Shown: positions 1 through 64,000 of the stretch, piece by piece
Layout of the letters: each line of letters begins with the position of its first letter
Numbering within the stretch: position 1 is the stretch's first letter
Source: Ensifer sesbaniae
Lineage (GTDB): Bacteria > Pseudomonadota > Alphaproteobacteria > Rhizobiales > Rhizobiaceae
Length of the DNA stretch: 64,000 bases
Direction of reading: 5' to 3'
Assembly (NCBI RefSeq): GCF_013283665.1
Contig: NZ_JABEKU010000003.1
Span: 316,029-380,028 of the forward strand
Position numbers and translations under genes: made by a program
Notes under the pieces: generated by a model
What the model was told of the DNA's origin: nothing
Databases searched by the model: none
The model's input: only the letters and a program-made list of their open reading frames with translations

Positions 1-186
1 GTACAAAGCGAAGATCACGCCGTTTGAGTCGTCATCGGACAGGTTACCGATGCTGTGCTCGAAGTTGACGACGCCCTCGATGTGCGAAACCGCGATGCGG
101 GTCATGTGGAGCAGGCTGCAAACGTCATTCTCAAGATCCTGAACTTTGAGCTTTCTGTCTGCCTGCGGAAGCGTATGCAGTGTCAT
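1..186 (-). CDS. Hypothetical protein, 3' end beyond the window edge
   Basis: An open frame of 62 codons runs from an ATG at 186 to the window edge without a stop, so only the N-terminus is visible. The start has a good Shine-Dalgarno sequence (GAGG about seven bases upstream). The peptide begins MTLHTLPQADRKL and has no signal peptide or membrane segment. I do not recognise a domain. It sits behind a well-formed promoter overlapped by two repeated palindromic boxes (213-268) and is divergent from the gene at 320, an arrangement typical of a self-regulated or repressor-controlled phage or island gene. Function unknown. Confidence 0.6.
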   Translation of the reverse strand, partial: MTLHTLPQADRKLKVQDLENDVCSLLHMTRIAVSHIEGVVNFEHSIGNLSDDDSNGVIFALY

Positions 187-212
187 TCGTTTTCCTCGCT
201 GCATCAAATCTG

Positions 213-268
213 TTTTGCATAATACGCAATTGAGAAATGTAGTCAACTCCCTTTTGCATTTTACGCGA
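213..268 (-). promoter_or_regulatory. Leftward promoter with two operator-like boxes
   Basis: On the minus strand, TTGACT (246-241) and TATTAT (224-219) are separated by 16 bases and form a good sigma70-type promoter for the gene starting at 186. Two related boxes flank it. Box 1 at 213-229 contains the palindrome TTGC-N7-GCAA and covers the -10. Box 2 at 252-268 (TTTTGCATTTTACGCGA) lies just upstream of the -35. Box starts are 39 bp apart, close to four helical turns. This geometry suggests a repressor gripping both sides of the promoter; the regulator itself is not identified. Confidence 0.6.
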
Positions 269-319
269 AAGAAATTTGTGCTACTTAGATGCCACCACAC
301 ACCACGATGAGGAGACTGC

Positions 320-880
320 ATGGCAAGCCCAAAGGAGTTGGTTGCCGCAATAGCAAGAGAAACGGGGGTTCCTGAGGGAACGGTCATCCAGCACGACCGC
401 AACCTAGCTCTAGCGGAGCTTCGCACAATGAGTGGGAGGGGGCGCGCAGTCGCCCGCGTCACTTTCGAGGACGCGGCAAACCTGATTATCGCCGTCGCCG
501 GCAGTCGAAACGTCAAGGACAGCGCCAAGACGGTGCGGGAATATGCGTCACTGGCCGCGTCCGACTCCCTAGTCTTCGATGACGACGGCAAAGAGGTGAA
601 GCGGGGCGAGACATTCGGCGATGCGCTCGCCGCTTTGCTCGAGGCAGTTCCCGCCGATCGCGATTCCTATCGCGACCCCGAACACGGCGCGGTCGACGTC
701 TACCTGTACGGGCCGAATCCATCAGCTCGTATTGAATGGCGAGTTGGCGATAGATTCGACCGCATAGACTACCGTGCACCGAGGTCGTTGCGCACGTTCG
801 CTGATCTGCAGTTCATTTCAAAGTTTACTCAGGTGACGATCGGGCATGTCGGCGAGCTGGTGGCAGAAGACGCTACTTGA
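320..880 (+). CDS. Hypothetical protein, possible N-terminal DNA-binding domain
   Basis: This 186-aa protein starts at an ATG preceded by GAGGAG, and is divergent from the partial gene at the window edge across the operator region. Residues about 4-70 are helical and resemble a winged helix-turn-helix, with a segment around ETGVPEGTVIQHDRNLA followed by an Arg-rich wing-like turn. The C-terminal half is mixed and acidic with no recognised domain. It lacks signal peptide and membrane segments. A regulatory role in the adjacent phage-like element is possible but is only an inference from position and the N-terminal pattern. Confidence 0.6.
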   Translation: MASPKELVAAIARETGVPEGTVIQHDRNLALAELRTMSGRGRAVARVTFEDAANLIIAVAGSRNVKDSAKTVREYASLAASDSLVFDDDGKEVKRGETFGDALAALLEAVPADRDSYRDPEHGAVDVYLYGPNPSARIEWRVGDRFDRIDYRAPRSLRTFADLQFISKFTQVTIGHVGELVAEDAT

Positions 881-928
881 CCGCCAAATGCATTGTGGCA
901 ACCTCAATTGCAACCTGGGGGGATTTCT

Positions 929-1114
929 ATGGACGATGCCGCCAAAACAGAAGCTGCAATGAAGGTCGTGCGATTGGCGCAAGAACTTTCTCAAGCGCTG
1001 GCCGAGGCGGACGATGTCGGTCTCGATATGTACGTTTCATACAGCGAGGTTAAGCTTCGCGATAAACGGCTCAAGCATGTCTTGGCGCACGCCCAGTTAG
1101 ACCGCTCGGAGTGA
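929..1114 (+). CDS. Small hypothetical protein (61 aa)
   Basis: The start is taken at the ATG at 929 because a run of G (GGGGGG, 917-922) lies just upstream; an in-frame earlier ATG at 893 has no such site. The 61-aa product is acidic and helical, with segments such as MKVVRLAQELSQALAEA that suggest a short amphipathic helix or coiled coil. It is 48 bp downstream of the 186-aa gene and probably co-transcribed with it. It ends directly against the stop of the convergent gene at 1115. No family recognised. Confidence 0.5.
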   Translation: MDDAAKTEAAMKVVRLAQELSQALAEADDVGLDMYVSYSEVKLRDKRLKHVLAHAQLDRSE

Positions 1115-1510
1115 CTATCTGTCTGAGCGGTACTTGTAGGACGATAGGTCGTTCGCCCGAATCTCCACGTGGAAACGGTTCAGGCACGGATCGCCCTTCT
1201 TCCTCCCTCCAGGCGTCCCTTCGTCGCCATTGCAAAAGAAGTCGGTCTCATAAGCGAATGGCTCGTCTTTCTTGACCGAGTGCAGATACCATTCCAGCGA
1301 AAGGCCACCGCGATGGCAGCGCGGATTGACGCACCCAATCTGGGGCGGAAGGTTAGCCTTTTCGGTGTAAAGCCCAACAGTGGGCTTGCCGTCCCTGCTA
1401 TGATAACCGCTGCGGTCCTGCTCTATCCGGATTTCATAGGTAGAGATGTTGGGGAACTTTCCTTGGAAGTTAGTGGGTGTACTCGCAAAGAATGGCTGTG
1501 CTTTCTTCAT
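1115..1510 (-). CDS. Hypothetical protein with four spaced cysteines (zinc ribbon-like)
   Basis: A 131-aa protein whose ATG at 1510 is preceded by GAGGGG, a strong ribosome binding site. Cysteines at 60, 65, 93 and 109 (C-x4-C, then C-x15-C) with a nearby His at 66 could bind zinc. The rest is polar and basic with no membrane segment. It is the last leftward gene downstream of the terminase genes, but about 350 bp and an opposite-strand gene remnant separate it from TerL, so it may have its own promoter. Function not recognised. Confidence 0.55.
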   Translation of the reverse strand: MKKAQPFFASTPTNFQGKFPNISTYEIRIEQDRSGYHSRDGKPTVGLYTEKANLPPQIGCVNPRCHRGGLSLEWYLHSVKKDEPFAYETDFFCNGDEGTPGGRKKGDPCLNRFHVEIRANDLSSYKYRSDR

Positions 1511-1575
1511 TGGCCACCCCTCATCTCCGCCAGTTTTGTTTCAGTTCATCGTCAAACCACGACTCGGCATCCGAC

Positions 1576-1815
1576 CTGCATGCCGAGCTAATGGAGATCG
1601 ACGAGAATCTTGCTCGGTCTGAACTCACCCCAGCCGAAGAGAGCGCCTACATTTTGCGGCGGAAGCAGATTTGGGAAGAGATGCATGGGGCCGTTGGTGG
1701 CGCAAATTGGGCCACCAACGACTTGAGGTCGGATGGGAGGTCAAAGGGCCCTCAGCATCAAAAGCGGTTCGCCGCCGAAGTCGCAGAGATAGATTGCCGA
1801 ACCGTAGTTGCCTAG
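1576..1815 (+). pseudogene. Remnant of a ParB-like nuclease-domain gene
   Basis: A rightward open frame reads AELMEIDENLARSELTPAE followed by a basic helix ending RRKQIWEEMH, which is characteristic of the middle of ParB/Srx-fold partition proteins and their phage or plasmid relatives. The N-terminal part of the ParB domain is missing: upstream codons in this frame are unrelated and antisense to the gene at 1115-1510. The frame stops about 45 residues after the motif, far short of a whole ParB. It is best read as a truncated fragment, on the opposite strand to the head genes, left by an earlier insertion or recombination. Confidence 0.55.
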
Positions 1816-1857
1816 TCGCAGGATTACAACCGGGAATCGAAGCGGCGTCTGGTTACG

Positions 1858-3549
1858 TTACGCAAACGCCGCCAGGGCCTCTTGCCACCCGTCGTCGTCA
1901 TAGATCGAGCCGCTACCGGCAGAATCGCCGAGAGACGCGCGCATCGTCGCCATAGCGCTTGCGACGGTTCCATCGATCGAAAGCCACTTCTTGGACTTCT
2001 TCAGGCGGACTTTGTGTCCGTGGCTATTCGTCTCGACTTCGGTGTTGGCGAAGCAGAAACGCAAGACGGGATGGCCGCCGTGCTTAAGCCGTTTTGCCAC
2101 GACGGCCCGCTCAAGCTCTGCAATGGCGGGCATCATCGATAGCGCGCCTTGCCGGAACTCGATGGCTGGCAGACCGTCGTCCTGAAGATTGCTCAAGATG
2201 ACGCGAGCCAACGCGGGATCGAACGCGATTTCCTGAACATCGAACTCGTCGCATAGCTCCCTGATACGAGCCTCAACGGCGCGGAAATCCACAACGTTGC
2301 CGTCGGTGGCTGTGATGAGCCCTTCGGCCGCCCACCGCACATACGGCGCCCCCGAAGCCTCCTGCCGCTCGCGTATGTTTTCGGAGGGGCAAAAGAATTC
2401 CGGCTTGATGACATAACCACCGTCACCATCTCGCCAGGCTGCAATGATGACCGATAAATCCGTAGACGAGGAGAGGTCGCAACCCAGCCAGCAAGGCTGG
2501 CCGCGGAGCTCCTCCAGGTCGATCGGCTCGGCGCCTGCGTCGTATGTCTCCATGTCGACAAATGGCGCAGCGGAATGGTCAAGCCAGGCGTTCGTGTGGA
2601 ACTGCCTAAAGGCTTCCCGTTCGGCTGGGCGGCTCTCTGCCTCACGCGCCATCGCGCGTAAGCCAGCAATGTCGGGGTATGGCGGATTGCAAGACAGGCC
2701 TGGGTTGACGGCATGCCAAACGGCTTCGTCTCGCCAATCGGCATTCGGCGCCGGCTCGAAGATGATCGGCAGAAAAGACGGATCTTCGATTTCACCGCGA
2801 GCCACGCGGCTGGCGTATGAGTACGTGTCGAACGCCAAGTTTTCCTGCCCGCGGCCAGCCGTGGTTGCGATGACAAGCAGCGAGCCAGGTGTCTTGGACA
2901 GGCCAGTTCGCAACGCCTCCCACAAATCGCGGCCCTTCCAAATGTGGATTTCGTCTGCAAGGACGAACCGCGGTGTGCCACCATGCTGCGCGCCTCCGTC
3001 TGACGACACGGTTTTCAGCACGGAGTTGTCGCGCTTCAGGACGATCTGCTTTGGCGCGTTGAAAGCGTCGTTGATCTTCGTGGCTGCGACGAGACGCTTG
3101 TCGCAGCGGATGATGTCCGCGGCTTCGCGGAAACCAATTCCGGCCTGCGTTCGATCCGATGCCGCAAAGACGGATTCGCCAGCAGGCGTGTGCTCTGGGC
3201 CAATCGCCTCGAGAAGTGAAATTGCACTACTCAGCGAACTCTTCCTCGCGCCCCTAGGCAGCATCAGAAACACAGTTCGCACGATGCGGCGGCCGCGCTC
3301 GTCACGCGGGCCATAAATCTTACGGACAATGCGCTCTTGCCACGGATCCAGCACGAATTGGCGACCAGGCAACGTGCTCTTGGGGTGCTTGAGCCGCCGA
3401 AGGAACTCAACGGCCCTTTCGCCCTTCCCGAACGGATCTTCAATCGGCGAACCGTCATAGATCCAGTGCGGAAACGCCTTCGACACAAGGGCGGCATTAT
3501 CGTTTGCGGGTCGTTGCAGCCTAGACCGAGAGCGGCGAGTCGTCGTCAT
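1858..3549 (-). CDS. terL: Terminase large subunit (HK97-type TerL)
   Basis: This 563-aa protein is the ATP-driven DNA-packaging motor and headful/cos nuclease. The ATPase half shows a Walker A-like LPRGARKSSL (97-106), Walker B FVLADE (195-200) and coupling motif IATTAG (227-232). The nuclease half shows acidic residues at D358 (LGCDLSSSTD), D444 (IAFDPALA) and D526 (SIDGTVA), as in RNase H-fold terminase nucleases. Length fits the family. The Walker A lacks the usual GKS/T, having ARKS. The start at 3549 has AAGGA upstream and overlaps the TerS gene by 29 bp. In leftward order it is the last head gene, unlike most phages where terminase precedes portal and capsid. Confidence 0.93.
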   Translation of the reverse strand: MTTTRRSRSRLQRPANDNAALVSKAFPHWIYDGSPIEDPFGKGERAVEFLRRLKHPKSTLPGRQFVLDPWQERIVRKIYGPRDERGRRIVRTVFLMLPRGARKSSLSSAISLLEAIGPEHTPAGESVFAASDRTQAGIGFREAADIIRCDKRLVAATKINDAFNAPKQIVLKRDNSVLKTVSSDGGAQHGGTPRFVLADEIHIWKGRDLWEALRTGLSKTPGSLLVIATTAGRGQENLAFDTYSYASRVARGEIEDPSFLPIIFEPAPNADWRDEAVWHAVNPGLSCNPPYPDIAGLRAMAREAESRPAEREAFRQFHTNAWLDHSAAPFVDMETYDAGAEPIDLEELRGQPCWLGCDLSSSTDLSVIIAAWRDGDGGYVIKPEFFCPSENIRERQEASGAPYVRWAAEGLITATDGNVVDFRAVEARIRELCDEFDVQEIAFDPALARVILSNLQDDGLPAIEFRQGALSMMPAIAELERAVVAKRLKHGGHPVLRFCFANTEVETNSHGHKVRLKKSKKWLSIDGTVASAMATMRASLGDSAGSGSIYDDDGWQEALAAFA

Positions 3550-3940
3550 CGTCTTCCTTATCCACGTCTGCCGTTACCCGCGCTCTCGCGGCCGGCGTAG
3601 CGCCCAATTCTGCAGCCCATCGACGGGATTCGGCCGTCGCCTCGCGCAAAGTTGCGTATGCAGGATGCCTCTTCATCTCGCCGTGACGGTCTGTGATGTA
3701 GGCGCCATCCTTCGCGATAGCCTCACGCGCTGCGGCAATGTCTCCGGCCGCATCGCAGAAGCGCTCTGCTGCGTGAATGTCGGCTGGCGATAGGACGCGG
3801 CGCTCGACCAAGATCGGCATGAGCCGTTTCCATTCAGCTCTGGCGCCGTCGTTGAAGTGAGCCGGCGGCCGCGGGACTTTCCTAATGGCATTATCTGCCG
3901 GCTTGGGGTCGGCCTTGCGGCCACGAGTATGATGGCTCAC
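3521..3940 (-). CDS. terS: Terminase small subunit (P27-type TerS)
   Basis: The 139-aa product matches the P27-family small terminase pattern: a basic N-terminus, RPPAHFNDGARAEWKRL near residues 24-40, and a region PADIHAAERFCDAA then HPAYATLREA. It recognises packaging sites and recruits TerL. Translation starts at a GTG at 3940 that overlaps the upstream stop as GTGA, so it is translationally coupled to the preceding gene. The C-terminus is strongly acidic (DVDKEDDDDD). The immediately following terL supports the call. Confidence 0.85.
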   Translation of the reverse strand: MSHHTRGRKADPKPADNAIRKVPRPPAHFNDGARAEWKRLMPILVERRVLSPADIHAAERFCDAAGDIAAAREAIAKDGAYITDRHGEMKRHPAYATLREATAESRRWAAELGATPAARARVTADVDKEDDDDDSPLSV

Positions 3941-4356
3941 TGGGCGTCTCCCACGCCAAGCAGCCGGCGCAAGCCGCTGTCGTCGTCCTGCTCATCGTCT
4001 TGGTGCGATGGCTTAGCGGAAAGTCGGCGCAGTGCGTTTGCGCGGGTTTCGGCCCTTTCCGGCGACGCAGGTGGCATCTCGCCGCCCATCTTCGCGTATC
4101 CCTCAAGGATGACGTCGCAGACCTTGCTCGCGAACTCGCCGCGCGAATTCCACGAGATGGCTGCGAGGTCGCCAGGCTTGGCTCCCGGCACCTTCGGCGG
4201 AATCGCAATGATCTGGCCGCCATGACGCGCCAGCGCTACGCCGCGCAGCGTGGTTTCGATAGCCGGAAGGGCGATATCGGCGAATCCCATGATCGCAAAA
4301 TTCCGGTCCCAGGCGACGACGCGCTGTATGTTGATTCCTAACAGTCGTATTTTCAT
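3937..4356 (-). CDS. Hypothetical phage protein, SpoVG-like fold possible
   Basis: A 139-aa protein with AAGGA seven bases before its ATG. Residues 1-95 (for example MKIRLLGINIQRV and then IIAIPPKVPG, followed by a helix ending VILEGYAKMG) follow the layout of SpoVG-like proteins: a beta hairpin, a 'fixed-MPS/IPP' turn and a C-terminal helix. The last 45 residues are acidic and probably disordered. It sits between the head-closure and TerS genes. A second, more convincing SpoVG-like gene lies at 13771-14052. The fold assignment is by eye and the role in packaging or head completion is unknown. Confidence 0.6.
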   Translation of the reverse strand: MKIRLLGINIQRVVAWDRNFAIMGFADIALPAIETTLRGVALARHGGQIIAIPPKVPGAKPGDLAAISWNSRGEFASKVCDVILEGYAKMGGEMPPASPERAETRANALRRLSAKPSHQDDEQDDDSGLRRLLGVGDAQ

Positions 4357-4395
4357 CTTTAATTCCTTTGACTTGGTCGGTGGGCTGGCGTCGCG

Positions 4396-4737
4396 TCAGG
4401 TGGTGACGCCGCTCTCAGCGAGGATTTCGAGCCAGGCGCGCCGGCCATCCGGATCAGTGATGCTGCGGATGTTCCACTCTTGGCCGTCCTTCAGGATCCG
4501 CCAGTCGGTGGTTAGCGTGCGGGTCGCGGCGCTCGATCGTACCGTGATGATTGCCGGCTGCTTACCAGCCAAACGGCCGGCCATGACTTCCTCTCCACCA
4601 CGCAGGAAGTGGAATTTGGCGCGGACAGATGCTTGAGTCTCGAATGGTCCGGCAATCTGGTTCCCGAAACCGTCGTCCATAAGGGTTCGGACTTGCAGTT
4701 CGATTTTGTGACGGAGCTCCCCTGCGGTGGCGGTCAT
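4396..4737 (-). CDS. Phage head closure / head-tail joining protein
   Basis: The 113-aa product resembles the SPP1 gp16/HK97 head-closure family: it begins MTATAGELRHKIELQ and has the typical beta-barrel core ending in WRILKDGQEWNIRSI. Such proteins close the portal channel and form the tail attachment site. The start is set at 4737, not at the earlier in-frame ATG, because the ATG overlaps the connector stop as TGATG, indicating translational coupling. Its presence shows the particle is built to accept a tail even though no tail gene is visible. Confidence 0.82.
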   Translation of the reverse strand: MTATAGELRHKIELQVRTLMDDGFGNQIAGPFETQASVRAKFHFLRGGEEVMAGRLAGKQPAIITVRSSAATRTLTTDWRILKDGQEWNIRSITDPDGRRAWLEILAESGVTT

Positions 4738-5021
4738 CAGAAGCTCCACTCACGATGGTTCGCGATGATCTCCGACGCGTCGAGCGGTATGTCTAGAAGG
4801 TTGCCGGCGAAGGTGGTTTCCCTATGCTCCCACCAGTGGCTGGCGATCAGCAGCGTCGCCTGCACGAGCTCGTCAGGCGCTACGTAATCAGGCGCCAGAG
4901 TTCCAAGGAACGACGAGACGTAGCTGTTGGCAGCGTCGACCTTCACCTGTGCGGCTGCGTCTTCATCCGTGCCGTCGATGCGGGCATGCGCCTTGAACTG
5001 CGCAAGAGTAATCAGTTCCAT
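4737..5021 (-). CDS. Head-tail connector protein (HK97 gp6-like)
   Basis: A 94-aa all-alpha protein of the gp6-like connector family, recognised from the N-terminal MELITLAQFKAHARID pattern, the central helix with AANSYVSSFLG and the later LIASHWWEHRE helix. These proteins form a ring beneath the portal. It overlaps the head-closure gene by the TGATG junction. Length is normal for the family. Confidence 0.82.
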   Translation of the reverse strand: MELITLAQFKAHARIDGTDEDAAAQVKVDAANSYVSSFLGTLAPDYVAPDELVQATLLIASHWWEHRETTFAGNLLDIPLDASEIIANHREWSF

Positions 5022-5086
5022 TGATGGATTTCCTTTGATCTATCAATTTTGGTGGATCACGGCAGATGGCTGCCCCTTGGGGGCGA

Positions 5087-5308
5087 TCACTTGCCGTCGG
5101 GGATCGCGCTGATGGGCATCGGCCTGACCTCGGCGACCTCAAAGCCACCGATCATGCCGTTCTCGCCTTGGGTCACGATAATCAGCGACTGAGTGAAACC
5201 GTCTGTCTTGACGCCGACTACTTGGCAGTCAGCCCAGCCGATGGTGTCGTCTTCTCGGTAGAACTTGAATTGCGCTTCGAACGGTTGCGCCAGCGATACT
5301 ACGTTCAT
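5087..5308 (-). CDS. Small hypothetical phage protein (73 aa)
   Basis: A short leftward gene between the HNH nuclease and the connector genes, in the direction of the head operon. The product appears to be a small beta-rich domain (MNVVSLAQPFEAQFKFYRE... to a Pro-rich end). No cysteine, membrane or nucleic-acid-binding motif stands out. Position suggests a capsid or packaging accessory protein; this is inference only. Confidence 0.5.
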   Translation of the reverse strand: MNVVSLAQPFEAQFKFYREDDTIGWADCQVVGVKTDGFTQSLIIVTQGENGMIGGFEVAEVRPMPISAIPDGK

Positions 5309-5345
5309 TGTCTCTCATCTCTTTTTCTCTCCTCTTTTGTTGATG

Positions 5346-5684
5346 TTACTTTCGCCCGAAAGAACCATCCACGGCAGCGGTCTTGCGGCCATGGCAGGTC
5401 GGGCACATTGATTGAAAGTTGCTCGGGTCCAGACGCCTATGTGGCGCTTTACGGATGCTCTCGACGTGGTCGACCAGCGTGGCACGCTCGCCGCATTCGA
5501 CGCAGTCAGGGAAGCGGGCCAGGTGCTTGGCGCGTGCTTCGCGCCAGGCCGCATCGTAGCCCCTTGCCGCAGCAGTGGGCCTGGCAGCGTCGCTGGCGGC
5601 CTTTCGGGCTTTCGCGCACACGCACTGCTGGCCAGGCGGAACCACGCGACCACAGGTGCAAATACGGGGGGTCTTTCTTGGCAT
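5346..5684 (-). CDS. HNH endonuclease
   Basis: The 112-aa protein carries a classic HNH nuclease: two N-terminal zinc-type cysteine pairs (ICTCGRVV and CVCAK, then CVECG), the catalytic LVDHVESIRK, DPSNFQSMC and the final CHGRKT. In HK97-like phages HNH proteins act with terminase at cos-site cleavage, and such a gene commonly lies close to terS-terL. Its ATG at 5684 directly follows the terminator at 5691-5710 and no Shine-Dalgarno sequence is evident, so expression may depend on readthrough, or the true start may be internal. Confidence 0.88.
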   Translation of the reverse strand: MPRKTPRICTCGRVVPPGQQCVCAKARKAASDAARPTAAARGYDAAWREARAKHLARFPDCVECGERATLVDHVESIRKAPHRRLDPSNFQSMCPTCHGRKTAAVDGSFGRK

Positions 5685-5690
5685 GGGAAA

Positions 5691-5710
5691 AGGGCGCCCG
5701 AAGGCGCCCT
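5691..5710 (-). terminator. Rho-independent terminator after the capsid gene
   Basis: On the minus strand AGGGCGCC-TTCG-GGCGCCCT forms a perfect 8-bp stem with a UUCG tetraloop, followed by TTTCCC. It begins seven bases after the capsid stop codon at 5718. It would make the capsid gene the most strongly expressed distal gene of its transcript and reduce transcription into HNH and terminase. Confidence 0.75.
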
Positions 5711-5717
5711 CTCAATG

Positions 5718-7217
5718 TTAGCCCTTGAGGGCCACGATGGCTTCCGGCAGTACCACCGACGAGCCGACACGCTTGCGTGCGTGGAACTTCACGATGCCGT
5801 TTGCGGCGCCAGTGAAATCGTCGCGCATCACGTCGAGGCCGACACGGTCAACGACGCGGAAGCCGGCAGAGAAGTCGCCGAACAACGCAGATGCGCCAAC
5901 CGTGGAAGCGCCAGTCGAGTCGTGCGTCGCAAGGCCAGGAGCCTCATACACAGGCGCGCCGAGCAGACGCGGCGGAGTGCCGACTGCAAGCGAGTCAGAC
6001 CAGATGGTGCCGCGCTGCGTCGAGGTGTCAGCGGCCTTGCGGATCTTGGCGATCGTGGGGCGAGACAGCAGCCAGGAGCCGTTCATGGCGTACTGCGTCG
6101 GCAAGCTGTAGTAGAGGTCGACGATGTCGGCGATGACGTCTGCGGTTTCGTTCAGACCGCCGAGCGATGCCAGAGCGTCGATAATGCCAGACGGCTCACC
6201 AGTTCCGGTGCCGGTCAGGAATGCGGTGGACTCCGCCTTGGCGAAGCCTACGGCGATGCGCTCGGCAAGAAGGCCGGCCATGTCGATGAAGGAATCTTCG
6301 AGGAGCTGGCGGCTAATCGGGACAATGACGGCGTGTTCAAAGACGTCGATGCCGACCTGCGCGAAGTCCGGTTCGTCCTCAGTGCGGGCCGCCGTTTCGC
6401 CGACCCAAGTGCCAGCAGCATCGCTATTGAGTACGGGCCAGTAAACTTTCGACGTGCCGACCGAAGTGACGCCGGCAAGCTGGCGAATGGGGTTGAGCTC
6501 GGTCAGCTTCTTGATAATGTCCGCACGGTATTCCGGCGCAACAGTGTAGCCACCTGCGGAAGGCGTGCCGACGACCAGCGTCTTGGTGTCGACGCCGTCA
6601 AGGCGGCCCGTCTTGGCCCAGTCGGAGATGGCCTTGGTGTCGAGCGGCGCGTCGTTGTCGTTGTCCGCGGTGGGGCGGTTCGCCTTTGCCTCAATGGCGT
6701 CGAGGCGCTTGGTAACGGCCTCGATGCTGTCGTTGATGGCCTTGGTGTCGATTGCAGTATTTTCCATAGAAGAAAGTTCCTTTGCAAAGGTGATACGTGC
6801 GTCCGGGTTGCATGGAACAGCAACGACCGAACATTCTTTAAGAGAAAGCTTGGAAATAAGCCGTCCGCCGCCTTTGCGTGGACTTGCTTTCTCGGTAACG
6901 AAGCCGATAGAGAGACCTTGAACGGCCTTTTCTACAATAAGGCTTCTTACTTCGGCCGCGCGCGCAACCGAATTGACTAGCAGACGGCCCTTCATTACAA
7001 GGCCTTCCGCTGTTGACTTGATTTCGTCCCATACGCCGACCGGCTCGTCGTGCTGGAACAAGAGCGGCAGGGGCGCCGCGGCACCTGCAAACGCTTTTGG
7101 CTCGATCTCGTCTCCGACTAGGTCGACGGAGCCGAAAGGCCATGCGACGCCCTCAATCGTGCCGTCTTCTGCGGCGGTCAGCGCCGCCTTGACTTCAATG
7201 CGTTCAATTTTGCTCAC
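5718..7217 (-). CDS. HK97 prohead protease fused to major capsid protein
   Basis: One 499-aa frame contains both head-maturation protease and HK97-fold capsid protein. Residues 1-145 are the U35-type serine protease, with candidate catalytic H56 (LFQHDEP) and S103 (GLSIGF) and a conserved LKECSVVAVPCNPDA strand. Residues about 150-200 are a linker with a coiled segment (AINDSIEAVTKRLDAIEAK), equivalent to the delta scaffold domain. Residues 200-499 are the capsid (GGYTVAPEYRADIIKKL, GTGTGEPSGI, RVGLDVMRDDFT). The start is a GTG at 7217 with AAGGA upstream, overlapping the portal stop as GTGA. Protease, scaffold and capsid are thus made in fixed 1:1 ratio and must self-cleave. Confidence 0.92.
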   Translation of the reverse strand: MSKIERIEVKAALTAAEDGTIEGVAWPFGSVDLVGDEIEPKAFAGAAAPLPLLFQHDEPVGVWDEIKSTAEGLVMKGRLLVNSVARAAEVRSLIVEKAVQGLSIGFVTEKASPRKGGGRLISKLSLKECSVVAVPCNPDARITFAKELSSMENTAIDTKAINDSIEAVTKRLDAIEAKANRPTADNDNDAPLDTKAISDWAKTGRLDGVDTKTLVVGTPSAGGYTVAPEYRADIIKKLTELNPIRQLAGVTSVGTSKVYWPVLNSDAAGTWVGETAARTEDEPDFAQVGIDVFEHAVIVPISRQLLEDSFIDMAGLLAERIAVGFAKAESTAFLTGTGTGEPSGIIDALASLGGLNETADVIADIVDLYYSLPTQYAMNGSWLLSRPTIAKIRKAADTSTQRGTIWSDSLAVGTPPRLLGAPVYEAPGLATHDSTGASTVGASALFGDFSAGFRVVDRVGLDVMRDDFTGAANGIVKFHARKRVGSSVVLPEAIVALKG

Positions 7218-8419
7218 GCTGCATCCTTTTCTGGTTGTGGCGTGTTGTCGTTTGCCGGCTTGACCGTAATCGCGGGGTTGATGAACTCGCCGCCGCGACC
7301 GTCCGCGCGAGGTGCCATGCCAAGCCAGTCCCGGCCTTCGTCAGGTGAAAGCACCGTCGCCTGGATAAGGCTGTTGATTGCGGTCGCGCGTGCCGTGAGA
7401 TCCGCCTGCGTCGTGTCGTCGACGTCGAAACGGAAGGAGTATTCGCCGCGCTCCGCATCAGAGAGCAGCGCCCTGTTAAGCGCAGACTCCATGGCCTTGA
7501 GCCACGGCATTAGCGAATACGTGATCCAGTCGCGGCCGGCGCTTTCCCAGTTCGACCAGGTCATGCGCGACAGTTCGTAGATCATCGACGGTGGCACTCG
7601 GAACGCTCGCGCGATCTGCATGTTTGCTTCCTTTAGAAGTTCCAGCGTCTGCGCATCGGCGCTCGTAAGCGCTACCGACGTGTAAGAGCCCGAGTTATCC
7701 AGAACAGCCACGCCGCCGCTCTTCTCGCCGCCGTGCGCCGCACGCCATGACTGGCCGATGCGCGTCGCCGCTTCCGCGTTGAGCTTGCCTTCAAACGACA
7801 GAATGCCGCCAGGTCGGGCCGAATTGGCGAAGAGTTTTTCGACGTGCCGCTCGATGTAGTAGGCGGTCGATATCGACTGCTTTGCCATGCTTAGCGGGCA
7901 GCGGCTAAAAGCTCCGCGAAGGTGGACAATGTCCGCCGACTTCACCTTCTTGCCGCCGATGCGGTACGAGGGCTCCTGCGTGCCTTTGGCGTCGTACTCG
8001 ACAGTGATCGAGCCTGGCGTGTAGTGGATGATTTCGACAGGCTTGCCGCGCACTCTGTTAACGTAGCCAAGACCGCCTGCATCGCTCGTCAGCGCCTGGC
8101 TGGCGAGGTCACGCAGCAATTCAAAGCCGCTCGTCCATCCGTTCGCCTCGCCGGTAAGCAGGCGCAGCGCAGGAAAGTCAGGAACATCCACTTCTTGATC
8201 GCCGACACGACGCTTAACCGTGATCGGCGACGTCGCAACGGCCTCGCTGATGGCCCGAATGCACGCCTGCACAGCAGGCACGCTAAGCGCCTGACCTTGG
8301 CTGATGCCGGCGACGGTGCCGCCTGTCAGCAAGGTGTATAGCTCAGGATCGAAGCTGGCAGTCCCGGCAGGGAGAGCTTTTTGTTCGATGGGTGGTGCTT
8401 TCCTGCTAAATGGCCACAC
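7214..8419 (-). CDS. HK97-family phage portal protein
   Basis: The 401-aa portal forms the dodecameric DNA channel at one capsid vertex. Recognisable segments are VPAVQACIRAISEAVATSP, GWTSGFELLRDLASQ, and the helix with FRVPPSMIYELSRMTWSN. The start is set at a GTG at 8419 because a perfect AGGAGG (8431-8426) lies six bases upstream; an in-frame ATG at 8467 has no such site and lies inside the previous gene. The C-terminus ends in VKPANDNTPQPEKDAA, one of several ANDN-containing tails in this element. It overlaps the helix-turn-helix gene by 14 bp. Confidence 0.92.
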   Translation of the reverse strand: MWPFSRKAPPIEQKALPAGTASFDPELYTLLTGGTVAGISQGQALSVPAVQACIRAISEAVATSPITVKRRVGDQEVDVPDFPALRLLTGEANGWTSGFELLRDLASQALTSDAGGLGYVNRVRGKPVEIIHYTPGSITVEYDAKGTQEPSYRIGGKKVKSADIVHLRGAFSRCPLSMAKQSISTAYYIERHVEKLFANSARPGGILSFEGKLNAEAATRIGQSWRAAHGGEKSGGVAVLDNSGSYTSVALTSADAQTLELLKEANMQIARAFRVPPSMIYELSRMTWSNWESAGRDWITYSLMPWLKAMESALNRALLSDAERGEYSFRFDVDDTTQADLTARATAINSLIQATVLSPDEGRDWLGMAPRADGRGGEFINPAITVKPANDNTPQPEKDAA

Positions 8420-8840
8420 TAGGCGCCTCCTGAATTTGTTCGCAGCGCGCCTGGATCTCCGCGGCAATCTTGCCGAGCGGCAGCACGATGAATGATGCGG
8501 TGGGGATGAGGTCGGATAAGCCGGCGACGACGCGCCCAGAGCGAGCCGAGACGGACATCGCCGGAACTACGAGAAGCGCGTCAGACGGTGGCGGTTGGCT
8601 CAGATGTTCGAACGCCTGCGCAAGAGCCGTCGCCCAATCCCGCCCAGTGCGCTCGAGCTCGTAACCAACTCGCAGCACGCAAATGTCTTTCGCGCTAAAC
8701 CAGCGGCGATGCTTTCGCCTTTCCGAGAAGAGCACGTCGAGATGGCGTGCCCGATGGACAACGACATCAAGCGTTGCGCGATGAAGGCCGGCAAGGTTAG
8801 CGGCCTCGGCGACCGTATAGTCGCGAGTTTCCCAGGCCAT
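8406..8840 (-). CDS. MerR-type helix-turn-helix protein (AlpA/excisionase-like)
   Basis: A 144-aa protein starting at 8840, where AAAGGAGG lies upstream; earlier in-frame codons run through a terminator. Residues 6-75 form a MerR-like winged helix (YTVAEAANLAGLHRATLDVV, then KHRRWFSAKDICVLRV). The C-terminal half has short hydrophobic strands (DALLVVPAM, SFIVLPLG) and no known effector domain. It is the first gene of the head transcript, directly after a terminator, so it could control late-gene expression, as AlpA-like proteins do in phage satellites, or act as a DNA-binding packaging accessory. Confidence 0.7.
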   Translation of the reverse strand: MAWETRDYTVAEAANLAGLHRATLDVVVHRARHLDVLFSERRKHRRWFSAKDICVLRVGYELERTGRDWATALAQAFEHLSQPPPSDALLVVPAMSVSARSGRVVAGLSDLIPTASFIVLPLGKIAAEIQARCEQIQEAPSVAI

Positions 8841-8887
8841 TGACGGCCTCCTTTCCGTTGAAAGATTTTGAATTGGACAAAACCAAA

Positions 8888-8922
8888 CGGCCCGCTTGCT
8901 ATGAGGTGAAGCAAGCGGGCCG
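8888..8922 (-). terminator. Strong hairpin terminator upstream of the head operon
   Basis: CGGCCCGCTTGC (8888-8899) and GCAAGCGGGCCG (8911-8922) are perfect 12-bp complements around an 11-base loop. On the minus strand the stem is followed by TTTGGTTTTGT, so it stops leftward transcription coming from the 491-aa gene. It separates replication and head modules. Confidence 0.75.
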
Positions 8923-9177
8923 CGGATCAACGCCGCGCGTCACGCGGGCGGATAGTATTGCTGGTTTTACATCCGAACTCAGCAATGGGGCTGCCGTCGA
9001 CGGCCACATGTCCCTACATAGCGTCGACGGCTATCGCGGCCGGCAGACCGCGAAAGGAAAAATGCCGCCCTGGGGGACGGCGAAATGGTGCGAAGGGATG
9101 CGCCAGCCGGAGACAATGTCTCAGGGACGGCGTTCTTCCCTTCCTATTTACCTTGCCGCCGAGTTACCAAATGGGGA
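8923..9177. other. Non-coding gap between replication and head modules
   Basis: About 255 bp with stops in all leftward frames; nothing coding could be supported. With the terminator at 8888-8922 it makes a 337-bp insulating gap. The head operon needs its own promoter; the best location is the AT-rich stretch just after the terminator (8860-8885), but no convincing -35/-10 pair was seen. A packaging (cos/pac) site could also lie here, which I cannot show. Confidence 0.4.
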
Positions 9178-10653
9178 CTAGGCGGCGATGATTTTCTTCA
9201 GATTGTCGTTTGCAGCGACCAGTGTCTTCTTGCCGTATCGTTCTGCAGTCTTTCCGTCTTTTCCTAAGGCCTCGCCAACTTCTTTGAAATTCGCGGCAGT
9301 CGCAGCAAGGTTTAGCGCCTTGCGCTCTTCCGGCGGTAGCGCTGCAGCCCACCGCTCAAATTCCTGTTGGCGTGCAATCTCGTCGGAGATGTCTTCCCAT
9401 CGCTCAAGCGGCTGGTTGCCTTTCGGGTTCGACATCCAGCCCCCGACGAAATTGTCGCTGATAGTCGGCGCGCCGCACGGCAGTCCGTCGGGGTAGCGAG
9501 TTACCTCCGGTAACGGGCCTGCCAAAAGTGCGGCGTGGTCTTCCGCCGTGAAAATAACCTTTCGGCGCATCTTACCCGCTTTGATGAAGCGCAGCTTTTC
9601 GTTCCCATCCTCGTCCGTCTCGATAACCGTCTTGCGGTCGACCTTAAACAGCGATGCCCAGTACGATGCGCTGCGCACCTTCTCTGCCGGGTCGGGCTCC
9701 GGGCCGAGCAGTTCGCCGAAGCGGTCCTCCTGATGGAGAATTGTTCCTTCTTCAACGCGGGTTCCATCCGCGACGGTCTTACCGTTGCCAATGCGCAGCC
9801 TGCCAGCGCGGACGATGACGTTGTGGCTCTTCTTGACGCGTCCAGCCTTGTCTGTCTTGTCGTCCACCTTTTGATAGTCGACATCAATCGGACGCATCTC
9901 GATGGCGGAGCAACCGCCCAACTTGGCGTGCCGCCATTCGGCCGTCGGGCCGGCTTTCCTTATGAATGACAGCAGCTCCGCATCGGACGAGCCAGGCCGC
10001 ATGCGCCGCTCTAGGTTCGATGCGGGTCGCGCCGACTGCTCTTCGCCGTCGTAATTGTCGTTGTCGGCCTGAAACCAATTAGTGCCGTCGAGCGATAGCG
10101 GCGCGCGCATCCTCGCCCACGTCAGCAGAAGAGCCAGGCTGTCCGCTAAGTGCCCATTCCGCGGCGACTCCGTCTTGGCAGTCCGAGAGAATATGTCGGA
10201 ATCGTTCGCCGGCAACGTCGCCCATATGGCATTAGCCCAGGCACGCCAAATGGCTGTCGGGCCGTCGTTCTCCATCCGGACGAGGGTGCCCTTAGGGCGC
10301 TGATAGCGCGTCGGAACGATGCGGCCTTCGCGGATAGCCGTGAAATGCAGGGCGATAGCGTAGAGGCGACGCAGGCGTTCCGAGATACTCATGTATCGTC
10401 CGGACGCGGCGATGTCGTCGCCGTCCACGAGGTCCGACAGAAATTTTTCCGGAATCCATGGCGCGCTGGCTGCCTCAGGCGAGAGAGGCGATTCCGGCGC
10501 GGTCTTTTCCAGCCTTAGGACGGGCTGCTTCCCGGCCAGCCAGAATGCCAGCTTGCGGTTGCTATAGAGCCGTTGTCCGACAAGGATGTGTTCCCGTCGA
10601 TTCCACGAATGGTGGTGCTCCGCGGCGATGCCACGGCTGTCGTTGATTGTCAT
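9178..10653 (-). CDS. Unrecognised 491-aa phage-element protein
   Basis: The start is placed at an ATG at 10653 with GGGG nine bases upstream. The protein is hydrophilic, without signal or membrane segments. It contains a predicted basic strand-rich centre (residues about 230-330) and a C-terminal helical region ending VAANDNLKKIIAA. A second DNDN motif occurs near the middle (QADNDNYDGEE). Several blocks such as WASLFKVDRKTVIETDEDG and the helix AALPPEERKALNLAATAA suggest DNA or protein binding, but I recognise no family. It lies downstream of the iteron origin and has its own strong promoter, so it could be a replication or regulatory protein. Confidence 0.7.
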   Translation of the reverse strand: MTINDSRGIAAEHHHSWNRREHILVGQRLYSNRKLAFWLAGKQPVLRLEKTAPESPLSPEAASAPWIPEKFLSDLVDGDDIAASGRYMSISERLRRLYAIALHFTAIREGRIVPTRYQRPKGTLVRMENDGPTAIWRAWANAIWATLPANDSDIFSRTAKTESPRNGHLADSLALLLTWARMRAPLSLDGTNWFQADNDNYDGEEQSARPASNLERRMRPGSSDAELLSFIRKAGPTAEWRHAKLGGCSAIEMRPIDVDYQKVDDKTDKAGRVKKSHNVIVRAGRLRIGNGKTVADGTRVEEGTILHQEDRFGELLGPEPDPAEKVRSASYWASLFKVDRKTVIETDEDGNEKLRFIKAGKMRRKVIFTAEDHAALLAGPLPEVTRYPDGLPCGAPTISDNFVGGWMSNPKGNQPLERWEDISDEIARQQEFERWAAALPPEERKALNLAATAANFKEVGEALGKDGKTAERYGKKTLVAANDNLKKIIAA

Positions 10654-10770
10654 TGAGTTCCCCAGGTCGTGCCCATCAGGGCTAATGGCCGACAATAAAG
10701 TCGGTCGGTTTCTGGCCGCTTTTGCGGCTCTTGTTTTGGCGGCTTATCCGCCGGCGCGATGGCCTTACGG

Positions 10771-10835
10771 TTGTAAGATAGATCGGTTTTACAATTCAGT
10801 CAATAGGCTGACTCATACTTTTATTCGTTTGTCAA
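10771..10835 (-). promoter_or_regulatory. Strong leftward promoter flanked by inverted repeats
   Basis: On the minus strand TTGACT (10803-10798) and TATCTT (10780-10775) are 17 bases apart, a near-ideal sigma70 promoter for the 491-aa gene. The -10 region is bracketed by TTGTAA (10771-10776) and TTACAA (10789-10794), an inverted repeat with 12-base spacing. The -35 lies in AGTCA-N6-TGACT (10798-10813). A further TTGACA (10835-10830) lies upstream. The rest of the 10654-10961 gap shows no gene. Confidence 0.62.
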
Positions 10836-10961
10836 TCTATTTTTTACGCATTTGGGAATGACCCAATTTCAGAATGTCTTGAGCGATGCGGGAGCGCCGG
10901 TTCCGGGCCTGTTTGGCAAAGTCGCGACCCACCCCCGGCGACGAGCGGCAAGGGGTGTGGC

Positions 10962-11123
10962 TCACGCGGCCATGTCCCTCTGCACGTTGTCATTGGCTGG
11001 CCGCAGATCTGGGCGCCAATGGTAGAGCTCAAGCCAGGTGACGCGCCGCATAGTGATGCCGCTTGCTGTCGCGTAGCTGCGACGAGCTGCGCTTTCGATG
11101 TCTGTCTCGGCTTCTGCTTCCAT
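10962..11123 (-). CDS. Small phage-element protein (53 aa)
   Basis: The start is placed at the ATG at 11123, which has GGGAG seven bases upstream; a longer frame extends back through the iteron region and is not credible. The product begins MEAEAETDIESAARR, has a central helix with MRRVTWLELYHW and ends RPANDNVQRDMAA. Small proteins beside phage origins are often helicase loaders or regulators, but nothing in this sequence proves it. Confidence 0.5.
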   Translation of the reverse strand: MEAEAETDIESAARRSYATASGITMRRVTWLELYHWRPDLRPANDNVQRDMAA

Positions 11124-11146
11124 GATGTCTCCCGCTTGTGGAATCG

Positions 11147-11402
11147 AAGGCATGTCCGTTTTTCGCACCCTTAGTCCTCTCAGGCGCAAAAACACCCTGT
11201 TTTTCCGGTGGGGGGGTGTCCCCCTCGTTTTTGCCGGACATACCTTCGGCCAATACATAGCTATATAATTGATATATATATACTATTTACTATTTAAAGG
11301 CATGTCGAAGGTATGTCTGAAGGTATGTCGAAGGCATGTCGAAGGCATGTCTGATTTCGAGGTCGAAGGCATGTCCAAAACAAAACAGGACATACCTTCG
11401 AC
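11147..11402. repeat. Iteron array with AT-rich segment: putative replication origin
   Basis: The 10-bp unit AAGGYATGTC occurs nine times: direct copies at 11147, 11297, 11308, 11320, 11331, 11342 and 11366, inverted copies at 11237-11246 and 11389-11398. Five central copies are spaced 11, 12, 11 and 11 bp, so they face the same side of the helix. The last direct and inverted copies form a 15-bp near-palindrome (11362-11376 with 11388-11402). Next to the array, 11251-11298 is almost pure A/T, a likely unwinding element. The location directly downstream of the primase gene fits a theta-type phage or satellite origin. Confidence 0.72.
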
Positions 11403-11423
11403 TGCGCTTAAACAGGCCTTTCG

Positions 11424-13805
11424 CTATAGCTTCGCGCAGGGTTTCGCATCCTCGGGCAAGTGAACCCGAGACCAGTACCGCGTCCTAGTCTGCCCACGAA
11501 CGCCTGGCTGTTCGGCCAGCACGATCTCGCCGGCTTCCTCAAGTTGCGCCAGTACATCGTTGAGCCGGTTGCGATCGAGGCTGCCTTTCACGCGCCGTGT
11601 GATGACGCCAAGTGCCAGTCCTTCAGACTTCGCTCCGTCCACCATCCGCTTCATGCGGAGGTATTCGCGCCCCTTCTCATTGTCAGCCACGTTATCGTGC
11701 GCACCGCGCAGGATTGCCCGAAAGCTGGCCTCAGCAACTCGGTTCGCCCACTCTTGGATTTCCAGCGTGATGACTGGCTCTTCCGGGTCGCAACCGACAG
11801 CCACGATCAACGCCAACCTGGCCGCATGCTCGCCGACACGACTGCGGATCGGACGATATTGGGGGTCGACTTTCAAAGCGCGCATCCGGTCGTCGAAGCC
11901 TTCAAAGACATCCTCGACTCCGTCGGCGTATGAAGCCGTGACCATGGGCCAGGGCTTGGTTTTGCTCGTGGCCGAAAGCGCATAGAAGGCGCCTGGCCCG
12001 TAACGTCCGCCGCCTTGCCAGCCAAGCAGCTTATCCACCATTTCTCCGAACTCAGCAGGCGGATTGTCGATGCTGCCGGCGGGTCGCCGTACTTTCTTCG
12101 GCGGGGTCGTGCCCGCATCGATGACAAGCAGACGGCCGAGCAGGCCTTCGGAGATATTCCCGCTGCCCAATGCCTCCCAGAACGTCGAAGGCGTCGAAAC
12201 GCCATGCATGACAAGGCACGGCTGCACGACGCGTGAGAGATTGCCGTCGGCCTTCTCCGCACCGCCCCAAGTGCCGAACGGCGCGCCTGTGAGCTCCATC
12301 AAGGCTGTCAGGATCTCCTTGTTGTGTGTCGCTGCGTTCCGTCCCGTAAGTTCCGCGAGCCACTTTCCGAACTCGTCGACAACACCAAGCGCAACCGGAA
12401 ACTTGCGCAAGCGTCCTGCAAGGCCGGGGAGGCTGCGCAGCTTGTCGGCCAGTAGGGTCTCCGCGACTTTCTCGCCGTCCGTGGCCGTGGCCAGAATAGC
12501 GTCCTCCGCTCGGATCGAGATGTCTTTACCGAAACCAGACTCCGCCAGTGCGACGGCATAAAGGTTTGAGCGCAAGCCAGTCGGCCCCTTGTACCTGCGG
12601 CCAGCAAGCACGGCGGTAGTCGCGAGCGCCGAAACAAGCGAGAGGTGCGGCGAGGGGAAACGCGAGCAAGACGTGATCCAGCGCGCGAACTTCCCGACGG
12701 CGCCAGGCGGGTAGCAATCGGCCTCGGGAATGGTGTTGGCGTCGAATGTAGCCTCGACGTCATCAAAGTCGTCGTCGTCGTTATCGTTGTCGGCAACAAC
12801 ATGAGGGCGAGCGTTGAAAGACATGCGCGTCACGGCCGGCTGGCGCGTCTCCCATCCGAAGTCCGCAGGATCGCGCCCCAATCGCTCGCACAGCCAGTGC
12901 GCGGCCATCGTCGTCGTGGCGGCGCCGCCGAAGTCGATAACGAGTTGAATCGGAGTGGTGGTTTTCTCTTCGCCGAAGTCGCGGATGCCGTCAGGGTGAA
13001 TGCTGATGTCTTCCTCGAGATTGCGGCCGAGATCCTTGGACGTGACGCGCCATGCGCCAGTGCCGGCTTCCTTGCTGGCGGTTGAGAAGAGCGACGTCAC
13101 CCACGCATCAGTGTTTGCCAAGGCTGCCGAATTGACGCGCTGCCAGAACGTGTCGCCGCCTTGCGGCTGCTTCCGTGGCTCCGCCTTCTTCGTCAAGGGC
13201 TCACCGGCGGCTGCGAGAATGGCGGCTGCATCTGCCAGGAAGGTGTCGACCATCTCTGGCGTGATCTCCGGCAGATCTTGCAGCGGCAGCGTCAGAGGAT
13301 CGCCATTCGACCAAGTATATGGCTTCTGGGTTTCGACGTGATCGCCGAACGCGACAAACTGATTGCCAGTACCCAAAACCTCAACCTGGCACTTCTCGCC
13401 CGAGACGCGATACTCCGGCGTCTCGCGTTTTGACCGTGGATCTGTTGCGCGGAATATATAAAGGCACTTCGGAGCCTTGCCAGTGCGGCAGGGAGCATGC
13501 GCAGCGCCGGGAATCTCCATCAATCGTTCAATGAGCTTTTCAGAGATCGTAGCGCCGGGCGCGTCGATATCAATGGCGACGATGTCGCCGGTTAGGATGC
13601 CGGTGCTGATATGGTCGGGATAGCGGCGAATGTAGCCGTCGACCTGCGCGGCCTGCATGCGCATATTCTGCCAGCGCTTGAAGTGCGGCCACTTGCCCTT
13701 GACCGGCACTGGCGCGTAGCCGTTGTCAATGAGGGCGCGGCGAAGGTTCGCAAGGTCGTGAGTGTCGGGTTCAGGCTGCGCTGCGGACGTTTGAATGTTG
13801 GTCAT
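11424..13805 (-). CDS. Primase-polymerase with DUF3987 helicase-like domain
   Basis: This 793-aa protein starts at an ATG at 13805 with CGGAG upstream. The N-terminal 190 residues are an archaeo-eukaryotic-type primase-polymerase domain, with metal-binding D79 and D81 in DIVAIDIDAPG and later FVAFGDHVE. Residues about 360-700 match DUF3987, a RecA/AAA-like domain: AESGFGKDIS (421-430) replaces a normal P-loop and VVDEFGKW (475-482) is the Walker B. The C-terminal 80 residues look like a winged helix. The domains are joined by an acidic linker (DNDNDDDDFDD). It probably primes and unwinds at the adjacent iteron origin. Confidence 0.85.
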   Translation of the reverse strand: MTNIQTSAAQPEPDTHDLANLRRALIDNGYAPVPVKGKWPHFKRWQNMRMQAAQVDGYIRRYPDHISTGILTGDIVAIDIDAPGATISEKLIERLMEIPGAAHAPCRTGKAPKCLYIFRATDPRSKRETPEYRVSGEKCQVEVLGTGNQFVAFGDHVETQKPYTWSNGDPLTLPLQDLPEITPEMVDTFLADAAAILAAAGEPLTKKAEPRKQPQGGDTFWQRVNSAALANTDAWVTSLFSTASKEAGTGAWRVTSKDLGRNLEEDISIHPDGIRDFGEEKTTTPIQLVIDFGGAATTTMAAHWLCERLGRDPADFGWETRQPAVTRMSFNARPHVVADNDNDDDDFDDVEATFDANTIPEADCYPPGAVGKFARWITSCSRFPSPHLSLVSALATTAVLAGRRYKGPTGLRSNLYAVALAESGFGKDISIRAEDAILATATDGEKVAETLLADKLRSLPGLAGRLRKFPVALGVVDEFGKWLAELTGRNAATHNKEILTALMELTGAPFGTWGGAEKADGNLSRVVQPCLVMHGVSTPSTFWEALGSGNISEGLLGRLLVIDAGTTPPKKVRRPAGSIDNPPAEFGEMVDKLLGWQGGGRYGPGAFYALSATSKTKPWPMVTASYADGVEDVFEGFDDRMRALKVDPQYRPIRSRVGEHAARLALIVAVGCDPEEPVITLEIQEWANRVAEASFRAILRGAHDNVADNEKGREYLRMKRMVDGAKSEGLALGVITRRVKGSLDRNRLNDVLAQLEEAGEIVLAEQPGVRGQTRTRYWSRVHLPEDAKPCAKL

Positions 13806-14052
13806 TATGGCTCCGGTATTCAATAATGGCGAGATCGGCGATTTGCCCGCGGACGGCAGGCGAGAAAGATGCCGTCGGGCTGCCGTTATAGGTGTTGGAT
13901 GGATAGACGAGGTGCGCACCGTCTGGCGCCTGCACGAGTTGCAAGTCGTACAAGACGATCTCGGTGGTGATGGCGAGATTGAACGTCATCAGCGCACGAA
14001 AGCCACGCGCGCTCGGAGGCGCGTCAAGGCGCCTGATGTTCGTGATTTTCAT
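13771..14052 (-). CDS. SpoVG-like protein
   Basis: A 93-aa protein of the SpoVG fold: MKITNIRRLD, a central strand pair with ITTEIVLYDLQLV, the turn HLVYPSNTYNG, and a C-terminal helix with VRGQIADLAIIEY. SpoVG proteins bind nucleic acids and occur in phage early operons. Its ATG overlaps the stop of the upstream gene (ATGA) and its 3' end overlaps the primase start by 35 bp, so the three genes are translationally linked. Confidence 0.75.
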   Translation of the reverse strand: MKITNIRRLDAPPSARGFRALMTFNLAITTEIVLYDLQLVQAPDGAHLVYPSNTYNGSPTASFSPAVRGQIADLAIIEYRSHNDQHSNVRSAA

Positions 14053-14246
14053 TGGGGTGTCTCTGGTGCGTAGGAACGAAGTGCGCTTAAGAGCGCTTCC
14101 TGCCAGGTGCCGAGATCAATGATATCAAGGGCTTCCGTTCGGCTATTTTGAACAGAACGGACCTCCGCTACCATTTCTCCAATTGTTTGATTCGGATACC
14201 TGGGCACGTTCCTGCCCGAGAACGCATCGGCTAGCCGTCTTCTCAT
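14049..14246 (-). CDS. Small hypothetical protein of the early operon
   Basis: A leftward frame ending at 14049. I prefer the ATG at 14246 (65 aa, beginning MRRRLADAFSG), but a TTG at 14321 is also open; neither has a strong ribosome binding site. The product contains a long helix (TIGEMVAEVRSVQNSRTEAL) and a C-terminal LGTWQEALLSALRSYAPE. The stop overlaps the SpoVG-like start. No family recognised. Confidence 0.5.
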   Translation of the reverse strand: MRRRLADAFSGRNVPRYPNQTIGEMVAEVRSVQNSRTEALDIIDLGTWQEALLSALRSYAPETPQ

Positions 14247-14356
14247 TCTCAGCACCGACGCAGTTCTGCGATATTCGCCAGGTGAAGCGGAAGCGAGTGG
14301 TTCCGCACGGGCAGAGATCAAGCTGTGAGAGCCCCCCCGTCAACAGGGGCCCTCAC

Positions 14357-14722
14357 TCAATGGCGTGTCGGCTTCAGCGGCAAAGTCAGCGCCGGCCCGC
14401 TCTTGACCCCGAACTGCCTTCTGAACTGCCGTGACGCGCTGCCGTCGAAAAGCGATTGCGGCAGCGGCGCGCCGATGGACCATTTGTATTTGGCTTCCGG
14501 ATCATTGCTCAGGTCTTGGTGTGTCACCGCGCTCAAGGGCAGCACATATTCCGGCTTGCGCAGGCCTCTCTCGGAATTGCCCAGCCACGTCAGGACGATC
14601 AGGATTTCGCCGCCGAGTTCGAGGGCATCTAGTGCCAGCTGTTTCCCGCCGACCGATGCGCGGACCGCCTGTTCGTGGAGCTTGAACGCACTGAGCTTCA
14701 GTTCGCTTTGCGGATCCGTCAT
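14357..14722 (-). CDS. Hypothetical protein, first gene of the phage-like element
   Basis: A 121-aa leftward gene; the ATG at 14722 follows CCGGAAA. The product is soluble with a helical N-terminus (ELKLSAFKLHEQAVRASVG), a hydrophobic strand (GGEILIVLTWLG) and a basic C-terminus. It is the rightmost gene consistent with the element and is followed by about 160 bp without a gene before host-like genes. Possible early regulator; function not recognised. Confidence 0.55.
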   Translation of the reverse strand: MTDPQSELKLSAFKLHEQAVRASVGGKQLALDALELGGEILIVLTWLGNSERGLRKPEYVLPLSAVTHQDLSNDPEAKYKWSIGAPLPQSLFDGSASRQFRRQFGVKSGPALTLPLKPTRH

Positions 14723-14885
14723 TTCCGGGGCCTTTCTAAAAAGCATTGTCTGGGTTCGAGCGGGGACGCGCTCGGCAGGCGTTCCCTATCACAATGCAAG
14801 CGGCCACCGAAATGGAAGGATTGCTTGTCAGCTCCCGCTCCCGCCGCCGCTTCGAGCGGTGGGCCCAAGCGAAGCGGAATACGCC

Positions 14886-15044
14886 TCAGCGGTGGATCGA
14901 CGAGGTGATCGCCGAGTAGTCGGGCAGGGTGATATCGGCGATCTCGGCTGCCCGATATTGGGACAGGGCGAAGTGCATGATGGCGATCACGGTGATCGAG
15001 AAGACCAGTACGGTGACGTTGACGCCGAAAGCGGTCCTGATCAT
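14886..15044 (-). CDS. Small single-pass membrane protein (52 aa)
   Basis: The gene starts at the ATG at 15044, ten bases after GGAGG; a longer frame upstream has no support. The peptide is MIRTAFGVN followed by a hydrophobic segment (VTVLVFSITVIAIMHFAL), then a polar tail, so one inner-membrane helix is likely. I believe similar tiny proteins occur in rhizobial chromosomes but cannot verify it. It probably marks the return to host sequence right of the element. Confidence 0.6.
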   Translation of the reverse strand: MIRTAFGVNVTVLVFSITVIAIMHFALSQYRAAEIADITLPDYSAITSSIHR

Positions 15045-15361
15045 GTCCGTTGTCCTCCGAGCCCTGCGTTTGTTGACGTGTGTCGGTAAAACCGTGACAT
15101 GGAGACTATCGTGTGGCGGCAACTTGGCTGTTCCCCGGGGAACATGAGATATGGTTACCGAAAACTTAACCGGCGTTGCATGAAAGGCGCACTTGCCCAA
15201 ATGGCTTGCGATCTGCGCGCCCTCGAGTAGGGTGTGCGCCTCGTGCCGCACAGGAATCGTGCCCGGACATCTTCGCACCTGGCGCCTCAAGCACTGCTTC
15301 GGCTCGAGCCGGAAGCTTTGCAATCCTCGTCGGCGCCTCGCTTTTTTAAAGTGATTGTTTC
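15045..15361. other. Intergenic region with a 16-bp perfect palindrome
   Basis: A 317-bp gap between the leftward small membrane protein and the rightward acetyltransferase remnant. It contains TGTTCCCCGGGGAACA at 15129-15144, a perfect 16-bp palindrome about 85 bp upstream of the small protein start, suitable as a dimeric regulator site. No gene, tRNA or convincing promoter was seen; the T-rich end near 15340 precedes the acetyltransferase. Confidence 0.45.
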
Positions 15362-15819
15362 ATGACCATTTCCATTCGCCCGTCCCGTCCTGACGATTTT
15401 CCACGCACCTTCGAGATCTGGCGCAGCGCCGTGGTCGCCACGCATGATTTCCTGACGCAGGAAGACTTTGCCGCTATCGAAACGATGGTCCGAGACCAGT
15501 ATCTGCTGCCGGGTTCTGGATTGCGGCCGATGAAAACGATGAGGCGCTCGGCTTCATGGGCGTGAGCGGGGCACAGATCGACTCGCTCTTCGTCCACGCC
15601 GATGCGCGCGGCAGCGGCGTCGGCCGGCGGCTCGTCGAACACGCGATGACGCTGCATCCGGTGCTGACGGTCGATGTCAACGAGCAGAATGCATCGGGTG
15701 CCGGGTTCTATCAGCGCCTGGGTTTCGAGACGGTCGGACGCTCACCCGTCGATGATGCAGGGCGGCCCTATCCGTTGCTGCATCTCAGCCGAGGCTGGGC
15801 CGGGCGAACAGGGGCCTGA
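15362..15819 (+). pseudogene. Frameshifted GNAT acetyltransferase (YjaB-like)
   Basis: Two overlapping frames together give a complete small N-acetyltransferase. The first (from ATG 15362) reads through RPDDFPRTFEIWRSAVVATH up to about 15510. From there the family pattern continues in another frame: WIAADENDEALGFMGV, then the acetyl-CoA loop VHADARGSGVGRRLVEHA and DVNEQNASGAGFYQRLGFE. A single-base change near 15505-15515 explains this. The second frame ends at TGA 15817-15819, directly against the hutD stop. It may be a recent inactivation or a sequencing error. Confidence 0.8.
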
Positions 15820-16401
15820 TCATGCCGCCGGTTTGTCGATGGTGACCACGAACACGACGGCAGAGGCCGCAGGCTCAATCGTGACGGCGGCGGATCCTTC
15901 AAGGATCGCCGTGTCTCCTGCTGCGAGATCGGCTTGTTCCTCTGCCGCTGCCAGGCGCACCGCGCCGCCGTGGCAAAGGATGAGGGTCGCTTCCGCCGTG
16001 CCGTCCACTGTCTGCGGATGGTCGGTCGCCAGGCGTCGAACCGTATGGGCGAGCCTGCCGCGCCGGGTCATGACGTTGAGATCGACGATCGGACCGTCCA
16101 CCAGCGTCGCAGAGGTCGCGACATCGGCGGGGAAGGGGAGCGGGGCCGTCTCTGCGGTCATCACGATGGGCTCGCGACCCTCGATCATCAGCCGCATGCC
16201 GTTGCCCTGAAGGATCGAGAGCGTGCGGTCGATCCCGGGGAAGCTCGAGAAAGGGCCGTCGCTGGCGACGGTCGCCATGCTCACGCGCCAGTCGAAATCC
16301 GAAAGCGAGGCCTTTTCCGGGAAGACAGCGATCTCCACCGTCTCGCCGCCGCCGTTCTTCCACGGCATGCGTTTGTAGGTGCTGGCGCGCAGGATCTTCA
16401 T
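15820..16401 (-). CDS. hutD: HutD family protein
   Basis: The 193-aa protein is a bicupin of the HutD family: it begins with the family signature YKRMPWKNGGGET, then DFDWRVSMA and SFPGIDRTLSIL. HutD genes accompany histidine-utilisation operons, where they are thought to limit or tune hut expression, possibly by binding urocanate or formyl-glutamate; no enzyme activity is established. Its ATG overlaps the hutH stop (ATGA), so it is the last, translationally coupled gene of the hut-type operon. Length and motifs look intact. Confidence 0.9.
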   Translation of the reverse strand: MKILRASTYKRMPWKNGGGETVEIAVFPEKASLSDFDWRVSMATVASDGPFSSFPGIDRTLSILQGNGMRLMIEGREPIVMTAETAPLPFPADVATSATLVDGPIVDLNVMTRRGRLAHTVRRLATDHPQTVDGTAEATLILCHGGAVRLAAAEEQADLAAGDTAILEGSAAVTIEPAASAVVFVVTIDKPAA

Positions 16402-17894
16402 GGCATGGTCTCTTCGATGAGTGCGCGCATGCGCGCGAAGTCGCCGTTCAGCGGCCGGTCGTCAGAATAGGTCGGGATCTTCGCGCGGATGCGCCGGTAG
16501 AGGCCGTCCGTGCGTGCGGCGCGGCCGCGTGGCTGCAGGTCATAGGCTTGCGTGGCGGCGAGCAGCTCGATCGCCAGGATGGTTTCGAGATTGTCGGCGA
16601 TCGAGAGCGCCTTCCAGGCGGCTGGCGTCGCATGGGTGAGAATGTCCTCCTGCAGCGCCGAGGTGATGCCGCCGTCGAGGCTTGCGGGGGCGGCGAGGCG
16701 CCGGTTTTCGGCGGCAAGCGACGCAGCCGTATATTGCGCGATCATGAAGCCGGAGGAGACGCCGCTGTCGCCGGCGAGAAAGGCCGGCAGGCCGCTCACC
16801 AGCGGGTTGACGAGCCGGTCGATGCGGCGCTCGGAGATGGCGGCGACCTCGGCGATGGCGACCGCCAGGCTGTCCATGGCAAGGCCAAGGGCGGCACCCA
16901 CCGCATGGGCCTGCGAGTGCACTTCCGGCGCCTCGGGCGTCCCTGATACGGCCGGGTTGTCGGTGAGGCTTGCGAGTTCGCGGTCGACGACTTCGGCGAC
17001 CTGGGCCAGGGCATCGCGCGCAGCACCGTGGACGTGCGGCACGGCGCGAAGGCTCAGGGGATCCTGTGTTCGCGTGCCGGCGGTCTCGGCCAGCATCGGG
17101 CTATCGGCGAGGTAGGCGCGGAGCGATGCCCCGACCGCTTCGAGCCCCTTCGAGCGGCGAAGCGCCAGCGGGACGGCGGCGAAGGCATTGGCCTGGCTGC
17201 CGAGGTTTTCATAGGTCATGGCGGCGGCCGCGTCCGCCCAGTCGAAGAGGCGGGCAGCGCGCCAGAGCGCCAGGGCCGCAAGTCCCGTGGCGCAGGGCGT
17301 ACCATTGACGAGGCTCAGGCCCTCCTTGGCCTCGAGCCGCAGCGGCTTCAGCCCGATGCGAGCAAGCGCCTCGACGCCGCCGATCTTGGCCTCGCCGTCA
17401 TCGACGGTTCCGTGGCCGATCAGCACGAGGCCGATCGCGGCCGCGTGGGTCAGATAGCCGACCGAGCCGCGCGACGGGATGTCCGGGACGAGATCGGCGT
17501 TGAGGAGCGCAAGCAGCGCCTCGACCGTCTCGATGCGCACACCGGAATAGCCGTGGGCGAAGTTGGCGATCTGCGCCGCCATCACCGCGCGAGCCTCGGC
17601 GCGGGCGAGCGGCTCGCCGACGCCGCAGGCATGGCTGAGGATGATGTTGCGCGACAGTGCCTGCTGGTTCTCGCGATCGATGACGATGTCGCAGAGCGCG
17701 CCGACGCCGGTGTTGATGCCGTAGCCGCGGATGCTGCGCTCGACCAGCGCGTCGACGATCCGGCGGGCATGGACGATGCGCTGCCGTGCGGCATCGGAAA
17801 GAGCGAGCGGGGCGCCATTGGCGACCGCCGCGATTTGCCGCCACGTCAGCGGCGCATCGAGGATTATGCTCTCAGCGCTTCTACTTTCACTCAT
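16398..17894 (-). CDS. hutH: HutH-like ammonia-lyase homologue lacking the MIO triad
   Basis: A 498-aa member of the histidine/phenylalanine ammonia-lyase fold. Conserved parts include GYGINTGVG (Y58), SHACGVG (H88), LVNGT (N197), QDPLSLR (Q277, R283), SGFMIAQYTAA and LQED (E416). However, where true lyases have GSVGASGDLAPL, this protein reads GSVGYLTHAAA (143-153), so the Ala-Ser-Gly that cyclises into the MIO electrophile is absent. The residue matching catalytic Tyr280 is Leu280. It therefore should not deaminate histidine by the classical route. Ergothionase, a MIO-less relative that expels trimethylamine, is a precedent. It overlaps hutV by 8 bp. An inactive paralogue is the main alternative. 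Confidence 0.85.
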   Translation of the reverse strand: MSESRSAESIILDAPLTWRQIAAVANGAPLALSDAARQRIVHARRIVDALVERSIRGYGINTGVGALCDIVIDRENQQALSRNIILSHACGVGEPLARAEARAVMAAQIANFAHGYSGVRIETVEALLALLNADLVPDIPSRGSVGYLTHAAAIGLVLIGHGTVDDGEAKIGGVEALARIGLKPLRLEAKEGLSLVNGTPCATGLAALALWRAARLFDWADAAAAMTYENLGSQANAFAAVPLALRRSKGLEAVGASLRAYLADSPMLAETAGTRTQDPLSLRAVPHVHGAARDALAQVAEVVDRELASLTDNPAVSGTPEAPEVHSQAHAVGAALGLAMDSLAVAIAEVAAISERRIDRLVNPLVSGLPAFLAGDSGVSSGFMIAQYTAASLAAENRRLAAPASLDGGITSALQEDILTHATPAAWKALSIADNLETILAIELLAATQAYDLQPRGRAARTDGLYRRIRAKIPTYSDDRPLNGDFARMRALIEETMP

Positions 17895-18714
17895 GGGCTT
17901 CCGGTCGTCCCTGTCGGCGTTGCACGAACCGGGCGACGTAATCGTTGGCCGGCCGCTCCAGAATATCGTCCGGCGTGCCGACCTGCACCACCTGACCGTC
18001 CTTGAGGATGGCGATTTCCGAACCGATGCGCAGCGCCTCGTCGAGATCGTGGGTGATGAAGACGATGGTTTTCGCGAGATTCTGCTGCAGTTGCAGCAAC
18101 TGGTCCTGCATGTCGGCGCGGATCAGTGGGTCGAGCGCCGAAAAGGCCTCGTCCATCAGGATCACGTCGGTATCGGCGGCGAGCGCACGGGCAAGCCCAA
18201 CGCGCTGCTTCATGCCGCCGGAGAGCTGGTGCGGGAACTTGGCGTCGTAGCCGGCAAGGCCGACGGTCTCGATCCACTTCATGCCGATCTCGCGGGCTTC
18301 GGCCTTGGGCAAGCCGCGCACGCGCTGGCCGTAGACGACGTTCTGCAGCACGGTTCGGTGCGGCATCAAGGCGAAGCTCTGGAACACCATGCTGACGCGG
18401 TGCATGCGGAAGGTGCGCAGCGCCTTGGCATCGAGGTCCAAGATGTTGTTGCCGTCGAACGCTACTTCGCCGCTGGTCGGCTCGATGAGCCGGTTGATGT
18501 GGCGCACCAGCGTCGATTTGCCGGAGCCGGAAAGCCCCATGATCACGAAGATCTTGCCGGCACCGATCGTCAGGCTGACATTGTTGAGGCCGACGCTGCA
18601 GCCGGAGCGGGCGAGGATTTCGGACTTGTTGAGCCCTTCCTTGGCCATGGCGAGCGCGGCCTTCGCGTCCTGTCCAAAGATCTTGTAGACGTTGCGGATC
18701 TCGATATCAGCCAT
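17887..18714 (-). CDS. hutV: ABC transporter ATPase, HutV/ProV family
   Basis: The 275-aa ATPase energises uptake of a quaternary amine or histidine-like substrate. Walker A GLSGSGKST, signature LSGGMKQRVGLARAL and Walker B VILMDEAFSALDP are intact. It lacks the C-terminal CBS pair of osmosensing ProV/OpuA, as do HutV-type ATPases used for catabolic uptake. It overlaps hutW by 8 bp upstream and hutH by 8 bp downstream, so the transporter and lyase are one operon. Confidence 0.93.
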   Translation of the reverse strand: MADIEIRNVYKIFGQDAKAALAMAKEGLNKSEILARSGCSVGLNNVSLTIGAGKIFVIMGLSGSGKSTLVRHINRLIEPTSGEVAFDGNNILDLDAKALRTFRMHRVSMVFQSFALMPHRTVLQNVVYGQRVRGLPKAEAREIGMKWIETVGLAGYDAKFPHQLSGGMKQRVGLARALAADTDVILMDEAFSALDPLIRADMQDQLLQLQQNLAKTIVFITHDLDEALRIGSEIAILKDGQVVQVGTPDDILERPANDYVARFVQRRQGRPEAHE

Positions 18715-19564
18715 TGCGCGGATCCTCCGTCTGGCTCTTGCCGAAGCCTTGTGTGATGCGGTCGAGAACGATCGCGAGAATGACGATGCCGATGCCGGCT
18801 TCGAGCCCCTTGCCGACGTCGAGCGTCTGGATGCCGTTCAGCACCTGCTCGCCGAGGCCGCGGGCGCCGATCATCGAGGCGACGACCACCATCGACAGCG
18901 CCATCATGATCGTCTGGTTGAGGCCGGCCATGATCGTCGGCGTGGCGAGCGGCAGCTCGACGCCGAAGAGGATCTGGTTGGGGCTGCCGCCGAAGGCGGT
19001 CGCCGCTTCCACCACCTCATGGTCGACCTGGCGGATGCCGAGATCGGTGAGGCGGATCAAGGGCGGCACCGCGTAGATGATGGTCGCCAGGATCGCCGGC
19101 ACCTTGCCGAGGCCGAAGAGCATCAACGCCGGGATCAGGTAGACGAAGCTCGGCATCGTCTGCATGACGTCGAGCACCGGCAGGGTGATGTTGCGCACCA
19201 TCCGGCTCTTGGCGACAAGAATGCCCATCGGCACGCCGATGACGACCGAGACGATCGTTGCCATCAGCATCAGCGCCAGCGTCTGCATCGTCAGGTCCCA
19301 GAGGCCGAGCACGCCGACGAAGAACAGGAGAACGCCGACGACGACCGTCAGACCCCAGCGCTTGGAGCTCTGCCAGGCAAGCGCCATGAAGATGAGGATG
19401 ACGACCCACCAGGGCAGGCCGCGCAGGATCCATTCGATGAACAGAACGGCTTTCAGGATGACGCCGCTGATCGCCTTGAAGACCCAGCCATAGCCGCTGA
19501 CCAGCGCCTGGATGAAATCGTTCACCGGCCCGCGAATGGAGAGATTGAGAGTATCCGGAAACAT
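18707..19564 (-). CDS. hutW: ABC transporter permease, HutW/ProW family
   Basis: A 285-aa inner-membrane permease with about six to seven hydrophobic segments and the binding-protein-dependent transport loop near residues 190-240 (VVEAATAFGGSPNQILFGVELP), where the EAA motif contacts the ATPase. It pairs with the adjacent ATPase and periplasmic binding protein. S. meliloti HutXWV, the named relative, imports histidine, proline and proline betaine; exact specificity here is not visible from sequence. Confidence 0.93.
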   Translation of the reverse strand: MFPDTLNLSIRGPVNDFIQALVSGYGWVFKAISGVILKAVLFIEWILRGLPWWVVILIFMALAWQSSKRWGLTVVVGVLLFFVGVLGLWDLTMQTLALMLMATIVSVVIGVPMGILVAKSRMVRNITLPVLDVMQTMPSFVYLIPALMLFGLGKVPAILATIIYAVPPLIRLTDLGIRQVDHEVVEAATAFGGSPNQILFGVELPLATPTIMAGLNQTIMMALSMVVVASMIGARGLGEQVLNGIQTLDVGKGLEAGIGIVILAIVLDRITQGFGKSQTEDPRNG

Positions 19565-19638
19565 CGGACGGTTCCTTGCTCGGACCGACGGGCGCAGAAA
19601 GGCGGCCGACGGCGCTTGCCTCGGGTATTGTGGCCAGT

Positions 19639-19692
19639 CGCCGGCCCGGGCTCACGCGTCGCGTTGAAAGCGGCGAGGGACCCGAGCCGGCG
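19639..19692 (-). terminator. Hairpin between binding-protein and permease genes
   Basis: CGCCGGCCCGGG (19639-19650) pairs with CCCGAGCCGGCG (19681-19692) with one mismatch, in the 139-bp gap between hutX and hutW. No T-run follows, so this is more likely an mRNA-stabilising or attenuating hairpin that keeps the binding protein in excess over the permease, as is common in ABC operons. Confidence 0.5.
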
Positions 19693-19703
19693 ATGAGGGG
19701 CGA

Positions 19704-20738
19704 TTACTTCAGGCTGGCTTCGATCTTGCCGCGGGCTTCATCGGAAACCCACTTGCCCCAGACGTCGGCCTTGGTCTTCAGGAACTCGGCGGCGGCCGCC
19801 GTCGCGTCGACCTTGTTGTCGGCCATGTAGGCGAGGCTGCCGTTGACGGCGTCGAGCGGGAAAGTCGCCTTTTCGAGGATCGCGACGATCTCGGGCGCTT
19901 CCTGGGCAAAAGTGCTGTTGACGCCGTAGGAGACGTCCACCGACGGGAAAGCGCAGCCCTGGTCACGCTTGCCGTTGGCGCTCGAAAGCTCCTTCCAGCA
20001 GGCTTCGTTGTAGGCCGGTTCTTCGAGCTGGACGAGCTTGAACTTGCCCATGATCGCGGTCGGCGACCAGTAGTAGAAGAGGATCGGCTCGCCCTGGAGA
20101 TAGGCCGAGGTGATGGCGGAATCGAGCGCGGTGCCGGTGCCCGGGCGGAAGTTCACATAGGTCTCGCCGAGCTTGTAGGCTTCGAGCTTGGCGGAGCTCA
20201 CGCCCTCGCAGGTCCAACCCGACGGGCAATTGAGGAAGCGGCCCTTGGACGGTTCTTCCGGATCGGCGAAAAGCTCGACGATCTTGGGATCGGAAAGCTG
20301 CGAGACGCTCTTCAGGTCCGGTGCCTTGGCTTCGAGATTGCGGGAGGCGTCACCCTTGATCACGTATTCCGGCACGAACCAGCCCTCGCTGGCGCCGACG
20401 AAGGTCTTGCCGATGGCGACGACCTTCTTTTCCTCGACGGCCTTGTTCCAGACGTCGGAGCGGCCAAGCCATTCCTCGGCGAAGATCTGCACGTCGTTGT
20501 TGGCCGTCGCCTGCTCCAGCGTCACGGAGTTGCCGGGGATCGAATCCACCTGGCAGTCGTAGCCCTTGGAAAGGATGGTCTTCATCACTTCGGTGATGAA
20601 GGCACCGCTTTCCCAGTCGATGCCGGCGAAGGTGACGGTCTTGCCGTCGCCGCAATAGGAGGCGCTGGCGCTGCCGGTGGAGGCCGCAAGCACGAGGCCG
20701 GTGGCGGCAAGCGTGAGTTTCAGTTTGTTGATCGACAT
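19704..20738 (-). CDS. hutX: Periplasmic substrate-binding protein, HutX/ProX family
   Basis: The start at 20738 has GGGA upstream and gives a typical signal peptide (MSINKLKLTLAATGLVLAAS, cleavage after ASA). The 344-aa protein is an OpuAC-type binding protein; paired cysteines (FLNCPSGWTC, and NEACWKEL with DQGCAF) suggest disulfides. Aromatic residues such as in ILFYYWSPTAIMG likely build the cage for a cationic ligand. It lies 36 bp downstream of hutF and upstream of hutWV. Confidence 0.92.
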   Translation of the reverse strand: MSINKLKLTLAATGLVLAASTGSASASYCGDGKTVTFAGIDWESGAFITEVMKTILSKGYDCQVDSIPGNSVTLEQATANNDVQIFAEEWLGRSDVWNKAVEEKKVVAIGKTFVGASEGWFVPEYVIKGDASRNLEAKAPDLKSVSQLSDPKIVELFADPEEPSKGRFLNCPSGWTCEGVSSAKLEAYKLGETYVNFRPGTGTALDSAITSAYLQGEPILFYYWSPTAIMGKFKLVQLEEPAYNEACWKELSSANGKRDQGCAFPSVDVSYGVNSTFAQEAPEIVAILEKATFPLDAVNGSLAYMADNKVDATAAAAEFLKTKADVWGKWVSDEARGKIEASLK

Positions 20739-20773
20739 TAAGCTGTTCCCTTTTTTGATTTTGGCTTCGATGA

Positions 20774-22150
20774 CTATTTCAGTTTCATCAGCACCCGCGC
20801 GAAGGCGCGGTCGATATCGTCCTCGCGGTCGTGGCGTCCGTTCCGGATCTTCCACTCGCCCGCGACCATGACGTCGCGGACGCTCTCGCCGCCAAGCGCA
20901 AAGAGCCAGCGGTCGAGGATCTGGTTGTCGCTGGCGGCGGCGATATAGGGGTTGCTGCCGTCGAGCACGACGAAATCGGCGCGGGCACCGACGGCGATGC
21001 CGGCCGTCTTCTGGCCGGCAGCCTGGGCGCCGCCTCTAAGTGCGGCGTCGAAGATGGTCCGGCCGATCGAGGCGCCCGGGCCCGTCGCGAGCCGATTGCG
21101 GCGACGATCGCGCAGGCGCTGACCGTATTCGAGCAGGCGCAGTTCCTCGGCGACGCTAGTCGCCACATGGCTGTCGGTGCCGACGCCGAAGATGCCGCCC
21201 TCGGCCATGAAGTCGACCGCCGGGAAGATGCCGTCGCCGAGATTGGCTTCGGTGGCAGGGCAGAGGCCGGCGACTGCGCCCGAACGCGCCAGGCGCTGGC
21301 GTTCGGTTTCCGTGAGATGGGTCGCGTGGATGGCGCACCAGCGCTGATCAACCGGCATCTCATCGAGCAGCCATTCGACCGGGCGGCGGCCGCTCCAGGC
21401 GAGGCTATCGTCGACTTCCTTGGTCTGCTCGGCGACATGGATATGGATCGGGCCGGAAACGGGCGCCGCATCGAGGATGATGCGCATTTCCTCGGGCGTT
21501 GCCGCGCGCAGCGAATGGATGGCGTAGCCGAGCGTGTTGCTGGCTTCGCGGTAGAGCGGCTCAAGGCGCTGGAGTAGGGCCAAGAAACGATCGGGATCAT
21601 GCAGGAAGGGTCGCTGACCGGGGTTCGGTGCGACCCCGCCGAAATTGGCGTGCGCATAGAACACCGGCAGATGCGTGAGGCCGATACCGGTGGTGCGGGC
21701 GGCGGCGAGAATGCGCAGCGACATTTCCGCCGGGTCGGCATAGGGAGTGCCATCGGCCTGATGATGTAGGTAATGGAATTCGGCAACATGGCCGAAACCG
21801 CCCTTCAGCATCTCCGTGTAGAGCTTGGCGGCGATCGCCTCGACATCGTCGGGGTTTACCAGCCCGACGGTGCGATACATTTCCTCGCGCCAGGTCCAGA
21901 AGCTGTCGTCGCCGCTGCCGGCGACCTCGGCAAGGCCGGCCATGGCACGCTGGAAGGCGTGGGAATGAAGGTTGGCGATTGCCGGGATCAGCGGGCCAGC
22001 CGCACGCTCGTCGCCATTGGCGGCGGCGCTGCCGGTTTCGATCGCTGCAATGTGACCCGACGCGTCGAGCGAGATCGCGACGTTCTGGGCCCAGCCGCCG
22101 GGCAGGAGCGCCCGTTCTGCAAAGATCCGGTTGACGGGAAAAGTGGCCAT
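20774..22150 (-). CDS. hutF: Formimidoylglutamate deiminase
   Basis: HutF is a zinc amidohydrolase that converts N-formimidoyl-glutamate to N-formyl-glutamate in the five-step histidine pathway. The 458-aa protein shows the metal-binding NLHSHAFQRAMAG, the family block DSFWTWREEMYR, then HIHVAEQTKEVDD, HATHLTETE and GVGTDSHV with the catalytic Asp. The ATG at 22150 is chosen over one at 22156 because the AGGA site is eight bases from the former and only about two from the latter. It is first in the leftward hut-type operon, divergent from the hutC-type gene. Confidence 0.92.
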   Translation of the reverse strand: MATFPVNRIFAERALLPGGWAQNVAISLDASGHIAAIETGSAAANGDERAAGPLIPAIANLHSHAFQRAMAGLAEVAGSGDDSFWTWREEMYRTVGLVNPDDVEAIAAKLYTEMLKGGFGHVAEFHYLHHQADGTPYADPAEMSLRILAAARTTGIGLTHLPVFYAHANFGGVAPNPGQRPFLHDPDRFLALLQRLEPLYREASNTLGYAIHSLRAATPEEMRIILDAAPVSGPIHIHVAEQTKEVDDSLAWSGRRPVEWLLDEMPVDQRWCAIHATHLTETERQRLARSGAVAGLCPATEANLGDGIFPAVDFMAEGGIFGVGTDSHVATSVAEELRLLEYGQRLRDRRRNRLATGPGASIGRTIFDAALRGGAQAAGQKTAGIAVGARADFVVLDGSNPYIAAASDNQILDRWLFALGGESVRDVMVAGEWKIRNGRHDREDDIDRAFARVLMKLK

Positions 22151-22167
22151 GTGCATTTTCCTGTACG

Positions 22168-22185
22168 TAGTTGTATATGGAACTA
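22168..22185. promoter_or_regulatory. Candidate HutC-type operator
   Basis: TAGTTGTATATGGAACTA has inverted TAGTT/AACTA arms and a core resembling the TTGTATATACAA-type sites bound by HutC-family GntR repressors. It lies 18-35 bp upstream of the hutF start in the 137-bp divergent region shared with the regulator gene, well placed to repress both. Confidence 0.5.
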
Positions 22186-22287
22186 TAGATATTTTGCGCT
22201 GGCGCGCAAGCGTGAAATGAACGAAAAGATTTGTGAGCGAATGCGCATGATTTGTTCGGCATTCTGGAAAAGGCGGGGCGTGAGTTG

Positions 22288-23031
22288 ATGACGGCACTCA
22301 AAAAACGAAACGATATGGCCGCCTTCGAAGACGGGCCGGTGCCGCGCTACGAGGCGGTCAAGCAGTTCATCCGCAGCCGTATCGAGAGCGGCGAGTGGCC
22401 GGCGCATCACCGCATCCCCTCGGAAAACGAGATCGTCGCCGACCTCGGCGTCAGCCGCATGACCGCCAACCGGGCGCTCAGGGAACTCGCGACCGAAGGC
22501 GCGATCACGCGGGTGCAGGGCGTCGGCTCCTTCGTCGCCGCGCACAAGGGCAGCACCGCCCTCTTGGAAGTCCGCAACATCGCCGATGAAATCCATGAAC
22601 GCGGCCACATCCACACGTCGCTGATGACGCTTCTGCAGGAAGAGGTGGCGACGCCCGAAATCGGTTACGCGCTCGGACTTGCAACCGGCGCCCGTGTCTT
22701 TCATTCGATCATGGTGCATTCGGAAAACGGCCTGCCGATCCAGATCGAGGACCGTTTCGTCAATCCGGCGGTCTGCCCGCGTTATCTGGAGCAGGATTTC
22801 CAGGCGATGACGCCGAATGCCTATCTCACTGCAGTCGCGCCGATCACCCGCACCGAACAGATCGTCGAGGCTGTGTCGCCGCAGCCTTGGGAATGCAAGC
22901 TGCTCGGCATCGACCGCAACGAACCCTGCCTGATGATCCGCCGCCGCACCTGGTCGGAGACGGCCAATGTGACGACGGCACGGCTGCTCTATCCCGGCAC
23001 CCGCTATCGCCTCGAAGGCATGTCGCAATAG
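22288..23031 (+). CDS. hutC: GntR-family repressor of the HutC subfamily
   Basis: A 247-aa regulator. Residues about 15-80 are the winged helix (PRYEAVKQFIRSRIESGEW, then ADLGVSRMTANRALREL), and the rest is a UTRA effector-binding domain with the typical ending RRRTWSETANVTTARLLYPG-like pattern. HutC proteins normally respond to urocanate. Starts at 22252 (TTG) and 22288 (ATG) are both open; I prefer 22288, which matches family length. Divergent from hutF; next gene rightward begins 115 bp downstream. Confidence 0.9.
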   Translation: MTALKKRNDMAAFEDGPVPRYEAVKQFIRSRIESGEWPAHHRIPSENEIVADLGVSRMTANRALRELATEGAITRVQGVGSFVAAHKGSTALLEVRNIADEIHERGHIHTSLMTLLQEEVATPEIGYALGLATGARVFHSIMVHSENGLPIQIEDRFVNPAVCPRYLEQDFQAMTPNAYLTAVAPITRTEQIVEAVSPQPWECKLLGIDRNEPCLMIRRRTWSETANVTTARLLYPGTRYRLEGMSQ

Positions 23032-23145
23032 ATCGGGATGGATGCTTCGGCAGAAAACCGCACATCTTTTCCTCATCCCGCTCTAATCTCGACACTATTC
23101 CGGTCGATTCGGAGGATCGACCGCCGTATGGGAGGATGACGAGAT

Positions 23146-26070
23146 ATGGTTGAGGACGCGCTGAAGCTTCGCACCGAGCTGCCGAGGCCCGATGTCAGCG
23201 CCGAGGAGGCGCGGGCGCTGCTGGCCGAGCACTACGGTCTGTCAGGCACGATCAGCGAACTCGGCAGCCAGCAGGACCGCAACTATCGCATCGATACCGG
23301 CGAGCGGCGCTATGTCTTGAAAATCTGCCGTGCGGAATATGGAGCGCTCGAACTCGAGGCCCAGAATGCGGCCTTAGAGCACTTGTCCCAGCGCCTGACT
23401 TCGGCGCGTGTTGCGGAAGTGGTGCCTTCGCTCAAGGGCGAGGCGATCGAGAGCGTTACCGTTCGCGACCAGGCCTACCGCATCCGCCTGCTGAATTTTC
23501 TCGATGGCGAGCCGCTCACCCGGCGCAAGCATCTCTCGCGTGAAGCCGTTTCCGCGCTCGGAGACCTGGCCGGGCGGCTGGCCGCCGCGCTGCAGGACTT
23601 CGAGCATCCCGGGCTTGAACGCGAGCTGCAATGGGACGTGCGCCGCGCCGGTCCCGTCGTGCTCCATCTTCTCGCCGACATGCCGGATCAGCAGCGCAAG
23701 AAGCGGATCGCCGAAATTATGGTCGGCGCGATGCGGCGTCTGCAGCCGCTCACGGCGGAACTGCGCGTCCAGGCGATCCATCATGATGTCACCGATGACA
23801 ATGTGGTGAGCCAGCCGGATGCGGCCGGCCGTCCGATCCCGGATGGCGTCATCGATTTCGGCGATATCCTGAAGGGGTGGCTGGTTGCCGAACTTGCGGT
23901 CACCTGCGCCTCGCTGCTCCATCACGCCGATGGCGACCCCTGGTTCATCCTGCCGGCGGTCAAGGCGTTTCATGCGGCGTGCCCGCTGACCGAAGCGGAA
24001 CTGAAGGCGCTCTGGCCGCTGATCGTCGCCCGCGCCGCCGTGCTCATCGCAAGCTCCGAGCACCAGCTTTCCCGCGAGCCCGACAACGCCTATGTCGAGG
24101 GCAATGCCGCGCATGAGCGGGAGATCTTCGATGTTGCGACCTCGGTTCCGCCGGCGGTGATGGAACACGCCATCCTGACGGCGGCGGGGCTTTCCCCCGC
24201 GTTGACGCCTGTCACGGGAGAAGGCCTGATCCGGGGGCTCGGGCCGACCGACGTGCGTCCGATCGACCTGTCGATCCTGAGCCCGCTGTTGCCGGAGGAA
24301 CGCTGGCAGCACCAGGGGCTGCCGATTTCGCTGCTGCAGCACGCCGCCCACGCGATCGGGGTCGCGACCACCCGCTACGGCGAGTACCGGATGACCGAAA
24401 CGCAACGCAGATCGCCGAAGCCCGACCCGACGCTGGCGCTGCATGTCGACATCTGCCTGGAAGCGGGCCGCGAGATCGTTGCCCCGTTTGCGGGGCGCAT
24501 CATCCGGCAGGACGGGCTGCTGGTTCTGGACGGAGCCGAGGCGAGCCTTTTCCTTGAAGGCGTCGAAGTCGGTGGCGAAATCGAGGAGACCGTCGCCGCC
24601 GGTGACGTGGTCGGTGTCGTCTCGGGTGAGCAGCAGACCTATGGCCTGATCCGCGTGCAGCTTTGCCGCGAGCACGGCCTCGTTCCGCCGCTCTTCGTGA
24701 TGCCGCATCAGGCGGAGGCGTGGAAGGCCTTGTGCCCGTCGCCGGCCGCCGTCCTCGGCTTCGAATGCGATGCGCCGGAACCGCACAGCGACGCGCTGCT
24801 TGCCCGTCGCCGGCAGCATTTCGCCAAGCCGCAGAAGAACTACTACCGGCACCCGCCCCAGATCGAGCGCGGCTGGAAGGAATACCTCTTTGACGTCGAG
24901 GGCCGCAGCTATCTCGACATGGTCAACAACGTGACGATCCTCGGTCATGGGCATCCGCGACTGGCGTCCGCGGTCGGGCGGCAATGGTCGCTGCTCAACA
25001 CCAATTCGCGCTTCCACTATGCCTCCGTCGCCGAATTCTCGACGCGGCTGGCGGCGCTTGCGCCAGACGGGCTCGACACGGTGTTCCTGGTCAATAGCGG
25101 CTCGGAGGCGAACGATCTGGCGCTCAGGCTTGCCTGGGCCCATTCCGGCGCCCGCAACGTCGTCAGCCTGCTCGAGGCCTATCACGGCTGGACGGTTGCC
25201 AGCGACGCAGTCTCCACCTCGATCGCCGACAATCCGCAGGCGCTCGAAACACGACCGGCCTGGGTGCATCCGGTGCAGGCGCCCAACACCTATCGCGGCG
25301 AATTCCGTGGTGCCGATACGACCGACAGTTATGTCCGCGCCGTCGTCACGAAGCTTACCGAGCTCGACGCCGCCGGCGAAAAGCTTGCCGGCTTCATCTG
25401 CGAACCCGTGTACGGCAATGCCGGCGGCATTCCTTTGCCGAAGGGTTATCTCGACGCGGTCTATGCCATGGTGCGGTCACGCGGCGGCGTCTGCATCGCC
25501 GACGAGGTGCAGGTCGGCTATGGTCGTCTCGGCGACTACTTCTGGGGCTTTGAAGAGCAGGGCGTCGTTCCCGATATCATTACCGTCGCCAAGGGCATGG
25601 GCAACGGCCATCCGCTCGGCGCCGTCATCACCCGGCGCGAGATTGCCGATGCGCTGGAGAAGGAGGGGTATTTCTTCTCGTCCGCCGGCGGCAGCCCCGT
25701 CAGCTCCGTCGTCGGCCAGACCGTGCTCGACATCCTCACGGAAGAGCGGCTTCCGGAGAATGCCCGTGTCGTCGGCGGCCATCTGAAGGCGCGGCTCGAA
25801 GCGCTCGGACAACGCTTCCCGCTGATCGGCGCCGTGCACGGCATGGGGCTCTATCTCGGCGTCGAATTCGTGCGCGACCGGGAGACCCTGGTGCCGGCGA
25901 CAGAGGAGACAGCAGCGATCTGCGATCGCCTGCTCGAACTCGGTGTCATCATGCAGCCGACCGGTGACCATCTGAATGTGCTGAAGATCAAGCCACCGCT
26001 CTGCCTCAGCCGGGAGAGCGCCGACTTTTTCGCCGACATGTTGGCGCGGGTGCTGGAGGACGGCTGGTAA
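23146..26070 (+). CDS. Kinase-degenerate M23-class III PLP fusion (phospholyase-like)
   Basis: A 974-aa three-part enzyme. Residues 1-350 are an APH-type kinase: K59 (YVLKI), catalytic D214 and N219 (IHHDVTDDN), D237-F-G. Residues about 420-530 correspond to an M23/LytM-like region whose zinc motifs are lost (no HxH; GLIRVQL instead). Residues 560-974 are a class III PLP enzyme with D786 (IADEVQ) and PLP lysine K816 (VAKGMGNGHP), closest by pattern to AGXT2L-type phospholyases. In humans separate kinase and phospholyase act successively on hydroxylysine; by analogy this protein could phosphorylate an amino alcohol and eliminate phosphate and ammonia. It follows hutC on the same strand, 114 bp apart. 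Confidence 0.85.
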   Translation: MVEDALKLRTELPRPDVSAEEARALLAEHYGLSGTISELGSQQDRNYRIDTGERRYVLKICRAEYGALELEAQNAALEHLSQRLTSARVAEVVPSLKGEAIESVTVRDQAYRIRLLNFLDGEPLTRRKHLSREAVSALGDLAGRLAAALQDFEHPGLERELQWDVRRAGPVVLHLLADMPDQQRKKRIAEIMVGAMRRLQPLTAELRVQAIHHDVTDDNVVSQPDAAGRPIPDGVIDFGDILKGWLVAELAVTCASLLHHADGDPWFILPAVKAFHAACPLTEAELKALWPLIVARAAVLIASSEHQLSREPDNAYVEGNAAHEREIFDVATSVPPAVMEHAILTAAGLSPALTPVTGEGLIRGLGPTDVRPIDLSILSPLLPEERWQHQGLPISLLQHAAHAIGVATTRYGEYRMTETQRRSPKPDPTLALHVDICLEAGREIVAPFAGRIIRQDGLLVLDGAEASLFLEGVEVGGEIEETVAAGDVVGVVSGEQQTYGLIRVQLCREHGLVPPLFVMPHQAEAWKALCPSPAAVLGFECDAPEPHSDALLARRRQHFAKPQKNYYRHPPQIERGWKEYLFDVEGRSYLDMVNNVTILGHGHPRLASAVGRQWSLLNTNSRFHYASVAEFSTRLAALAPDGLDTVFLVNSGSEANDLALRLAWAHSGARNVVSLLEAYHGWTVASDAVSTSIADNPQALETRPAWVHPVQAPNTYRGEFRGADTTDSYVRAVVTKLTELDAAGEKLAGFICEPVYGNAGGIPLPKGYLDAVYAMVRSRGGVCIADEVQVGYGRLGDYFWGFEEQGVVPDIITVAKGMGNGHPLGAVITRREIADALEKEGYFFSSAGGSPVSSVVGQTVLDILTEERLPENARVVGGHLKARLEALGQRFPLIGAVHGMGLYLGVEFVRDRETLVPATEETAAICDRLLELGVIMQPTGDHLNVLKIKPPLCLSRESADFFADMLARVLEDGW

Positions 26071-26100
26071 AGCCATCGGTGGCACTGCCGCCGAGCCAGG

Positions 26101-27117
26101 CTACCAGCCGGCGAAATCCGCCAGCACTGTGTCAGAAACACGACCGGCGCCCACATCGTCGAAGGCCTGGTCGAGGATATCGAGTGCCGCGTCGATGTCC
26201 TGAACGGTGATCGTCAGCGGCGGCGTCATCTCCAGCACGTTCGAATTCATGCCGACATAGTAGACGACGAGGCCGAGCTCATAGGCGCGGTAGACGAGCT
26301 TGGCCGTTTCACGCGATGCCGGCGTTCGGTTCTGACTGTTGGTGACGAGCTCGACGCCGCAGGCAAGCCCGCGCCCGCGAACATCGCCGATCAGGCGATG
26401 ACGTTCGGCAAGGCGCTGCAGACCCTGACGGAGCCGCTCACCCTTGCGCTCCGCCTCCCGCGCAAGCTCTTCGCGTTCGATGGTTTCGAGGACCGCCAGG
26501 CCGGCGGCAGCGGAGATCGGGTTGCCGTGCAGCGTCTGCATGGCGAAGGCATTGGCGCAGTCGAGCACCTTGGCCGGACCGATCGCGGCGGAGAGCGGCA
26601 GCCCGCCGCCAAGGCCCTTGCCGATCGTCAGGATGTCGGGGACGAAATCCTCATGCTCGAAGCAATGCAGCCGGCCGCTGCGACCGAGGCCGACTTTCAC
26701 CTCGTCACAGACGACGAGCACGCCGTATTCACGGCAGATCTCGGCAAATGCCCGGAAGAAGCCGGGCGGCGGAACGATCAGGCCGCCATCGGACTGGATC
26801 GGTTCGATGAAGGCGGCCGCGAACCGTTCCGGCGCCGCTTCGAGCGGCTGGCGCAATTCGTCGAGGATCGCGCCGCCCGTCGGGTCGTCGCGATAGGGTC
26901 GGTAGGGGTCGGGATAGGGGAGCAGGAGCAGGCCGTCGGCCTTCGCCGCGCCTGCCTGGACGCTATGGCCGGAGAACGCCATCGAGCCCGTGGTGCAACC
27001 GTGATAGGCGCCGACGAAAGCAATGACGCCCGTGCGGCCCGTCGCCTTGATGACGGCGCGGAAGACGGCCTCGTTGGCATCGGAACCGGAATGGCCGAAC
27101 CAGACCTTGTTGTCGCC
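26101..27117 (-). pseudogene. 3' fragment of a class III aminotransferase gene
   Basis: The leftward frame encodes about 338 residues of a class III aminotransferase: GHSGSDANEAV, AYHGCTTGSM, CDEVKVGLGRSG and PLP-lysine motif TIGKGLGGGLPL. Roughly the first 90-100 residues are missing. Upstream the frame runs into glutamine synthetase sequence read out of frame, so no native start or ribosome site remains. The junction is at about 27110-27125. In an intact operon it would transaminate a product of the synthetase pathway. Its stop lies 31 bp from the convergent kinase-phospholyase gene. Confidence 0.88.
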
Positions 27118-28055
27118 TCGCGGTTCTTTTCGCCGAGGCAGGTGTAAGCGGCGCTCCAATGGTGCGGCACGAGCCGCATGTAGGAGAGCACCGACGGAGC
27201 GGTAAAGGCGGTCAGCGCCGGCAGGTGCTTGACGACACCGGCGGCGAAGGAGCCGGCGGCCTTGGAAAGCCTGCCGGGACGCGAGGCATCGAAGGTCACC
27301 GGATTGCCGTCGAGATCGGTGAAGCTCACATGCAGGTGCACGCCGTTGCCGACGCCGCTGGCGGATGTCTTCGGCGCGAAGCTCGCATTCCAGCCGAAGA
27401 GGGCGGCGACTTCCTTGGTGATCGCGCGGATGGTGGCTCCACGATCGGCGGCCGTCAGCGCGTCGGCCGGGCGGCAGGTGATTTCAAACTGGTCCTTGCC
27501 ATATTCCGGCAGGAACATTTCCGGCTCGGCGCCGGCTTCCTGCAGCGCCGTCATCAGCAGCGGGCCGAAGGGCTCGGCGCGGCGCTGGGCGCGCAGGCCG
27601 AAGGAGGGAGCATCCGGCCAGTCGACGCCGAGCAGCTGGAACTCCTGCTCGACGGCGGAGATGACCTTGAGGCCGGCGTCCTCGTACTCCTTCAGCGTCC
27701 GTTTCAGGAAGCTGCGCACGCAGCAGTCCCAGGCATTGCCCTGCAGGTCGGTGATATCGGAGTGATAGAAATGCAGCGGCGTTTCGTCGGGCAGGCAGGT
27801 GACGCGCGCCTTGCTGTTGGGGTCGGCGATCAGCCGAAGGTCGCCGGCCGAGCCCCAGGGATTGTTCTCGGCAATCTGGTCGAAGGGCGTCAGCGCCAGG
27901 TTGGCCGGTACCCAGCCGACGCCCTTGCGCAGGTAGTCGTCGATCTGTGCGGCGGCGAAGCTGCGGCCGCGGGTGATGCCGGCGATATCGGTCGTGACGA
28001 AGGTGGCGAGTTCCGTCAGTTCGGCGGCCGCCGTGCCATTGTTGGTTTCGGTCAT
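27113..28055 (-). pseudogene. 5' fragment of a glutamine synthetase-family gene
   Basis: The first 314 codons encode a type III/gamma-glutamylation-type glutamine synthetase: VEQEFQLLG, GKDQFEITCRPADAL, GNGVHLHVSFTDLDGNP (metal and ATP site) and PHHWSAAYTCLGEKNREA. Directly after NREA the sequence switches into aminotransferase coding in another frame, so about 130 C-terminal residues, including the end of the active site, are lost. Translation would continue about 110 residues in a wrong frame. Enzymes of this family start catabolism of amines by gamma-glutamylation; the gene is inactivated here. Confidence 0.88.
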
Positions 28056-28092
28056 GGGTTCCCCTCTTGTCTCTGTTTTCTTCGGCGGCGAT

Positions 28093-28755
28093 CTAGGCTT
28101 GGCGCAGGCCGTTCAGGCGGCTGACGACGGTGTCGGTGTCGGTCGTCCAGCAATAGCCGGCATAGGCGCGCAGTGCTGCGTCGTGGCGCTGCTCGCTGTA
28201 GGTGGCGCAGGCATCGTTGACGACGGTGACGAGGTAGCCGCGGTCGGCGGCATCGCGCACGGCCATGTCGACGCACTGGTCGGTGATGACGCCGGCGATG
28301 ATCAGGTAGCGGGTGTTGAGGTTGCGCAGGATGTAGTCGATGTTGGTCGAGTTGAAGACGCCGGACGACGTCTTCGGCAACACGATCTCGTTGTCGACTG
28401 GCGCGAGTTCCGGAATGACCTGGCCCTCGGGCGCGCCCTTCGGCACGTGCATGTCCGAGAGCTTGTGGTCGAGCGAACGGTCGCGGCCGTCGAGCGTCAG
28501 GCTCTCTATGATCGTGTGCAGCACCTCGCAGCCAGCCTTTCGGGCCGCTTCCAGAATACGGACCTGGTTGGGAATGACGGTCTGGCGCAGGCGCCTGTGG
28601 TAATAGCTGTCGGCATCCTGCGGGTGGGTCGGGTCGAGGTTCGGCTCGCACCAGATGCGCTGCATGTCGACGAACAGCAGCGAGGTGCGCCCAGCCTCAT
28701 AGGCACTGTCGCGCCTCAAGAGATCGTCGCCAACCTTTACAGTGATCGCACTCAT
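28093..28755 (-). CDS. Isochorismatase-like cysteine hydrolase
   Basis: A 220-aa cysteine hydrolase with the family triad: D in SLLFVDMQ, K in VLPKTSSGVF, and C in GVITDQCVDMAVRDA with its cis-peptide. Such enzymes split amides or N-carbamoyl compounds. The ATG at 28755 has GAGGAG upstream. It is the second gene of the operon that begins with rpiR and continues into the broken synthetase-aminotransferase pair, so it probably served the same amine or amide degradation. Confidence 0.9.
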   Translation of the reverse strand: MSAITVKVGDDLLRRDSAYEAGRTSLLFVDMQRIWCEPNLDPTHPQDADSYYHRRLRQTVIPNQVRILEAARKAGCEVLHTIIESLTLDGRDRSLDHKLSDMHVPKGAPEGQVIPELAPVDNEIVLPKTSSGVFNSTNIDYILRNLNTRYLIIAGVITDQCVDMAVRDAADRGYLVTVVNDACATYSEQRHDAALRAYAGYCWTTDTDTVVSRLNGLRQA

Positions 28756-28801
28756 TCGAAGTCTCCTCGGTTTGTCTGGTTCGCCATGACGGCGGAAAGG
28801 C

Positions 28802-29683
28802 TCAGCGGTCGTCCTCGACCTGCGGATTGAAGGCGTCCTCGGTGATGGCGTAGCCGCGGCGCAGTTCCTCCATGCGCTCGATGCGGCTGCGCGACTGGGT
28901 GGCAAGGCGGGCGGTCAGCGCCGCGATCAGCGCCTCGGTCTGGGCGATCGCCGGCACCATGGTGTCGTAGGGCGAGACCGTGTCGACCGGCGCCATCAGC
29001 GTCACGGTGGCGAAATCGGCGATCGGCGAGACCCAGCGGTCGGTGAAGAGCACGATGCGCGCACCTTGCGCCGCCGCCTGGCGGGCGAAGCGGATCGTGT
29101 CGTTCTGGTAGCGGCGGTAGTCGTAGACGAAGAGCACGTCGCGCTTGCCGAGATCGACGAGCTGGTCGACCTGATCGGCCTGACTTCCGTTGATCCAGCG
29201 CGTATCGCCGCGCAGCTGCTTCATGTGCGACCAGAGCAGGCCGGCGAGAAAGCCGCTGAAACGGCCGCCGAGGCAGTGGATGCGGGCGCCCATGTCGGCT
29301 GCGGCATCGACGGCGGCCTCGAAATCTTCCGAAGGCAGCATCTGCATCGAGGATTCGAGCGCATGGATGCTGGCGCGCAGGAAGTACTGGTAGAAGTTCT
29401 CCTGCTCCAGCGACGGCCGCCGTTCGTCCAGCATTGAGAGCGGCGAACTCATGCGCTCCTGCACTTCGCTGAGCAGCGCCTTCTGGAATTCCGGATAGCC
29501 CTCGAAGCCGAGCTTGTTGGCAAAGCGCACGACGGTCGGATTGCTGACGCCGGCGGTCGCGGCGAGATGCGCGACCGTGTTCAGGCCCGCTGCCGGATAG
29601 TTCGACAGCAACTGCCTCACGATCTTCAGTTCCGAGCGCGTGAAGGTGATCGCGCCGTCTGTCAGTCGGTCCCGGATTGCCAC
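28802..29683 (-). CDS. RpiR-family transcriptional regulator
   Basis: The 293-aa protein has an N-terminal RpiR helix-turn-helix (LNTVAHLAATAGVSNPTVVRFANKLGF-type pattern) and a C-terminal SIS domain (HCLGGRFSGFLAGLL, VLFVYDYRRYQ). A GTG at 29683 is chosen since GGGAGG lies eight bases upstream; the longer frame begins inside the divergent promoter. It is divergent from the LivMG transporter operon, and heads the hydrolase-synthetase-aminotransferase operon, so it probably controls both uptake and degradation of one substrate. Confidence 0.88.
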   Translation of the reverse strand: MAIRDRLTDGAITFTRSELKIVRQLLSNYPAAGLNTVAHLAATAGVSNPTVVRFANKLGFEGYPEFQKALLSEVQERMSSPLSMLDERRPSLEQENFYQYFLRASIHALESSMQMLPSEDFEAAVDAAADMGARIHCLGGRFSGFLAGLLWSHMKQLRGDTRWINGSQADQVDQLVDLGKRDVLFVYDYRRYQNDTIRFARQAAAQGARIVLFTDRWVSPIADFATVTLMAPVDTVSPYDTMVPAIAQTEALIAALTARLATQSRSRIERMEELRRGYAITEDAFNPQVEDDR

Positions 29684-29772
29684 GATTTCTGCCTCCCAAA
29701 AATGATGGCGTGAACCCCAATTTCTACTTTTTGTTACAGAATTGCTAGCAGAGAATGTTTTTTGAAACAAGA

Positions 29773-29800
29773 TTGACATTTGATCGATCTGCGATAACGT
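29773..29800 (+). promoter_or_regulatory. Sigma70-type promoter of the Liv-type operon
   Basis: TTGACA at 29773-29778 and TAACGT at 29795-29800 are 16 bases apart, 63 bp upstream of the chosen start at 29863. The rest of the 179-bp divergent region is AT-rich near 29725-29770 and likely carries the RpiR site, though no clear palindrome was found. Confidence 0.55.
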
Positions 29801-29862
29801 TCATTTCGGGAACGGGCCCGAGCCAAAAATATGAGGCGGGCCGAAAATTTGGGGGAATGCGG

Positions 29863-31734
29863 ATGGTGCGCGTCAGGCGAGAAACCGTCTTTGGTATCCT
29901 TGTAACGTCGCTGCCGCTTCTGGCCGCCGCCGTGGTCGCCTCGCTGTTCTTTCCGGGCAGCGGCGAGCGCCTGGTGACGCTCTACATGATCAACGTCATC
30001 GCCGTGCTCGGCATCGGCATCTATGCCGGCAATTCCGGCATCGTTTCCTTTGGCCACGTCGGCTTCATGGCGATCGGCGCCTATGCGTCGGGCCTGTTGA
30101 CGCTCAACCCGATCATCCAGAAGACGGCGCTGCCGCACCTGCCGGAATGGCTGGCGGGCATCGGTATGCCCTTCGTCCCGGCGCTTATGCTTGCGCTGGT
30201 CGTGGTCGCCTTGGTCGCGGTGCTGATCGGTATTCCGGTCGCGCGCCTCGGCGGCTCATCGGCCTCGATCGCCACCCTCGGCTTCCTCGTCATCATACAT
30301 GTCGTGCTCGTCGCCTCGACCGACTTCACCCGCGGCAGCCAGACCTTTTTCGGCATTCCGCGCGCCGTCAATCTCTGGGTGGCGCTGCCCTTTGCCATCG
30401 CGGCCGTCGCGGTCGCGCGCCTCTACCGGGATTCGAGTGCCGGCCTGAAGCTCCGGGCCTCGCGCGAGGACGAGATTGCCTCGGCCGCTGTCGGCGTCAA
30501 CGTCAAGCTGCACCGCTTCTTCGCCTGGGTTCTGGGTGCCCTGCTTGCCGGTGCTGCCGGCGCGCTGCTTGCGCATTTCCTCGGCGCCTTCTCGCCCAAG
30601 GACTTCTATTTCAACCTGACCTTCATGCTCTTGGCGATGCTGATCCTTGGCGGCATCACCACGGTCTCGGGCGCCGTCGGCGGCGCTGCGGTGATCATGC
30701 TGATCGTTGAATTGTTGCGTAAGCTCGAAGGCGGCGTCGATCTCGGCTTTCTGAAGCTGCCGACGGTCTTCGGCCTCACCGACATCGGCATTGGTGTTGC
30801 GATCCTCGTGGTGATGTATCGCCTGCAGGACGGCCTCTTCGGCGTGCGCGAGCTCGACGAGCGTTTCGGCTGGTTCAAGCGCTTCGCTTCAAAAAGCGTC
30901 GTCAGCTCTGCGTCGGCAGTGGCTACCCCTTCAGCCGGTCAGGGCGTGCTTCAAGTCGAAAACCTCGGCAAGAGGTTTGCCGGGCTCGTGGCGCTGGAGA
31001 ACGCCAACTTCGAGATCAGGCCCGGTCTCGTCACCGGCCTCATCGGCCCGAACGGTGCCGGCAAGTCGACTTTGATCAACAGCGTTTCCGGCGTCGTTCC
31101 GCCGTCGACTGGCCGCGTCTTGATCGACGGGCAAGATGTCGCGTCGCTCGCCGTTCACGCCGTTCCGGTCGCGGGTCTCGCCCGCACCTTCCAGAACATC
31201 CGCCTGTTCAAGAACCTGACGGTGCTCGAAAACGTCACGGTCGCGGCAAGTGCGCTGAAGTCGGGTGAGGATCCGGCGGCGCGCGCCCTGACGGTGCTGG
31301 CGGAAGTTGGGCTCGAGGACTTTGCCGACAGGCTGGCCGGCACGCTTTCCTATGGGGCCCAACGTCGCCTGGAGATCGCCCGCGCCCTGGCGCTGAAGCC
31401 GCGCTACCTGCTGCTCGACGAGCCGGCCGCGGGCATGAACCCGGCCGAAACCGAGGAACTGATGCATGTGCTCGACCGCATCCGCACGAAGTACCGCCTC
31501 GGGCTGCTTGTCGTCGAGCACGATCTGAAGCTGATCATGCGGCTCTGCGATGTCGTCGTCGTGCTCAACAAGGGCCAGCAGATCGCCATCGGCACGCCGG
31601 CGGAGATCCAGGCCAATCCTGAAGTCATCGAGGCCTATATCGGTCGCCGCCGCTCATCGGCGCAGGCGCGAAGCGAGCAGGGGGAAGTCTCCGGGTTGCC
31701 GTCCAGCGCGCCGGGTCTGCACAATCCTGCATAA
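29863..31734 (+). CDS. Fused branched-chain-type ABC permease and ATPase (LivM-LivG)
   Basis: One 623-aa protein joins the LivM-type inner-membrane permease (residues 1-335, about nine helices, with the GNSGIVSFGHVGFMAIGAYASG signature) to the LivG-type ATPase (about 365-600: GPNGAGKST, LSYGAQRRLEIARAL, LLLDEPAAGMNP) through a Ser/Ala linker. The ATG at 29863 has GGGGG seven bases upstream. It forms an importer with the downstream binding protein, LivF and LivH. Fusion of these two subunits is uncommon but consistent with normal transporter stoichiometry. Confidence 0.92.
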   Translation: MVRVRRETVFGILVTSLPLLAAAVVASLFFPGSGERLVTLYMINVIAVLGIGIYAGNSGIVSFGHVGFMAIGAYASGLLTLNPIIQKTALPHLPEWLAGIGMPFVPALMLALVVVALVAVLIGIPVARLGGSSASIATLGFLVIIHVVLVASTDFTRGSQTFFGIPRAVNLWVALPFAIAAVAVARLYRDSSAGLKLRASREDEIASAAVGVNVKLHRFFAWVLGALLAGAAGALLAHFLGAFSPKDFYFNLTFMLLAMLILGGITTVSGAVGGAAVIMLIVELLRKLEGGVDLGFLKLPTVFGLTDIGIGVAILVVMYRLQDGLFGVRELDERFGWFKRFASKSVVSSASAVATPSAGQGVLQVENLGKRFAGLVALENANFEIRPGLVTGLIGPNGAGKSTLINSVSGVVPPSTGRVLIDGQDVASLAVHAVPVAGLARTFQNIRLFKNLTVLENVTVAASALKSGEDPAARALTVLAEVGLEDFADRLAGTLSYGAQRRLEIARALALKPRYLLLDEPAAGMNPAETEELMHVLDRIRTKYRLGLLVVEHDLKLIMRLCDVVVVLNKGQQIAIGTPAEIQANPEVIEAYIGRRRSSAQARSEQGEVSGLPSSAPGLHNPA

Positions 31735-31755
31735 TCAAGAGAGGGAACTTTTCAG

Positions 31756-32919
31756 ATGAAAAAGAACGTCAAGGCCCTGTGCCTCACCACCATGCTCGGC
31801 GGTTTCATGCTGTCGCCGCTGCCGGCGCTTGCGGAAGACCTGGTCATTGGCCTTGCGACTGCGCAGACCGGCGGTCTCGCGCCCTATGACCAGCCGTCGC
31901 TGAAGGGCCTGGAAATGGCCGTCGAGGAGATCAACGCGGCCGGCGGTGCGGCCGGCAAGTTCCCGATCAAACTCGTCGCCAAGGATACCCGCTCGGATGC
32001 GGCCCAGACGGCGCTGGTGGCACAGGAGCTGGTCGACCAGGGCGTCAAGATCATGATTACGCCCTGCGACGCCGATCCGTCGATTGCCGCCGGCCAGGTG
32101 ACCCAGGCCGCTCAGATCCCGGCCTTCTCCTTCTGCGCGACGACACCGACCATGCCGCTCGCCGTCGGCGACTACATGTTCGGCAACTATCCGGCCGACA
32201 ACGTCCAGGCCTCGGTGCTTGCGACCTATGCCATCGAGAAGGGTTACAAGAAGGCCTACATCCTGAAGTCGCCCGACAGCGCCTATACGCTGAAGCTGCC
32301 TGAGTATTTCGCCGCCGCCTTCACCGCCAAGGGCGGCGAGCTCTTGGGCGAGGGCACCTTCAGCATGGGCCAGCAGGATTTCGGCGCCGAAGTCACCAAG
32401 ATCAAGGCGATGAACCCGGCGCCGGACGTCATCATGACAGCGGCCTACGAGCCTGATTTCCCTGCCTTCATCCGCCAGCTGCGCGGCGCCGGTGTGACGA
32501 TCCCGATCCTCGGCAGCGACGGCATCGACTCGCCGACCACCTTCGGCCTTGGCGCGACCGTCGACGGCGTCGTCTTCACCACCGCCGGCTTTGCCAGCGA
32601 AGGCAGCCCGCTCGCCGACTTCAACGTGAAGTACAAGGAGAAGTTCGGCCAGGTGCCGGACACGGTCTATATCGCCAACGGCTACGACCTCGGCAAGGTG
32701 ATCGACGCGGCGGTGACGGAAGCCAACAGCACCGATCCGGTCGCGATCCGCAACGCGATCGCCTCGCTCGAAAACGTCCAGGGCGTGACCGGCCCGATCA
32801 GCTATGCCGGCACGCAGGGCATGCCGCTGCGCGCGGTGTCGCTGGTGCGCATCGAAGGCGGCAACCGCGAACTGATCAGCCAGGGCGTACCGGCGGCCGC
32901 CGATATTCCGGCTCCCTGA
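31756..32919 (+). CDS. Periplasmic branched-chain-type substrate-binding protein
   Basis: The 387-aa protein has a Sec signal peptide (KALCLTTMLGGFMLSPLPALA) and the type I periplasmic binding fold: VIGLATAQTGGLAPYDQP, LKGLEMAVEEINAAGGA, and ITPCDADPSIAAGQV. The cysteine at CDAD and others could form a disulfide. It lies 21 bp after the LivMG fusion. The ligand is not predictable; the context of an amine/amide degradation operon suggests an amino-acid or amide. Confidence 0.92.
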   Translation: MKKNVKALCLTTMLGGFMLSPLPALAEDLVIGLATAQTGGLAPYDQPSLKGLEMAVEEINAAGGAAGKFPIKLVAKDTRSDAAQTALVAQELVDQGVKIMITPCDADPSIAAGQVTQAAQIPAFSFCATTPTMPLAVGDYMFGNYPADNVQASVLATYAIEKGYKKAYILKSPDSAYTLKLPEYFAAAFTAKGGELLGEGTFSMGQQDFGAEVTKIKAMNPAPDVIMTAAYEPDFPAFIRQLRGAGVTIPILGSDGIDSPTTFGLGATVDGVVFTTAGFASEGSPLADFNVKYKEKFGQVPDTVYIANGYDLGKVIDAAVTEANSTDPVAIRNAIASLENVQGVTGPISYAGTQGMPLRAVSLVRIEGGNRELISQGVPAAADIPAP

Positions 32920-33007
32920 TCCGCTTTCATCTGGCGATCCCTGCTTTGTCGGGGATAGCTCCCGCTGCCTGCGCCGCCTCGCAATTCATGGCAAGGACTT
33001 TGCCCCG

Positions 33008-33745
33008 ATGATGATGAGTGAAATTCCCGTCCCGAAGCCGCTTCTGGAAGTGAGCGGTCTCAAGGTCGCCTATGGCGCTGTCGAGGCGCTGAAGGGCGTC
33101 GACCTCACCGTCGGCAAGGGGCAGATCGTTACGCTGCTCGGCGCCAACGGCGCCGGCAAGAGCTCGACCCTGAACGCGCTCGTCGGCTTGGCCGCGAAGA
33201 AGGCCGGACGCGTCTCATTCAACGGCCAGGATATTTCCAATCTCGCGCCGGAGCAGATCGTCCGGCTCGGCATGACGCTGACGCCGGAGGGGCGGCGGAT
33301 CTTTCCGAGCCTGACGGTCGACGAGCACCTGCTGCTTGGCGGCGCCATGCACAAGGCGCGCGGGGCGATATCTGAGGTGCGCGAAGACATGCTGTCGCGC
33401 TTTCCGATCCTGAAAGAGCGTCTCATGCAGAAAGCCGGCTCGCTCTCCGGCGGCGAACAGCAAATGCTGGCGATCGCCCGCTCGATGATGTCGTCGCCGG
33501 ACCTGCTTTTGCTCGACGAACCTTCGCTCGGCCTTGCGCCGCAGGTGGTCGACCTGATTTTCGACCTGATCGCAGGGCTCCGGCAGAAGGGCCTGACGAT
33601 CCTGCTCGTCGAGCAGAATGTCTCGCTCTCGCTCGAGATCGCCGATACGGGCTACGTCATGGCCAATGGCCGGATCGTGCTGTCGGGCACGGCGGCCGAA
33701 CTCCGCAATTCAACAGAAATCCAGGGCGCCTATCTCGGCGCCTGA
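33008..33745 (+). CDS. livF: Branched-chain-type ABC ATPase (LivF)
   Basis: A 245-aa ATPase with Walker A GANGAGKSS, signature LSGGEQQMLAIARSM and LLLDEPSLGLAP. It pairs with the ATPase half of the LivMG fusion. Three successive in-frame ATG codons begin the gene; AAGGA lies upstream. A gap of 88 bp follows the binding-protein gene, as often seen where that gene is expressed in excess. Confidence 0.93.
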   Translation: MMMSEIPVPKPLLEVSGLKVAYGAVEALKGVDLTVGKGQIVTLLGANGAGKSSTLNALVGLAAKKAGRVSFNGQDISNLAPEQIVRLGMTLTPEGRRIFPSLTVDEHLLLGGAMHKARGAISEVREDMLSRFPILKERLMQKAGSLSGGEQQMLAIARSMMSSPDLLLLDEPSLGLAPQVVDLIFDLIAGLRQKGLTILLVEQNVSLSLEIADTGYVMANGRIVLSGTAAELRNSTEIQGAYLGA

Positions 33746-33768
33746 GCCGAGTGCGTGGAGGTCAATTC

Positions 33769-34656
33769 ATGGACATGTTCCTGCAGCAGCTTGTCAATGC
33801 GCTCAGCCTCGGCGGCACCTATGCGCTCCTGGCGCTTGGCCTTGCAGTCGTCTTCTCGATCATGGGGCTCATCAACTTCGCCCATGGCGAACTGATGACG
33901 GCGGCCGGCTACGGGCTCTGCTTCGCCCTGTTGCTTGGGCTGCCGTTTCCGCTCGCCGTCTGCGCGGCGCTGATGATCGCGATCGTGCTCGCCATGCTGA
34001 TGGAGCGCATCGCCTTTCGGCCTGTGCGCGGCGCCAGCGGCACGACGCTGCTTCTGACGAGCTTTGCCGTCAGCGCCATCCTGCGCGTGATCTTCCAGAA
34101 TTTCATTTCCGCCCGTCCGAAGCCGGTGCCGATGCCCGAGAGCTTTTCCGGCACGATCGAGATCGGCGGTCTGCATCTCGGCCTCATTCAGGGCACCTCG
34201 ATCCTCGTCACCATCATCATGCTTGCCGGTCTCAACCTCTTCCTGCGCACGACCGTACTCGGCCGCGCGATGCGCGCGGCTTCGGAAGATTTCGCCATCG
34301 TGCGGCTGATGGGCATCCGCGCCAATGCGGTGGTCGCCACCGCCTTTGCGATTTCCGGCCTGCTCGCCGGTGTCGCCGGCATCCTCTGGGTGGCGCAGCG
34401 CGGCAGCGTTGATCCGCTGATGGGTTTCCTGCCGGTACTGAAAGCCTTCATCGCCGCGATCATCGGCGGCCTCGGCAGCCTCTCCGGTGCCGTTGCCGGC
34501 GGCTTTCTCCTGGGCTTCATCGAGGTGTTCCTGCAGGCCTACCTGCCGGAAGGGCTGCTCAGCTACCGCGACGCCTTCACCATTCTGCTCGTCATCGGCG
34601 TGCTTCTCTTCGCACCGCAGGGCCTGCTTGCGCGGAAAACGATCGTCAAGCTCTAA
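33769..34656 (+). CDS. livH: Branched-chain-type ABC permease (LivH)
   Basis: The 295-aa permease starts at 33769 with GGAGG seven bases upstream. It shows the LivH N-terminus (NALSLGGTYALLALGLAV), LINFAHGELMTAAGYG and the EAA-like cytoplasmic loop near GRAMRAASEDFAIVRLMGI. It completes the importer. The terminator at 34691-34722 follows. Confidence 0.93.
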   Translation: MDMFLQQLVNALSLGGTYALLALGLAVVFSIMGLINFAHGELMTAAGYGLCFALLLGLPFPLAVCAALMIAIVLAMLMERIAFRPVRGASGTTLLLTSFAVSAILRVIFQNFISARPKPVPMPESFSGTIEIGGLHLGLIQGTSILVTIIMLAGLNLFLRTTVLGRAMRAASEDFAIVRLMGIRANAVVATAFAISGLLAGVAGILWVAQRGSVDPLMGFLPVLKAFIAAIIGGLGSLSGAVAGGFLLGFIEVFLQAYLPEGLLSYRDAFTILLVIGVLLFAPQGLLARKTIVKL

Positions 34657-34690
34657 GCGCACCGGGGATCGGTTGCTGGATGCAACAGCA

Positions 34691-34722
34691 AAACGCCGCG
34701 ATGGAAGTCCGTCGCGGCGTTT
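34691..34722 (+). terminator. Terminator of the Liv-type operon
   Basis: AAACGCCGCGA (34691-34701) and TCGCGGCGTTT (34712-34722) are perfect 11-bp complements with a 10-base loop, followed by GTCTTTGTT. It lies 35 bp after livH. Confidence 0.75.
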
Positions 34723-34807
34723 GTCTTTGTTGAGGTGGCCAACGGGGTCTGTTGTTCCTATTCACCGGGCAGCGGTGCGAAGCAGGCCCAAATTGACCCA
34801 AACGAAA

Positions 34808-34831
34808 ACGCCGCGGGGAGGGCCGCGGCGT
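34808..34831 (-). terminator. Terminator of the leftward AapJ-like gene
   Basis: ACGCCGCGG (34808-34816) pairs with CCGCGGCGT (34823-34831). On the minus strand the stem is followed by TTTTCGTTT. It lies 75 bp after the stop of the gene at 34906. The 249-bp gap between the two convergent operons thus holds one terminator for each. Confidence 0.7.
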
Positions 34832-34905
34832 CTCGTTGGCGCTTTTCTCGATCGAGCAATTCCGGATGGCAACCGCTTCACAGTTTTCCTGGAATTGCCC
34901 GGAGA

Positions 34906-35916
34906 TCAACGTGCCGGCGGAGCGTACATCAGGCCGCCCTGGCTCCAGAGTTTGTTGAGGCCGCGCTCGATCTTGAGCGGGCTGTCCTTGCCGAGGTGGC
35001 GTTCGAAGACTTCGCCATAGTTGCCGACGGCGGAAACCACTTGGTAGGCCCATTTCGGGTCGAGGCCGAGCGACTTGCCGGCTTCGTTCTCGATGCCGAG
35101 GAAACGCTTCTGGGCGGTCGTCCCGCCTTCGAGGAGCTTGGCGGCGTTTTCCTTGGTAATGCCGAGTTCTTCGGCCTCGACCAGCGCGAACAGGGTCCAG
35201 CGCACGACCTTGAACCATTGGTCGTCGCCCTGGCGGACGGCCGGTCCGAGCGGCTCCTTGGAGATCACTTCCGGCAGTACGCCAAAACGATCGGGATCGT
35301 TGAGCGTCAGCCGCTGGGCGTAAAGCGCCGAGGCATCGGTCGAATAGACGTCGCAGCGCCCGGTGTTGAAGGCCTGGATCGTCTGATCGGCCTTCTCGAA
35401 GGCGATCACCTGGTACTGGATGTTGTTGGCGCTGAAATAATCCGCCATGTTCTGCTCGGTCGTCGTGCCGGTTTCTGTGCAGACGGAGGCGCCCGAGAGT
35501 TCCTTGACGCTCTTCACGCCGAGGTCGTTGCGCACCATGAAGGCCTGGCCGTCATAGTAGTTGACGCCGACGAAGCTCATGCCGAGATCGGTGTCGCGCG
35601 ACAGCGTCCAGGTGGTCTGGCGCGACAGAAGGTCGGCCTCGCCCGATTGCAGCGCGGTGAAGCGCTCCTTGGTCGAGAGCGGCACGTATTTCACCTTGTC
35701 GGCATTGCCGAGTGCCGCGGCGGCCACCGCGCGGCAGAAGTCGATGTCGAAGCCGCCCCACTCGCCCCTGTCGTTGGGCGCGGAAAAGCCGAGCACGCCC
35801 TGGCTGACGCCGCAGCGAAGCTCGCCGCGTTCCTTGATGACGTCGAGCATGCCGGCATTGGCGGCGGTATCGGCGAGGAATGCCGCACTCGCCAGCGCTA
35901 GAACTCCAAGTTTCAT
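34906..35916 (-). CDS. AapJ/BztA-like amino-acid-binding protein
   Basis: A 336-aa periplasmic binding protein of the general L-amino-acid (Aap/Bzt) type: signal peptide MKLGVLALASAAFLA, then RGELRCGVSQGVLGFS, GFDIDFCRAVAAAALG, and ASVCTETGTTTEQNMADYF. No permease or ATPase gene is adjacent, so it must dock on a transporter encoded elsewhere. It is 104 bp downstream of the second kinase-PLP fusion on the same strand, suggesting delivery of that enzyme's substrate. Confidence 0.9.
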   Translation of the reverse strand: MKLGVLALASAAFLADTAANAGMLDVIKERGELRCGVSQGVLGFSAPNDRGEWGGFDIDFCRAVAAAALGNADKVKYVPLSTKERFTALQSGEADLLSRQTTWTLSRDTDLGMSFVGVNYYDGQAFMVRNDLGVKSVKELSGASVCTETGTTTEQNMADYFSANNIQYQVIAFEKADQTIQAFNTGRCDVYSTDASALYAQRLTLNDPDRFGVLPEVISKEPLGPAVRQGDDQWFKVVRWTLFALVEAEELGITKENAAKLLEGGTTAQKRFLGIENEAGKSLGLDPKWAYQVVSAVGNYGEVFERHLGKDSPLKIERGLNKLWSQGGLMYAPPAR

Positions 35917-36020
35917 TGTCCTGTTCTCCTCTTTTTCATGTTTTAAGGCATGCGTCTTCGCTGCCGGGATGCGTCCACATCCCGGCCAATCTGTTTTGTT
36001 TTGCCGCTGTTGGCCCGACC

Positions 36021-39000
36021 TTAGCCGAGCGTTTTCGATACGTCCGCGAAGGTCTCTTCGAGCACGGCGATCAGATGATCGGCATCACGCTTCGAGAAGA
36101 TCATCGGTGGGCGCATTTTCAGAACGTTGTCATGCGGGCCTTCGGTGCCCATCAGCACGCCGCGGCGGCGTGCGCCGTTGGAGACGGCCCGGGCGAATTC
36201 GGTCGCCGGCGCCTTCGTCTTGCGGTCGGTGACGAGCTCGATGCCGAGGAACAGGCCCATGCCGCGCACGTCGCCGATCACCTCGTAGCGGGCCTGCATG
36301 GCGCGGAAGGCATCGATCAGGTAGTTGCCAATCGTAAGCGCGTTGCCGCGCAGGTCCTGGCCCTCGATCACGTCGAGCACGGCGAGACCGACGGCGCAGG
36401 AGACCGGGTTGCCGCCGAAGGTGTTGAAATATTCCATGCCGTTGTTGAAGCTGTCCGTCACTTCACGGGTCGTGACGACGGCGGCCAGCGGATGGCCGTC
36501 GCCGATCGGCTTGCCCATCGTGACGATATCGGGCACGACCCCTTGCGTCTCGAAGGCCCACCAATGGCTGCCGACGCGGCCGAAGCCGACCTGCACCTCG
36601 TCGGCGATGCAGACGCCGCCGGCCTCGCGCACCAGCCGATAGACTTCCTTCAGGTAACCTTCCGGCAGGAACACCTGGCCTGCCACGCTCGGGATCGATT
36701 CCGCAATGAAGAAGCCGGGGCCCTCACCCTTGGCCTTCATCGCTTCGATCAATTCGGCGACGCTTTCGGCAAAGCGCTTGCCGTGTTCCTCGGCCGGCCA
36801 GTCCGCCGGTGCATGATAGCTGTCCGGAATGGTTGCCACATGGATGTGCGGCTTCTGTCCCTTGCCGCCCTTGCGGCGGAATTTGTAGGGGCTGATGTCG
36901 ATCAGCTCCTGGGTCGTGCCGTGATAGGACCAGTCGAGCGTGATCGCATTCTCGCGGCCGGTATGGGCGCGCATCAGTCTGAGAGCTAGGCCGTTTGCCT
37001 CGGAGCCGCTGTTGACGAAGCCGGCAACCGTCAATTCCTTCGGCAGCGTTGCCGTCAGCCGTTCGGCATAGGCGACGATGTTGTCGTGCAGATAGCGGGT
37101 GTTGGTGTTGAGGATGGCCGCCTGCTTGGCCATCGCCTCGACCACCGCCGGATGGGCGTGGCCGATATGGCAGACATTGTTGAAGCAGTCGAGATAGGCG
37201 CGGCCGCTATCGTCGATCAGCCAGACGCCTTCGCCGCGCACGAACTTGATCGGCTTGTCGTAGGAGATCGAGAGGTTCGGCAGCAGCAGTTCATTGCGCC
37301 GCTTGATGATCTCCTCGTGCGAGCGGCCTTTCTTCTCGTAGAATTCGTCGGCAATGCCGGCGAAGGTACGCGCATCCGGGAACAGCTCGGCCCAGACGTC
37401 GAGAAACTGCGGCTCGCCGACGCCGAGGATTTCGGTCGCGGTCAGGCTGGTGTCGGTCGAAAGCTGCAGATGCAGATGCGGCGCCCAGCCGCCGTTTTCC
37501 TTCGGCGCTCCCATCTCGCCGACGAGTGCGCCCTCCTCCAGCCTGTCGCCGGCCTTGATGCGTCCCGTGGCCTCATGCGCCATGTGGCCCCAAAGCGTGA
37601 CGAAGGGCGGGCAGCCCTCCGGCTGGTGGCGAAGCGCGATCAGGCAACCGTAGCCGAGCGGGTCTTTCTCGATCTCGACGCTGACGACCGTTGCGGCAAG
37701 CGGGGTATAGAGCTTGGTGCCGGCGGCCATGAACAGGTCGAGGCCGAGATGGCGGGTGCGGCGGCTGTGGTCGATGAAGCGCGAGACGAACATCTCGCCG
37801 GCATAGACGGTGCGCTCTTCGCCGAAGGGGCCGATGCCGAGCTCGACGCCGTGCTCACGGCAATAATCCTCCCAGATCGCCTGGGCCTCATCCGGCTGTT
37901 CGCCTGATGATTTCACCGTCATCGGATGCGTCGGGTCGCCGTAGGGAACCAGGGCTGCGGGATAGGTTGCGGCCGGCCGTTCGAGCAGCGGCTTCAGCGT
38001 CTTGCGGTTCTCGCGGATCCAGGACGCGATTGCCCGCGCGCCGGGGACGGCCTCGAAGCCGCAGGCCTTGCGCAGGATGGCGGTGGCGAAACGAGGGTTC
38101 ATCCGGTCGAGCTTGCGCAACAGCGTCCAGGCCGGCCGCTCGCTGATCGCGAGATAGGGATTGTCGTCGGTGTGGGCCCGGCGCGAGGCCGAGATGGTCA
38201 CGGAGGTGACAAGGCGCATGGCGATGAGATCGAAGAGCAGGTCGACCTCGTCTTGCCTCAGCGGATATTCCGCATGGAAGCCGCGGGCGATCGCGGCTGC
38301 CGCGCCGATCGGATCGGGATGGTCGAGCCCGGCATAGGCGGCGGCGATCGCCACTTCGGCGATGATGGGCGCGTGCAGCGCATCGCCGAAATCGATCAGG
38401 CCGGAGATGGTGTCGTGGTCGGCCTTGTCGACGAGCACGTTCCAGTCGTTGGCGTCATTGTGGATGACGGCGGCGCGAAGGGTGGCGAGCCGCGGCGCGA
38501 CGGATTTTTCGAAGCGGGCAAGAAAGCGCTCGAGCAAGGCGCGGTCCTCGGCGGCGATGACGTGATGCAGCCGATCCGCCGAGCGGCCGGCATGGCGGAT
38601 ATCCCAGTCGAGATCCCGCAGCGCGCCCGGATGCATGAAGCCTTTGAGCGAAGCATCGAAGCGGCCGAGCATCTGCCCGAGCGATTGCAGCGCCGCCTCG
38701 CTGCGGCCGGTTTCGGCGAGCGGCAGGCCTTCGACCCAGCTCACCAGCCGCAAGCGGTGCGTGACGCCGCGCGCGCTCGTGGTCGAAGCGAGGCTCGAGC
38801 CCGACAGCGTCGGGCGGATATGCGGCACCGGCAGGTCGGCGGCGTGTGCGCCGACGTGCTTCAGCAGTGCCGTTTGGAAGTCGCTTTCGACTTCGGGTTC
38901 GGCACCGTTGATGATTTTTAGGATATAGATGCCGCCACCTTCAGCCTCGACCTTGAAGTTCTGGTCGCGTTCGCTGGCAAGCAACGACAGCGCGCCGGTC

Positions 39001-39077
39001 AGGCCATAGTGCTCCTTCAGCAGCGCCGCGGCGGCTTCGGTCGAAAAGTCAGGTGTCGTCTTCAGCATATCGTTCAT
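36021..39077 (-). CDS. Kinase-M23-class III PLP fusion, M23 motifs intact
   Basis: A 1018-aa paralogue of the protein at 23146-26070. Kinase: K54 (YILKI), D208 and N213 (IHNDANDWN), DFG 229-231. M23/LytM-like domain: H443-x3-D447 (RHLGLD), H498 (LWGHM) and H534-L-H536 (APHLHLQL), so the zinc-site residues are all present. PLP domain: [11 protein letters not shown] and lysine K856 ([11 protein letters not shown]). No signal peptide, so the M23-like domain acts in the cytoplasm. By analogy with hydroxylysine kinase and phosphohydroxylysine phospholyase, a phosphorylate-then-eliminate route is likely. The ATG at 39077 follows GAGGG. Divergent from an Lrp gene. Confidence 0.87.
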
Positions 39078-39127
39078 GGGGACCCTCATCTGTGAGCGAG
39101 AGTTACATGAGCGGCCCAGCGATGCAT

Positions 39128-39152
39128 CCGGCAATATGCCGGTTGCACCGGC
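39128..39152. promoter_or_regulatory. Alternating palindromic arms in a divergent regulator region
   Basis: CCGGC-N5-GCCGG-N5-CCGGC occupies 39128-39152, giving two overlapping palindromes with half-sites 10 bp apart. A TATAAT at 39161-39166 lies just downstream toward the lrp gene. Lrp-family proteins bind phased half-sites like this, so the neighbouring regulator is the obvious candidate. Confidence 0.45.
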
Positions 39153-39203
39153 ACTATGTTTATAATAACCGTCATCTTGTCGGCGGGTCCCGGAGGAGCA
39201 GAG

Positions 39204-39638
39204 ATGCAGGACATAGATGCGATCGACCGCACGATCCTCAGCATTCTGTCGCAGGAGGCGCGCATCCCGATGAAGTCGCTGGCGGGCCGGATCGGCCTCT
39301 CCCGAAGTGCGACGACGGAGCGGGTCAGTCGGCTGGAAAAAGCCGGCGTCATTCGCGGCTATCGCGCCGATATCGGGCAACTGGAGGAGGGCACGATCCA
39401 GGCCTTCCTGCTGGTGACCTTGAAACGCACACCGTCGATCGGCGTGCTCGACCGGCTGGCCGGCTTTTCCGCCGTCCGCAAGGTCTCCTCGGTCAGCGGC
39501 CAGCTCGATCTCGTCGTCGAGGTGGAGGTCGGGTCGATCAACGCCCTCAACGAACTGCGCAACGAAGTGGCGACGATGGACAATGTCGAGGACCTGACGA
39601 CATCGATCGTGCTCCGGCGGGATATCGAGCGGAGCTGA
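39204..39638 (+). CDS. Lrp/AsnC-family transcriptional regulator
   Basis: The 144-aa regulator has an N-terminal helix-turn-helix (DRTILSILSQEARIPMKSLA, GLSRSATTERVSRLEK) and a C-terminal RAM ligand-binding domain (LDLVVEVEVGSINALNEL). The ATG at 39204 has GGAGGA six bases upstream. It is divergent from the kinase-M23-PLP gene and most likely senses its amino-acid substrate. Its final codons are part of a 28-bp tandem repeat that continues past the stop. Confidence 0.92.
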   Translation: MQDIDAIDRTILSILSQEARIPMKSLAGRIGLSRSATTERVSRLEKAGVIRGYRADIGQLEEGTIQAFLLVTLKRTPSIGVLDRLAGFSAVRKVSSVSGQLDLVVEVEVGSINALNELRNEVATMDNVEDLTTSIVLRRDIERS

Positions 39639-39745
39639 TACCCCGGGGGATATCGGGCGGACCTGATACCCGGGGGATATCGAACAGAGCTGATATGCCA
39701 AGGGGTACCGGAGACGCCCGATACTCCAGAGGATATCGAGAGACC
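39622..39745. repeat. Tandem 28-bp repeats at the 3' end of lrp
   Basis: Degenerate units beginning ATATCGAGCGGAGCTGATAC start at 39622, 39650, 39677, 39705 and 39733, with periods of 28, 27, 28 and 28 bp. The first unit encodes the C-terminus of the Lrp protein (RRDIERS and the stop). The last ends at the convergent AraC gene stop. Units contain CCCCGGGG-type palindromes. Confidence 0.75.
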
Positions 39746-40684
39746 TTAGCCTTCGCTCAGCATTTCCGCTTCGCCGCCCAGGCGTTCGAGCAGTGACCGG
39801 CGCACGCGGCCGATGTCGCGCATCGGCGGTTCGCCGAAATGGCGGGCATATTCGCGGCTGAACTGGGACTGGCTTTCATAGCCGACCTGATGGCCGGCAT
39901 CGCCCGCGTCCAACTGCTCCTCCAGCATCAACCGCCGCGCTTCCTGCAGCCGGAGCTGCTTCTGGTATTGCAGTGGGCTCATGGCGGTGATCGCCTTGAA
40001 GTGGTGGTGCAGCGACGAGACGCTCATCGAAACGCGGTTGGCGAGGTCGTCGATCCTGAGCGGGCGCGAATAATGCTCCTTGAGCCAGGCCACGGCGCGG
40101 CCCACCTGATGCGGCTGGCTGTCGGCCGTCGCCATCTGCCGCAGGCGGTGGCCGTGCGGACCGGTCAGGAGGCGATAGAGGATTTCCTGCTCGATCAGCG
40201 GCAGCAGGGCCGGTCTGTCTTCCGGTCGCTCAAGCAGGCGCAGCAGTCGCAGCGCTGCGTCTTCGAGATCGGCGGTGATCTTGCTCACCGTCATGCCGCG
40301 GGCCGAGGCGGCGGGCTGCGGCAGTTGCGGCAATGAGGCGAGCAGCGCCTGGATCTTGCCGGGATCGAGCGTGAAGGCCATGCTGAGATAAGGTTCCTCC
40401 GCCGAGGCCTCGCAGACCTGGGAGAGAACCGGCAGATCGATCGAGGTCAGCAGATAGTCCGAGGCACCGTAGATCAATGTCTCCTCACCGAGCACCACGC
40501 GCTTCGCGCCTTGCACGATGATGGCCAGGCTTGGCCGATAGGCAGAGCAATTGACCGGAGCGTCGCCGCCATGGCGATGAAGGGTCAGCCCGGAAATCTC
40601 GGTCATGTGGTCGCCGTCTCGCTCGGCGAACCGGGCAATGACATCGATCATCTGGTGGCGGGTGGTCTGTCGCGTGACTGTCAT
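39746..40684 (-). CDS. AraC-family transcriptional regulator
   Basis: A 312-aa regulator with an AraC-N cupin-like domain of the YqhC type (SCR: NCSAYRPSLAIIVQGAKRV, LTSIDLPVLSQV) and a C-terminal AraC/XylS double helix-turn-helix (IDDLANRVSMSVSSLHHHF, VGYESQSQFSREYARHFG). Relatives control divergent aldehyde or alcohol reductase genes. It is divergent from a zinc alcohol dehydrogenase across 217 bp, which supports that role. Confidence 0.92.
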   Translation of the reverse strand: MTVTRQTTRHQMIDVIARFAERDGDHMTEISGLTLHRHGGDAPVNCSAYRPSLAIIVQGAKRVVLGEETLIYGASDYLLTSIDLPVLSQVCEASAEEPYLSMAFTLDPGKIQALLASLPQLPQPAASARGMTVSKITADLEDAALRLLRLLERPEDRPALLPLIEQEILYRLLTGPHGHRLRQMATADSQPHQVGRAVAWLKEHYSRPLRIDDLANRVSMSVSSLHHHFKAITAMSPLQYQKQLRLQEARRLMLEEQLDAGDAGHQVGYESQSQFSREYARHFGEPPMRDIGRVRRSLLERLGGEAEMLSEG

Positions 40685-40901
40685 AATCTATGGCCTTTCC
40701 AGATGCTTAGCGTTGTCTGAGGTGCTGCTCAGATAAGGCTGTCGTGCGACTTCTCCAGTGGCGTTATCGCAAACTCGGAGGATCGTGCAAAAACTTTGCA
40801 GGATCGCTCTAACGCCCTTGCCGTCAGCGCGCCCATATTCAGCGGTGCGTCAGGCCGGCTCCCTCCGGCCTGCACCCTCTCCCAAAATGAAGGATAGACT
40901 G

Positions 40902-41948
40902 ATGGCCATTGCAAGAGGATATGCGGCGACGGATGCGTCGAAGCCGCTTACGCCCTTCACCTTCGAGCGCCGCGAGCCGCGCGACGACGATGTGGTGATC
41001 GAGATCAAATATTGCGGCGTCTGCCATTCCGACATCCACCAGGCCCGCAACGAATGGGGCAATTCGGTATTCCCGATGGTTCCGGGCCACGAGATCGTCG
41101 GCATCGTGACGGCGGTCGGTTCCAAGGTCACCAAGTTCAAAGTCGGTGACCGCGCCGGCGTCGGCTGCTTCGTCGATTCCTGCACCACCTGCGCCACGCG
41201 CGACGTGGATCTGGAACATTACATGCCGGGTTTGATCGTCACCTATAACGGTGTCGAAGCCGACGGCAAGACGCCGACCCAGGGCGGCTATTCCGACAGC
41301 ATCGTCGTCAAGGAAGGCTATGTGTTGTCGATCCCGGAGAACCTGCCGCTCGATGCCGCAGCACCCTTGCTCTGCGCCGGCATCACGCTTTACTCGCCGC
41401 TGCGTCACTGGAAGGCCGGCCCGGGCAAGAAGGTCGCAATCGTCGGCATGGGCGGCCTCGGCCATATGGGCGTCAAGCTGGCGCACGCGATGGGGGCGGA
41501 TGTGACCGTTCTTAGCCAAACCCTTTCCAAGAAGGAAGACGGGCTGAAGCTCGGCGCCGACCACTACTACGCCACCAACGACCCTGAGACCTTCAAGGCG
41601 CTGGCTGGCACCTTCGATCTGATCATCTGCACCGTCGCTGCCGAGATCGACTGGAACGCCTACGTCAACCTCCTGAAGGTGGACGGCGACTTCGTGCTGG
41701 TCGGCATTCCGGAAAACGCGGTGCCGGTGCATGCCTTCTCGCTGGTGCCGGCGCGCCGCAGCATTTCCGGCTCGATGATCGGTTCGATCAAGGAAACCCA
41801 GGAGATGCTCGACTTCTGCGGCGAGCACGGCATCGTCTCGGAAATCGAAACGATCCGCATCCAGCAGATCAACGAAGCCTATGAGCGGGTCGTCAAGAGC
41901 GACGTGCGCTATCGTTTCGTGATCGACATGGCATCGCTGGCAGAGTGA
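40902..41948 (+). CDS. Zinc-dependent alcohol dehydrogenase (YahK/CAD type)
   Basis: The 348-aa oxidoreductase belongs to the cinnamyl-alcohol-dehydrogenase-like MDR subgroup, which reduces aldehydes with NADPH. Catalytic zinc ligands are in [12 protein letters not shown] and GHEIVGIV; the structural-zinc region is [14 protein letters not shown] but then [11 protein letters not shown]; the nucleotide loop is [12 protein letters not shown] start at 40902 with AAGGA upstream fits the family; an upstream GTG extension is unlikely. Usually CAD enzymes have four structural-zinc cysteines; here the third and fourth positions look altered. It is probably induced through the AraC regulator. Confidence 0.92.
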
Positions 41949-42019
41949 TAAGGCGATGGCGCGGTGGATCTCCTAGGCGTGCCGTGCCATTCGGGACGGG
42001 GGTGGGGGGCATCATACCG

Positions 42020-42197
42020 CCCCTTTGCCCTGCCGGGCATCTCCCCCAAAAGGGGGGAGATCGACCCGGGGCGATGCCCGGTTCCACACTTGAGCCGAGT
42101 GGCGGTTCATGCGTCCGCTGAATGCGGTCGGGGCAGAGCGGTGCTCCATCTGATCTCCCCCCTTGTGGGGGAGATGCCCGGCAGGGCAGAGGGGGGG
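42020..42197. repeat. RIME-like rhizobial palindromic element
   Basis: The left arm (42020-42062) and right arm (42152-42197) are long inverted copies built of GCCCTGCCGGGCATCTCCCC and a G/C-run hairpin, separated by about 90 bp. Each arm is itself palindromic (CTCCCCC with GGGGGAG). This is the signature of the RIME family of intergenic mosaic elements of Rhizobium and Sinorhizobium, recalled from knowledge of such genomes. It lies between the alcohol dehydrogenase and the lrp gene and may act as a bidirectional terminator. Confidence 0.85.
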
Positions 42198-42216
42198 TGC
42201 CTCTCGGTGAATCCGC

Positions 42217-42681
42217 TCACACCAACGGCAGCGGCCCGTCATTCTTGATCTCTTCCATCACCGCATAGGTGCGGGTCTCCTTGACGCCCGGCAGCGTCCA
42301 GAGCACCTGGCCGAGGAAGTTGCGGTAGGCAGCCATGTCCTCAAACCTCGTCTTCACGAGATAATCGAAGCCGCCCGCCACCATGTGGCATTCGAGCACG
42401 GCCGGCGCCTGTTTGATGGCGGCGGCGAACTGGTCGAAGACATCGGGCGTCGTCTTGTCGAGCATGACCTCGATGAAGACGAGCAGCCCGAAGCCAAGCT
42501 TTTGCGGGTCGAGCCTTGCGCCGAAGCCCGAGACGTATCCCTCCTTCAAGAGCCGGCGCAGGCGCTCGCTGGTCGCCGTCGGCGACAGGCCGATGCGATC
42601 GGCAAGCTCCAGATTGGTGATGCGGCCATCGGCCTGGAGGATGTTGAGAATTCTACGGTCAATCTTGTCGATCTGATGCAT
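42217..42681 (-). CDS. Lrp/AsnC-family transcriptional regulator
   Basis: A 154-aa Lrp-type regulator: helix-turn-helix IDKIDRRILNILQADGRI with LSPTATSERLRRLLKEG, then a RAM domain (LVFIEVMLDKTT, GGFDYLVKTRFEDM). The ATG at 42681 follows GGGAGG. It begins 19 bp after the stop of the M20 amidohydrolase, in the same operon, so it may regulate it or follow it in expression. Confidence 0.92.
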   Translation of the reverse strand: MHQIDKIDRRILNILQADGRITNLELADRIGLSPTATSERLRRLLKEGYVSGFGARLDPQKLGFGLLVFIEVMLDKTTPDVFDQFAAAIKQAPAVLECHMVAGGFDYLVKTRFEDMAAYRNFLGQVLWTLPGVKETRTYAVMEEIKNDGPLPLV

Positions 42682-42700
42682 GGTGCCTCCCGCCGATGCC

Positions 42701-43864
42701 TCAGGCGCCAAGTCGCGTTTCTGCGAGCTTCACCCAATAGGAGATGCCGTGCGGGATCGCCTCGTCATTGAAGTCGTAGGCGGGGTGATGCAGTCCGGCA
42801 GTCTCGCCGTTGCCCATGAACACGAAGGCGCCGGGGCGGGCGAGCAGCATGTAGGAGAAATCCTCGCCGCCCATCATCGGGTCGAGCGAAGGCTTGACGT
42901 TGCCCTCGCCGGCGATCTCGGCCGCGGCCTTCAAGGCATATCCGGTCTCTTCCGCATGATTCACGGTCACCGGATAGTTGCGGTCGTACTGTACGGTGAC
43001 GGTCGCGCCATAGAGGCCGGCGACACCCTCGGCGATCGTGCGGATTCGGCTCTCGCCGACATCGCGCACCTCAGGCACGAGCGTGCGTACCGTGCCGCCG
43101 AGCACGGCCTCTTCCGGGATGACGTTGTGGGCAAAGCCGGCATTGAACTTGGTGACCGAGACGACGACCGAGGCGAGCGGATCGACGGTGCGCGACGCGA
43201 TCGTCTGCAGTGCGGTGACGATCTGCGTGCCGACGACGATCGGGTCGATCGTCTTGTGCGGCTGGGCCGCATGGCCGCCGCGGCCCTTGATGGTGATGGT
43301 GAACTCGTCGGTCGAAGCCATGATCGGCCCGACACGGCTGCCGAAATGACCGATCGGCATGCCCGGCATGTTGTGCATGCCGTAGACTTCCTCGATCGCG
43401 AAGCGCTCCATCATGCCGTCCTTGACCATCTCGTTGCCGCCGCCACCGCCTTCTTCGGCGGGCTGGAAGATGACGGCGACATTGCCGGCGAAGTTGCGGG
43501 TCTCGGCGAGATATTTGGCCGCTCCGAGAAGCATGGCCGTATGGCCGTCATGGCCGCAGGCATGCATCTTGCCTGAAGCCTGCGATGCCCAGGCCTTGCC
43601 GCTCGTCTCGGTGATCGGCAGCGCATCCATGTCGGCGCGAAGGCCGATGGTGCGGCCCGCGCCGAGCCCGCCGCGGATCAGGCCGACGACGCCGGTACGG
43701 CCGAGTCCCGTCACGACTTCGTCAACGCCGAATTCCTTCAGTTTCTTTTCGACGAAGGATGCCGTATTTTCGACCGCAAACAGGAGCTCCGGGTTCCTGT
43801 GCAGGTGGCGCCGCCATTCGGTGACTTCGTTCTGGAGCTCGGCGGCACGGTTGAGTATCGGCAT
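42701..43864 (-). CDS. M20 family amidohydrolase (hippurate hydrolase type)
   Basis: The 387-aa protein is a di-metal M20D peptidase/amidohydrolase: LRADMDALPI, CGHDGHTAMLLGAA, FQPAEEGGGGG and MMGGEDFSYML contain the metal ligands. Such enzymes remove acyl groups from N-acyl amino acids or indole conjugates; hippurate hydrolase and IAA-amino-acid hydrolase are relatives. Specificity is not visible. First gene of a two-gene leftward unit with lrp. Confidence 0.92.
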   Translation of the reverse strand: MPILNRAAELQNEVTEWRRHLHRNPELLFAVENTASFVEKKLKEFGVDEVVTGLGRTGVVGLIRGGLGAGRTIGLRADMDALPITETSGKAWASQASGKMHACGHDGHTAMLLGAAKYLAETRNFAGNVAVIFQPAEEGGGGGNEMVKDGMMERFAIEEVYGMHNMPGMPIGHFGSRVGPIMASTDEFTITIKGRGGHAAQPHKTIDPIVVGTQIVTALQTIASRTVDPLASVVVSVTKFNAGFAHNVIPEEAVLGGTVRTLVPEVRDVGESRIRTIAEGVAGLYGATVTVQYDRNYPVTVNHAEETGYALKAAAEIAGEGNVKPSLDPMMGGEDFSYMLLARPGAFVFMGNGETAGLHHPAYDFNDEAIPHGISYWVKLAETRLGA

Positions 43865-44018
43865 CGGTTCGTCCTGTCGGTCTGTTCGATTACTTAGTGT
43901 ATCTGCGTCTCTGTGGTGGATTGGCAGGGCTGCCCATGAATGGGCTTTGCCATCTCCTCGCCATATAGGCTAAATAGCCGGACGAGACGAGGCAACAGCG
44001 GAATTTCGAGGTTCTATC

Positions 44019-45137
44019 GTGGTGACAGCAGGATTTTTCACGCGCGGCAAGATGAAGGCGCTGGGAGTGACGGCGGCGGCTTGCGCGACGCTTCTTGCGA
44101 CGCTGCCGGCTGCGGCCAATCCGAGGCTCGTCGTCGACGTCAATTCGCTGAAGGTCTACGAGCACCAGGACATCTTCCAGAAATGGTATCCGGCGTCGCT
44201 GACCAAGCTGATGACGGCCTATACGACCTTCCGCGCGATCAAGTTGGGACAGCTTACGCTCGAAAGTCCGGTCGTGATGACCAAGAACGCGGCGTCCGAG
44301 CCGCCGAGCAAGATGTTCTACAAGCCCGGCCAGGCGATGACGCTCGACAGCGCGCTGAAGATGATGCTGGTCAAATCCGCAAACGACGTCGCCGTGGCAA
44401 TCGCCGAGACGGTCGGCGGTTCGGAGCCCGCCTTCATCGAGCGGATGAATGCCGAAGCACGCCGCATCGGCATGACCTCTTCGAACTTCATCAACGCCAA
44501 CGGTTTGCCCGGCCCCGGCCAGTACACCACGGCGCGTGACCTTGCCGTGCTGGCGATCACGCTCAAGCGCGAGTTCCCGCAATACGCCTCCTATTTCTCG
44601 CTGGAAGGTTTCACGACCGGCAAGAAGGACTATGCGAACTACAACATGCTGATCGGCCGCTTCGAAGGTGCCGATGGCATGAAGACCGGCTTCATCTGCG
44701 CGTCCGGCTTCAACCAGGTCTCGTCTGCCACCCGTGACGGGCGCAGCGTCGTTTCGGTCGTGCTCGGGGAGAGCAGCCTCGGCGCGCGCGCCGACGAATC
44801 CGCGCGGCTGATGCAGATGGCGCTGACGACGAGCGGCAACGGCAAGCCATCGCTGGTGCAGATCCCGCCCTATGGCGAGACGCGCGACACGGTGGCCGAT
44901 GTCAGCAAGCAGATCTGCTCGAAGGCAGCGGCCAAGGTTCGCAGCGAAGGCCGCGACGAGGCCGGCCGCCAGAAGCTGCTCTCGCCCTATATCCATGAAA
45001 TCAACCGGCCGCTGAAGCTCGCCTTCGCCGGCCTTATCGCCGGCAGCGGCGAAAAGGCACCGAAGGTTGCCGGCGATCCGGTCGGCCAGGGCGATGTCGC
45101 CAATGTGCCGATCCCCGTGCCGCGGCCGACTTTCTGA
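44019..45137 (+). CDS. D-alanyl-D-alanine carboxypeptidase (PBP5/6 type)
   Basis: A 372-aa serine peptidase that trims peptidoglycan pentapeptides in the periplasm. A signal peptide (ALGVTAAACATLLATLPAAA) precedes the catalytic S60-x-x-K63 (PASLTK), S120-x-N122 (VKSAND) and the KTG box (DGMKTGF). The GTG at 44019 has CGAGG seven bases upstream; an ATG at 44052 is the alternative. The C-terminus is extended, low-complexity and lacks the usual membrane-anchoring amphipathic helix. Confidence 0.9.
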   Translation: MVTAGFFTRGKMKALGVTAAACATLLATLPAAANPRLVVDVNSLKVYEHQDIFQKWYPASLTKLMTAYTTFRAIKLGQLTLESPVVMTKNAASEPPSKMFYKPGQAMTLDSALKMMLVKSANDVAVAIAETVGGSEPAFIERMNAEARRIGMTSSNFINANGLPGPGQYTTARDLAVLAITLKREFPQYASYFSLEGFTTGKKDYANYNMLIGRFEGADGMKTGFICASGFNQVSSATRDGRSVVSVVLGESSLGARADESARLMQMALTTSGNGKPSLVQIPPYGETRDTVADVSKQICSKAAAKVRSEGRDEAGRQKLLSPYIHEINRPLKLAFAGLIAGSGEKAPKVAGDPVGQGDVANVPIPVPRPTF

Positions 45138-45149
45138 TCGGAGTTCATG

Positions 45150-46310
45150 ATGGTTAGTCCTATGCCGGCGGTGCCGGTCTCGATCCTCACCGGCTTTCTC
45201 GGTGCGGGCAAGACGACGTTGCTCAACCGGCTGCTGAAGGATTCCGATCTCTCCGACACGGCGGTCATCATCAACGAGTTCGGCGACGTTTCGATCGACC
45301 ACCTGCTGGTGGAAGCGTCGAGCGACGGCGTCATCGAGCTTTCCGACGGCTGCCTCTGCTGCACCGTGCGCGGCGAACTGGTCGACACGCTCGCCGATCT
45401 CATGGACCGGATGCAGACCGGGAAGATCAAGCCGCTGAAGCGCGTCGTCATCGAAACGACCGGGCTTGCCGATCCGGCGCCGGTGCTGCAATCGGTGATC
45501 GGCAATCCAATCATCGCGCAGAATTTCCGCCTGGACGGCGTGGTCACCGTCGTTGATGCCGTCAACGGCTTGCAGACGATCGCCAATCACGAGGAAGCCC
45601 TGAAGCAGGTCGCGGTCGCTGACCGCATCGTCATCAGCAAGACCGGTCTCGCCGACGCGTCTGAGCGCGACGCGCTGACAGCCCGGATCCGGACGTTCAA
45701 CCCGCGTGCGCCGCTGATCGACGGCGATAGCGACGAGGCGGGACGCTCGGCTCTATTCGCCTGTGGCCTCTACGACCCGTCCTCGAAGATTGCCGATGTC
45801 GGCCGCTGGCTGCAGGATGAAGCGCACCACGATGACGGCCACCACCATCATCACCACGATCATGGCGACCACCATCATGACCATGACCACGATCACGAAC
45901 ACAACCACCATCACCATGATGTGAACCGCCATGGCGGCGACATCCGTTCATTCAGCATCGTGCATGACCGGCCGATCGAGCCGATGGCGCTCGACATGTT
46001 CATCGACCTGCTGCGTTCGGCGCATGGCGAGAAGTTGCTGAGGATGAAGGCGATCGTTGCTGTTGCCGACAGGCCGAACCGGCCGCTGGTGCTGCACGGC
46101 GTGCAGAACGTCTTCCACGCGCCGGAACGGCTGGCCGCGTGGCCGGACCCAAACGACCGGCGCACGCGCATGGTGCTGATCACCAAGGGCCTGACGGAAG
46201 ACTTCGTGCGCGACTTGTTTGACGCCTTTACCGGAAAGCCGCGCATCGACCGGCCGGACGCCCAGGCGCTCTCCGACAATCCGCTCGCCGTTCCCGGTAT
46301 GCGGTTCTAG
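45150..46310 (+). CDS. CobW/COG0523-family GTPase with His-rich loop
   Basis: A 386-aa G3E GTPase and putative metallochaperone. GTPase motif GFLGAGKTTLLNRLL (15-29), the metal-binding C68-x-C70-C71 (GCLCCTVRG), and a strongly histidine-rich stretch near residues 227-260 (DDGHHHHHHDHGDHHHDH) are visible; the base-recognition element is ISKTG rather than NKxD. The second ATG at 45150 is preferred since GGAG lies six bases upstream. The histidine loop argues for zinc, nickel or cobalt binding. It lies 12 bp after the carboxypeptidase gene. Confidence 0.92.
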   Translation: MVSPMPAVPVSILTGFLGAGKTTLLNRLLKDSDLSDTAVIINEFGDVSIDHLLVEASSDGVIELSDGCLCCTVRGELVDTLADLMDRMQTGKIKPLKRVVIETTGLADPAPVLQSVIGNPIIAQNFRLDGVVTVVDAVNGLQTIANHEEALKQVAVADRIVISKTGLADASERDALTARIRTFNPRAPLIDGDSDEAGRSALFACGLYDPSSKIADVGRWLQDEAHHDDGHHHHHHDHGDHHHDHDHDHEHNHHHHDVNRHGGDIRSFSIVHDRPIEPMALDMFIDLLRSAHGEKLLRMKAIVAVADRPNRPLVLHGVQNVFHAPERLAAWPDPNDRRTRMVLITKGLTEDFVRDLFDAFTGKPRIDRPDAQALSDNPLAVPGMRF

Positions 46311-46337
46311 CCAACGGAGCTGAACGGACGCGGCCTC

Positions 46338-46574
46338 TCAGCCGCCCTTGCGGATGAGGAACCGGTGGCCGCCTTCGGCGGACGCCGCCTCTTCGAGCTT
46401 GTGGCCGTCCTCCTCGCAGAAGTGCGGGATATCGATCACCGCCAGAGGATCTGTGGTCTCGATCTCCAGAAGCGCGCCCGGGGCGAGCGCGGCCATGCGC
46501 TTGCGCGTCTTCAAAACGGGAAGGGGGCATTTAAGCCCCCTGAGGTCGTAGACGATCTTGGTTTCGTTCGGCAT
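46338..46574 (-). CDS. TusA-like sulfurtransferase
   Basis: A 78-aa SirA/TusA-fold protein with the conserved CPxP motif (RGLKCPLPVLKTRKRM), whose Cys carries persulfide sulfur, and a terminal FLIRKGG. Start at the ATG overlapping the L,D-transpeptidase stop (TGATG). Either tRNA thiolation or sulfur delivery is possible. Confidence 0.85.
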   Translation of the reverse strand: MPNETKIVYDLRGLKCPLPVLKTRKRMAALAPGALLEIETTDPLAVIDIPHFCEEDGHKLEEAASAEGGHRFLIRKGG

Positions 46575-48010
46575 CAATTGCCCCAGATCTTCCAGAAAGG
46601 GCGCTTCTTCGGCGGCTCTTCGGGAAGGACAGGCGTTTGCGCCACCGCATCGGGGGCCGGTGCCGTGGCAACGGCCGCGGTCTGCTGTGGCGCAGCGATG
46701 GTCGCCGCGGCCCGCGCCTGCTTCTCGGCCTTTGCCGGCTCCTGAGCCTGTGGCGAGACGGCGGCCTGCTGTTCCGGCGTGATGACGACCGGAGCGGGCA
46801 TCTGAAGCTCAGGCTCACTCTTGGAGAACAGGCTCCAGAAGGATTTCTTGGGCTGCTCGACGGCCGCCTGCATCACCGGCTGCGGAATGGGGTTGGCGGC
46901 CGGAACCGGTACGTGCTTTCCGCCGTCGGTCGCTTTTTCGAGTTCCTTCTTCTGGATCTCGACGGCCTGCTTCGTCTCTTCCGCTTCCTTCTGTTCGGCG
47001 AGCTTCTTCTCGAGATCGCTCGCCTTCATCAGCTTGCCGGCGTCGAAGGAGTTGCCGGTCGGCGCATAGGCGAGCTCGCGGCCGACGCGCTGCTTGGCGA
47101 CGATCGCCTTGCGCTCGGCTTCGCTCGGCTCGTACCAGACCATGCCGTCATACTTCTTCATGGCCTTGTCGTAGTCGCTCTGATAGCTCTTCTCGAAGCT
47201 CGCCATGGCCACCTGCAGCGCCGGCGGCGTCGACATGGCCGGGCACTGGCCGCTCGGGTTGAACGGGCCGGACGCCTGCTGGTTGAAGACGTACTTCTTC
47301 TCGCAGACATTGACTTCGGGCGGGCGCTTGGTGATTTCGAACTGGTCGTAGCCGACCTTCAGCATCTTCCAGAAGTCGATATTCGGATTATTGCGATGGC
47401 GCGCCATGTTTTCCGCCGTCATGCGGAAGGGGAAGGCCTGGAGCTGAACGCTTTCCTGGCCGCCCTTGAAGGAATCCCGGGCGAGCGCGAAGATCTCGAT
47501 AATCTGTTCGTCGGTCATCGAGTAGCACCCGGCCGACGAGCAGGCGCCGTGGATCATCAGATGCGTGCCCTGACGGCCGTTCGCCTTGTCGTAGGCGTTG
47601 GGATAGCCGGTGTTGATCGCCAGATAGTACTTCGAATTAGGGTTCAACTGATGCGGGAAGAGCGGGTAGAAGCCTTCCGGCGCCTGACGATCGCCTTCCT
47701 TCACCTTTGGTCCCAGTTTGCCGGACCAGGCGCAGATCTTGTAGCTCTTCAGAAGCTGGAAGCGGTTGGCGGTATTGGCCTTCCAGACCTCGAGCGTGCC
47801 TTCCTCCTTGAAGATGCGCAGCGCGATCGGGGCCTGCTTCTGCATCCCGAGTTCGGTCATCTTTTGGACCAGGGGTCCGGAAACCTGGTACTCGGTCTTG
47901 TTCTTCACGGACTTGAGGTCGACCGATGTCGTCGTGTCCAGCGTTTCATTGGTGCAGCCGGCAAGCGCGGCGACAATGGCGGCGGAGGCTACAAGGTTTC
48001 TGAAACGCAT
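46574..48010 (-). CDS. Lipoprotein L,D-transpeptidase (YkuD/YafK-like)
   Basis: The 478-aa protein has a lipoprotein signal (SAAIVAALAGC), then an L,D-transpeptidase catalytic domain with HLMIHGACSSAGCYSMTD (His, Ser and nucleophilic Cys). A long C-terminal region from about residue 290 is helical, Lys/Glu- then Ala/Pro-rich, likely spanning the periplasm. Such enzymes cross-link peptidoglycan or attach proteins to it. ATG at 48010 gives a proper signal peptide; an upstream TTG is less likely. Confidence 0.88.
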   Translation of the reverse strand: MRFRNLVASAAIVAALAGCTNETLDTTTSVDLKSVKNKTEYQVSGPLVQKMTELGMQKQAPIALRIFKEEGTLEVWKANTANRFQLLKSYKICAWSGKLGPKVKEGDRQAPEGFYPLFPHQLNPNSKYYLAINTGYPNAYDKANGRQGTHLMIHGACSSAGCYSMTDEQIIEIFALARDSFKGGQESVQLQAFPFRMTAENMARHRNNPNIDFWKMLKVGYDQFEITKRPPEVNVCEKKYVFNQQASGPFNPSGQCPAMSTPPALQVAMASFEKSYQSDYDKAMKKYDGMVWYEPSEAERKAIVAKQRVGRELAYAPTGNSFDAGKLMKASDLEKKLAEQKEAEETKQAVEIQKKELEKATDGGKHVPVPAANPIPQPVMQAAVEQPKKSFWSLFSKSEPELQMPAPVVITPEQQAAVSPQAQEPAKAEKQARAAATIAAPQQTAAVATAPAPDAVAQTPVLPEEPPKKRPFWKIWGN

Positions 48011-48311
48011 CAGCAGAGGCCCGTTCAAACCCAAACTCGACTACTTAAATCGATGCCGATTTAAGGAATTACGCAGGAGAGCCCAAGTCCGCGAGGGAGG
48101 GCCCCTTCAGAGAATCACTAAGCGATTATACTTCACGAATTCTTAACCCTGCAGGGTGCCCCTGCCGATGCGCTGTTCATGACCTCATGAATATGGCCAA
48201 GATTTGGCCACACTCCGCTTTGCGGTTGCGAAATCCGCTCCCGCAATCGCGAACCATCGGGGCGAGATGGGATGGGCGCGCGTGGGATTTCCGCCCGCAT
48301 CCGGCTCTAGC
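48011..48311. other. Intergenic region with a 9-bp hairpin
   Basis: A 301-bp gap between accA and the L,D-transpeptidase gene (both leftward). It contains the perfect hairpin CTTAAATCG-ATGC-CGATTTAAG at 48044-48065, immediately upstream of the L,D-transpeptidase start, and AT-rich sequence near 48120-48150 that could carry the promoter. A similar CTTT/AAAG hairpin occurs in the cobS-cobT element. No gene seen. Confidence 0.5.
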
Positions 48312-49265
48312 TTAGAGATTGCGGCCGATATTGAGGTACTTCTGTCGGCGATCCGTGCGCAATTGGTCGCCGTTGCGTCCGGAAAGCTCCTTCAGCGCGT
48401 CGGCGATCACGGTTCCGGTGCGGCTGATGACTGCGTTCGGGTCGCGGTGGGCGCCGCCGACCGGCTCCGGAATGATGCCGTCGATGACGCCGAGTGCCTT
48501 CAGGTCTTCGGAGGTGATCTTCATGTTGCTGGCAGCTTCCTTGGCGCGGGTCGAATCGCGCCAGAGGATCGAGGCAGCGCCTTCCGGCGAGATGACGCTG
48601 TAGATCGCATGCTCCAGCATGTAGACGCGGTTGCCGGTGGCGATCGCGATGGCGCCGCCGGAGCCGCCTTCGCCGATGACGACGGTGACGATCGGCACGC
48701 GAACGTTGAGGCACATCTCGGTGGAGCGGGCGATGGCTTCCGCCTGGCCGCGTTCCTCGGCGCCGACGCCCGGATAGGCGCCTGCGGTGTCGACCAGCGT
48801 GATCAGCGGCAGGGAGAAGCGATCGGCCATTTCCATGACGCGGATCGCCTTGCGATAGCCTTCAGGACGGGGGCTGCCGAAGTTGTGCTTGATGCGTGAC
48901 TTCGTGTCGTTGCCCTTCTCCTGGCCGAGAACGGCCACCGGCATGCCGCGAAAGCGTGCAAGGCCGGCCTGGATGGCGTCGTCGTTGGCGAAGTTGCGGT
49001 CGCCGGCAAGCGGCGTGAACTCGGTGAAGAGCTCGGCGGCATAATCCAGGAAGTGCGGGCGCTGAGGGTGACGGGCGACCTGGGTCTTCTGCCACGGCGT
49101 CAGCTTGGAATAGATCTCGACCATCGCGTCGCGGACGCGCGTCTCCAGCCGTTCGATCTCATCCGAAGTGTTCACGCTCTCGTCTTCGCCGGCGAGCTTC
49201 TTCAATTCGAGAATCTTGCCTTCGAGGTCCGAGATGGGTTTTTCGAAATCGAGATAGTTGTGCAT
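48312..49265 (-). CDS. accA: Acetyl-CoA carboxylase carboxyltransferase subunit alpha
   Basis: The 317-aa protein is AccA, which transfers the carboxyl group from biotin to acetyl-CoA in fatty-acid synthesis together with AccD. It begins with the family coiled-coil segment [19 protein letters not shown] and carries the crotonase-fold [19 protein letters not shown]. Length matches proteobacterial AccA. Confidence 0.97.
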
Positions 49266-49328
49266 GAGATGCGTTTCCGATCATTTTGCGACAAGGATAT
49301 GCGGGCCGAAACCAGCTTCCCGGCGGTC

Positions 49329-50285
49329 CTAATCCTGTTTTTTCGCCTGTTTGGCAAGAGGGTGATGGTTTTGCACGAGGTTGTGCAGCCGTTCTTCCAG
49401 CACATGCGTATAGATTTGTGTCGTTGAAATGTCCGAATGTCCGAGCAGTTCCTGCACGGCGCGAAGGTCCGCGCCATTGGCAAGCAGGTGGCTGGCGAAG
49501 GCATGCCGGAGCACGTGCGGGGAAATCGTGGCGACCCTTATGCCGGCACGTGCGGCAAGCGATTTCAGATCGCGCGCAAAGACCTGGCGCGGCAGGAAGC
49601 CCTGCTTGCCGGAAGACGGGAAGAGCCACGGACTTTCGCGACTGCCCGGGTCTTCCTTGGCCATCTCCTCGGCGAGCGCCTCTCCATAGGCCCGCATTGC
49701 CCGGATCGCGGCCTGCGAAAGCGGTACGAGCCGCTCCTTGTTGCCCTTGCCGCGGATGACCAGGAAGCGGCCGTTCTGCGCCAGCACGCTTGCCGGCAGC
49801 GAGACCAGTTCGCTGACACGCATGCCGGTGGCGTAGAGCAGTTCGATCAGCGCATGCATGCGCAACCGGGCAAGACGCTCGGTCCCGCCTGTCGCGGCTT
49901 CCGTCTCCGCTTGGCCAATCAGCCGCGAGACGTCGTCGACGCTCAGCGTCTTCGGCAGACTGCGCCCCTTCTTCGGGGCGTCGAGAATTCCGGTCGGATC
50001 GTCGCCGCGCATACCTTCGGCGTATAGGAACTTGTAGAATTGCCGGAGCGCCGAGAGACGTCGTGCCTGCGACGAGGGCTTGAAGCCCTGGCCCGAGAGG
50101 TGGGCGAGATAGGCGCGAAGATCGTCCGGTGTCGCCCCTGTCAGCCCGGTTCCGAGCGTGCGCAGATGCGAGGAGGCGTCCTCCAGGTCACGCTCATAGG
50201 ATTGCAGCGTGTTGACCGCAGCGCCGCGCTCGGCGCTCATCATTTCGAGGAAGGCCTCGACATGGGCTGCGGAAAGGTCGCTCAT
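49329..50285 (-). CDS. xerD: Tyrosine recombinase XerD
   Basis: A 318-aa tyrosine recombinase that resolves chromosome dimers at dif with XerC. The N-terminal SAM-like domain is followed by the catalytic [10 protein letters not shown] (Arg), [12 protein letters not shown] (His-x-x-Arg), [15 protein letters not shown] (His, nucleophilic Tyr). Its ATG overlaps the upstream 49-aa gene's stop (ATGA). It is next to accA, an arrangement found in alphaproteobacterial genomes. It is not linked to the phage-like element. Confidence 0.93.
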
Positions 50286-50431
50286 TGGGGCTTGTTCACC
50301 CGCTCGGACGGTATTTTCACGGTCACGTCCCGCTCGACCGGTTCGACGAAGGTGACGAGGGAGACCATCGTGCCGTAGACTATTCCGGCGATAACGGCAC
50401 AGAAGAACAGGAACCGGAATAGGGTCGGCAT
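50282..50431 (-). CDS. Small membrane-anchored protein upstream of xerD
   Basis: A 49-aa protein starting at 50431 after GGAG. It has one hydrophobic helix ([20 protein letters not shown]) and a short conserved-looking tail with [11 protein letters not shown]. It is translationally coupled to xerD. Probably a histidine-kinase-independent inner-membrane peptide of unknown role. Confidence 0.75.
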
Positions 50432-50666
50432 TTCAATCTCCTCTGCATGTGCCCTTCGATGAAGCGAACGCAAGGATACCCATGCAGGCGTTCAAACGGC
50501 CAGTGCGGTTCACGCGTTCGAAGGAACACGCGGCGCCATGGCGGGTGCCAGACCTATATGAACGCCGCTTCGGCCGAGTTCAAGAACCGTGAGCGGATGC
50601 GCGCGACGACTTGACGCTACACCCCGATTTGTCGATACCGAAAGGGAATGGGGAATAAGAAGTCCA

Positions 50667-51257
50667 ATGAACGACGTGATCGAACCGGTTTCCGCAACGC
50701 TTGCCGAGCGGGCGAAGCTTGCACTCGGTAAACGCAATCTCGTGTTCATCGGCCTGATGGGTGCCGGCAAGTCGGCAATCGGACGGTTGACCGCCCAGGC
50801 ACTCGGCATTCCCTTCGTCGATTCCGACCACGAGATCGAGCGCGTCTCGCGCATGACGATCAGCGATCTCTTCGCCCGCTACGGCGAGGAGGAGTTCCGC
50901 GCGCTGGAAACGCGGGTGTTGAAGCGCCTGCTCAGGAGTGGACCGCGCGTCGTCTCGACCGGCGGCGGCGCCTATATCAACGAGCGCTCGCGCCGACAGA
51001 TCAAGAAGGGCGGCCTGACGGTCTGGCTCAATGCCGAACTCGAGGTGCTCTGGGAACGTGTCAACAAGCGCGATACCCGGCCGCTCCTGAAGACGGAAAA
51101 TCCGAAGCAGACGCTCGAAAACCTGATGAACGCGCGCTACCCGATCTACGCCGAAGCCGACCTGATCGTGTTGTCGCGCGATGTGAGGAAAGAGACGATG
51201 GTGGAAGACGTTCTCGCTGCCGTCATCGAACACCAGGACAAGAAAAGTCATGAATAG
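50667..51257 (+). CDS. aroK: Shikimate kinase
   Basis: The 196-aa enzyme phosphorylates shikimate in chorismate synthesis. The P-loop GLMGAGKSAIG, substrate residues DSDHEIE and TGGGAYINE, and the lid RDTRPLL are intact. The ATG at 50667 is preferred; an earlier frame lacks family similarity. It overlaps aroB by eight bases. Confidence 0.95.
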   Translation: MNDVIEPVSATLAERAKLALGKRNLVFIGLMGAGKSAIGRLTAQALGIPFVDSDHEIERVSRMTISDLFARYGEEEFRALETRVLKRLLRSGPRVVSTGGGAYINERSRRQIKKGGLTVWLNAELEVLWERVNKRDTRPLLKTENPKQTLENLMNARYPIYAEADLIVLSRDVRKETMVEDVLAAVIEHQDKKSHE

Positions 51258-52383
51258 CCATGCGATGCCCGCTGCCGAACGCCAGGTCCGCGTCGACCTC
51301 GGCGATCGCTCCTACGATATCCTGATCGGCCCCGGGCTGATTGCGGCCGCCGGCGAGCAGATCGCAGCCCGCCTCAAGGGGCGGAAGATGGCCGTGATCA
51401 CCGACGAAAACGTCGCGCCTCGCTATCTCGAGCCGCTGATGGCGAGCTTGAAGGGGCGTGACATCGATGCGGTGTCGCTCGTGCTGCCCGCCGGCGAGAA
51501 GACCAAGAGTTTCGAGCACCTGATCCCGGTTTGCGAAACCGTGCTCGGCGCCCGGATCGAGCGCAACGATGCGGTGATCGCGCTCGGTGGCGGCGTCATC
51601 GGCGATCTCACCGGCTTCGCCGCCGGCATCGTGCGCCGCGGCTCGCGTTTCATCCAGATCCCGACTTCGCTCCTGGCACAGGTCGATTCCTCCGTCGGCG
51701 GCAAGACCGGCATCAATTCTCCGCACGGCAAGAACCTGATCGGTGTCTTCCATCAGCCGGACCTGGTGCTTGCCGATACGGACGTGCTCGACACGCTGAG
51801 CCCGCGCGAGTTTCGCGCCGGCTATGCCGAGGTCGCGAAGTACGGGCTGATCGACAAGCCGGACTTCTTCGCCTGGCTCGAAAAAAACTGGCAGGCGATC
51901 TTTGCCGGCGGCGCGGCGCGTATCGAGGCGATCGCGGTAAGCTGCCAGGCCAAGGCAGACGTTGTTGCCGCGGACGAGCGCGAGAACGGCTTGCGCGCGC
52001 TGCTCAATCTTGGCCACACCTTCGGCCATGCGCTTGAGGCGGCGACCGAGTATGACAGCGCGCGGCTCGTGCACGGCGAGGGCGTTTCGATCGGCATGGT
52101 GCTGGCGCATCAGTTCTCGGCACGCATGAACCTCGCGAGCCCCGACGACGCGACGCGCGTGGAGGCACATCTGAAAACCGTGGGTCTGCCGACCCGCATG
52201 TCGGAAGTCCCCGGTACGCTACCGCCGGCCGAGCGGCTGATGGACGCGATCGCCCAGGACAAGAAGGTCAAGGGCGGCAAGCTCACCTTCATCCTGACGC
52301 GTGGCATCGGACAATCCTTTGTCGCCGATGACGTTCCGGCGTCGGAGGTCCTGAGCTTCCTGAGGGAAAAACATCCGCAATGA
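51250..52383 (+). CDS. aroB: 3-dehydroquinate synthase
   Basis: A 377-aa NAD- and zinc-dependent enzyme for the second step of the shikimate pathway. NAD-binding GGGVIGDLTGFAAGI, substrate residues VDSSVGGKTGINS and metal ligands in LNLGHTFGHALE and HGEGVSIGM are visible. It overlaps aroK and, via ATGA, the downstream corC gene. Confidence 0.96.
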   Translation: MNSHAMPAAERQVRVDLGDRSYDILIGPGLIAAAGEQIAARLKGRKMAVITDENVAPRYLEPLMASLKGRDIDAVSLVLPAGEKTKSFEHLIPVCETVLGARIERNDAVIALGGGVIGDLTGFAAGIVRRGSRFIQIPTSLLAQVDSSVGGKTGINSPHGKNLIGVFHQPDLVLADTDVLDTLSPREFRAGYAEVAKYGLIDKPDFFAWLEKNWQAIFAGGAARIEAIAVSCQAKADVVAADERENGLRALLNLGHTFGHALEAATEYDSARLVHGEGVSIGMVLAHQFSARMNLASPDDATRVEAHLKTVGLPTRMSEVPGTLPPAERLMDAIAQDKKVKGGKLTFILTRGIGQSFVADDVPASEVLSFLREKHPQ

Positions 52384-53687
52384 GCGGCGAAGCCTTTATA
52401 GCTTTTCTGGCGGAATACTGGCTGTCGATCCTCTCGGTCTTCTGCCTGCTCGTGCTCTCGGCGTTCTTCTCCGGCTCGGAGACGGCGCTGACGGCCGCCT
52501 CGCGCTCGCGCATGCATACGCTGGAGAACAATGGCGAGGAGCGCGCCGGCATCGTCAACCGGCTGATCGAACGCCGGGACCGATTGATTGGCACGCTGCT
52601 GATCGGCAACAATCTCGTCAACATTCTAGCTTCGTCGCTGACGACGAGCCTGCTGATCGGTCTTTTCGGCGATTCCGGCGTGGCGCTCGCGACGCTCGCC
52701 ATGACCGTGCTGCTCGTCATCTTCTCGGAAGTGCTGCCGAAGAGCTGGGCGATTGCCTCTCCTGATCGCTTCGCGTTGGCGGTCGCGCCGCTCGTTCGTC
52801 CCTTCGTCGCGATCGTCGGGCCGGTCTCCAGTCTGGTCAACGGCATCGTCCGGCGCCTGCTCAACATCTTCGGTATCAACCTCGCCGCCGACATGTCGAT
52901 GCTCTCGGCGCATGAGGAGTTGCGCGGCGCGGTGGACCTGCTCCACCGCGAAGGCTCGGTGATCAAGGCGGACCGTGACCGGTTGGGCGGTGTGCTCGAT
53001 CTCGGCGAGCTCGAAATCTCCGACATCATGATCCACCGCACCAGCATGCGGGCGATCAACGCCGATGAGCCACCGGAGGTCTGCGTCCGCGACATTCTCG
53101 AAAGCCCGTTCACGCGGCTGCCGCTCTGGCGCGGCTCGACCGACAACATCATCGGCGTCGTGCATTCCAAGGATCTGCTGCGGGCGCTCGCGGAGCCGAA
53201 CGTCGAGCCGGAAAATCTCGATATCGTCAAGATCGCGCAGAAGCCCTGGTTCGTGCCCGACACGACCAACCTCAAGGACCAGCTCAACGCCTTCCTGCGC
53301 CGCAAGCTGCATCTGGCGATCGTCGTCGACGAATATGGCCAGGTTCAGGGCCTGGTGACGCTTGAGGATATTCTGGAGGAGATCGTCGGCGATATCGCCG
53401 ACGAGCACGACCTCGACATTCAGGGGGTGAGGCAGGAGGCCGACGGTTCGATCGTCGTCGATGGCTCGGTGCCGATCCGCGATCTCAACCGCGCGCTCGA
53501 CTGGTCCTTGCCGGATGAGGAGGCGACGACCGTTGCCGGGCTGGTGATCCACGAGTCCAAGAGCATTCCGGAGGAGCGCCAGGCCTTCACCTTCCACGGC
53601 AAGCGCTTCATCGTGATGAAGCGGGTGAAGAACCGGATCACCAAGCTGCGAATCCGCCCGGCGGAAGACGGCGCGCCCACGGTCTGA
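52380..53687 (+). CDS. CNNM/CorC-type membrane protein with CBS domains
   Basis: A 435-aa protein: DUF21/CNNM transmembrane domain (residues 1-190), two CBS modules (about 210-325; STDNIIGVVHSKDLLRAL and VDEYGQVQGLVTLEDIL) and a C-terminal CorC_HlyC domain. These proteins export or sense magnesium. Its start overlaps the aroB stop, so it is the last gene of the aroK-aroB operon. Confidence 0.92.
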   Translation: MSGEAFIAFLAEYWLSILSVFCLLVLSAFFSGSETALTAASRSRMHTLENNGEERAGIVNRLIERRDRLIGTLLIGNNLVNILASSLTTSLLIGLFGDSGVALATLAMTVLLVIFSEVLPKSWAIASPDRFALAVAPLVRPFVAIVGPVSSLVNGIVRRLLNIFGINLAADMSMLSAHEELRGAVDLLHREGSVIKADRDRLGGVLDLGELEISDIMIHRTSMRAINADEPPEVCVRDILESPFTRLPLWRGSTDNIIGVVHSKDLLRALAEPNVEPENLDIVKIAQKPWFVPDTTNLKDQLNAFLRRKLHLAIVVDEYGQVQGLVTLEDILEEIVGDIADEHDLDIQGVRQEADGSIVVDGSVPIRDLNRALDWSLPDEEATTVAGLVIHESKSIPEERQAFTFHGKRFIVMKRVKNRITKLRIRPAEDGAPTV

Positions 53688-53691
53688 TCAT

Positions 53692-53973
53692 CTACCAGCG
53701 GGTCGGTTCGCCCGGCGCAGCGGGCTCCACCGCCAGCGCGTGCAGGCCGGCATCAAGCTCGGGCTTCAGGAGGTCGTTGATGGCGCGGTGGCGGGCGACG
53801 CGGCTCATGCCGGTAAAGGCGCTCGAAACGATGCGCACCCGCAGGTGGGTTTCGCCGCCGCCATCGAAACCGGGCTGATGGCCGGCATGCATATGGCTCT
53901 CGTTGATGACCGCCAGTCTCTCGGGGTGGAAGGCCTCGATCAGCTTCTTTTCGATCGTGTCGGTGAGTGACAT
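53692..53973 (-). CDS. BolA family protein
   Basis: A 93-aa BolA-fold protein. Start at 53973 gives the family N-terminus (MSLTDTIEKKLIEAFHPE), then HAGHQPGFDGGGETHLRV with the conserved His, and VARHRAINDLLKPEL. BolA proteins pair with monothiol glutaredoxins in Fe-S cluster handling. Convergent with corC, divergent from the J-domain gene. Confidence 0.92.
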   Translation of the reverse strand: MSLTDTIEKKLIEAFHPERLAVINESHMHAGHQPGFDGGGETHLRVRIVSSAFTGMSRVARHRAINDLLKPELDAGLHALAVEPAAPGEPTRW

Positions 53974-54130
53974 TCTTCCGTCCCATTTCCTTGATTGTTT
54001 GACGCCCCCTCGCGGGTCTGTCGAACCCGGCAGTCGCAGGCTCGGCGGCGCAAAATGTCCGCACAAAGCCAGCAACATTCTACTTTGTCAATTCTTGTTG
54101 TGGCCCCGGCCAACCCCCATAATGAGCGCC

Positions 54131-54757
54131 ATGAGACTCGATTCAAAATACTTCGATCGTATCCGTACCCGGCGCAAGGTCGAGCCGCGGGCGGAGCCGG
54201 CTGCGCCCGTCTGCCAGTGGGACGGCTGTGATCAGAAAGGCGTGCATCGGGCGCCCGTCGGCCGCAATGCCGAGGGGCAATACTTCATGTTCTGCTTCGA
54301 ACATGTGAAGGAGTACAACAAGGGGTACAATTACTTCTCCGGCCTGTCCGACAGCGAGGTTGCGCGCTACCAGAAGGAGGCGGTGACCGGTCACCGGCCG
54401 ACCTGGACCGTCGGTGTCAACAAGAACGCCAGGAACGGTCCGACTCAATCGCAGGTGCGATCCGGCACCGCCGGCGCCCAGGCGCGCATGCGCGATCCCT
54501 TCGGCTTCGTCAGCGAGGCGCGGGCGCGTTCCGGTCGCCCGGAGCCGCGCCAGCGCAAGTTAAAGACGCTCGAGGCGAAAGCCTTCGAAACGCTCGGTCT
54601 CGGTGCGTCGGCGACCGCCGCGGATATCAAGGCCGCCTACAAGGATCTCGTCAAGAAGCATCACCCCGATGCCAATGGCGGAGATAGAGGATCGGAAGAG
54701 CGTTTTCGCGCCGTTATTCAAGCCTACCAATTGTTAAAACAGGCTGGTTTCTGCTAA
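54131..54757 (+). CDS. J-domain co-chaperone-like protein
   Basis: A 208-aa protein with a C-terminal J domain (about residues 145-208) containing the HPD triad ([12 protein letters not shown]). The N-terminal half has a CxxxxC/H cluster ([20 protein letters not shown]) that may bind zinc. Start at 54131 or 54122; neither has an obvious Shine-Dalgarno site. It is 75 bp upstream of cobS. Confidence 0.9.
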
Positions 54758-54831
54758 CAACGCGGATTATTACAGAAGCACTTTTGCAGGCGAATGCGCG
54801 GGTGCCTTCCGGTGGCCGCTCTGGAGACATG

Positions 54832-55827
54832 ATGAGCAAGATTGACCTCGATATTTCCAACCTCCCCGACACGACGATCTCGGTCCGGGAGGTTTTCGGC
54901 ATTGATACGGATTTGCGCGTTCCTGCCTATTCGAAGGGCGACGCTTATGTGCCGGACCTCGATCCGGACTACCTCTTCGACCGCGAAACGACGCTCGCCA
55001 TTCTCGCAGGCTTCGCCCACAATCGACGCGTGATGGTGTCGGGCTATCACGGTACCGGCAAGTCCACCCATATCGAGCAGGTCGCCGCCCGCCTCAACTG
55101 GCCGTGCGTGCGCGTCAACCTCGACAGCCATGTCAGCCGTATCGACCTCGTCGGCAAGGACGCGATCGTCGTCAAGGACGGTCTGCAGGTCACCGAATTC
55201 AAGGACGGCATCCTGCCCTGGGCCTACCAGCACAATGTCGCGCTGGTCTTCGACGAATACGATGCCGGCCGCCCGGACGTGATGTTCGTCATTCAGCGCG
55301 TTCTGGAATCTTCCGGCCGCCTGACGCTGCTCGACCAGAGCCGCGTCATCCGCCCGCACCCGGCCTTCCGCCTCTTCGCGACCGCCAACACGGTCGGCCT
55401 CGGCGACACGACCGGCCTCTACCACGGCACGCAGCAGATCAACCAGGCGCAGATGGACCGCTGGTCGATCGTGACGACGCTGAACTACCTGCCGCATGAC
55501 AAGGAAGTCGACATCGTCGCTGCCAAGGTGAAGGGCTTCACCGCCGACAAGGGCCGTGAAACCGTATCCAAGATGGTCCGCGTTGCCGACCTCACGCGTG
55601 CTGCCTTCATCAATGGCGATCTTTCGACCGTCATGAGCCCGCGTACGGTCATCACCTGGGCCGAGAACGCCCATATCTTCGGCGACATCGCCTTTGCCTT
55701 CCGCGTAACCTTCCTCAACAAGTGCGACGAATTGGAACGGGCGCTGGTCGCCGAGCACTATCAGCGCGCCTTCGGCATCGAGCTGAAGGAAAGCGCTGCC
55801 AACATCGTGCTCGAAGCCACTGCCTGA
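54832..55827 (+). CDS. cobS: Aerobic cobaltochelatase subunit CobS
   Basis: The 331-aa AAA+ subunit energises cobalt insertion into hydrogenobyrinate a,c-diamide in the aerobic B12 pathway. Walker [10 protein letters not shown] and Walker [10 protein letters not shown] are intact. The ATG at 54832 gives the typical N-terminus [15 protein letters not shown]; an ATG directly before it is the alternative. Confidence 0.96.
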
Positions 55828-55880
55828 TCCGTGGTCTGCCTTCCCCATTGGGGAGGGCGGACTGTGACGCTGTGGCAAAC

Positions 55881-56011
55881 GCGATGATGCCCTACAGCGC
55901 CGCGCGTCTTGTCAGACGCGCAGAGATCGCGGTAGCAGTTTGAATTGCTGCATGTTTTGTCCTTTGATTGGCAACGATCAAAGGAACCATGCAGCAGCGG
56001 GGCATCATCGC
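55881..56011. repeat. Two-hairpin element bounded by 12-bp inverted repeats (MITE-like)
   Basis: Perfect 12-bp outer arms GCGATGATGCCC (55881-55892) and GGGCATCATCGC (56000-56011) enclose two hairpins: 55892-55935 (inner stem GCGCGTCT-TGTC-AGACGCGC, outer CTAC/GTAG) and 55948-55994 (CTGCATG ... CATGCAG around TCCTTTGAT-N8-ATCAAAGGA). Together they form a three-way junction. I recall closely similar two-hairpin sequences between genes in many rhizobial genomes. It fills the cobS-cobT gap and ends just before cobT's ribosome site. Confidence 0.7.
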
Positions 56012-56034
56012 CGCTGGCTGAAGAAGGAACTGTC

Positions 56035-57930
56035 GTGAGCTCGAACTCGAAGGCAAAGCCAACCACGCGCGAGAACGCTGCGGAACCGTTCAAGCGGGCG
56101 CTTTCCGGCTGCATCCGATCGATCGCGGGCGATGCCGAGGTGGAGGTCGCTTTCGCCAACGAGCGGCCGGGCATGACCGGCGAGCGCATTCGCCTGCCGG
56201 AACTTTCCAAGCGCCCGACGCTTCAGGAGCTTTCCGTGACCCGCGGTCTCGGTGACAGCATGGCGCTGCGCAAGGCCTGTCACGATGCGCGCATCCACGC
56301 GACGATGTCGCCGCAGGGGGCGGACGCTCGCGCGATCTTCGACGCGGTGGAACAGGCTCGCGTCGAGGCGATCGGTGCGTTGCGAATGGCGGGTGTCGCC
56401 AAGAACCTCAACGTCATGCTCGAGGAGAAATACGCCAAGGCGAATTTCGCGGCGATCGAGCGGCAGGCCGACGCGCCGCTCGGTGAAGCCGTGGCGCTTC
56501 TGGTGCGCGAAAAGCTGACCGGCGAGAAGCCGCCTGCGTCTGCCGGCAAGGTGCTCGACCTCTGGCGCGAGTTCATCGAGGGCAAGGCTGCCGGCGACAT
56601 CAAGAACCTGTCGTCGACGATCAACGACCAGCAGGCTTTCGCCCGGGTCGTCCGCGACATGCTGACCTCGATGGAGGTCGCCGAGAAATACGGTGACGAC
56701 GACGTCGAACCGGACGAGCAGGAAAGCGAGACCGACGAGGACCAGCCGCGCAGCCAGGAGCAGGACGAGAACGCCAGCGACGAGGAAGCCGGCGACGACG
56801 CTGCCCCCGCCGATGAAAACCAGGCTGCCGAAGAGCAGATGGAAGAAGGCGAGATGGACGGCGCGGAGATCTCCGACGACGATCTCCAGGACGAAGGCGA
56901 CGAGGACAGCGAGACGCCGGGCGAGGTCAAGCGCCCGAACCAGCCCTTTGCCGACTTCAACGAGAAGGTCGACTACGCCGTCTTCACCCGCGAATTCGAT
57001 GAGACCATTGCCTCGGAAGAGCTTTGCGACGAAGCCGAGCTAGATCGCTTGCGCGCCTTCCTCGACAAGCAGCTCTCTCATCTCCAGGGCGCAGTCGGGC
57101 GCCTCGCCAACCGGCTGCAACGCCGGCTGATGGCGCAGCAGAACCGCTCCTGGGAGTTCGACCTCGAAGAGGGCTACCTAGACACGGCGCGCCTGCAGCG
57201 CATCGTCATCGACCCGATGCAGCCGCTCTCGTTCAAGCGCGAGAAGGATACCAACTTTCGCGACACGGTGGTGACGCTGCTGATCGACAATTCCGGCTCG
57301 ATGCGCGGCCGCCCGATCACCGTTGCTGCGACCTGCGCCGACATTCTGGCGCGCACGCTTGAGCGTTGCGGCGTGAAGGTCGAGATCCTCGGCTTTACCA
57401 CCAAGGCGTGGAAGGGCGGGCAATCGCGCGAGAAGTGGCTCGCCGGTGGCAAGCCGCAGGCGCCGGGCCGGCTGAATGACCTGCGTCATATCATCTACAA
57501 GTCCGCCGATGCGCCCTGGCGCCGGGCCCGCCGCAACCTCGGCCTGATGATGCGCGAGGGCCTGCTCAAGGAGAACATCGACGGCGAGGCGCTGATGTGG
57601 GCGCATGAGCGGTTGATGGCGCGCCGCGAACAGCGCCGCATCCTGATGATGATCTCCGACGGTGCGCCGGTCGACGACTCGACGCTTTCGGTCAACCCCG
57701 GAAACTATCTGGAGCGGCACCTGCGCGCGGTGATCGAGCAGATCGAAACCCGCTCGCCCGTAGAACTGCTGGCGATCGGCATCGGCCACGACGTGACGCG
57801 CTACTATCGCCGCGCCGTGACGATCGTCGACGCCGACGAACTCGCCGGCGCCATGACCGAGCAGCTGGCCGCACTCTTCGAGGACGAAAGCCAGCGCCGC
57901 GGCTCGTCGCGTCATCGCCGCACGGGATAA
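56035..57930 (+). CDS. cobT: Aerobic cobaltochelatase subunit CobT
   Basis: The 631-aa protein is CobT, the large partner of CobS in cobaltochelatase (with CobN). An acidic low-complexity region (about 220-310) precedes the C-terminal von Willebrand A domain with the MIDAS motif LLIDNSGSM and ISDGAPVDD. The start is a GTG at 56035, preceded by AAGGA eight bases upstream. It is separated from cobS by the inverted-repeat element. Confidence 0.95.
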
Positions 57931-57936
57931 TCCTGT

Positions 57937-57967
57937 CGTTCGGAGGTGGCTTTGCCGCTTCCGAACG
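57937..57967 (+). terminator. Hairpin after cobT
   Basis: CGTTCGGA (57937-57944) pairs with TCCGAACG (57960-57967), with GGC/GCC inside. No T-run follows, so termination is only probable. It lies seven bases after the cobT stop. Confidence 0.5.
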
Positions 57968-58131
57968 CCACTCGGCCGCTGCACGTTACGGCTCTCAGCC
58001 GAAGTCAATTTACGGACAAAGTTTTACGGTCTACCAAGCTGCTGCGATGATCTCAGTGCGCCGTGGCGGGCGCCCCTCGTGGTCGTGCTCCGTTTCATTC
58101 CCGATGCTTTCCCCCTGAAGGTACTCTCCCC

Positions 58132-59136
58132 ATGCTTTGCCGCGGACTTCTAGCCCTCCTGCTTCTGGCGTCGACCGGCTCGGCATGGGCCGCCTCGAAC
58201 AGCGAAACTTTGCCGATCCGCAGCCACCAGATCACGAGTTTTGCGGTTGGATCGAGCGACACCCGGTTCGGTGCTCTGGAGTTCGTCGGCGGGTTGGAAA
58301 TGACATCGCCGAATTCCCTGTTCGGCGCCGTCTCGGCGATCCGTTTTCGACCTGATGGTACCTCGTTCATCGCGATCATGGACACCGGCCATTGGCTCGA
58401 AGGCGCCGTGACCCGCGATGCGGACGGCCGGCTTTCCGGTCTCACGGATCTCTCCGCCACGCCGATGGCCGACCGAAACGGTGACGTCGGCCTGGCGAAG
58501 TGGAAGGTGGATTCCGAAGGATTGGCGCTCCGATCGGGGCAGGTGGTCGTCAGCTACGAGCAGGGGCATCGCATCGACATCTACCCGGACCCGGGTTTTG
58601 CCGCTTCGATGCCGATCGGGAGCCTGGCGTTGCCGTTTCCGATCAAGGAGCTGCGCAACAATGGCGGCATCGAGACCATCGCGGTCGCGCCAAAGAACAG
58701 CTCCCTGGCCGGTGCGACGATCGCTGTTGCCGAGCGCAGCGTCGACAAGGCGGACAATCTGCTGGCGGGCATCCTCGACGGGCCAAAGCGTGGCGCGTTT
58801 AGCGTCGTGCGCAAGGATCCCTATGCGGTGACGGATGGGGCGTTCCTGCCGAACGGCGACCTGTTGCTCCTGGAGCGGCGCTTCTCTTTCGGTTCGGGTC
58901 TCGGAATGCAGATCCGTCGTATCGCCGGGGATACGATCAAGCCCGGCGCCGTGGTCGATGGCGAGGTCATCTTCGAAGCCGACATGCGCTACCAGATCGA
59001 CAATATGGAAGGGCTCGACGTCGTCGCCCGACCGGACGGCGAAGTCCGGGTAATCGTCGTTTCGGACGACAACCATTCGATCCTCGAGCGCAACCTGATG
59101 CTCGAATTTCGCCTCACGTCGCCTCTGACGCAATAA
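58132..59136 (+). CDS. Secreted phytase-like / esterase-like protein
   Basis: A 334-aa periplasmic protein of the 'esterase-like activity of phytase' family (beta-propeller). The signal peptide (MLCRGLLALLLLASTGSAWA) is followed by GALEFVGGLEM, DTGHWLEGAV and, near the C-terminus, NMEGLDVVARPDG. Start at 58132 gives a normal signal peptide. No operon partner. Confidence 0.88.
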   Translation: MLCRGLLALLLLASTGSAWAASNSETLPIRSHQITSFAVGSSDTRFGALEFVGGLEMTSPNSLFGAVSAIRFRPDGTSFIAIMDTGHWLEGAVTRDADGRLSGLTDLSATPMADRNGDVGLAKWKVDSEGLALRSGQVVVSYEQGHRIDIYPDPGFAASMPIGSLALPFPIKELRNNGGIETIAVAPKNSSLAGATIAVAERSVDKADNLLAGILDGPKRGAFSVVRKDPYAVTDGAFLPNGDLLLLERRFSFGSGLGMQIRRIAGDTIKPGAVVDGEVIFEADMRYQIDNMEGLDVVARPDGEVRVIVVSDDNHSILERNLMLEFRLTSPLTQ

Positions 59137-59188
59137 AGCAATCCCAAAGGAGTGCGGAGCGGGCAATAGCTGGCCGCGGAAATGGAAA

Positions 59189-59227
59189 AGCCGCTGACAT
59201 CGGGCCATGCAACCGGCGTCAGCGGCT
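59189..59227. terminator. Bidirectional terminator-like hairpin
   Basis: AGCCGCTGAC (59189-59198) pairs perfectly with GTCAGCGGCT (59218-59227). On the minus strand it is followed by TTTTCC, serving the leftward YhhQ gene; on the plus strand it lies 53 bp after the phytase-like gene. Confidence 0.7.
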
Positions 59228-59270
59228 CGAGTCTTATTGTCGGATCTAATCTTTTGAAATTACGCAATTC

Positions 59271-59912
59271 CTAGGCGGCGGCCCTTTCGGCCACCGGCAT
59301 CGGCTTGATGACGCTCATCAGTGCGCCGTAGGGCAGCAGCATGACGAGACCGCAAAGGATCTTGACGCTCAGATCGCCGATCGCCCAGGAAATCCAGCGC
59401 GGTGCCTCGGCCGCGAGCACGCCGAGCAGGGGCGCGGTCTCCAGCGCGAAGCTGTCGTTCGGGCCGAAGAACACGAAGAATGGCGCAAAGGCGAAGGAGA
59501 AGAACATCGCGGTGTCGAGCGCCGAGCCGATCAGCGAGCCGGCCAGCGGCGCATGCCACCAGCTCTGGCGGCGCAGGCGGTTGAACACCGAGATGTCGAG
59601 AAGCTGACCGAACAGGAAGGCAGAGCCCGAGGCAATGGCGATCCGCGGCGTGGCGGCGACGAAGGAGAGCAGGATGGCGACGATGAAGCCGGCGACCACC
59701 ACGCGGCGCGCGAGGCGCGGCCCGAACTGCCGGTTCGTGAGGTCCGTCACCAGGAAAGCGAAGGGATAGCTGAAAGCGCCCCAGGTGAGGAGATCGCCGA
59801 GCTGCATGCCGGCAATCGAGCCCGGCAGCGGAAACTGAACGAGAATATTCGAGGCGACGACCACGAGGGTCATCAGCGCGACATAAATGAAGAACGTACG
59901 GTTGATCAGCAT
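59271..59912 (-). CDS. Queuosine precursor transporter (YhhQ/VUT family)
   Basis: A 213-aa inner-membrane protein with about six hydrophobic segments. Family features are GDLLTWGAFSYPFAFLVTDLTNRQFGP, GSALDTAMFFSFAF, and FGQLLDISVFNRLRRQ. YhhQ imports preQ0 and preQ1 for queuosine synthesis. Start at 59912 follows AGGA. It lies downstream of rpmB, with a terminator between. Confidence 0.9.
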   Translation of the reverse strand: MLINRTFFIYVALMTLVVVASNILVQFPLPGSIAGMQLGDLLTWGAFSYPFAFLVTDLTNRQFGPRLARRVVVAGFIVAILLSFVAATPRIAIASGSAFLFGQLLDISVFNRLRRQSWWHAPLAGSLIGSALDTAMFFSFAFAPFFVFFGPNDSFALETAPLLGVLAAEAPRWISWAIGDLSVKILCGLVMLLPYGALMSVIKPMPVAERAAA

Positions 59913-59997
59913 TTTTTTATCCTGGGAGATGCCACCAGCTAGAGGAGCGGAAGCCGGGCAAGGTATCCGGCCGATGAGGCAAAAGACGCGCACGAGA

Positions 59998-60030
59998 AAA
60001 AGGCTTGCCGGATGAACCCGCAAGCCTTTT
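59998..60030 (-). terminator. Rho-independent terminator of rpmB
   Basis: On the minus strand AAAAGGCTTGC and GCAAGCCTTTT (60030-60020 with 60008-59998) form a perfect 11-bp stem followed by T residues. It is 34 bp after the rpmB stop. Confidence 0.85.
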
Positions 60031-60063
60031 AAACGCGTGTCAAAGACAGTGCGCTGGCGCCGA

Positions 60064-60354
60064 TCAGGCGGCTTCAGCAACCTTCTTGACGATCTGGCGG
60101 CGCAGCAGGCGAGCACGCATGCTCAGCTCGTTCTCGTCCGACTTCAGCAGGAAGGCGTCGAGGCCGCCACGGTGTTCGACCGAGCGGAGAGCTGCAGCGG
60201 AAACGCGCAGGCGGTAGCGCTGGCCGAGAGCATCGGAAATCAGCGTGACGTTGCACAGGTTCGGCAGGAACCGGCGCTTGGTCTTGTTGTTGGCGTGGCT
60301 TACATTGTTGCCCGACTGGACGCCCTTGCCGGTCAATTCGCAACTACGGGACAT
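60064..60354 (-). CDS. rpmB: 50S ribosomal protein L28
   Basis: The 96-aa protein matches L28: [20 protein letters not shown] with [13 protein letters not shown]. It binds 23S rRNA near the E site. Single gene unit with its own terminator; leftward. Confidence 0.97.
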
Positions 60355-60734
60355 GGTACACCTATTCTCTTTTATCGCCGCCGGACAATGCGGTAGCGGG
60401 CCCAGAGCCCAGGCCGCGTTCCTAGGCCATTATTGGAAAGTCGCGGTTCTATAGTCAGAGACGGCCCGCCCGTCAAGCCAAACCTCTAGTATTCTCGGAA
60501 AAGCCGCGGTTTTTCCCCGCCGATCTTCGGATGTGAGGCCTGGCTCGTGTAGGAATAATACCTTGCAGGACCCATTCCAAGCGGTTTTGCTATGCGCTAC
60601 TTCTGGTATGAGGACGTGTGGCTGCCGCAGGGCCGGTCCCACGACCGGCTGCAGCGAGCTGGGCGTAGAAAAGCCGTAAAGAGCCTGCATTTCAGGGTAT
60701 TGCGGCGAAATTCAAGTAATGGATTTTTCAGGGC
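60355..60734. other. Intergenic region upstream of rpmB
   Basis: A 380-bp divergent gap between rpmB and the DUF3108 gene. The half nearest rpmB should contain the ribosomal-protein promoter; AT-rich stretches at 60430-60500 suit it. Short inverted repeats (CGACCGGC-type) occur near 60630-60650. No gene or known leader was recognised. Confidence 0.4.
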
Positions 60735-61511
60735 ATGAAGTTGCGAAATGGCTTTCGCGTGGCGGCGCTGCTGTCCGCGGTCTCGTTTTCCACAGCATCG
60801 TCGGCCGCCGATGTCGAACATCTGACGGATTACAGCATCTCGCTCGCCGGTTTGCCGGTTGCGCGCGCCTCCTTCCATACCGAGCTTCAAAAGAATCGCT
60901 ACACGATATCGGGAACGCTGAAGTCCGCAGGGCTGCTCGATATCCTCAGCCGGACCTCGGGCCGGACCCAGGTTTCGGGCGTTGTCGACAAGGATCACCT
61001 GCGGGCGTCGCAATATTCGATGTCCTATCGCAGCGGCTCGAAGGGCCGGGCGATCAGCGTCACCTATCGCAACGGCAATGTCGTGCATGCGAGCATGACG
61101 CCGAAGCGCACGCCCTTGCCGAAGAACTGGGTGCCCGTCACCTCGCGCGACATGCGCAACGTGCTCGATCCGCTTTCCGGTCTCATCATTCCCGCCGACG
61201 CGCGTGTCTGCCCGAACACGCTGCCGATCTTCGACGGCGAGTCGCGGCTCGACATCAAGCTTTCGCCGAAGGGGACCAAGCCTTTCAAGACGAAGGGTTT
61301 TGAAGGCGAGGTGATCGTCTGCGGCATCCGCTTTGTCCCGAAGGCTGGCTACAAGAAGGGCCGCGAGGATGTCGAGTACCTGCGTCGTCTGCAGACGATG
61401 GAGATCTGGTTCGCCAAGGCGCAAGCCGTAAATGTCTATGCTCCCGTCTATGTCCGAATCCCCACCAAGCTTGGGCCTGTCACGGTCGCGGCGACGCGAT
61501 TTGGTGGTTGA
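60735..61511 (+). CDS. DUF3108 periplasmic protein
   Basis: A 258-aa protein with signal peptide (MKLRNGFRVAALLSAVSFST...AA) and the DUF3108 beta-barrel pattern: YSISLAGLPVARASF, GLLDILSRTSGRTQVSG, DPLSGLI. Such proteins are periplasmic or outer-membrane associated in alphaproteobacteria; the role is unknown. CAGGG lies close before the ATG. Confidence 0.9.
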   Translation: MKLRNGFRVAALLSAVSFSTASSAADVEHLTDYSISLAGLPVARASFHTELQKNRYTISGTLKSAGLLDILSRTSGRTQVSGVVDKDHLRASQYSMSYRSGSKGRAISVTYRNGNVVHASMTPKRTPLPKNWVPVTSRDMRNVLDPLSGLIIPADARVCPNTLPIFDGESRLDIKLSPKGTKPFKTKGFEGEVIVCGIRFVPKAGYKKGREDVEYLRRLQTMEIWFAKAQAVNVYAPVYVRIPTKLGPVTVAATRFGG

Positions 61512-61607
61512 CGCGCGGCCCTATGCAACTAAAAGGTTAAACACCACGAAACACCGTGATTTTATCGGCGCAGGTTTCCGTGAGAGAAGCCGTGCGAGGG
61601 GACGACT

Positions 61608-62498
61608 ATGAAATTCAAGGCAACGCTGATCGGCTTTTCCGCCATTCTGATGTGGTCGCTGCTCGCGCTGTTCACGGCAGCATCCGGCAAGATGCCGCCA
61701 TTCCAGCTTTCGGCGATCTGCTTCCTGATCGGCAGTCTGCCGGGCTTGGTGGTGCTGGCGATGAGGCCGGAGCGCATGGCGCTGCTCAAGCAGCCGGCCA
61801 AGGTCTGGATCACCGGCATTGCCGGCCTGTTCGGCTATCACTTTCTCTATTTCACGGCACTGCGCAACGCGCCGGCGGTGGAGGCGGGGCTGATCGCCTA
61901 TCTCTGGCCGCTGCTGATCGTCGTCGGCTCGGCGCTGCTGCCGGGGGAACGTTTGCGCTGGTATCATCTCGCCGGCGCACTCGCCGGCCTCGTGGGAACG
62001 ATCCTGATCGTCGCGCGCAATGGCGTTGCCTTCGACGACGCCTATCTCATGGGCTACGGCGCCGCCTTCCTCTGCGCCTTCACCTGGTCCGGCTATTCGC
62101 TCATCACCCGCCGCTTCGAGGCAGTCTCGACGGACGTTGTCACTGTTTTTTGTCTTGCGACCTCGATCCTGTCCTTCGTCTGCCACTTGGCGCTTGAAAC
62201 GACCGTCTGGCCGGCGACCACTTTCGAGTGGCTGGCGGTTGCCGGACTCGGGTTGCTGCCGGTCGGTGCTGCCTTTTACGCCTGGGACTTCGGTGTGAAG
62301 AACGGCAACATCCAGCTTCTCGGTGTCTCGAGTTATGCAGCGCCGGTACTCTCGACGCTGATCCTGATCCTGTTCGGCTTTGCCGAGCCGTCCTGGCGCA
62401 TTGGGCTCGCCTGCCTGTTCGTCACCGGCGGCGCGGTGCTTGCGGCGAAGGATATGATCTTCCGCAAGCGTGCCATGGTGGCGCAGCCGGCGGAGTAA
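61608..62498 (+). CDS. EamA/DMT-family transporter
   Basis: A 296-aa inner-membrane protein with about ten helices forming two EamA repeats. Segments such as GLIAYLWPLLIVVGSALL and YAAPVLSTLILILFGF are typical, closest to YddG-type aromatic amino-acid exporters. GAGGGG precedes the ATG. Ten bases separate it from the convergent DUF985 gene. Confidence 0.9.
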   Translation: MKFKATLIGFSAILMWSLLALFTAASGKMPPFQLSAICFLIGSLPGLVVLAMRPERMALLKQPAKVWITGIAGLFGYHFLYFTALRNAPAVEAGLIAYLWPLLIVVGSALLPGERLRWYHLAGALAGLVGTILIVARNGVAFDDAYLMGYGAAFLCAFTWSGYSLITRRFEAVSTDVVTVFCLATSILSFVCHLALETTVWPATTFEWLAVAGLGLLPVGAAFYAWDFGVKNGNIQLLGVSSYAAPVLSTLILILFGFAEPSWRIGLACLFVTGGAVLAAKDMIFRKRAMVAQPAE

Positions 62499-62507
62499 TC
62501 GGGACCG

Positions 62508-62945
62508 TTATCGTTTCGGCGGCTGCCAATCGGGAGCCGCCATTTCGAAGGCGGCGAAATCGAATGCCGGCGCGACCGTGCAGCCGACCAGCGTCCAGTC
62601 CCCCAGCGAAGCAGCGGACTGCCACCAATCGGCGGGGACCACGCCCTGCGGGCGCTCACCGTTCAGGATGTCGGACCCGAGCCGCAGCGTCTCGACAGGC
62701 TTTCCATCCTCGGCGATGCTCAGTTCGAGTGGCGCACCGGCGTGATAGTGCCAGATCTCGACCGCGTCGCGGACGCGATGCCAGTGCGAGCGTTCGCCAC
62801 GTTCCAGCAGATAATAGATCGCCGTCGAGTGACCGCGTGGGCCACCTGCGGTGTCGCGGAAAGTCTCGATGTACCAGCCGCCCTCCGGGTGACGCACCAG
62901 ACCGAGCGCCTTGATGATCTCCGCCGCCGATTGCGCCCCAGCCAC
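62508..62945 (-). CDS. Cupin-fold DUF985 protein
   Basis: A 145-aa DUF985 protein: LVRHPEGGWYIETFRD, IYYLLERGERSHWHRV and EIWHYHAGAPLEL give the double-stranded beta-helix and metal-binding histidines. Probably binds a small ligand or metal. Its ATG overlaps the gloB stop, so the two are one operon. Confidence 0.9.
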   Translation of the reverse strand: MAGAQSAAEIIKALGLVRHPEGGWYIETFRDTAGGPRGHSTAIYYLLERGERSHWHRVRDAVEIWHYHAGAPLELSIAEDGKPVETLRLGSDILNGERPQGVVPADWWQSAASLGDWTLVGCTVAPAFDFAAFEMAAPDWQPPKR

Positions 62946-63715
62946 TAGAAATTATCCTTCCGCCTGCGGATTTCGGCGAAGACTGCGGCATCGCTGGCGT
63001 TCTGCATGCCGAGATGGGCGCGGATGCCGGGATCAGCGGCACGCAGGAACGGGTTCGTGCGTTTCTCAAGGCCAATCGTCGTCGGCGCCGTAAAGCCGCC
63101 ATCACAGCGCGTTTCCTCGATCTCGGCGGCGCGTGCCTTGAGCTCGGAATTTTCTGGGTCGATCGTGACCGCGAAGTGGGCATTGGAAAGCGTGTATTCG
63201 TGGCCGAAGTAGACCATCGTGTCGTCTGGCAATGCGGCGAGCCGGCTGAGAGACTGCCACATGGTCTCCGGCGTTCCCTCGAAAAGGCGTCCGCAGCCGA
63301 GCGCAAACAGCGTGTCGGCGGCAAAGAGCAGTTTATCCTCGGTGAAATGGAAGCAGATATGACCGGCCGTGTGGCCGGGCGTCTCGATCACCTCGACGGA
63401 ACGGCCAGCAAAATCGAAATGCTCGCCATGGCGCACCGCCTTGTCGAGACCCGGGATTTTCGAGGCTTCATTGAGCGGACCGATGATCGTGACGCCGAAG
63501 CGCTTCTTCAGCGCATCATTGGCCGCGACGTGGTCGCCGTGGTGATGTGTCGTCAGGATATGCGTGAGCTTCCAGCCGCGCCGCTCCAGCGCATCCAGGA
63601 TGGGTTGCTCTTCCGGCGCGTCGATCGAGGCGGTCATGCCGCTTTCGGGATCATGGACGAGCACACCGAAATTGTCGGTGCGGCAGAGGAAGAGGTCGAG
63701 TTCGAGCGCGGCCAT
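62945..63715 (-). CDS. gloB: Hydroxyacylglutathione hydrolase (glyoxalase II)
   Basis: The 256-aa enzyme splits S-lactoylglutathione in methylglyoxal detoxification. The metallo-beta-lactamase motif THHHGDH (56-62), the histidine in GHTAGHICF and [12 protein letters not shown] complete the dinuclear metal site, and the C-terminal glyoxalase II domain (NPFLRAADP) is present. ATG at 63715 follows GGAGG. Confidence 0.96.
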
Positions 63716-63805
63716 GGCACGTCCTCCGGTCAGGAGAGAGGGAATGCTGCCGAATGTAGCGAGGCTTGCCTTGAAGTCTACCGCTTCGCAGCTAACATGT
63801 TGCGA

Positions 63806-64000
63806 ATGCACACCGATATCGTCGACCTGCGCGAATTCTATCACTCCGAGCTCGGCCGGATGGCGGAGCAGTCCGTCACCATGGCGCTTTCGTCCGTCTG
63901 GGCGCGCCTGCCGGACGAGCGGCTGGTCGGCCTCGGCTATGCCGTTCCCTATCTCGAGCGGTTCCGCAAGGATACCGAGCGCACCTTCGCCTTCATGCCG
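63806..64000 (+). CDS. SAM-dependent methyltransferase-like protein, 3' end beyond the window
   Basis: An open frame reaches the window edge. The ATG at 63806 begins [17 protein letters not shown], then [17 protein letters not shown] and [16 protein letters not shown], where [12 protein letters not shown] matches the SAM-binding glycine region of rhizobial class I methyltransferases. An ATG nine bases earlier is possible. Divergent from gloB over 90 bp. Confidence 0.8.

Follow-up and report, generated by a model that had tools for sequence, protein, structure and literature searches.

The window, by which we mean the whole 64,000-nucleotide stretch of Ensifer sesbaniae DNA that was analysed, carries a homologue of HutH, the histidine ammonia-lyase (HAL, EC 4.3.1.3), in which neither the Ala-Ser-Gly (ASG) triad, the source of the MIO group by cyclisation, nor the catalytic Tyr280 of that enzyme is present. 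To judge from the alignments, it belongs to a real, conserved and discrete enzyme family, referred to here as YLTH, which is probably misnamed as histidine ammonia-lyase; where YLTH proteins are annotated at all, the records examined call them histidase. Very probably the window protein is a lyase that acts on one or another quaternary amine, and in the window genome this is probably hercynine (N-alpha-trimethyl-L-histidine).

The gene is one open frame of 498 residues with an ATG start on the minus strand (Table 1), and its product matches PF00221 over the full length (1.9e-147; residues 16-470 against profile positions 1-465 of 466). A single Tyr stands for the ASGD of HAL in the alignment, a net change of -3 residues, and the HAL loop GSVG-ASGD-LAPLAH thus compares with GSVG-Y-LTHAAA in the window protein. 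Leu occupies position 280, while Tyr58, His88, Asn197, Gln277, Arg283 and Glu416, active-site residues whose functional roles in HAL are known, are all kept. An earlier note on this DNA had described a HutH homologue without the triad, its loop GSVGYLTHAAA, the Leu at the Tyr280 position and the six retained residues, and the alignment recovers every one of these, with the gene on the minus strand. The protein matches two HAL models below their curated cut-offs (TIGR01225, 456.7 vs 539.15 bits; NF006871, 470.3 vs 524). An AlphaFold2 model (41-row alignment; mean pLDDT 91.3, pTM 0.92) has HAL structures as its top PDB matches, with a TM of 0.92 to both 1gkj and 1b8f, and the ergothionase 6s7j follows at rank 16 with a TM of 0.90. 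The structure prediction that the earlier note had proposed as a check therefore gives a HAL-type fold but does not discriminate HAL from ergothionase; going by this model, the two functions are told apart by residues and not by fold.

Table 1. Features of the YLTH gene and its operon, in positions of the window
Feature	Position	Strand	Evidence
HutD, Hut accessory protein, directly downstream of YLTH gene with 4-bp overlap	15820..16401	-	PF05962 1.3e-57
YLTH gene: HutH homologue of 498 residues, MIO-less, proposed trimethylamine-lyase for hercynine	16398..17894	-	ORF, PF00221, alignment
Leu280 codon, catalytic Tyr position of HAL	17055..17057	-	alignment
Loop GSVGYLTHAAA, residues 143-153, where HAL has MIO-forming GSVGASGDLAPLAH	17436..17468	-	alignment
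ATPase, ProV/ChoV-type ABC importer	17887..18714	-	TIGR01186 347.9 bits, above cut-off 326.6
Importer permease, ProW/ChoW-like	18707..19564	-	PF00528 6e-28; TIGR03416 9.3e-88, below its cut-off
OpuAC-type substrate-binding protein	19704..20744	-	PF04069 6.2e-62
HutF, formimidoylglutamate deiminase; start 22156 or 22150	20774..22156	-	TIGR02022 710 bits vs cut-off 413
TTGTATATGGAA in hutC-hutF gap, 2 mismatches from palindrome TTGTATATACAA	22171..22182	.	weak evidence
HutC-type GntR/UTRA regulator, divergent	22252..23031	+	orthologues annotated hutC; cluster representative GntR + UTRA

To assess conservation we used an alignment of 227 rows, not counting the query copy, made up of 133 YLTH, 89 HAL-type, 4 CADIG and 1 ergothionase (distinct sequences: 121-122 YLTH, 82-86 HAL-type and 3 CADIG, with the crystal chain left out of the count). 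Tyr147 and Leu280 are present in 133 of 133 YLTH rows, which rules out a chance substitution or a sequencing or assembly error. His150 is found in 132 of the 133, the exception being L043 with Asp (YLTD for YLTH), and the six retained active-site residues are invariant across all of them. Every HAL-type row has Tyr280 (89/89), and 88 of the 89 have ASG, the remaining row, crystal chain 1b8f, showing MIO as X. Leu280 is also found in the 4 CADIG rows (3 distinct proteins) and in the Treponema denticola ergothionase. YLTH rows retain Asn197, Thr411 and Gln415 of HAL; the corresponding residues in the ergothionase and CADIG rows are Ser, then Val or Leu, then Ile, Leu or Met. The ratio dN/dS (NG86) between the window gene and five relatives is 0.15-0.29, at dS of 0.83-1.30, and YLTH genes are under purifying selection. 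This range and the invariant residues rule out a decayed pseudogene and agree with the view, already taken from the sequence, that the gene is not simply decayed.

In a tree of 64 proteins, YLTH is set apart by a branch with full support (100/100), and in the free tree it adjoins the main HAL group, not 6s7j. Constraining the MIO-less rows to one clade comes at a cost of 2.46 log units (p-AU 0.466), with 6s7j on a long branch. Two independent losses of MIO are hinted at by the free tree and are not established, because a joint MIO-less clade is not rejected and because long branches are involved (L141, 6s7j, L127).

YLTH genes coexist with true HutH. In a class sample of 289 genomes, all 8 genomes with YLTH also carry an ASG HutH, as read from the loops. 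For a family sample of 199 genomes we set the YLTH level at >=626 bits, the next match being at 420, and the HutH level at E <= 1e-100; by score, a second match at HutH level occurs in 31 of 31 YLTH genomes vs 133 of 168 others (Fisher p 0.0018). Among the genomes reached through loci, 13 of 14 have ASG HutH. The exception is Pseudogemmobacter humi, where YLTH lies in a complete hut operon and the sole other PF00221 protein is of the GSVGCGDLG type; ASG HutH was not found in this draft assembly.

The window genome has three PF00221 proteins: an ASG HutH on another contig, beside HutI, HutG and HutU; the window protein; and a third, P0002. The last has the loop GSMGCADIG and Leu280 without ASG, and its best PDB match is 6s7j (1.8e-54), which marks it as putatively ergothionase-like. 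Its locus, L005, holds urocanase, S-Me-THD/DUF917, M20 and amidohydrolase genes, and the same five-gene set stands together in L121 and L122. P0002 and the window protein are both PF00221 members with Leu280 and no ASG, but they are just 26.5% identical and their neighbours differ, those of the window protein including HutC and HutF. The neighbours expected for breakdown of a thio-imidazole (second urocanase, DUF917, M20 hydrolase), present at L005, had no match at the window locus. The P0002 cluster would thus suit a sulfur-bearing imidazole, and the window operon suits plain urocanate.

The operon reads, on the minus strand, HutF, OpuAC binding protein, permease, ATPase, YLTH gene and HutD, with HutC divergent. 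Profile matches and the overlaps of consecutive genes at 17887-17894 and 18707-18714 bear out the claim that the gene shares an operon with a quaternary-amine-type importer. In the binding protein, Trp92, Trp177 and Trp226 (numbered from 20744) align with Trp65, Trp140 and Trp188 of E. coli ProX, which make up the betaine aromatic box of that protein, and all three are kept in 22 of 22 relatives. The nearest solved binding protein by sequence, 7yle, is named as a glycine betaine/proline type. The HutF of the window is the sole one above cut-off genome-wide (710 bits, runner-up 85), so the operon seems to supply a step needed by the five-step histidine route. The gap between hutC and hutF holds TTGTATATGGAA, which resembles TTGTATATACAA, a sequence that we take to be the HutC palindrome; 9 of 1000 shuffles matched as well, and the identical 12 letters occur in L041-L045 (5/5).

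A genome scan gave at least 594 matching stretches and at least 570 relatives, of which the best 80 are the named loci; neighbour genes were sought there by tblastn with reference proteins within 9 kb, and a few loci are truncated at contig ends. These best 80 of at least 570 come from Rhizobiaceae, other Hyphomicrobiales, Burkholderiaceae, Pseudogemmobacter, Acidisoma, a Pseudomonas MAG and gammaproteobacterial MAGs, and all counts in this paragraph refer to them and to the 9 kb reach. HutC is present in 70 of the 80 loci, a hut enzyme or HutD in 35, and at least one of these in 74; the other 6 (L053, L078, L093, L095, L097, L117) gave no hut match within 9 kb. ASG HutH lies within reach in 22/80 and in one same-strand run with the YLTH gene in 12/80, and three loci show the order HutF-OpuAC-permease-ATPase-YLTH-HutI-HutH-HutG-HutU-HutD. 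HutU and HutI accompany the YLTH gene with no ASG HutH in reach in L064, L071, L072, L074 and L092, and likewise in the Aureimonas locus L038. Given these hut contexts, including the HutU/HutI loci without ASG HutH, the product of the YLTH enzyme most likely enters the pathway at urocanate. An OpuAC match occurs in 16/80 loci and a family-3 (amino-acid type) binding protein in 47/80, and in 8/80 a DAO-family FAD-dependent oxidoreductase follows the YLTH gene in the same run. No obvious trimethylamine-using gene appeared among ten neighbours from L082, L053 and L078.

The locus L040, on an Agrobacterium plasmid, is of another kind. Its YLTH gene (63.7% identical) has as neighbours a molybdopterin S/N-oxide reductase, a Zn hydrolase and a second urocanase; nothing in the locus was annotated or matched as HutC or HutF. 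Since this neighbourhood differs, the substrate may vary inside the YLTH family. The L040 neighbourhood, the relatives without hut neighbours and the P. humi draft without ASG HutH are observations that keep other substrates open.

A sample of 59 genomes of Pseudomonas, the genus of the genome with L117 (titled as a Pseudomonas MAG), contains a match of >=370 bits in 46. All 30 Pseudomonas homologues whose sequence was read are MIO-less with Leu280, most share about 48-51% identity with the window protein, and 24 have ASG HutH in the same short locus. Six larger regions were inspected. The order HutU-OpuAC-permease-ATPase-YLTH-HutH-HutI-HutG is found in three of them (L173, L174, L175). L178 shows OpuAC-permease-ATPase-YLTH together with HutG and lies near a contig end, and the neighbourhoods of L176 and L177 hold no hut gene.

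Loss of the catalytic part of HAL, together with the presence in hut operons beside true HutH, points most likely to the removal of trimethylamine from a methylated histidine. We find it reasonably probable that the window protein has the HAL fold and works as a trimethylamine-lyase without MIO, converting hercynine to urocanate and feeding the Hut pathway. The OpuAC/ABC importer would bring in the substrate, a histidine derivative with a quaternary amine and most likely hercynine. In HAL, MIO is the electrophile needed to activate the amino group. Trimethylammonium is a good leaving group; as it already leaves well, the electrophilic MIO would be unnecessary and dispensable, and hence may have been lost. 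A retained residue or one of the loop would take the beta proton, and trimethylamine would depart to leave trans-urocanate, which HutU, HutI, HutF and HutG would carry on to glutamate, with HutC presumably sensing urocanate. The earlier note had left the substrate among hercynine, ergothioneine and a related betaine. We would narrow this to hercynine as the most likely here, because the HutF of the operon is the sole one in the genome, because relatives lie in complete hut operons and because the genome has a separate ergothionase-like cluster; that cluster also makes ergothioneine the less likely substrate in the window genome.

Could the window protein instead be an ergothionase, releasing trimethylamine from ergothioneine (or its sulfonate) and leaving thiourocanate or its sulfonate? 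The absent ASG and the Leu280 in common with the T. denticola enzyme speak for this, as do the second urocanase, molybdenum reductase and Zn hydrolase beside the L040 gene and the tree test, which does not reject one clade for all MIO-less proteins (p-AU 0.466); PMC13405746 also lists, among its references, a title on a pathway for ergothioneine sulfonate in Agrobacterium radiobacter. We nevertheless think it unlikely, because P0002, the second MIO-less protein of the window genome, has 6s7j as its best PDB match and a cluster of its own, because HutF and HutC in the window operon belong to the plain imidazole route, and because YLTH rows keep Asn197, Thr411 and Gln415 of HAL and stand next to the main HAL group, not 6s7j, in the free tree. 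It is more doubtful still that the substrate is some other N-alpha-methylated or quaternary relative of histidine (dimethylhistidine, a ring-methylated histidine betaine or a different aromatic betaine): the downstream Hut enzymes in complete operons require plain urocanate, although the importer type differs among loci and the DAO-family oxidoreductase that follows in 8 of the best 80 of at least 570 would suit a partly methylated amine.

The two remaining readings would make the protein no betaine lyase at all. A histidine ammonia-lyase that works without MIO is very unlikely when both ASG and Tyr280 are lost, when the scores fall below the TIGR01225 and NF006871 cut-offs and when a true ASG HutH coexists in 8/8, 13/14 and 31/31 genomes, the last by score; in its favour are the other HAL residues kept, the YLTH gene in the place of HutH in six hut operons (L038, L064, L071, L072, L074, L092) and the P. 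humi draft lacking ASG HutH. We give hardly any credence to the idea of a paralogue without catalytic activity, be it a partner in HutH assemblies or a sensor. The YLTH gene does adjoin HutH in Pseudomonas and several Rhizobiaceae, but in many loci it lies away from HutH and yet with an importer, the six active-site residues are invariant in 133 YLTH rows, and the residues new to YLTH show almost no variation (Tyr147, 133/133; His150, 132/133).

MIO-free lyases of the HAL fold are already known in ergothionase, so the chemistry of a hercynine lyase would not be new. The novelty would lie in a large family of orthologues, annotated as histidase, for which a different substrate is predicted and which would belong to a textbook pathway. 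We put at slightly better than even the chance that this widespread, misnamed family is the missing hercynine trimethylamine-lyase and that, together with HutXWV, it gives rhizobia, Burkholderiaceae and Pseudomonas another way into the Hut pathway besides histidine. If so, the presence in so many genomes of a second hutH gene and of a 'histidine' importer of betaine type would be explained, and soils would have a further source of trimethylamine. Hercynine is the precursor of ergothioneine, and its breakdown would therefore bear on the turnover of ergothioneine in soil. The proposal gives hutH1 and hutXWV a concrete candidate role and would correct annotations in many genomes, and the triad and residue 280 together offer a diagnostic pair for sorting PF00221 into ammonia and betaine lyases. 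We found no report of a hercynine lyase among the papers listed by a literature search whose coverage of subscription journals was thin, so novelty is unproven; within the same coverage, no paper joined hercynine, trimethylamine and urocanate, and among the papers listed none used the phrase 'hercynine degradation' or 'hercynine catabolism'.

Compared with solved enzymes, the window protein is nearer in sequence to HAL (36.9% identity to Pseudomonas putida HutH, 1b8f) than to the known ergothionase (27.6% identity to that of T. denticola, 6s7j). With the former it has in common the fold and Tyr58, His88, Asn197, Gln277, Arg283 and Glu416, but 1b8f has ASGD and Tyr280 where the window protein has Tyr and Leu280. 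The latter has the PF00221 fold, GEGD for ASG and, like the window protein, Leu at the Tyr280 position; its loop reads GEGDITTLS against GYLTHAA, and at the positions of Asn197, Thr411 and Gln415 in YLTH and HAL it carries Ser, Leu and Ile. The alignment with ergothionase suggested earlier upholds the absence of ASG and the common Leu280. That ergothionase lacks MIO and eliminates trimethylamine had been put forward in the earlier note and is stated, along with thiourocanic acid as the other product, in an excerpt of PMC13405746; the reaction proposed for the window protein is modelled on this one.

The closest described system by gene order is in Pseudomonas, where an excerpt of PMC8871633 describes a hutXWV-hutH1 arrangement, calling hutH1 histidase, with the gene order and importer type seen in L173-L175. 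Judged by gene order, the YLTH gene of these loci would correspond to hutH1 of P. fluorescens SBW25. For PAO1, an excerpt of PMC12772324 reports that loss of hutH (PA5098) alone impaired growth on histidine; PA5093 is labelled hutG there, and we therefore assign no P. aeruginosa locus tag to the YLTH gene. The Pseudomonas module differs from that of the window, which stands with HutF, HutC and HutD only.

The window's HutH homologue, in which the MIO-forming Ala-Ser-Gly triad is absent and the loop reads GSVGYLTHAAA, belongs to a family (the YLTH family) that is found in several genomic settings. In Pseudogemmobacter humi (locus L064) the YLTH gene lies inside a full hut operon, and an Ala-Ser-Gly HutH was not found in the draft assembly examined for this genome, which makes the organism a natural test of whether the YLTH family can use histidine. 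At eight rhizobial loci (L088, L089, L104, L110, L111, L113, L114 and L115) the YLTH gene is directly followed by a DAO-family FAD oxidoreductase. On the Agrobacterium plasmid the YLTH gene and the OpuAC importer share their run with genes for a second urocanase, a molybdopterin S/N-oxide reductase, a Zn hydrolase and an amidohydrolase; together they perhaps make up a pathway that handles an imidazole betaine in oxidised or sulfonated form. Of the genes around the window's operon, the kinase-aminotransferase fusion (cluster 28) adjoins hutC in five further Sinorhizobium/Ensifer loci as well, and the Prim-Pol protein is possibly of mobile-element origin.

Coordinates of the genes and gene clusters discussed
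Feature	Location	Strand	Remarks
APH-type kinase domain/class-III aminotransferase fusion	window:23146-26070	+	adjoins hutC
Prim-Pol domain protein	window:11424-13919	-	PF09250; close to the operon's downstream end
P0002 five-gene cluster	L005:1009-8662 (own genome, C1)		PF00221 protein, urocanase, DUF917/S-Me-THD, M20, amidohydrolase
YLTH gene and OpuAC importer run	L040:796-10500		Agrobacterium plasmid pAt15955

Judging from their loops, several MIO-less lyases seem to exist within PF00221. Further types lacking Ala-Ser-Gly occur among L201, L205, L209, L206 and L211: one reads GSVGCGDLG, another reads GSIGAGDLG with Arg at the H88 position and Leu280, and GTVGEGDLG/GTLGEGDL carry Glu at position 280. 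The window's own genome encodes a second MIO-less PF00221 protein, P0002, with the loop GSMGCADIG and Leu280. Its five-gene arrangement is conserved, being present also in L121 and L122, and is likely an ergothioneine-type breakdown cluster.
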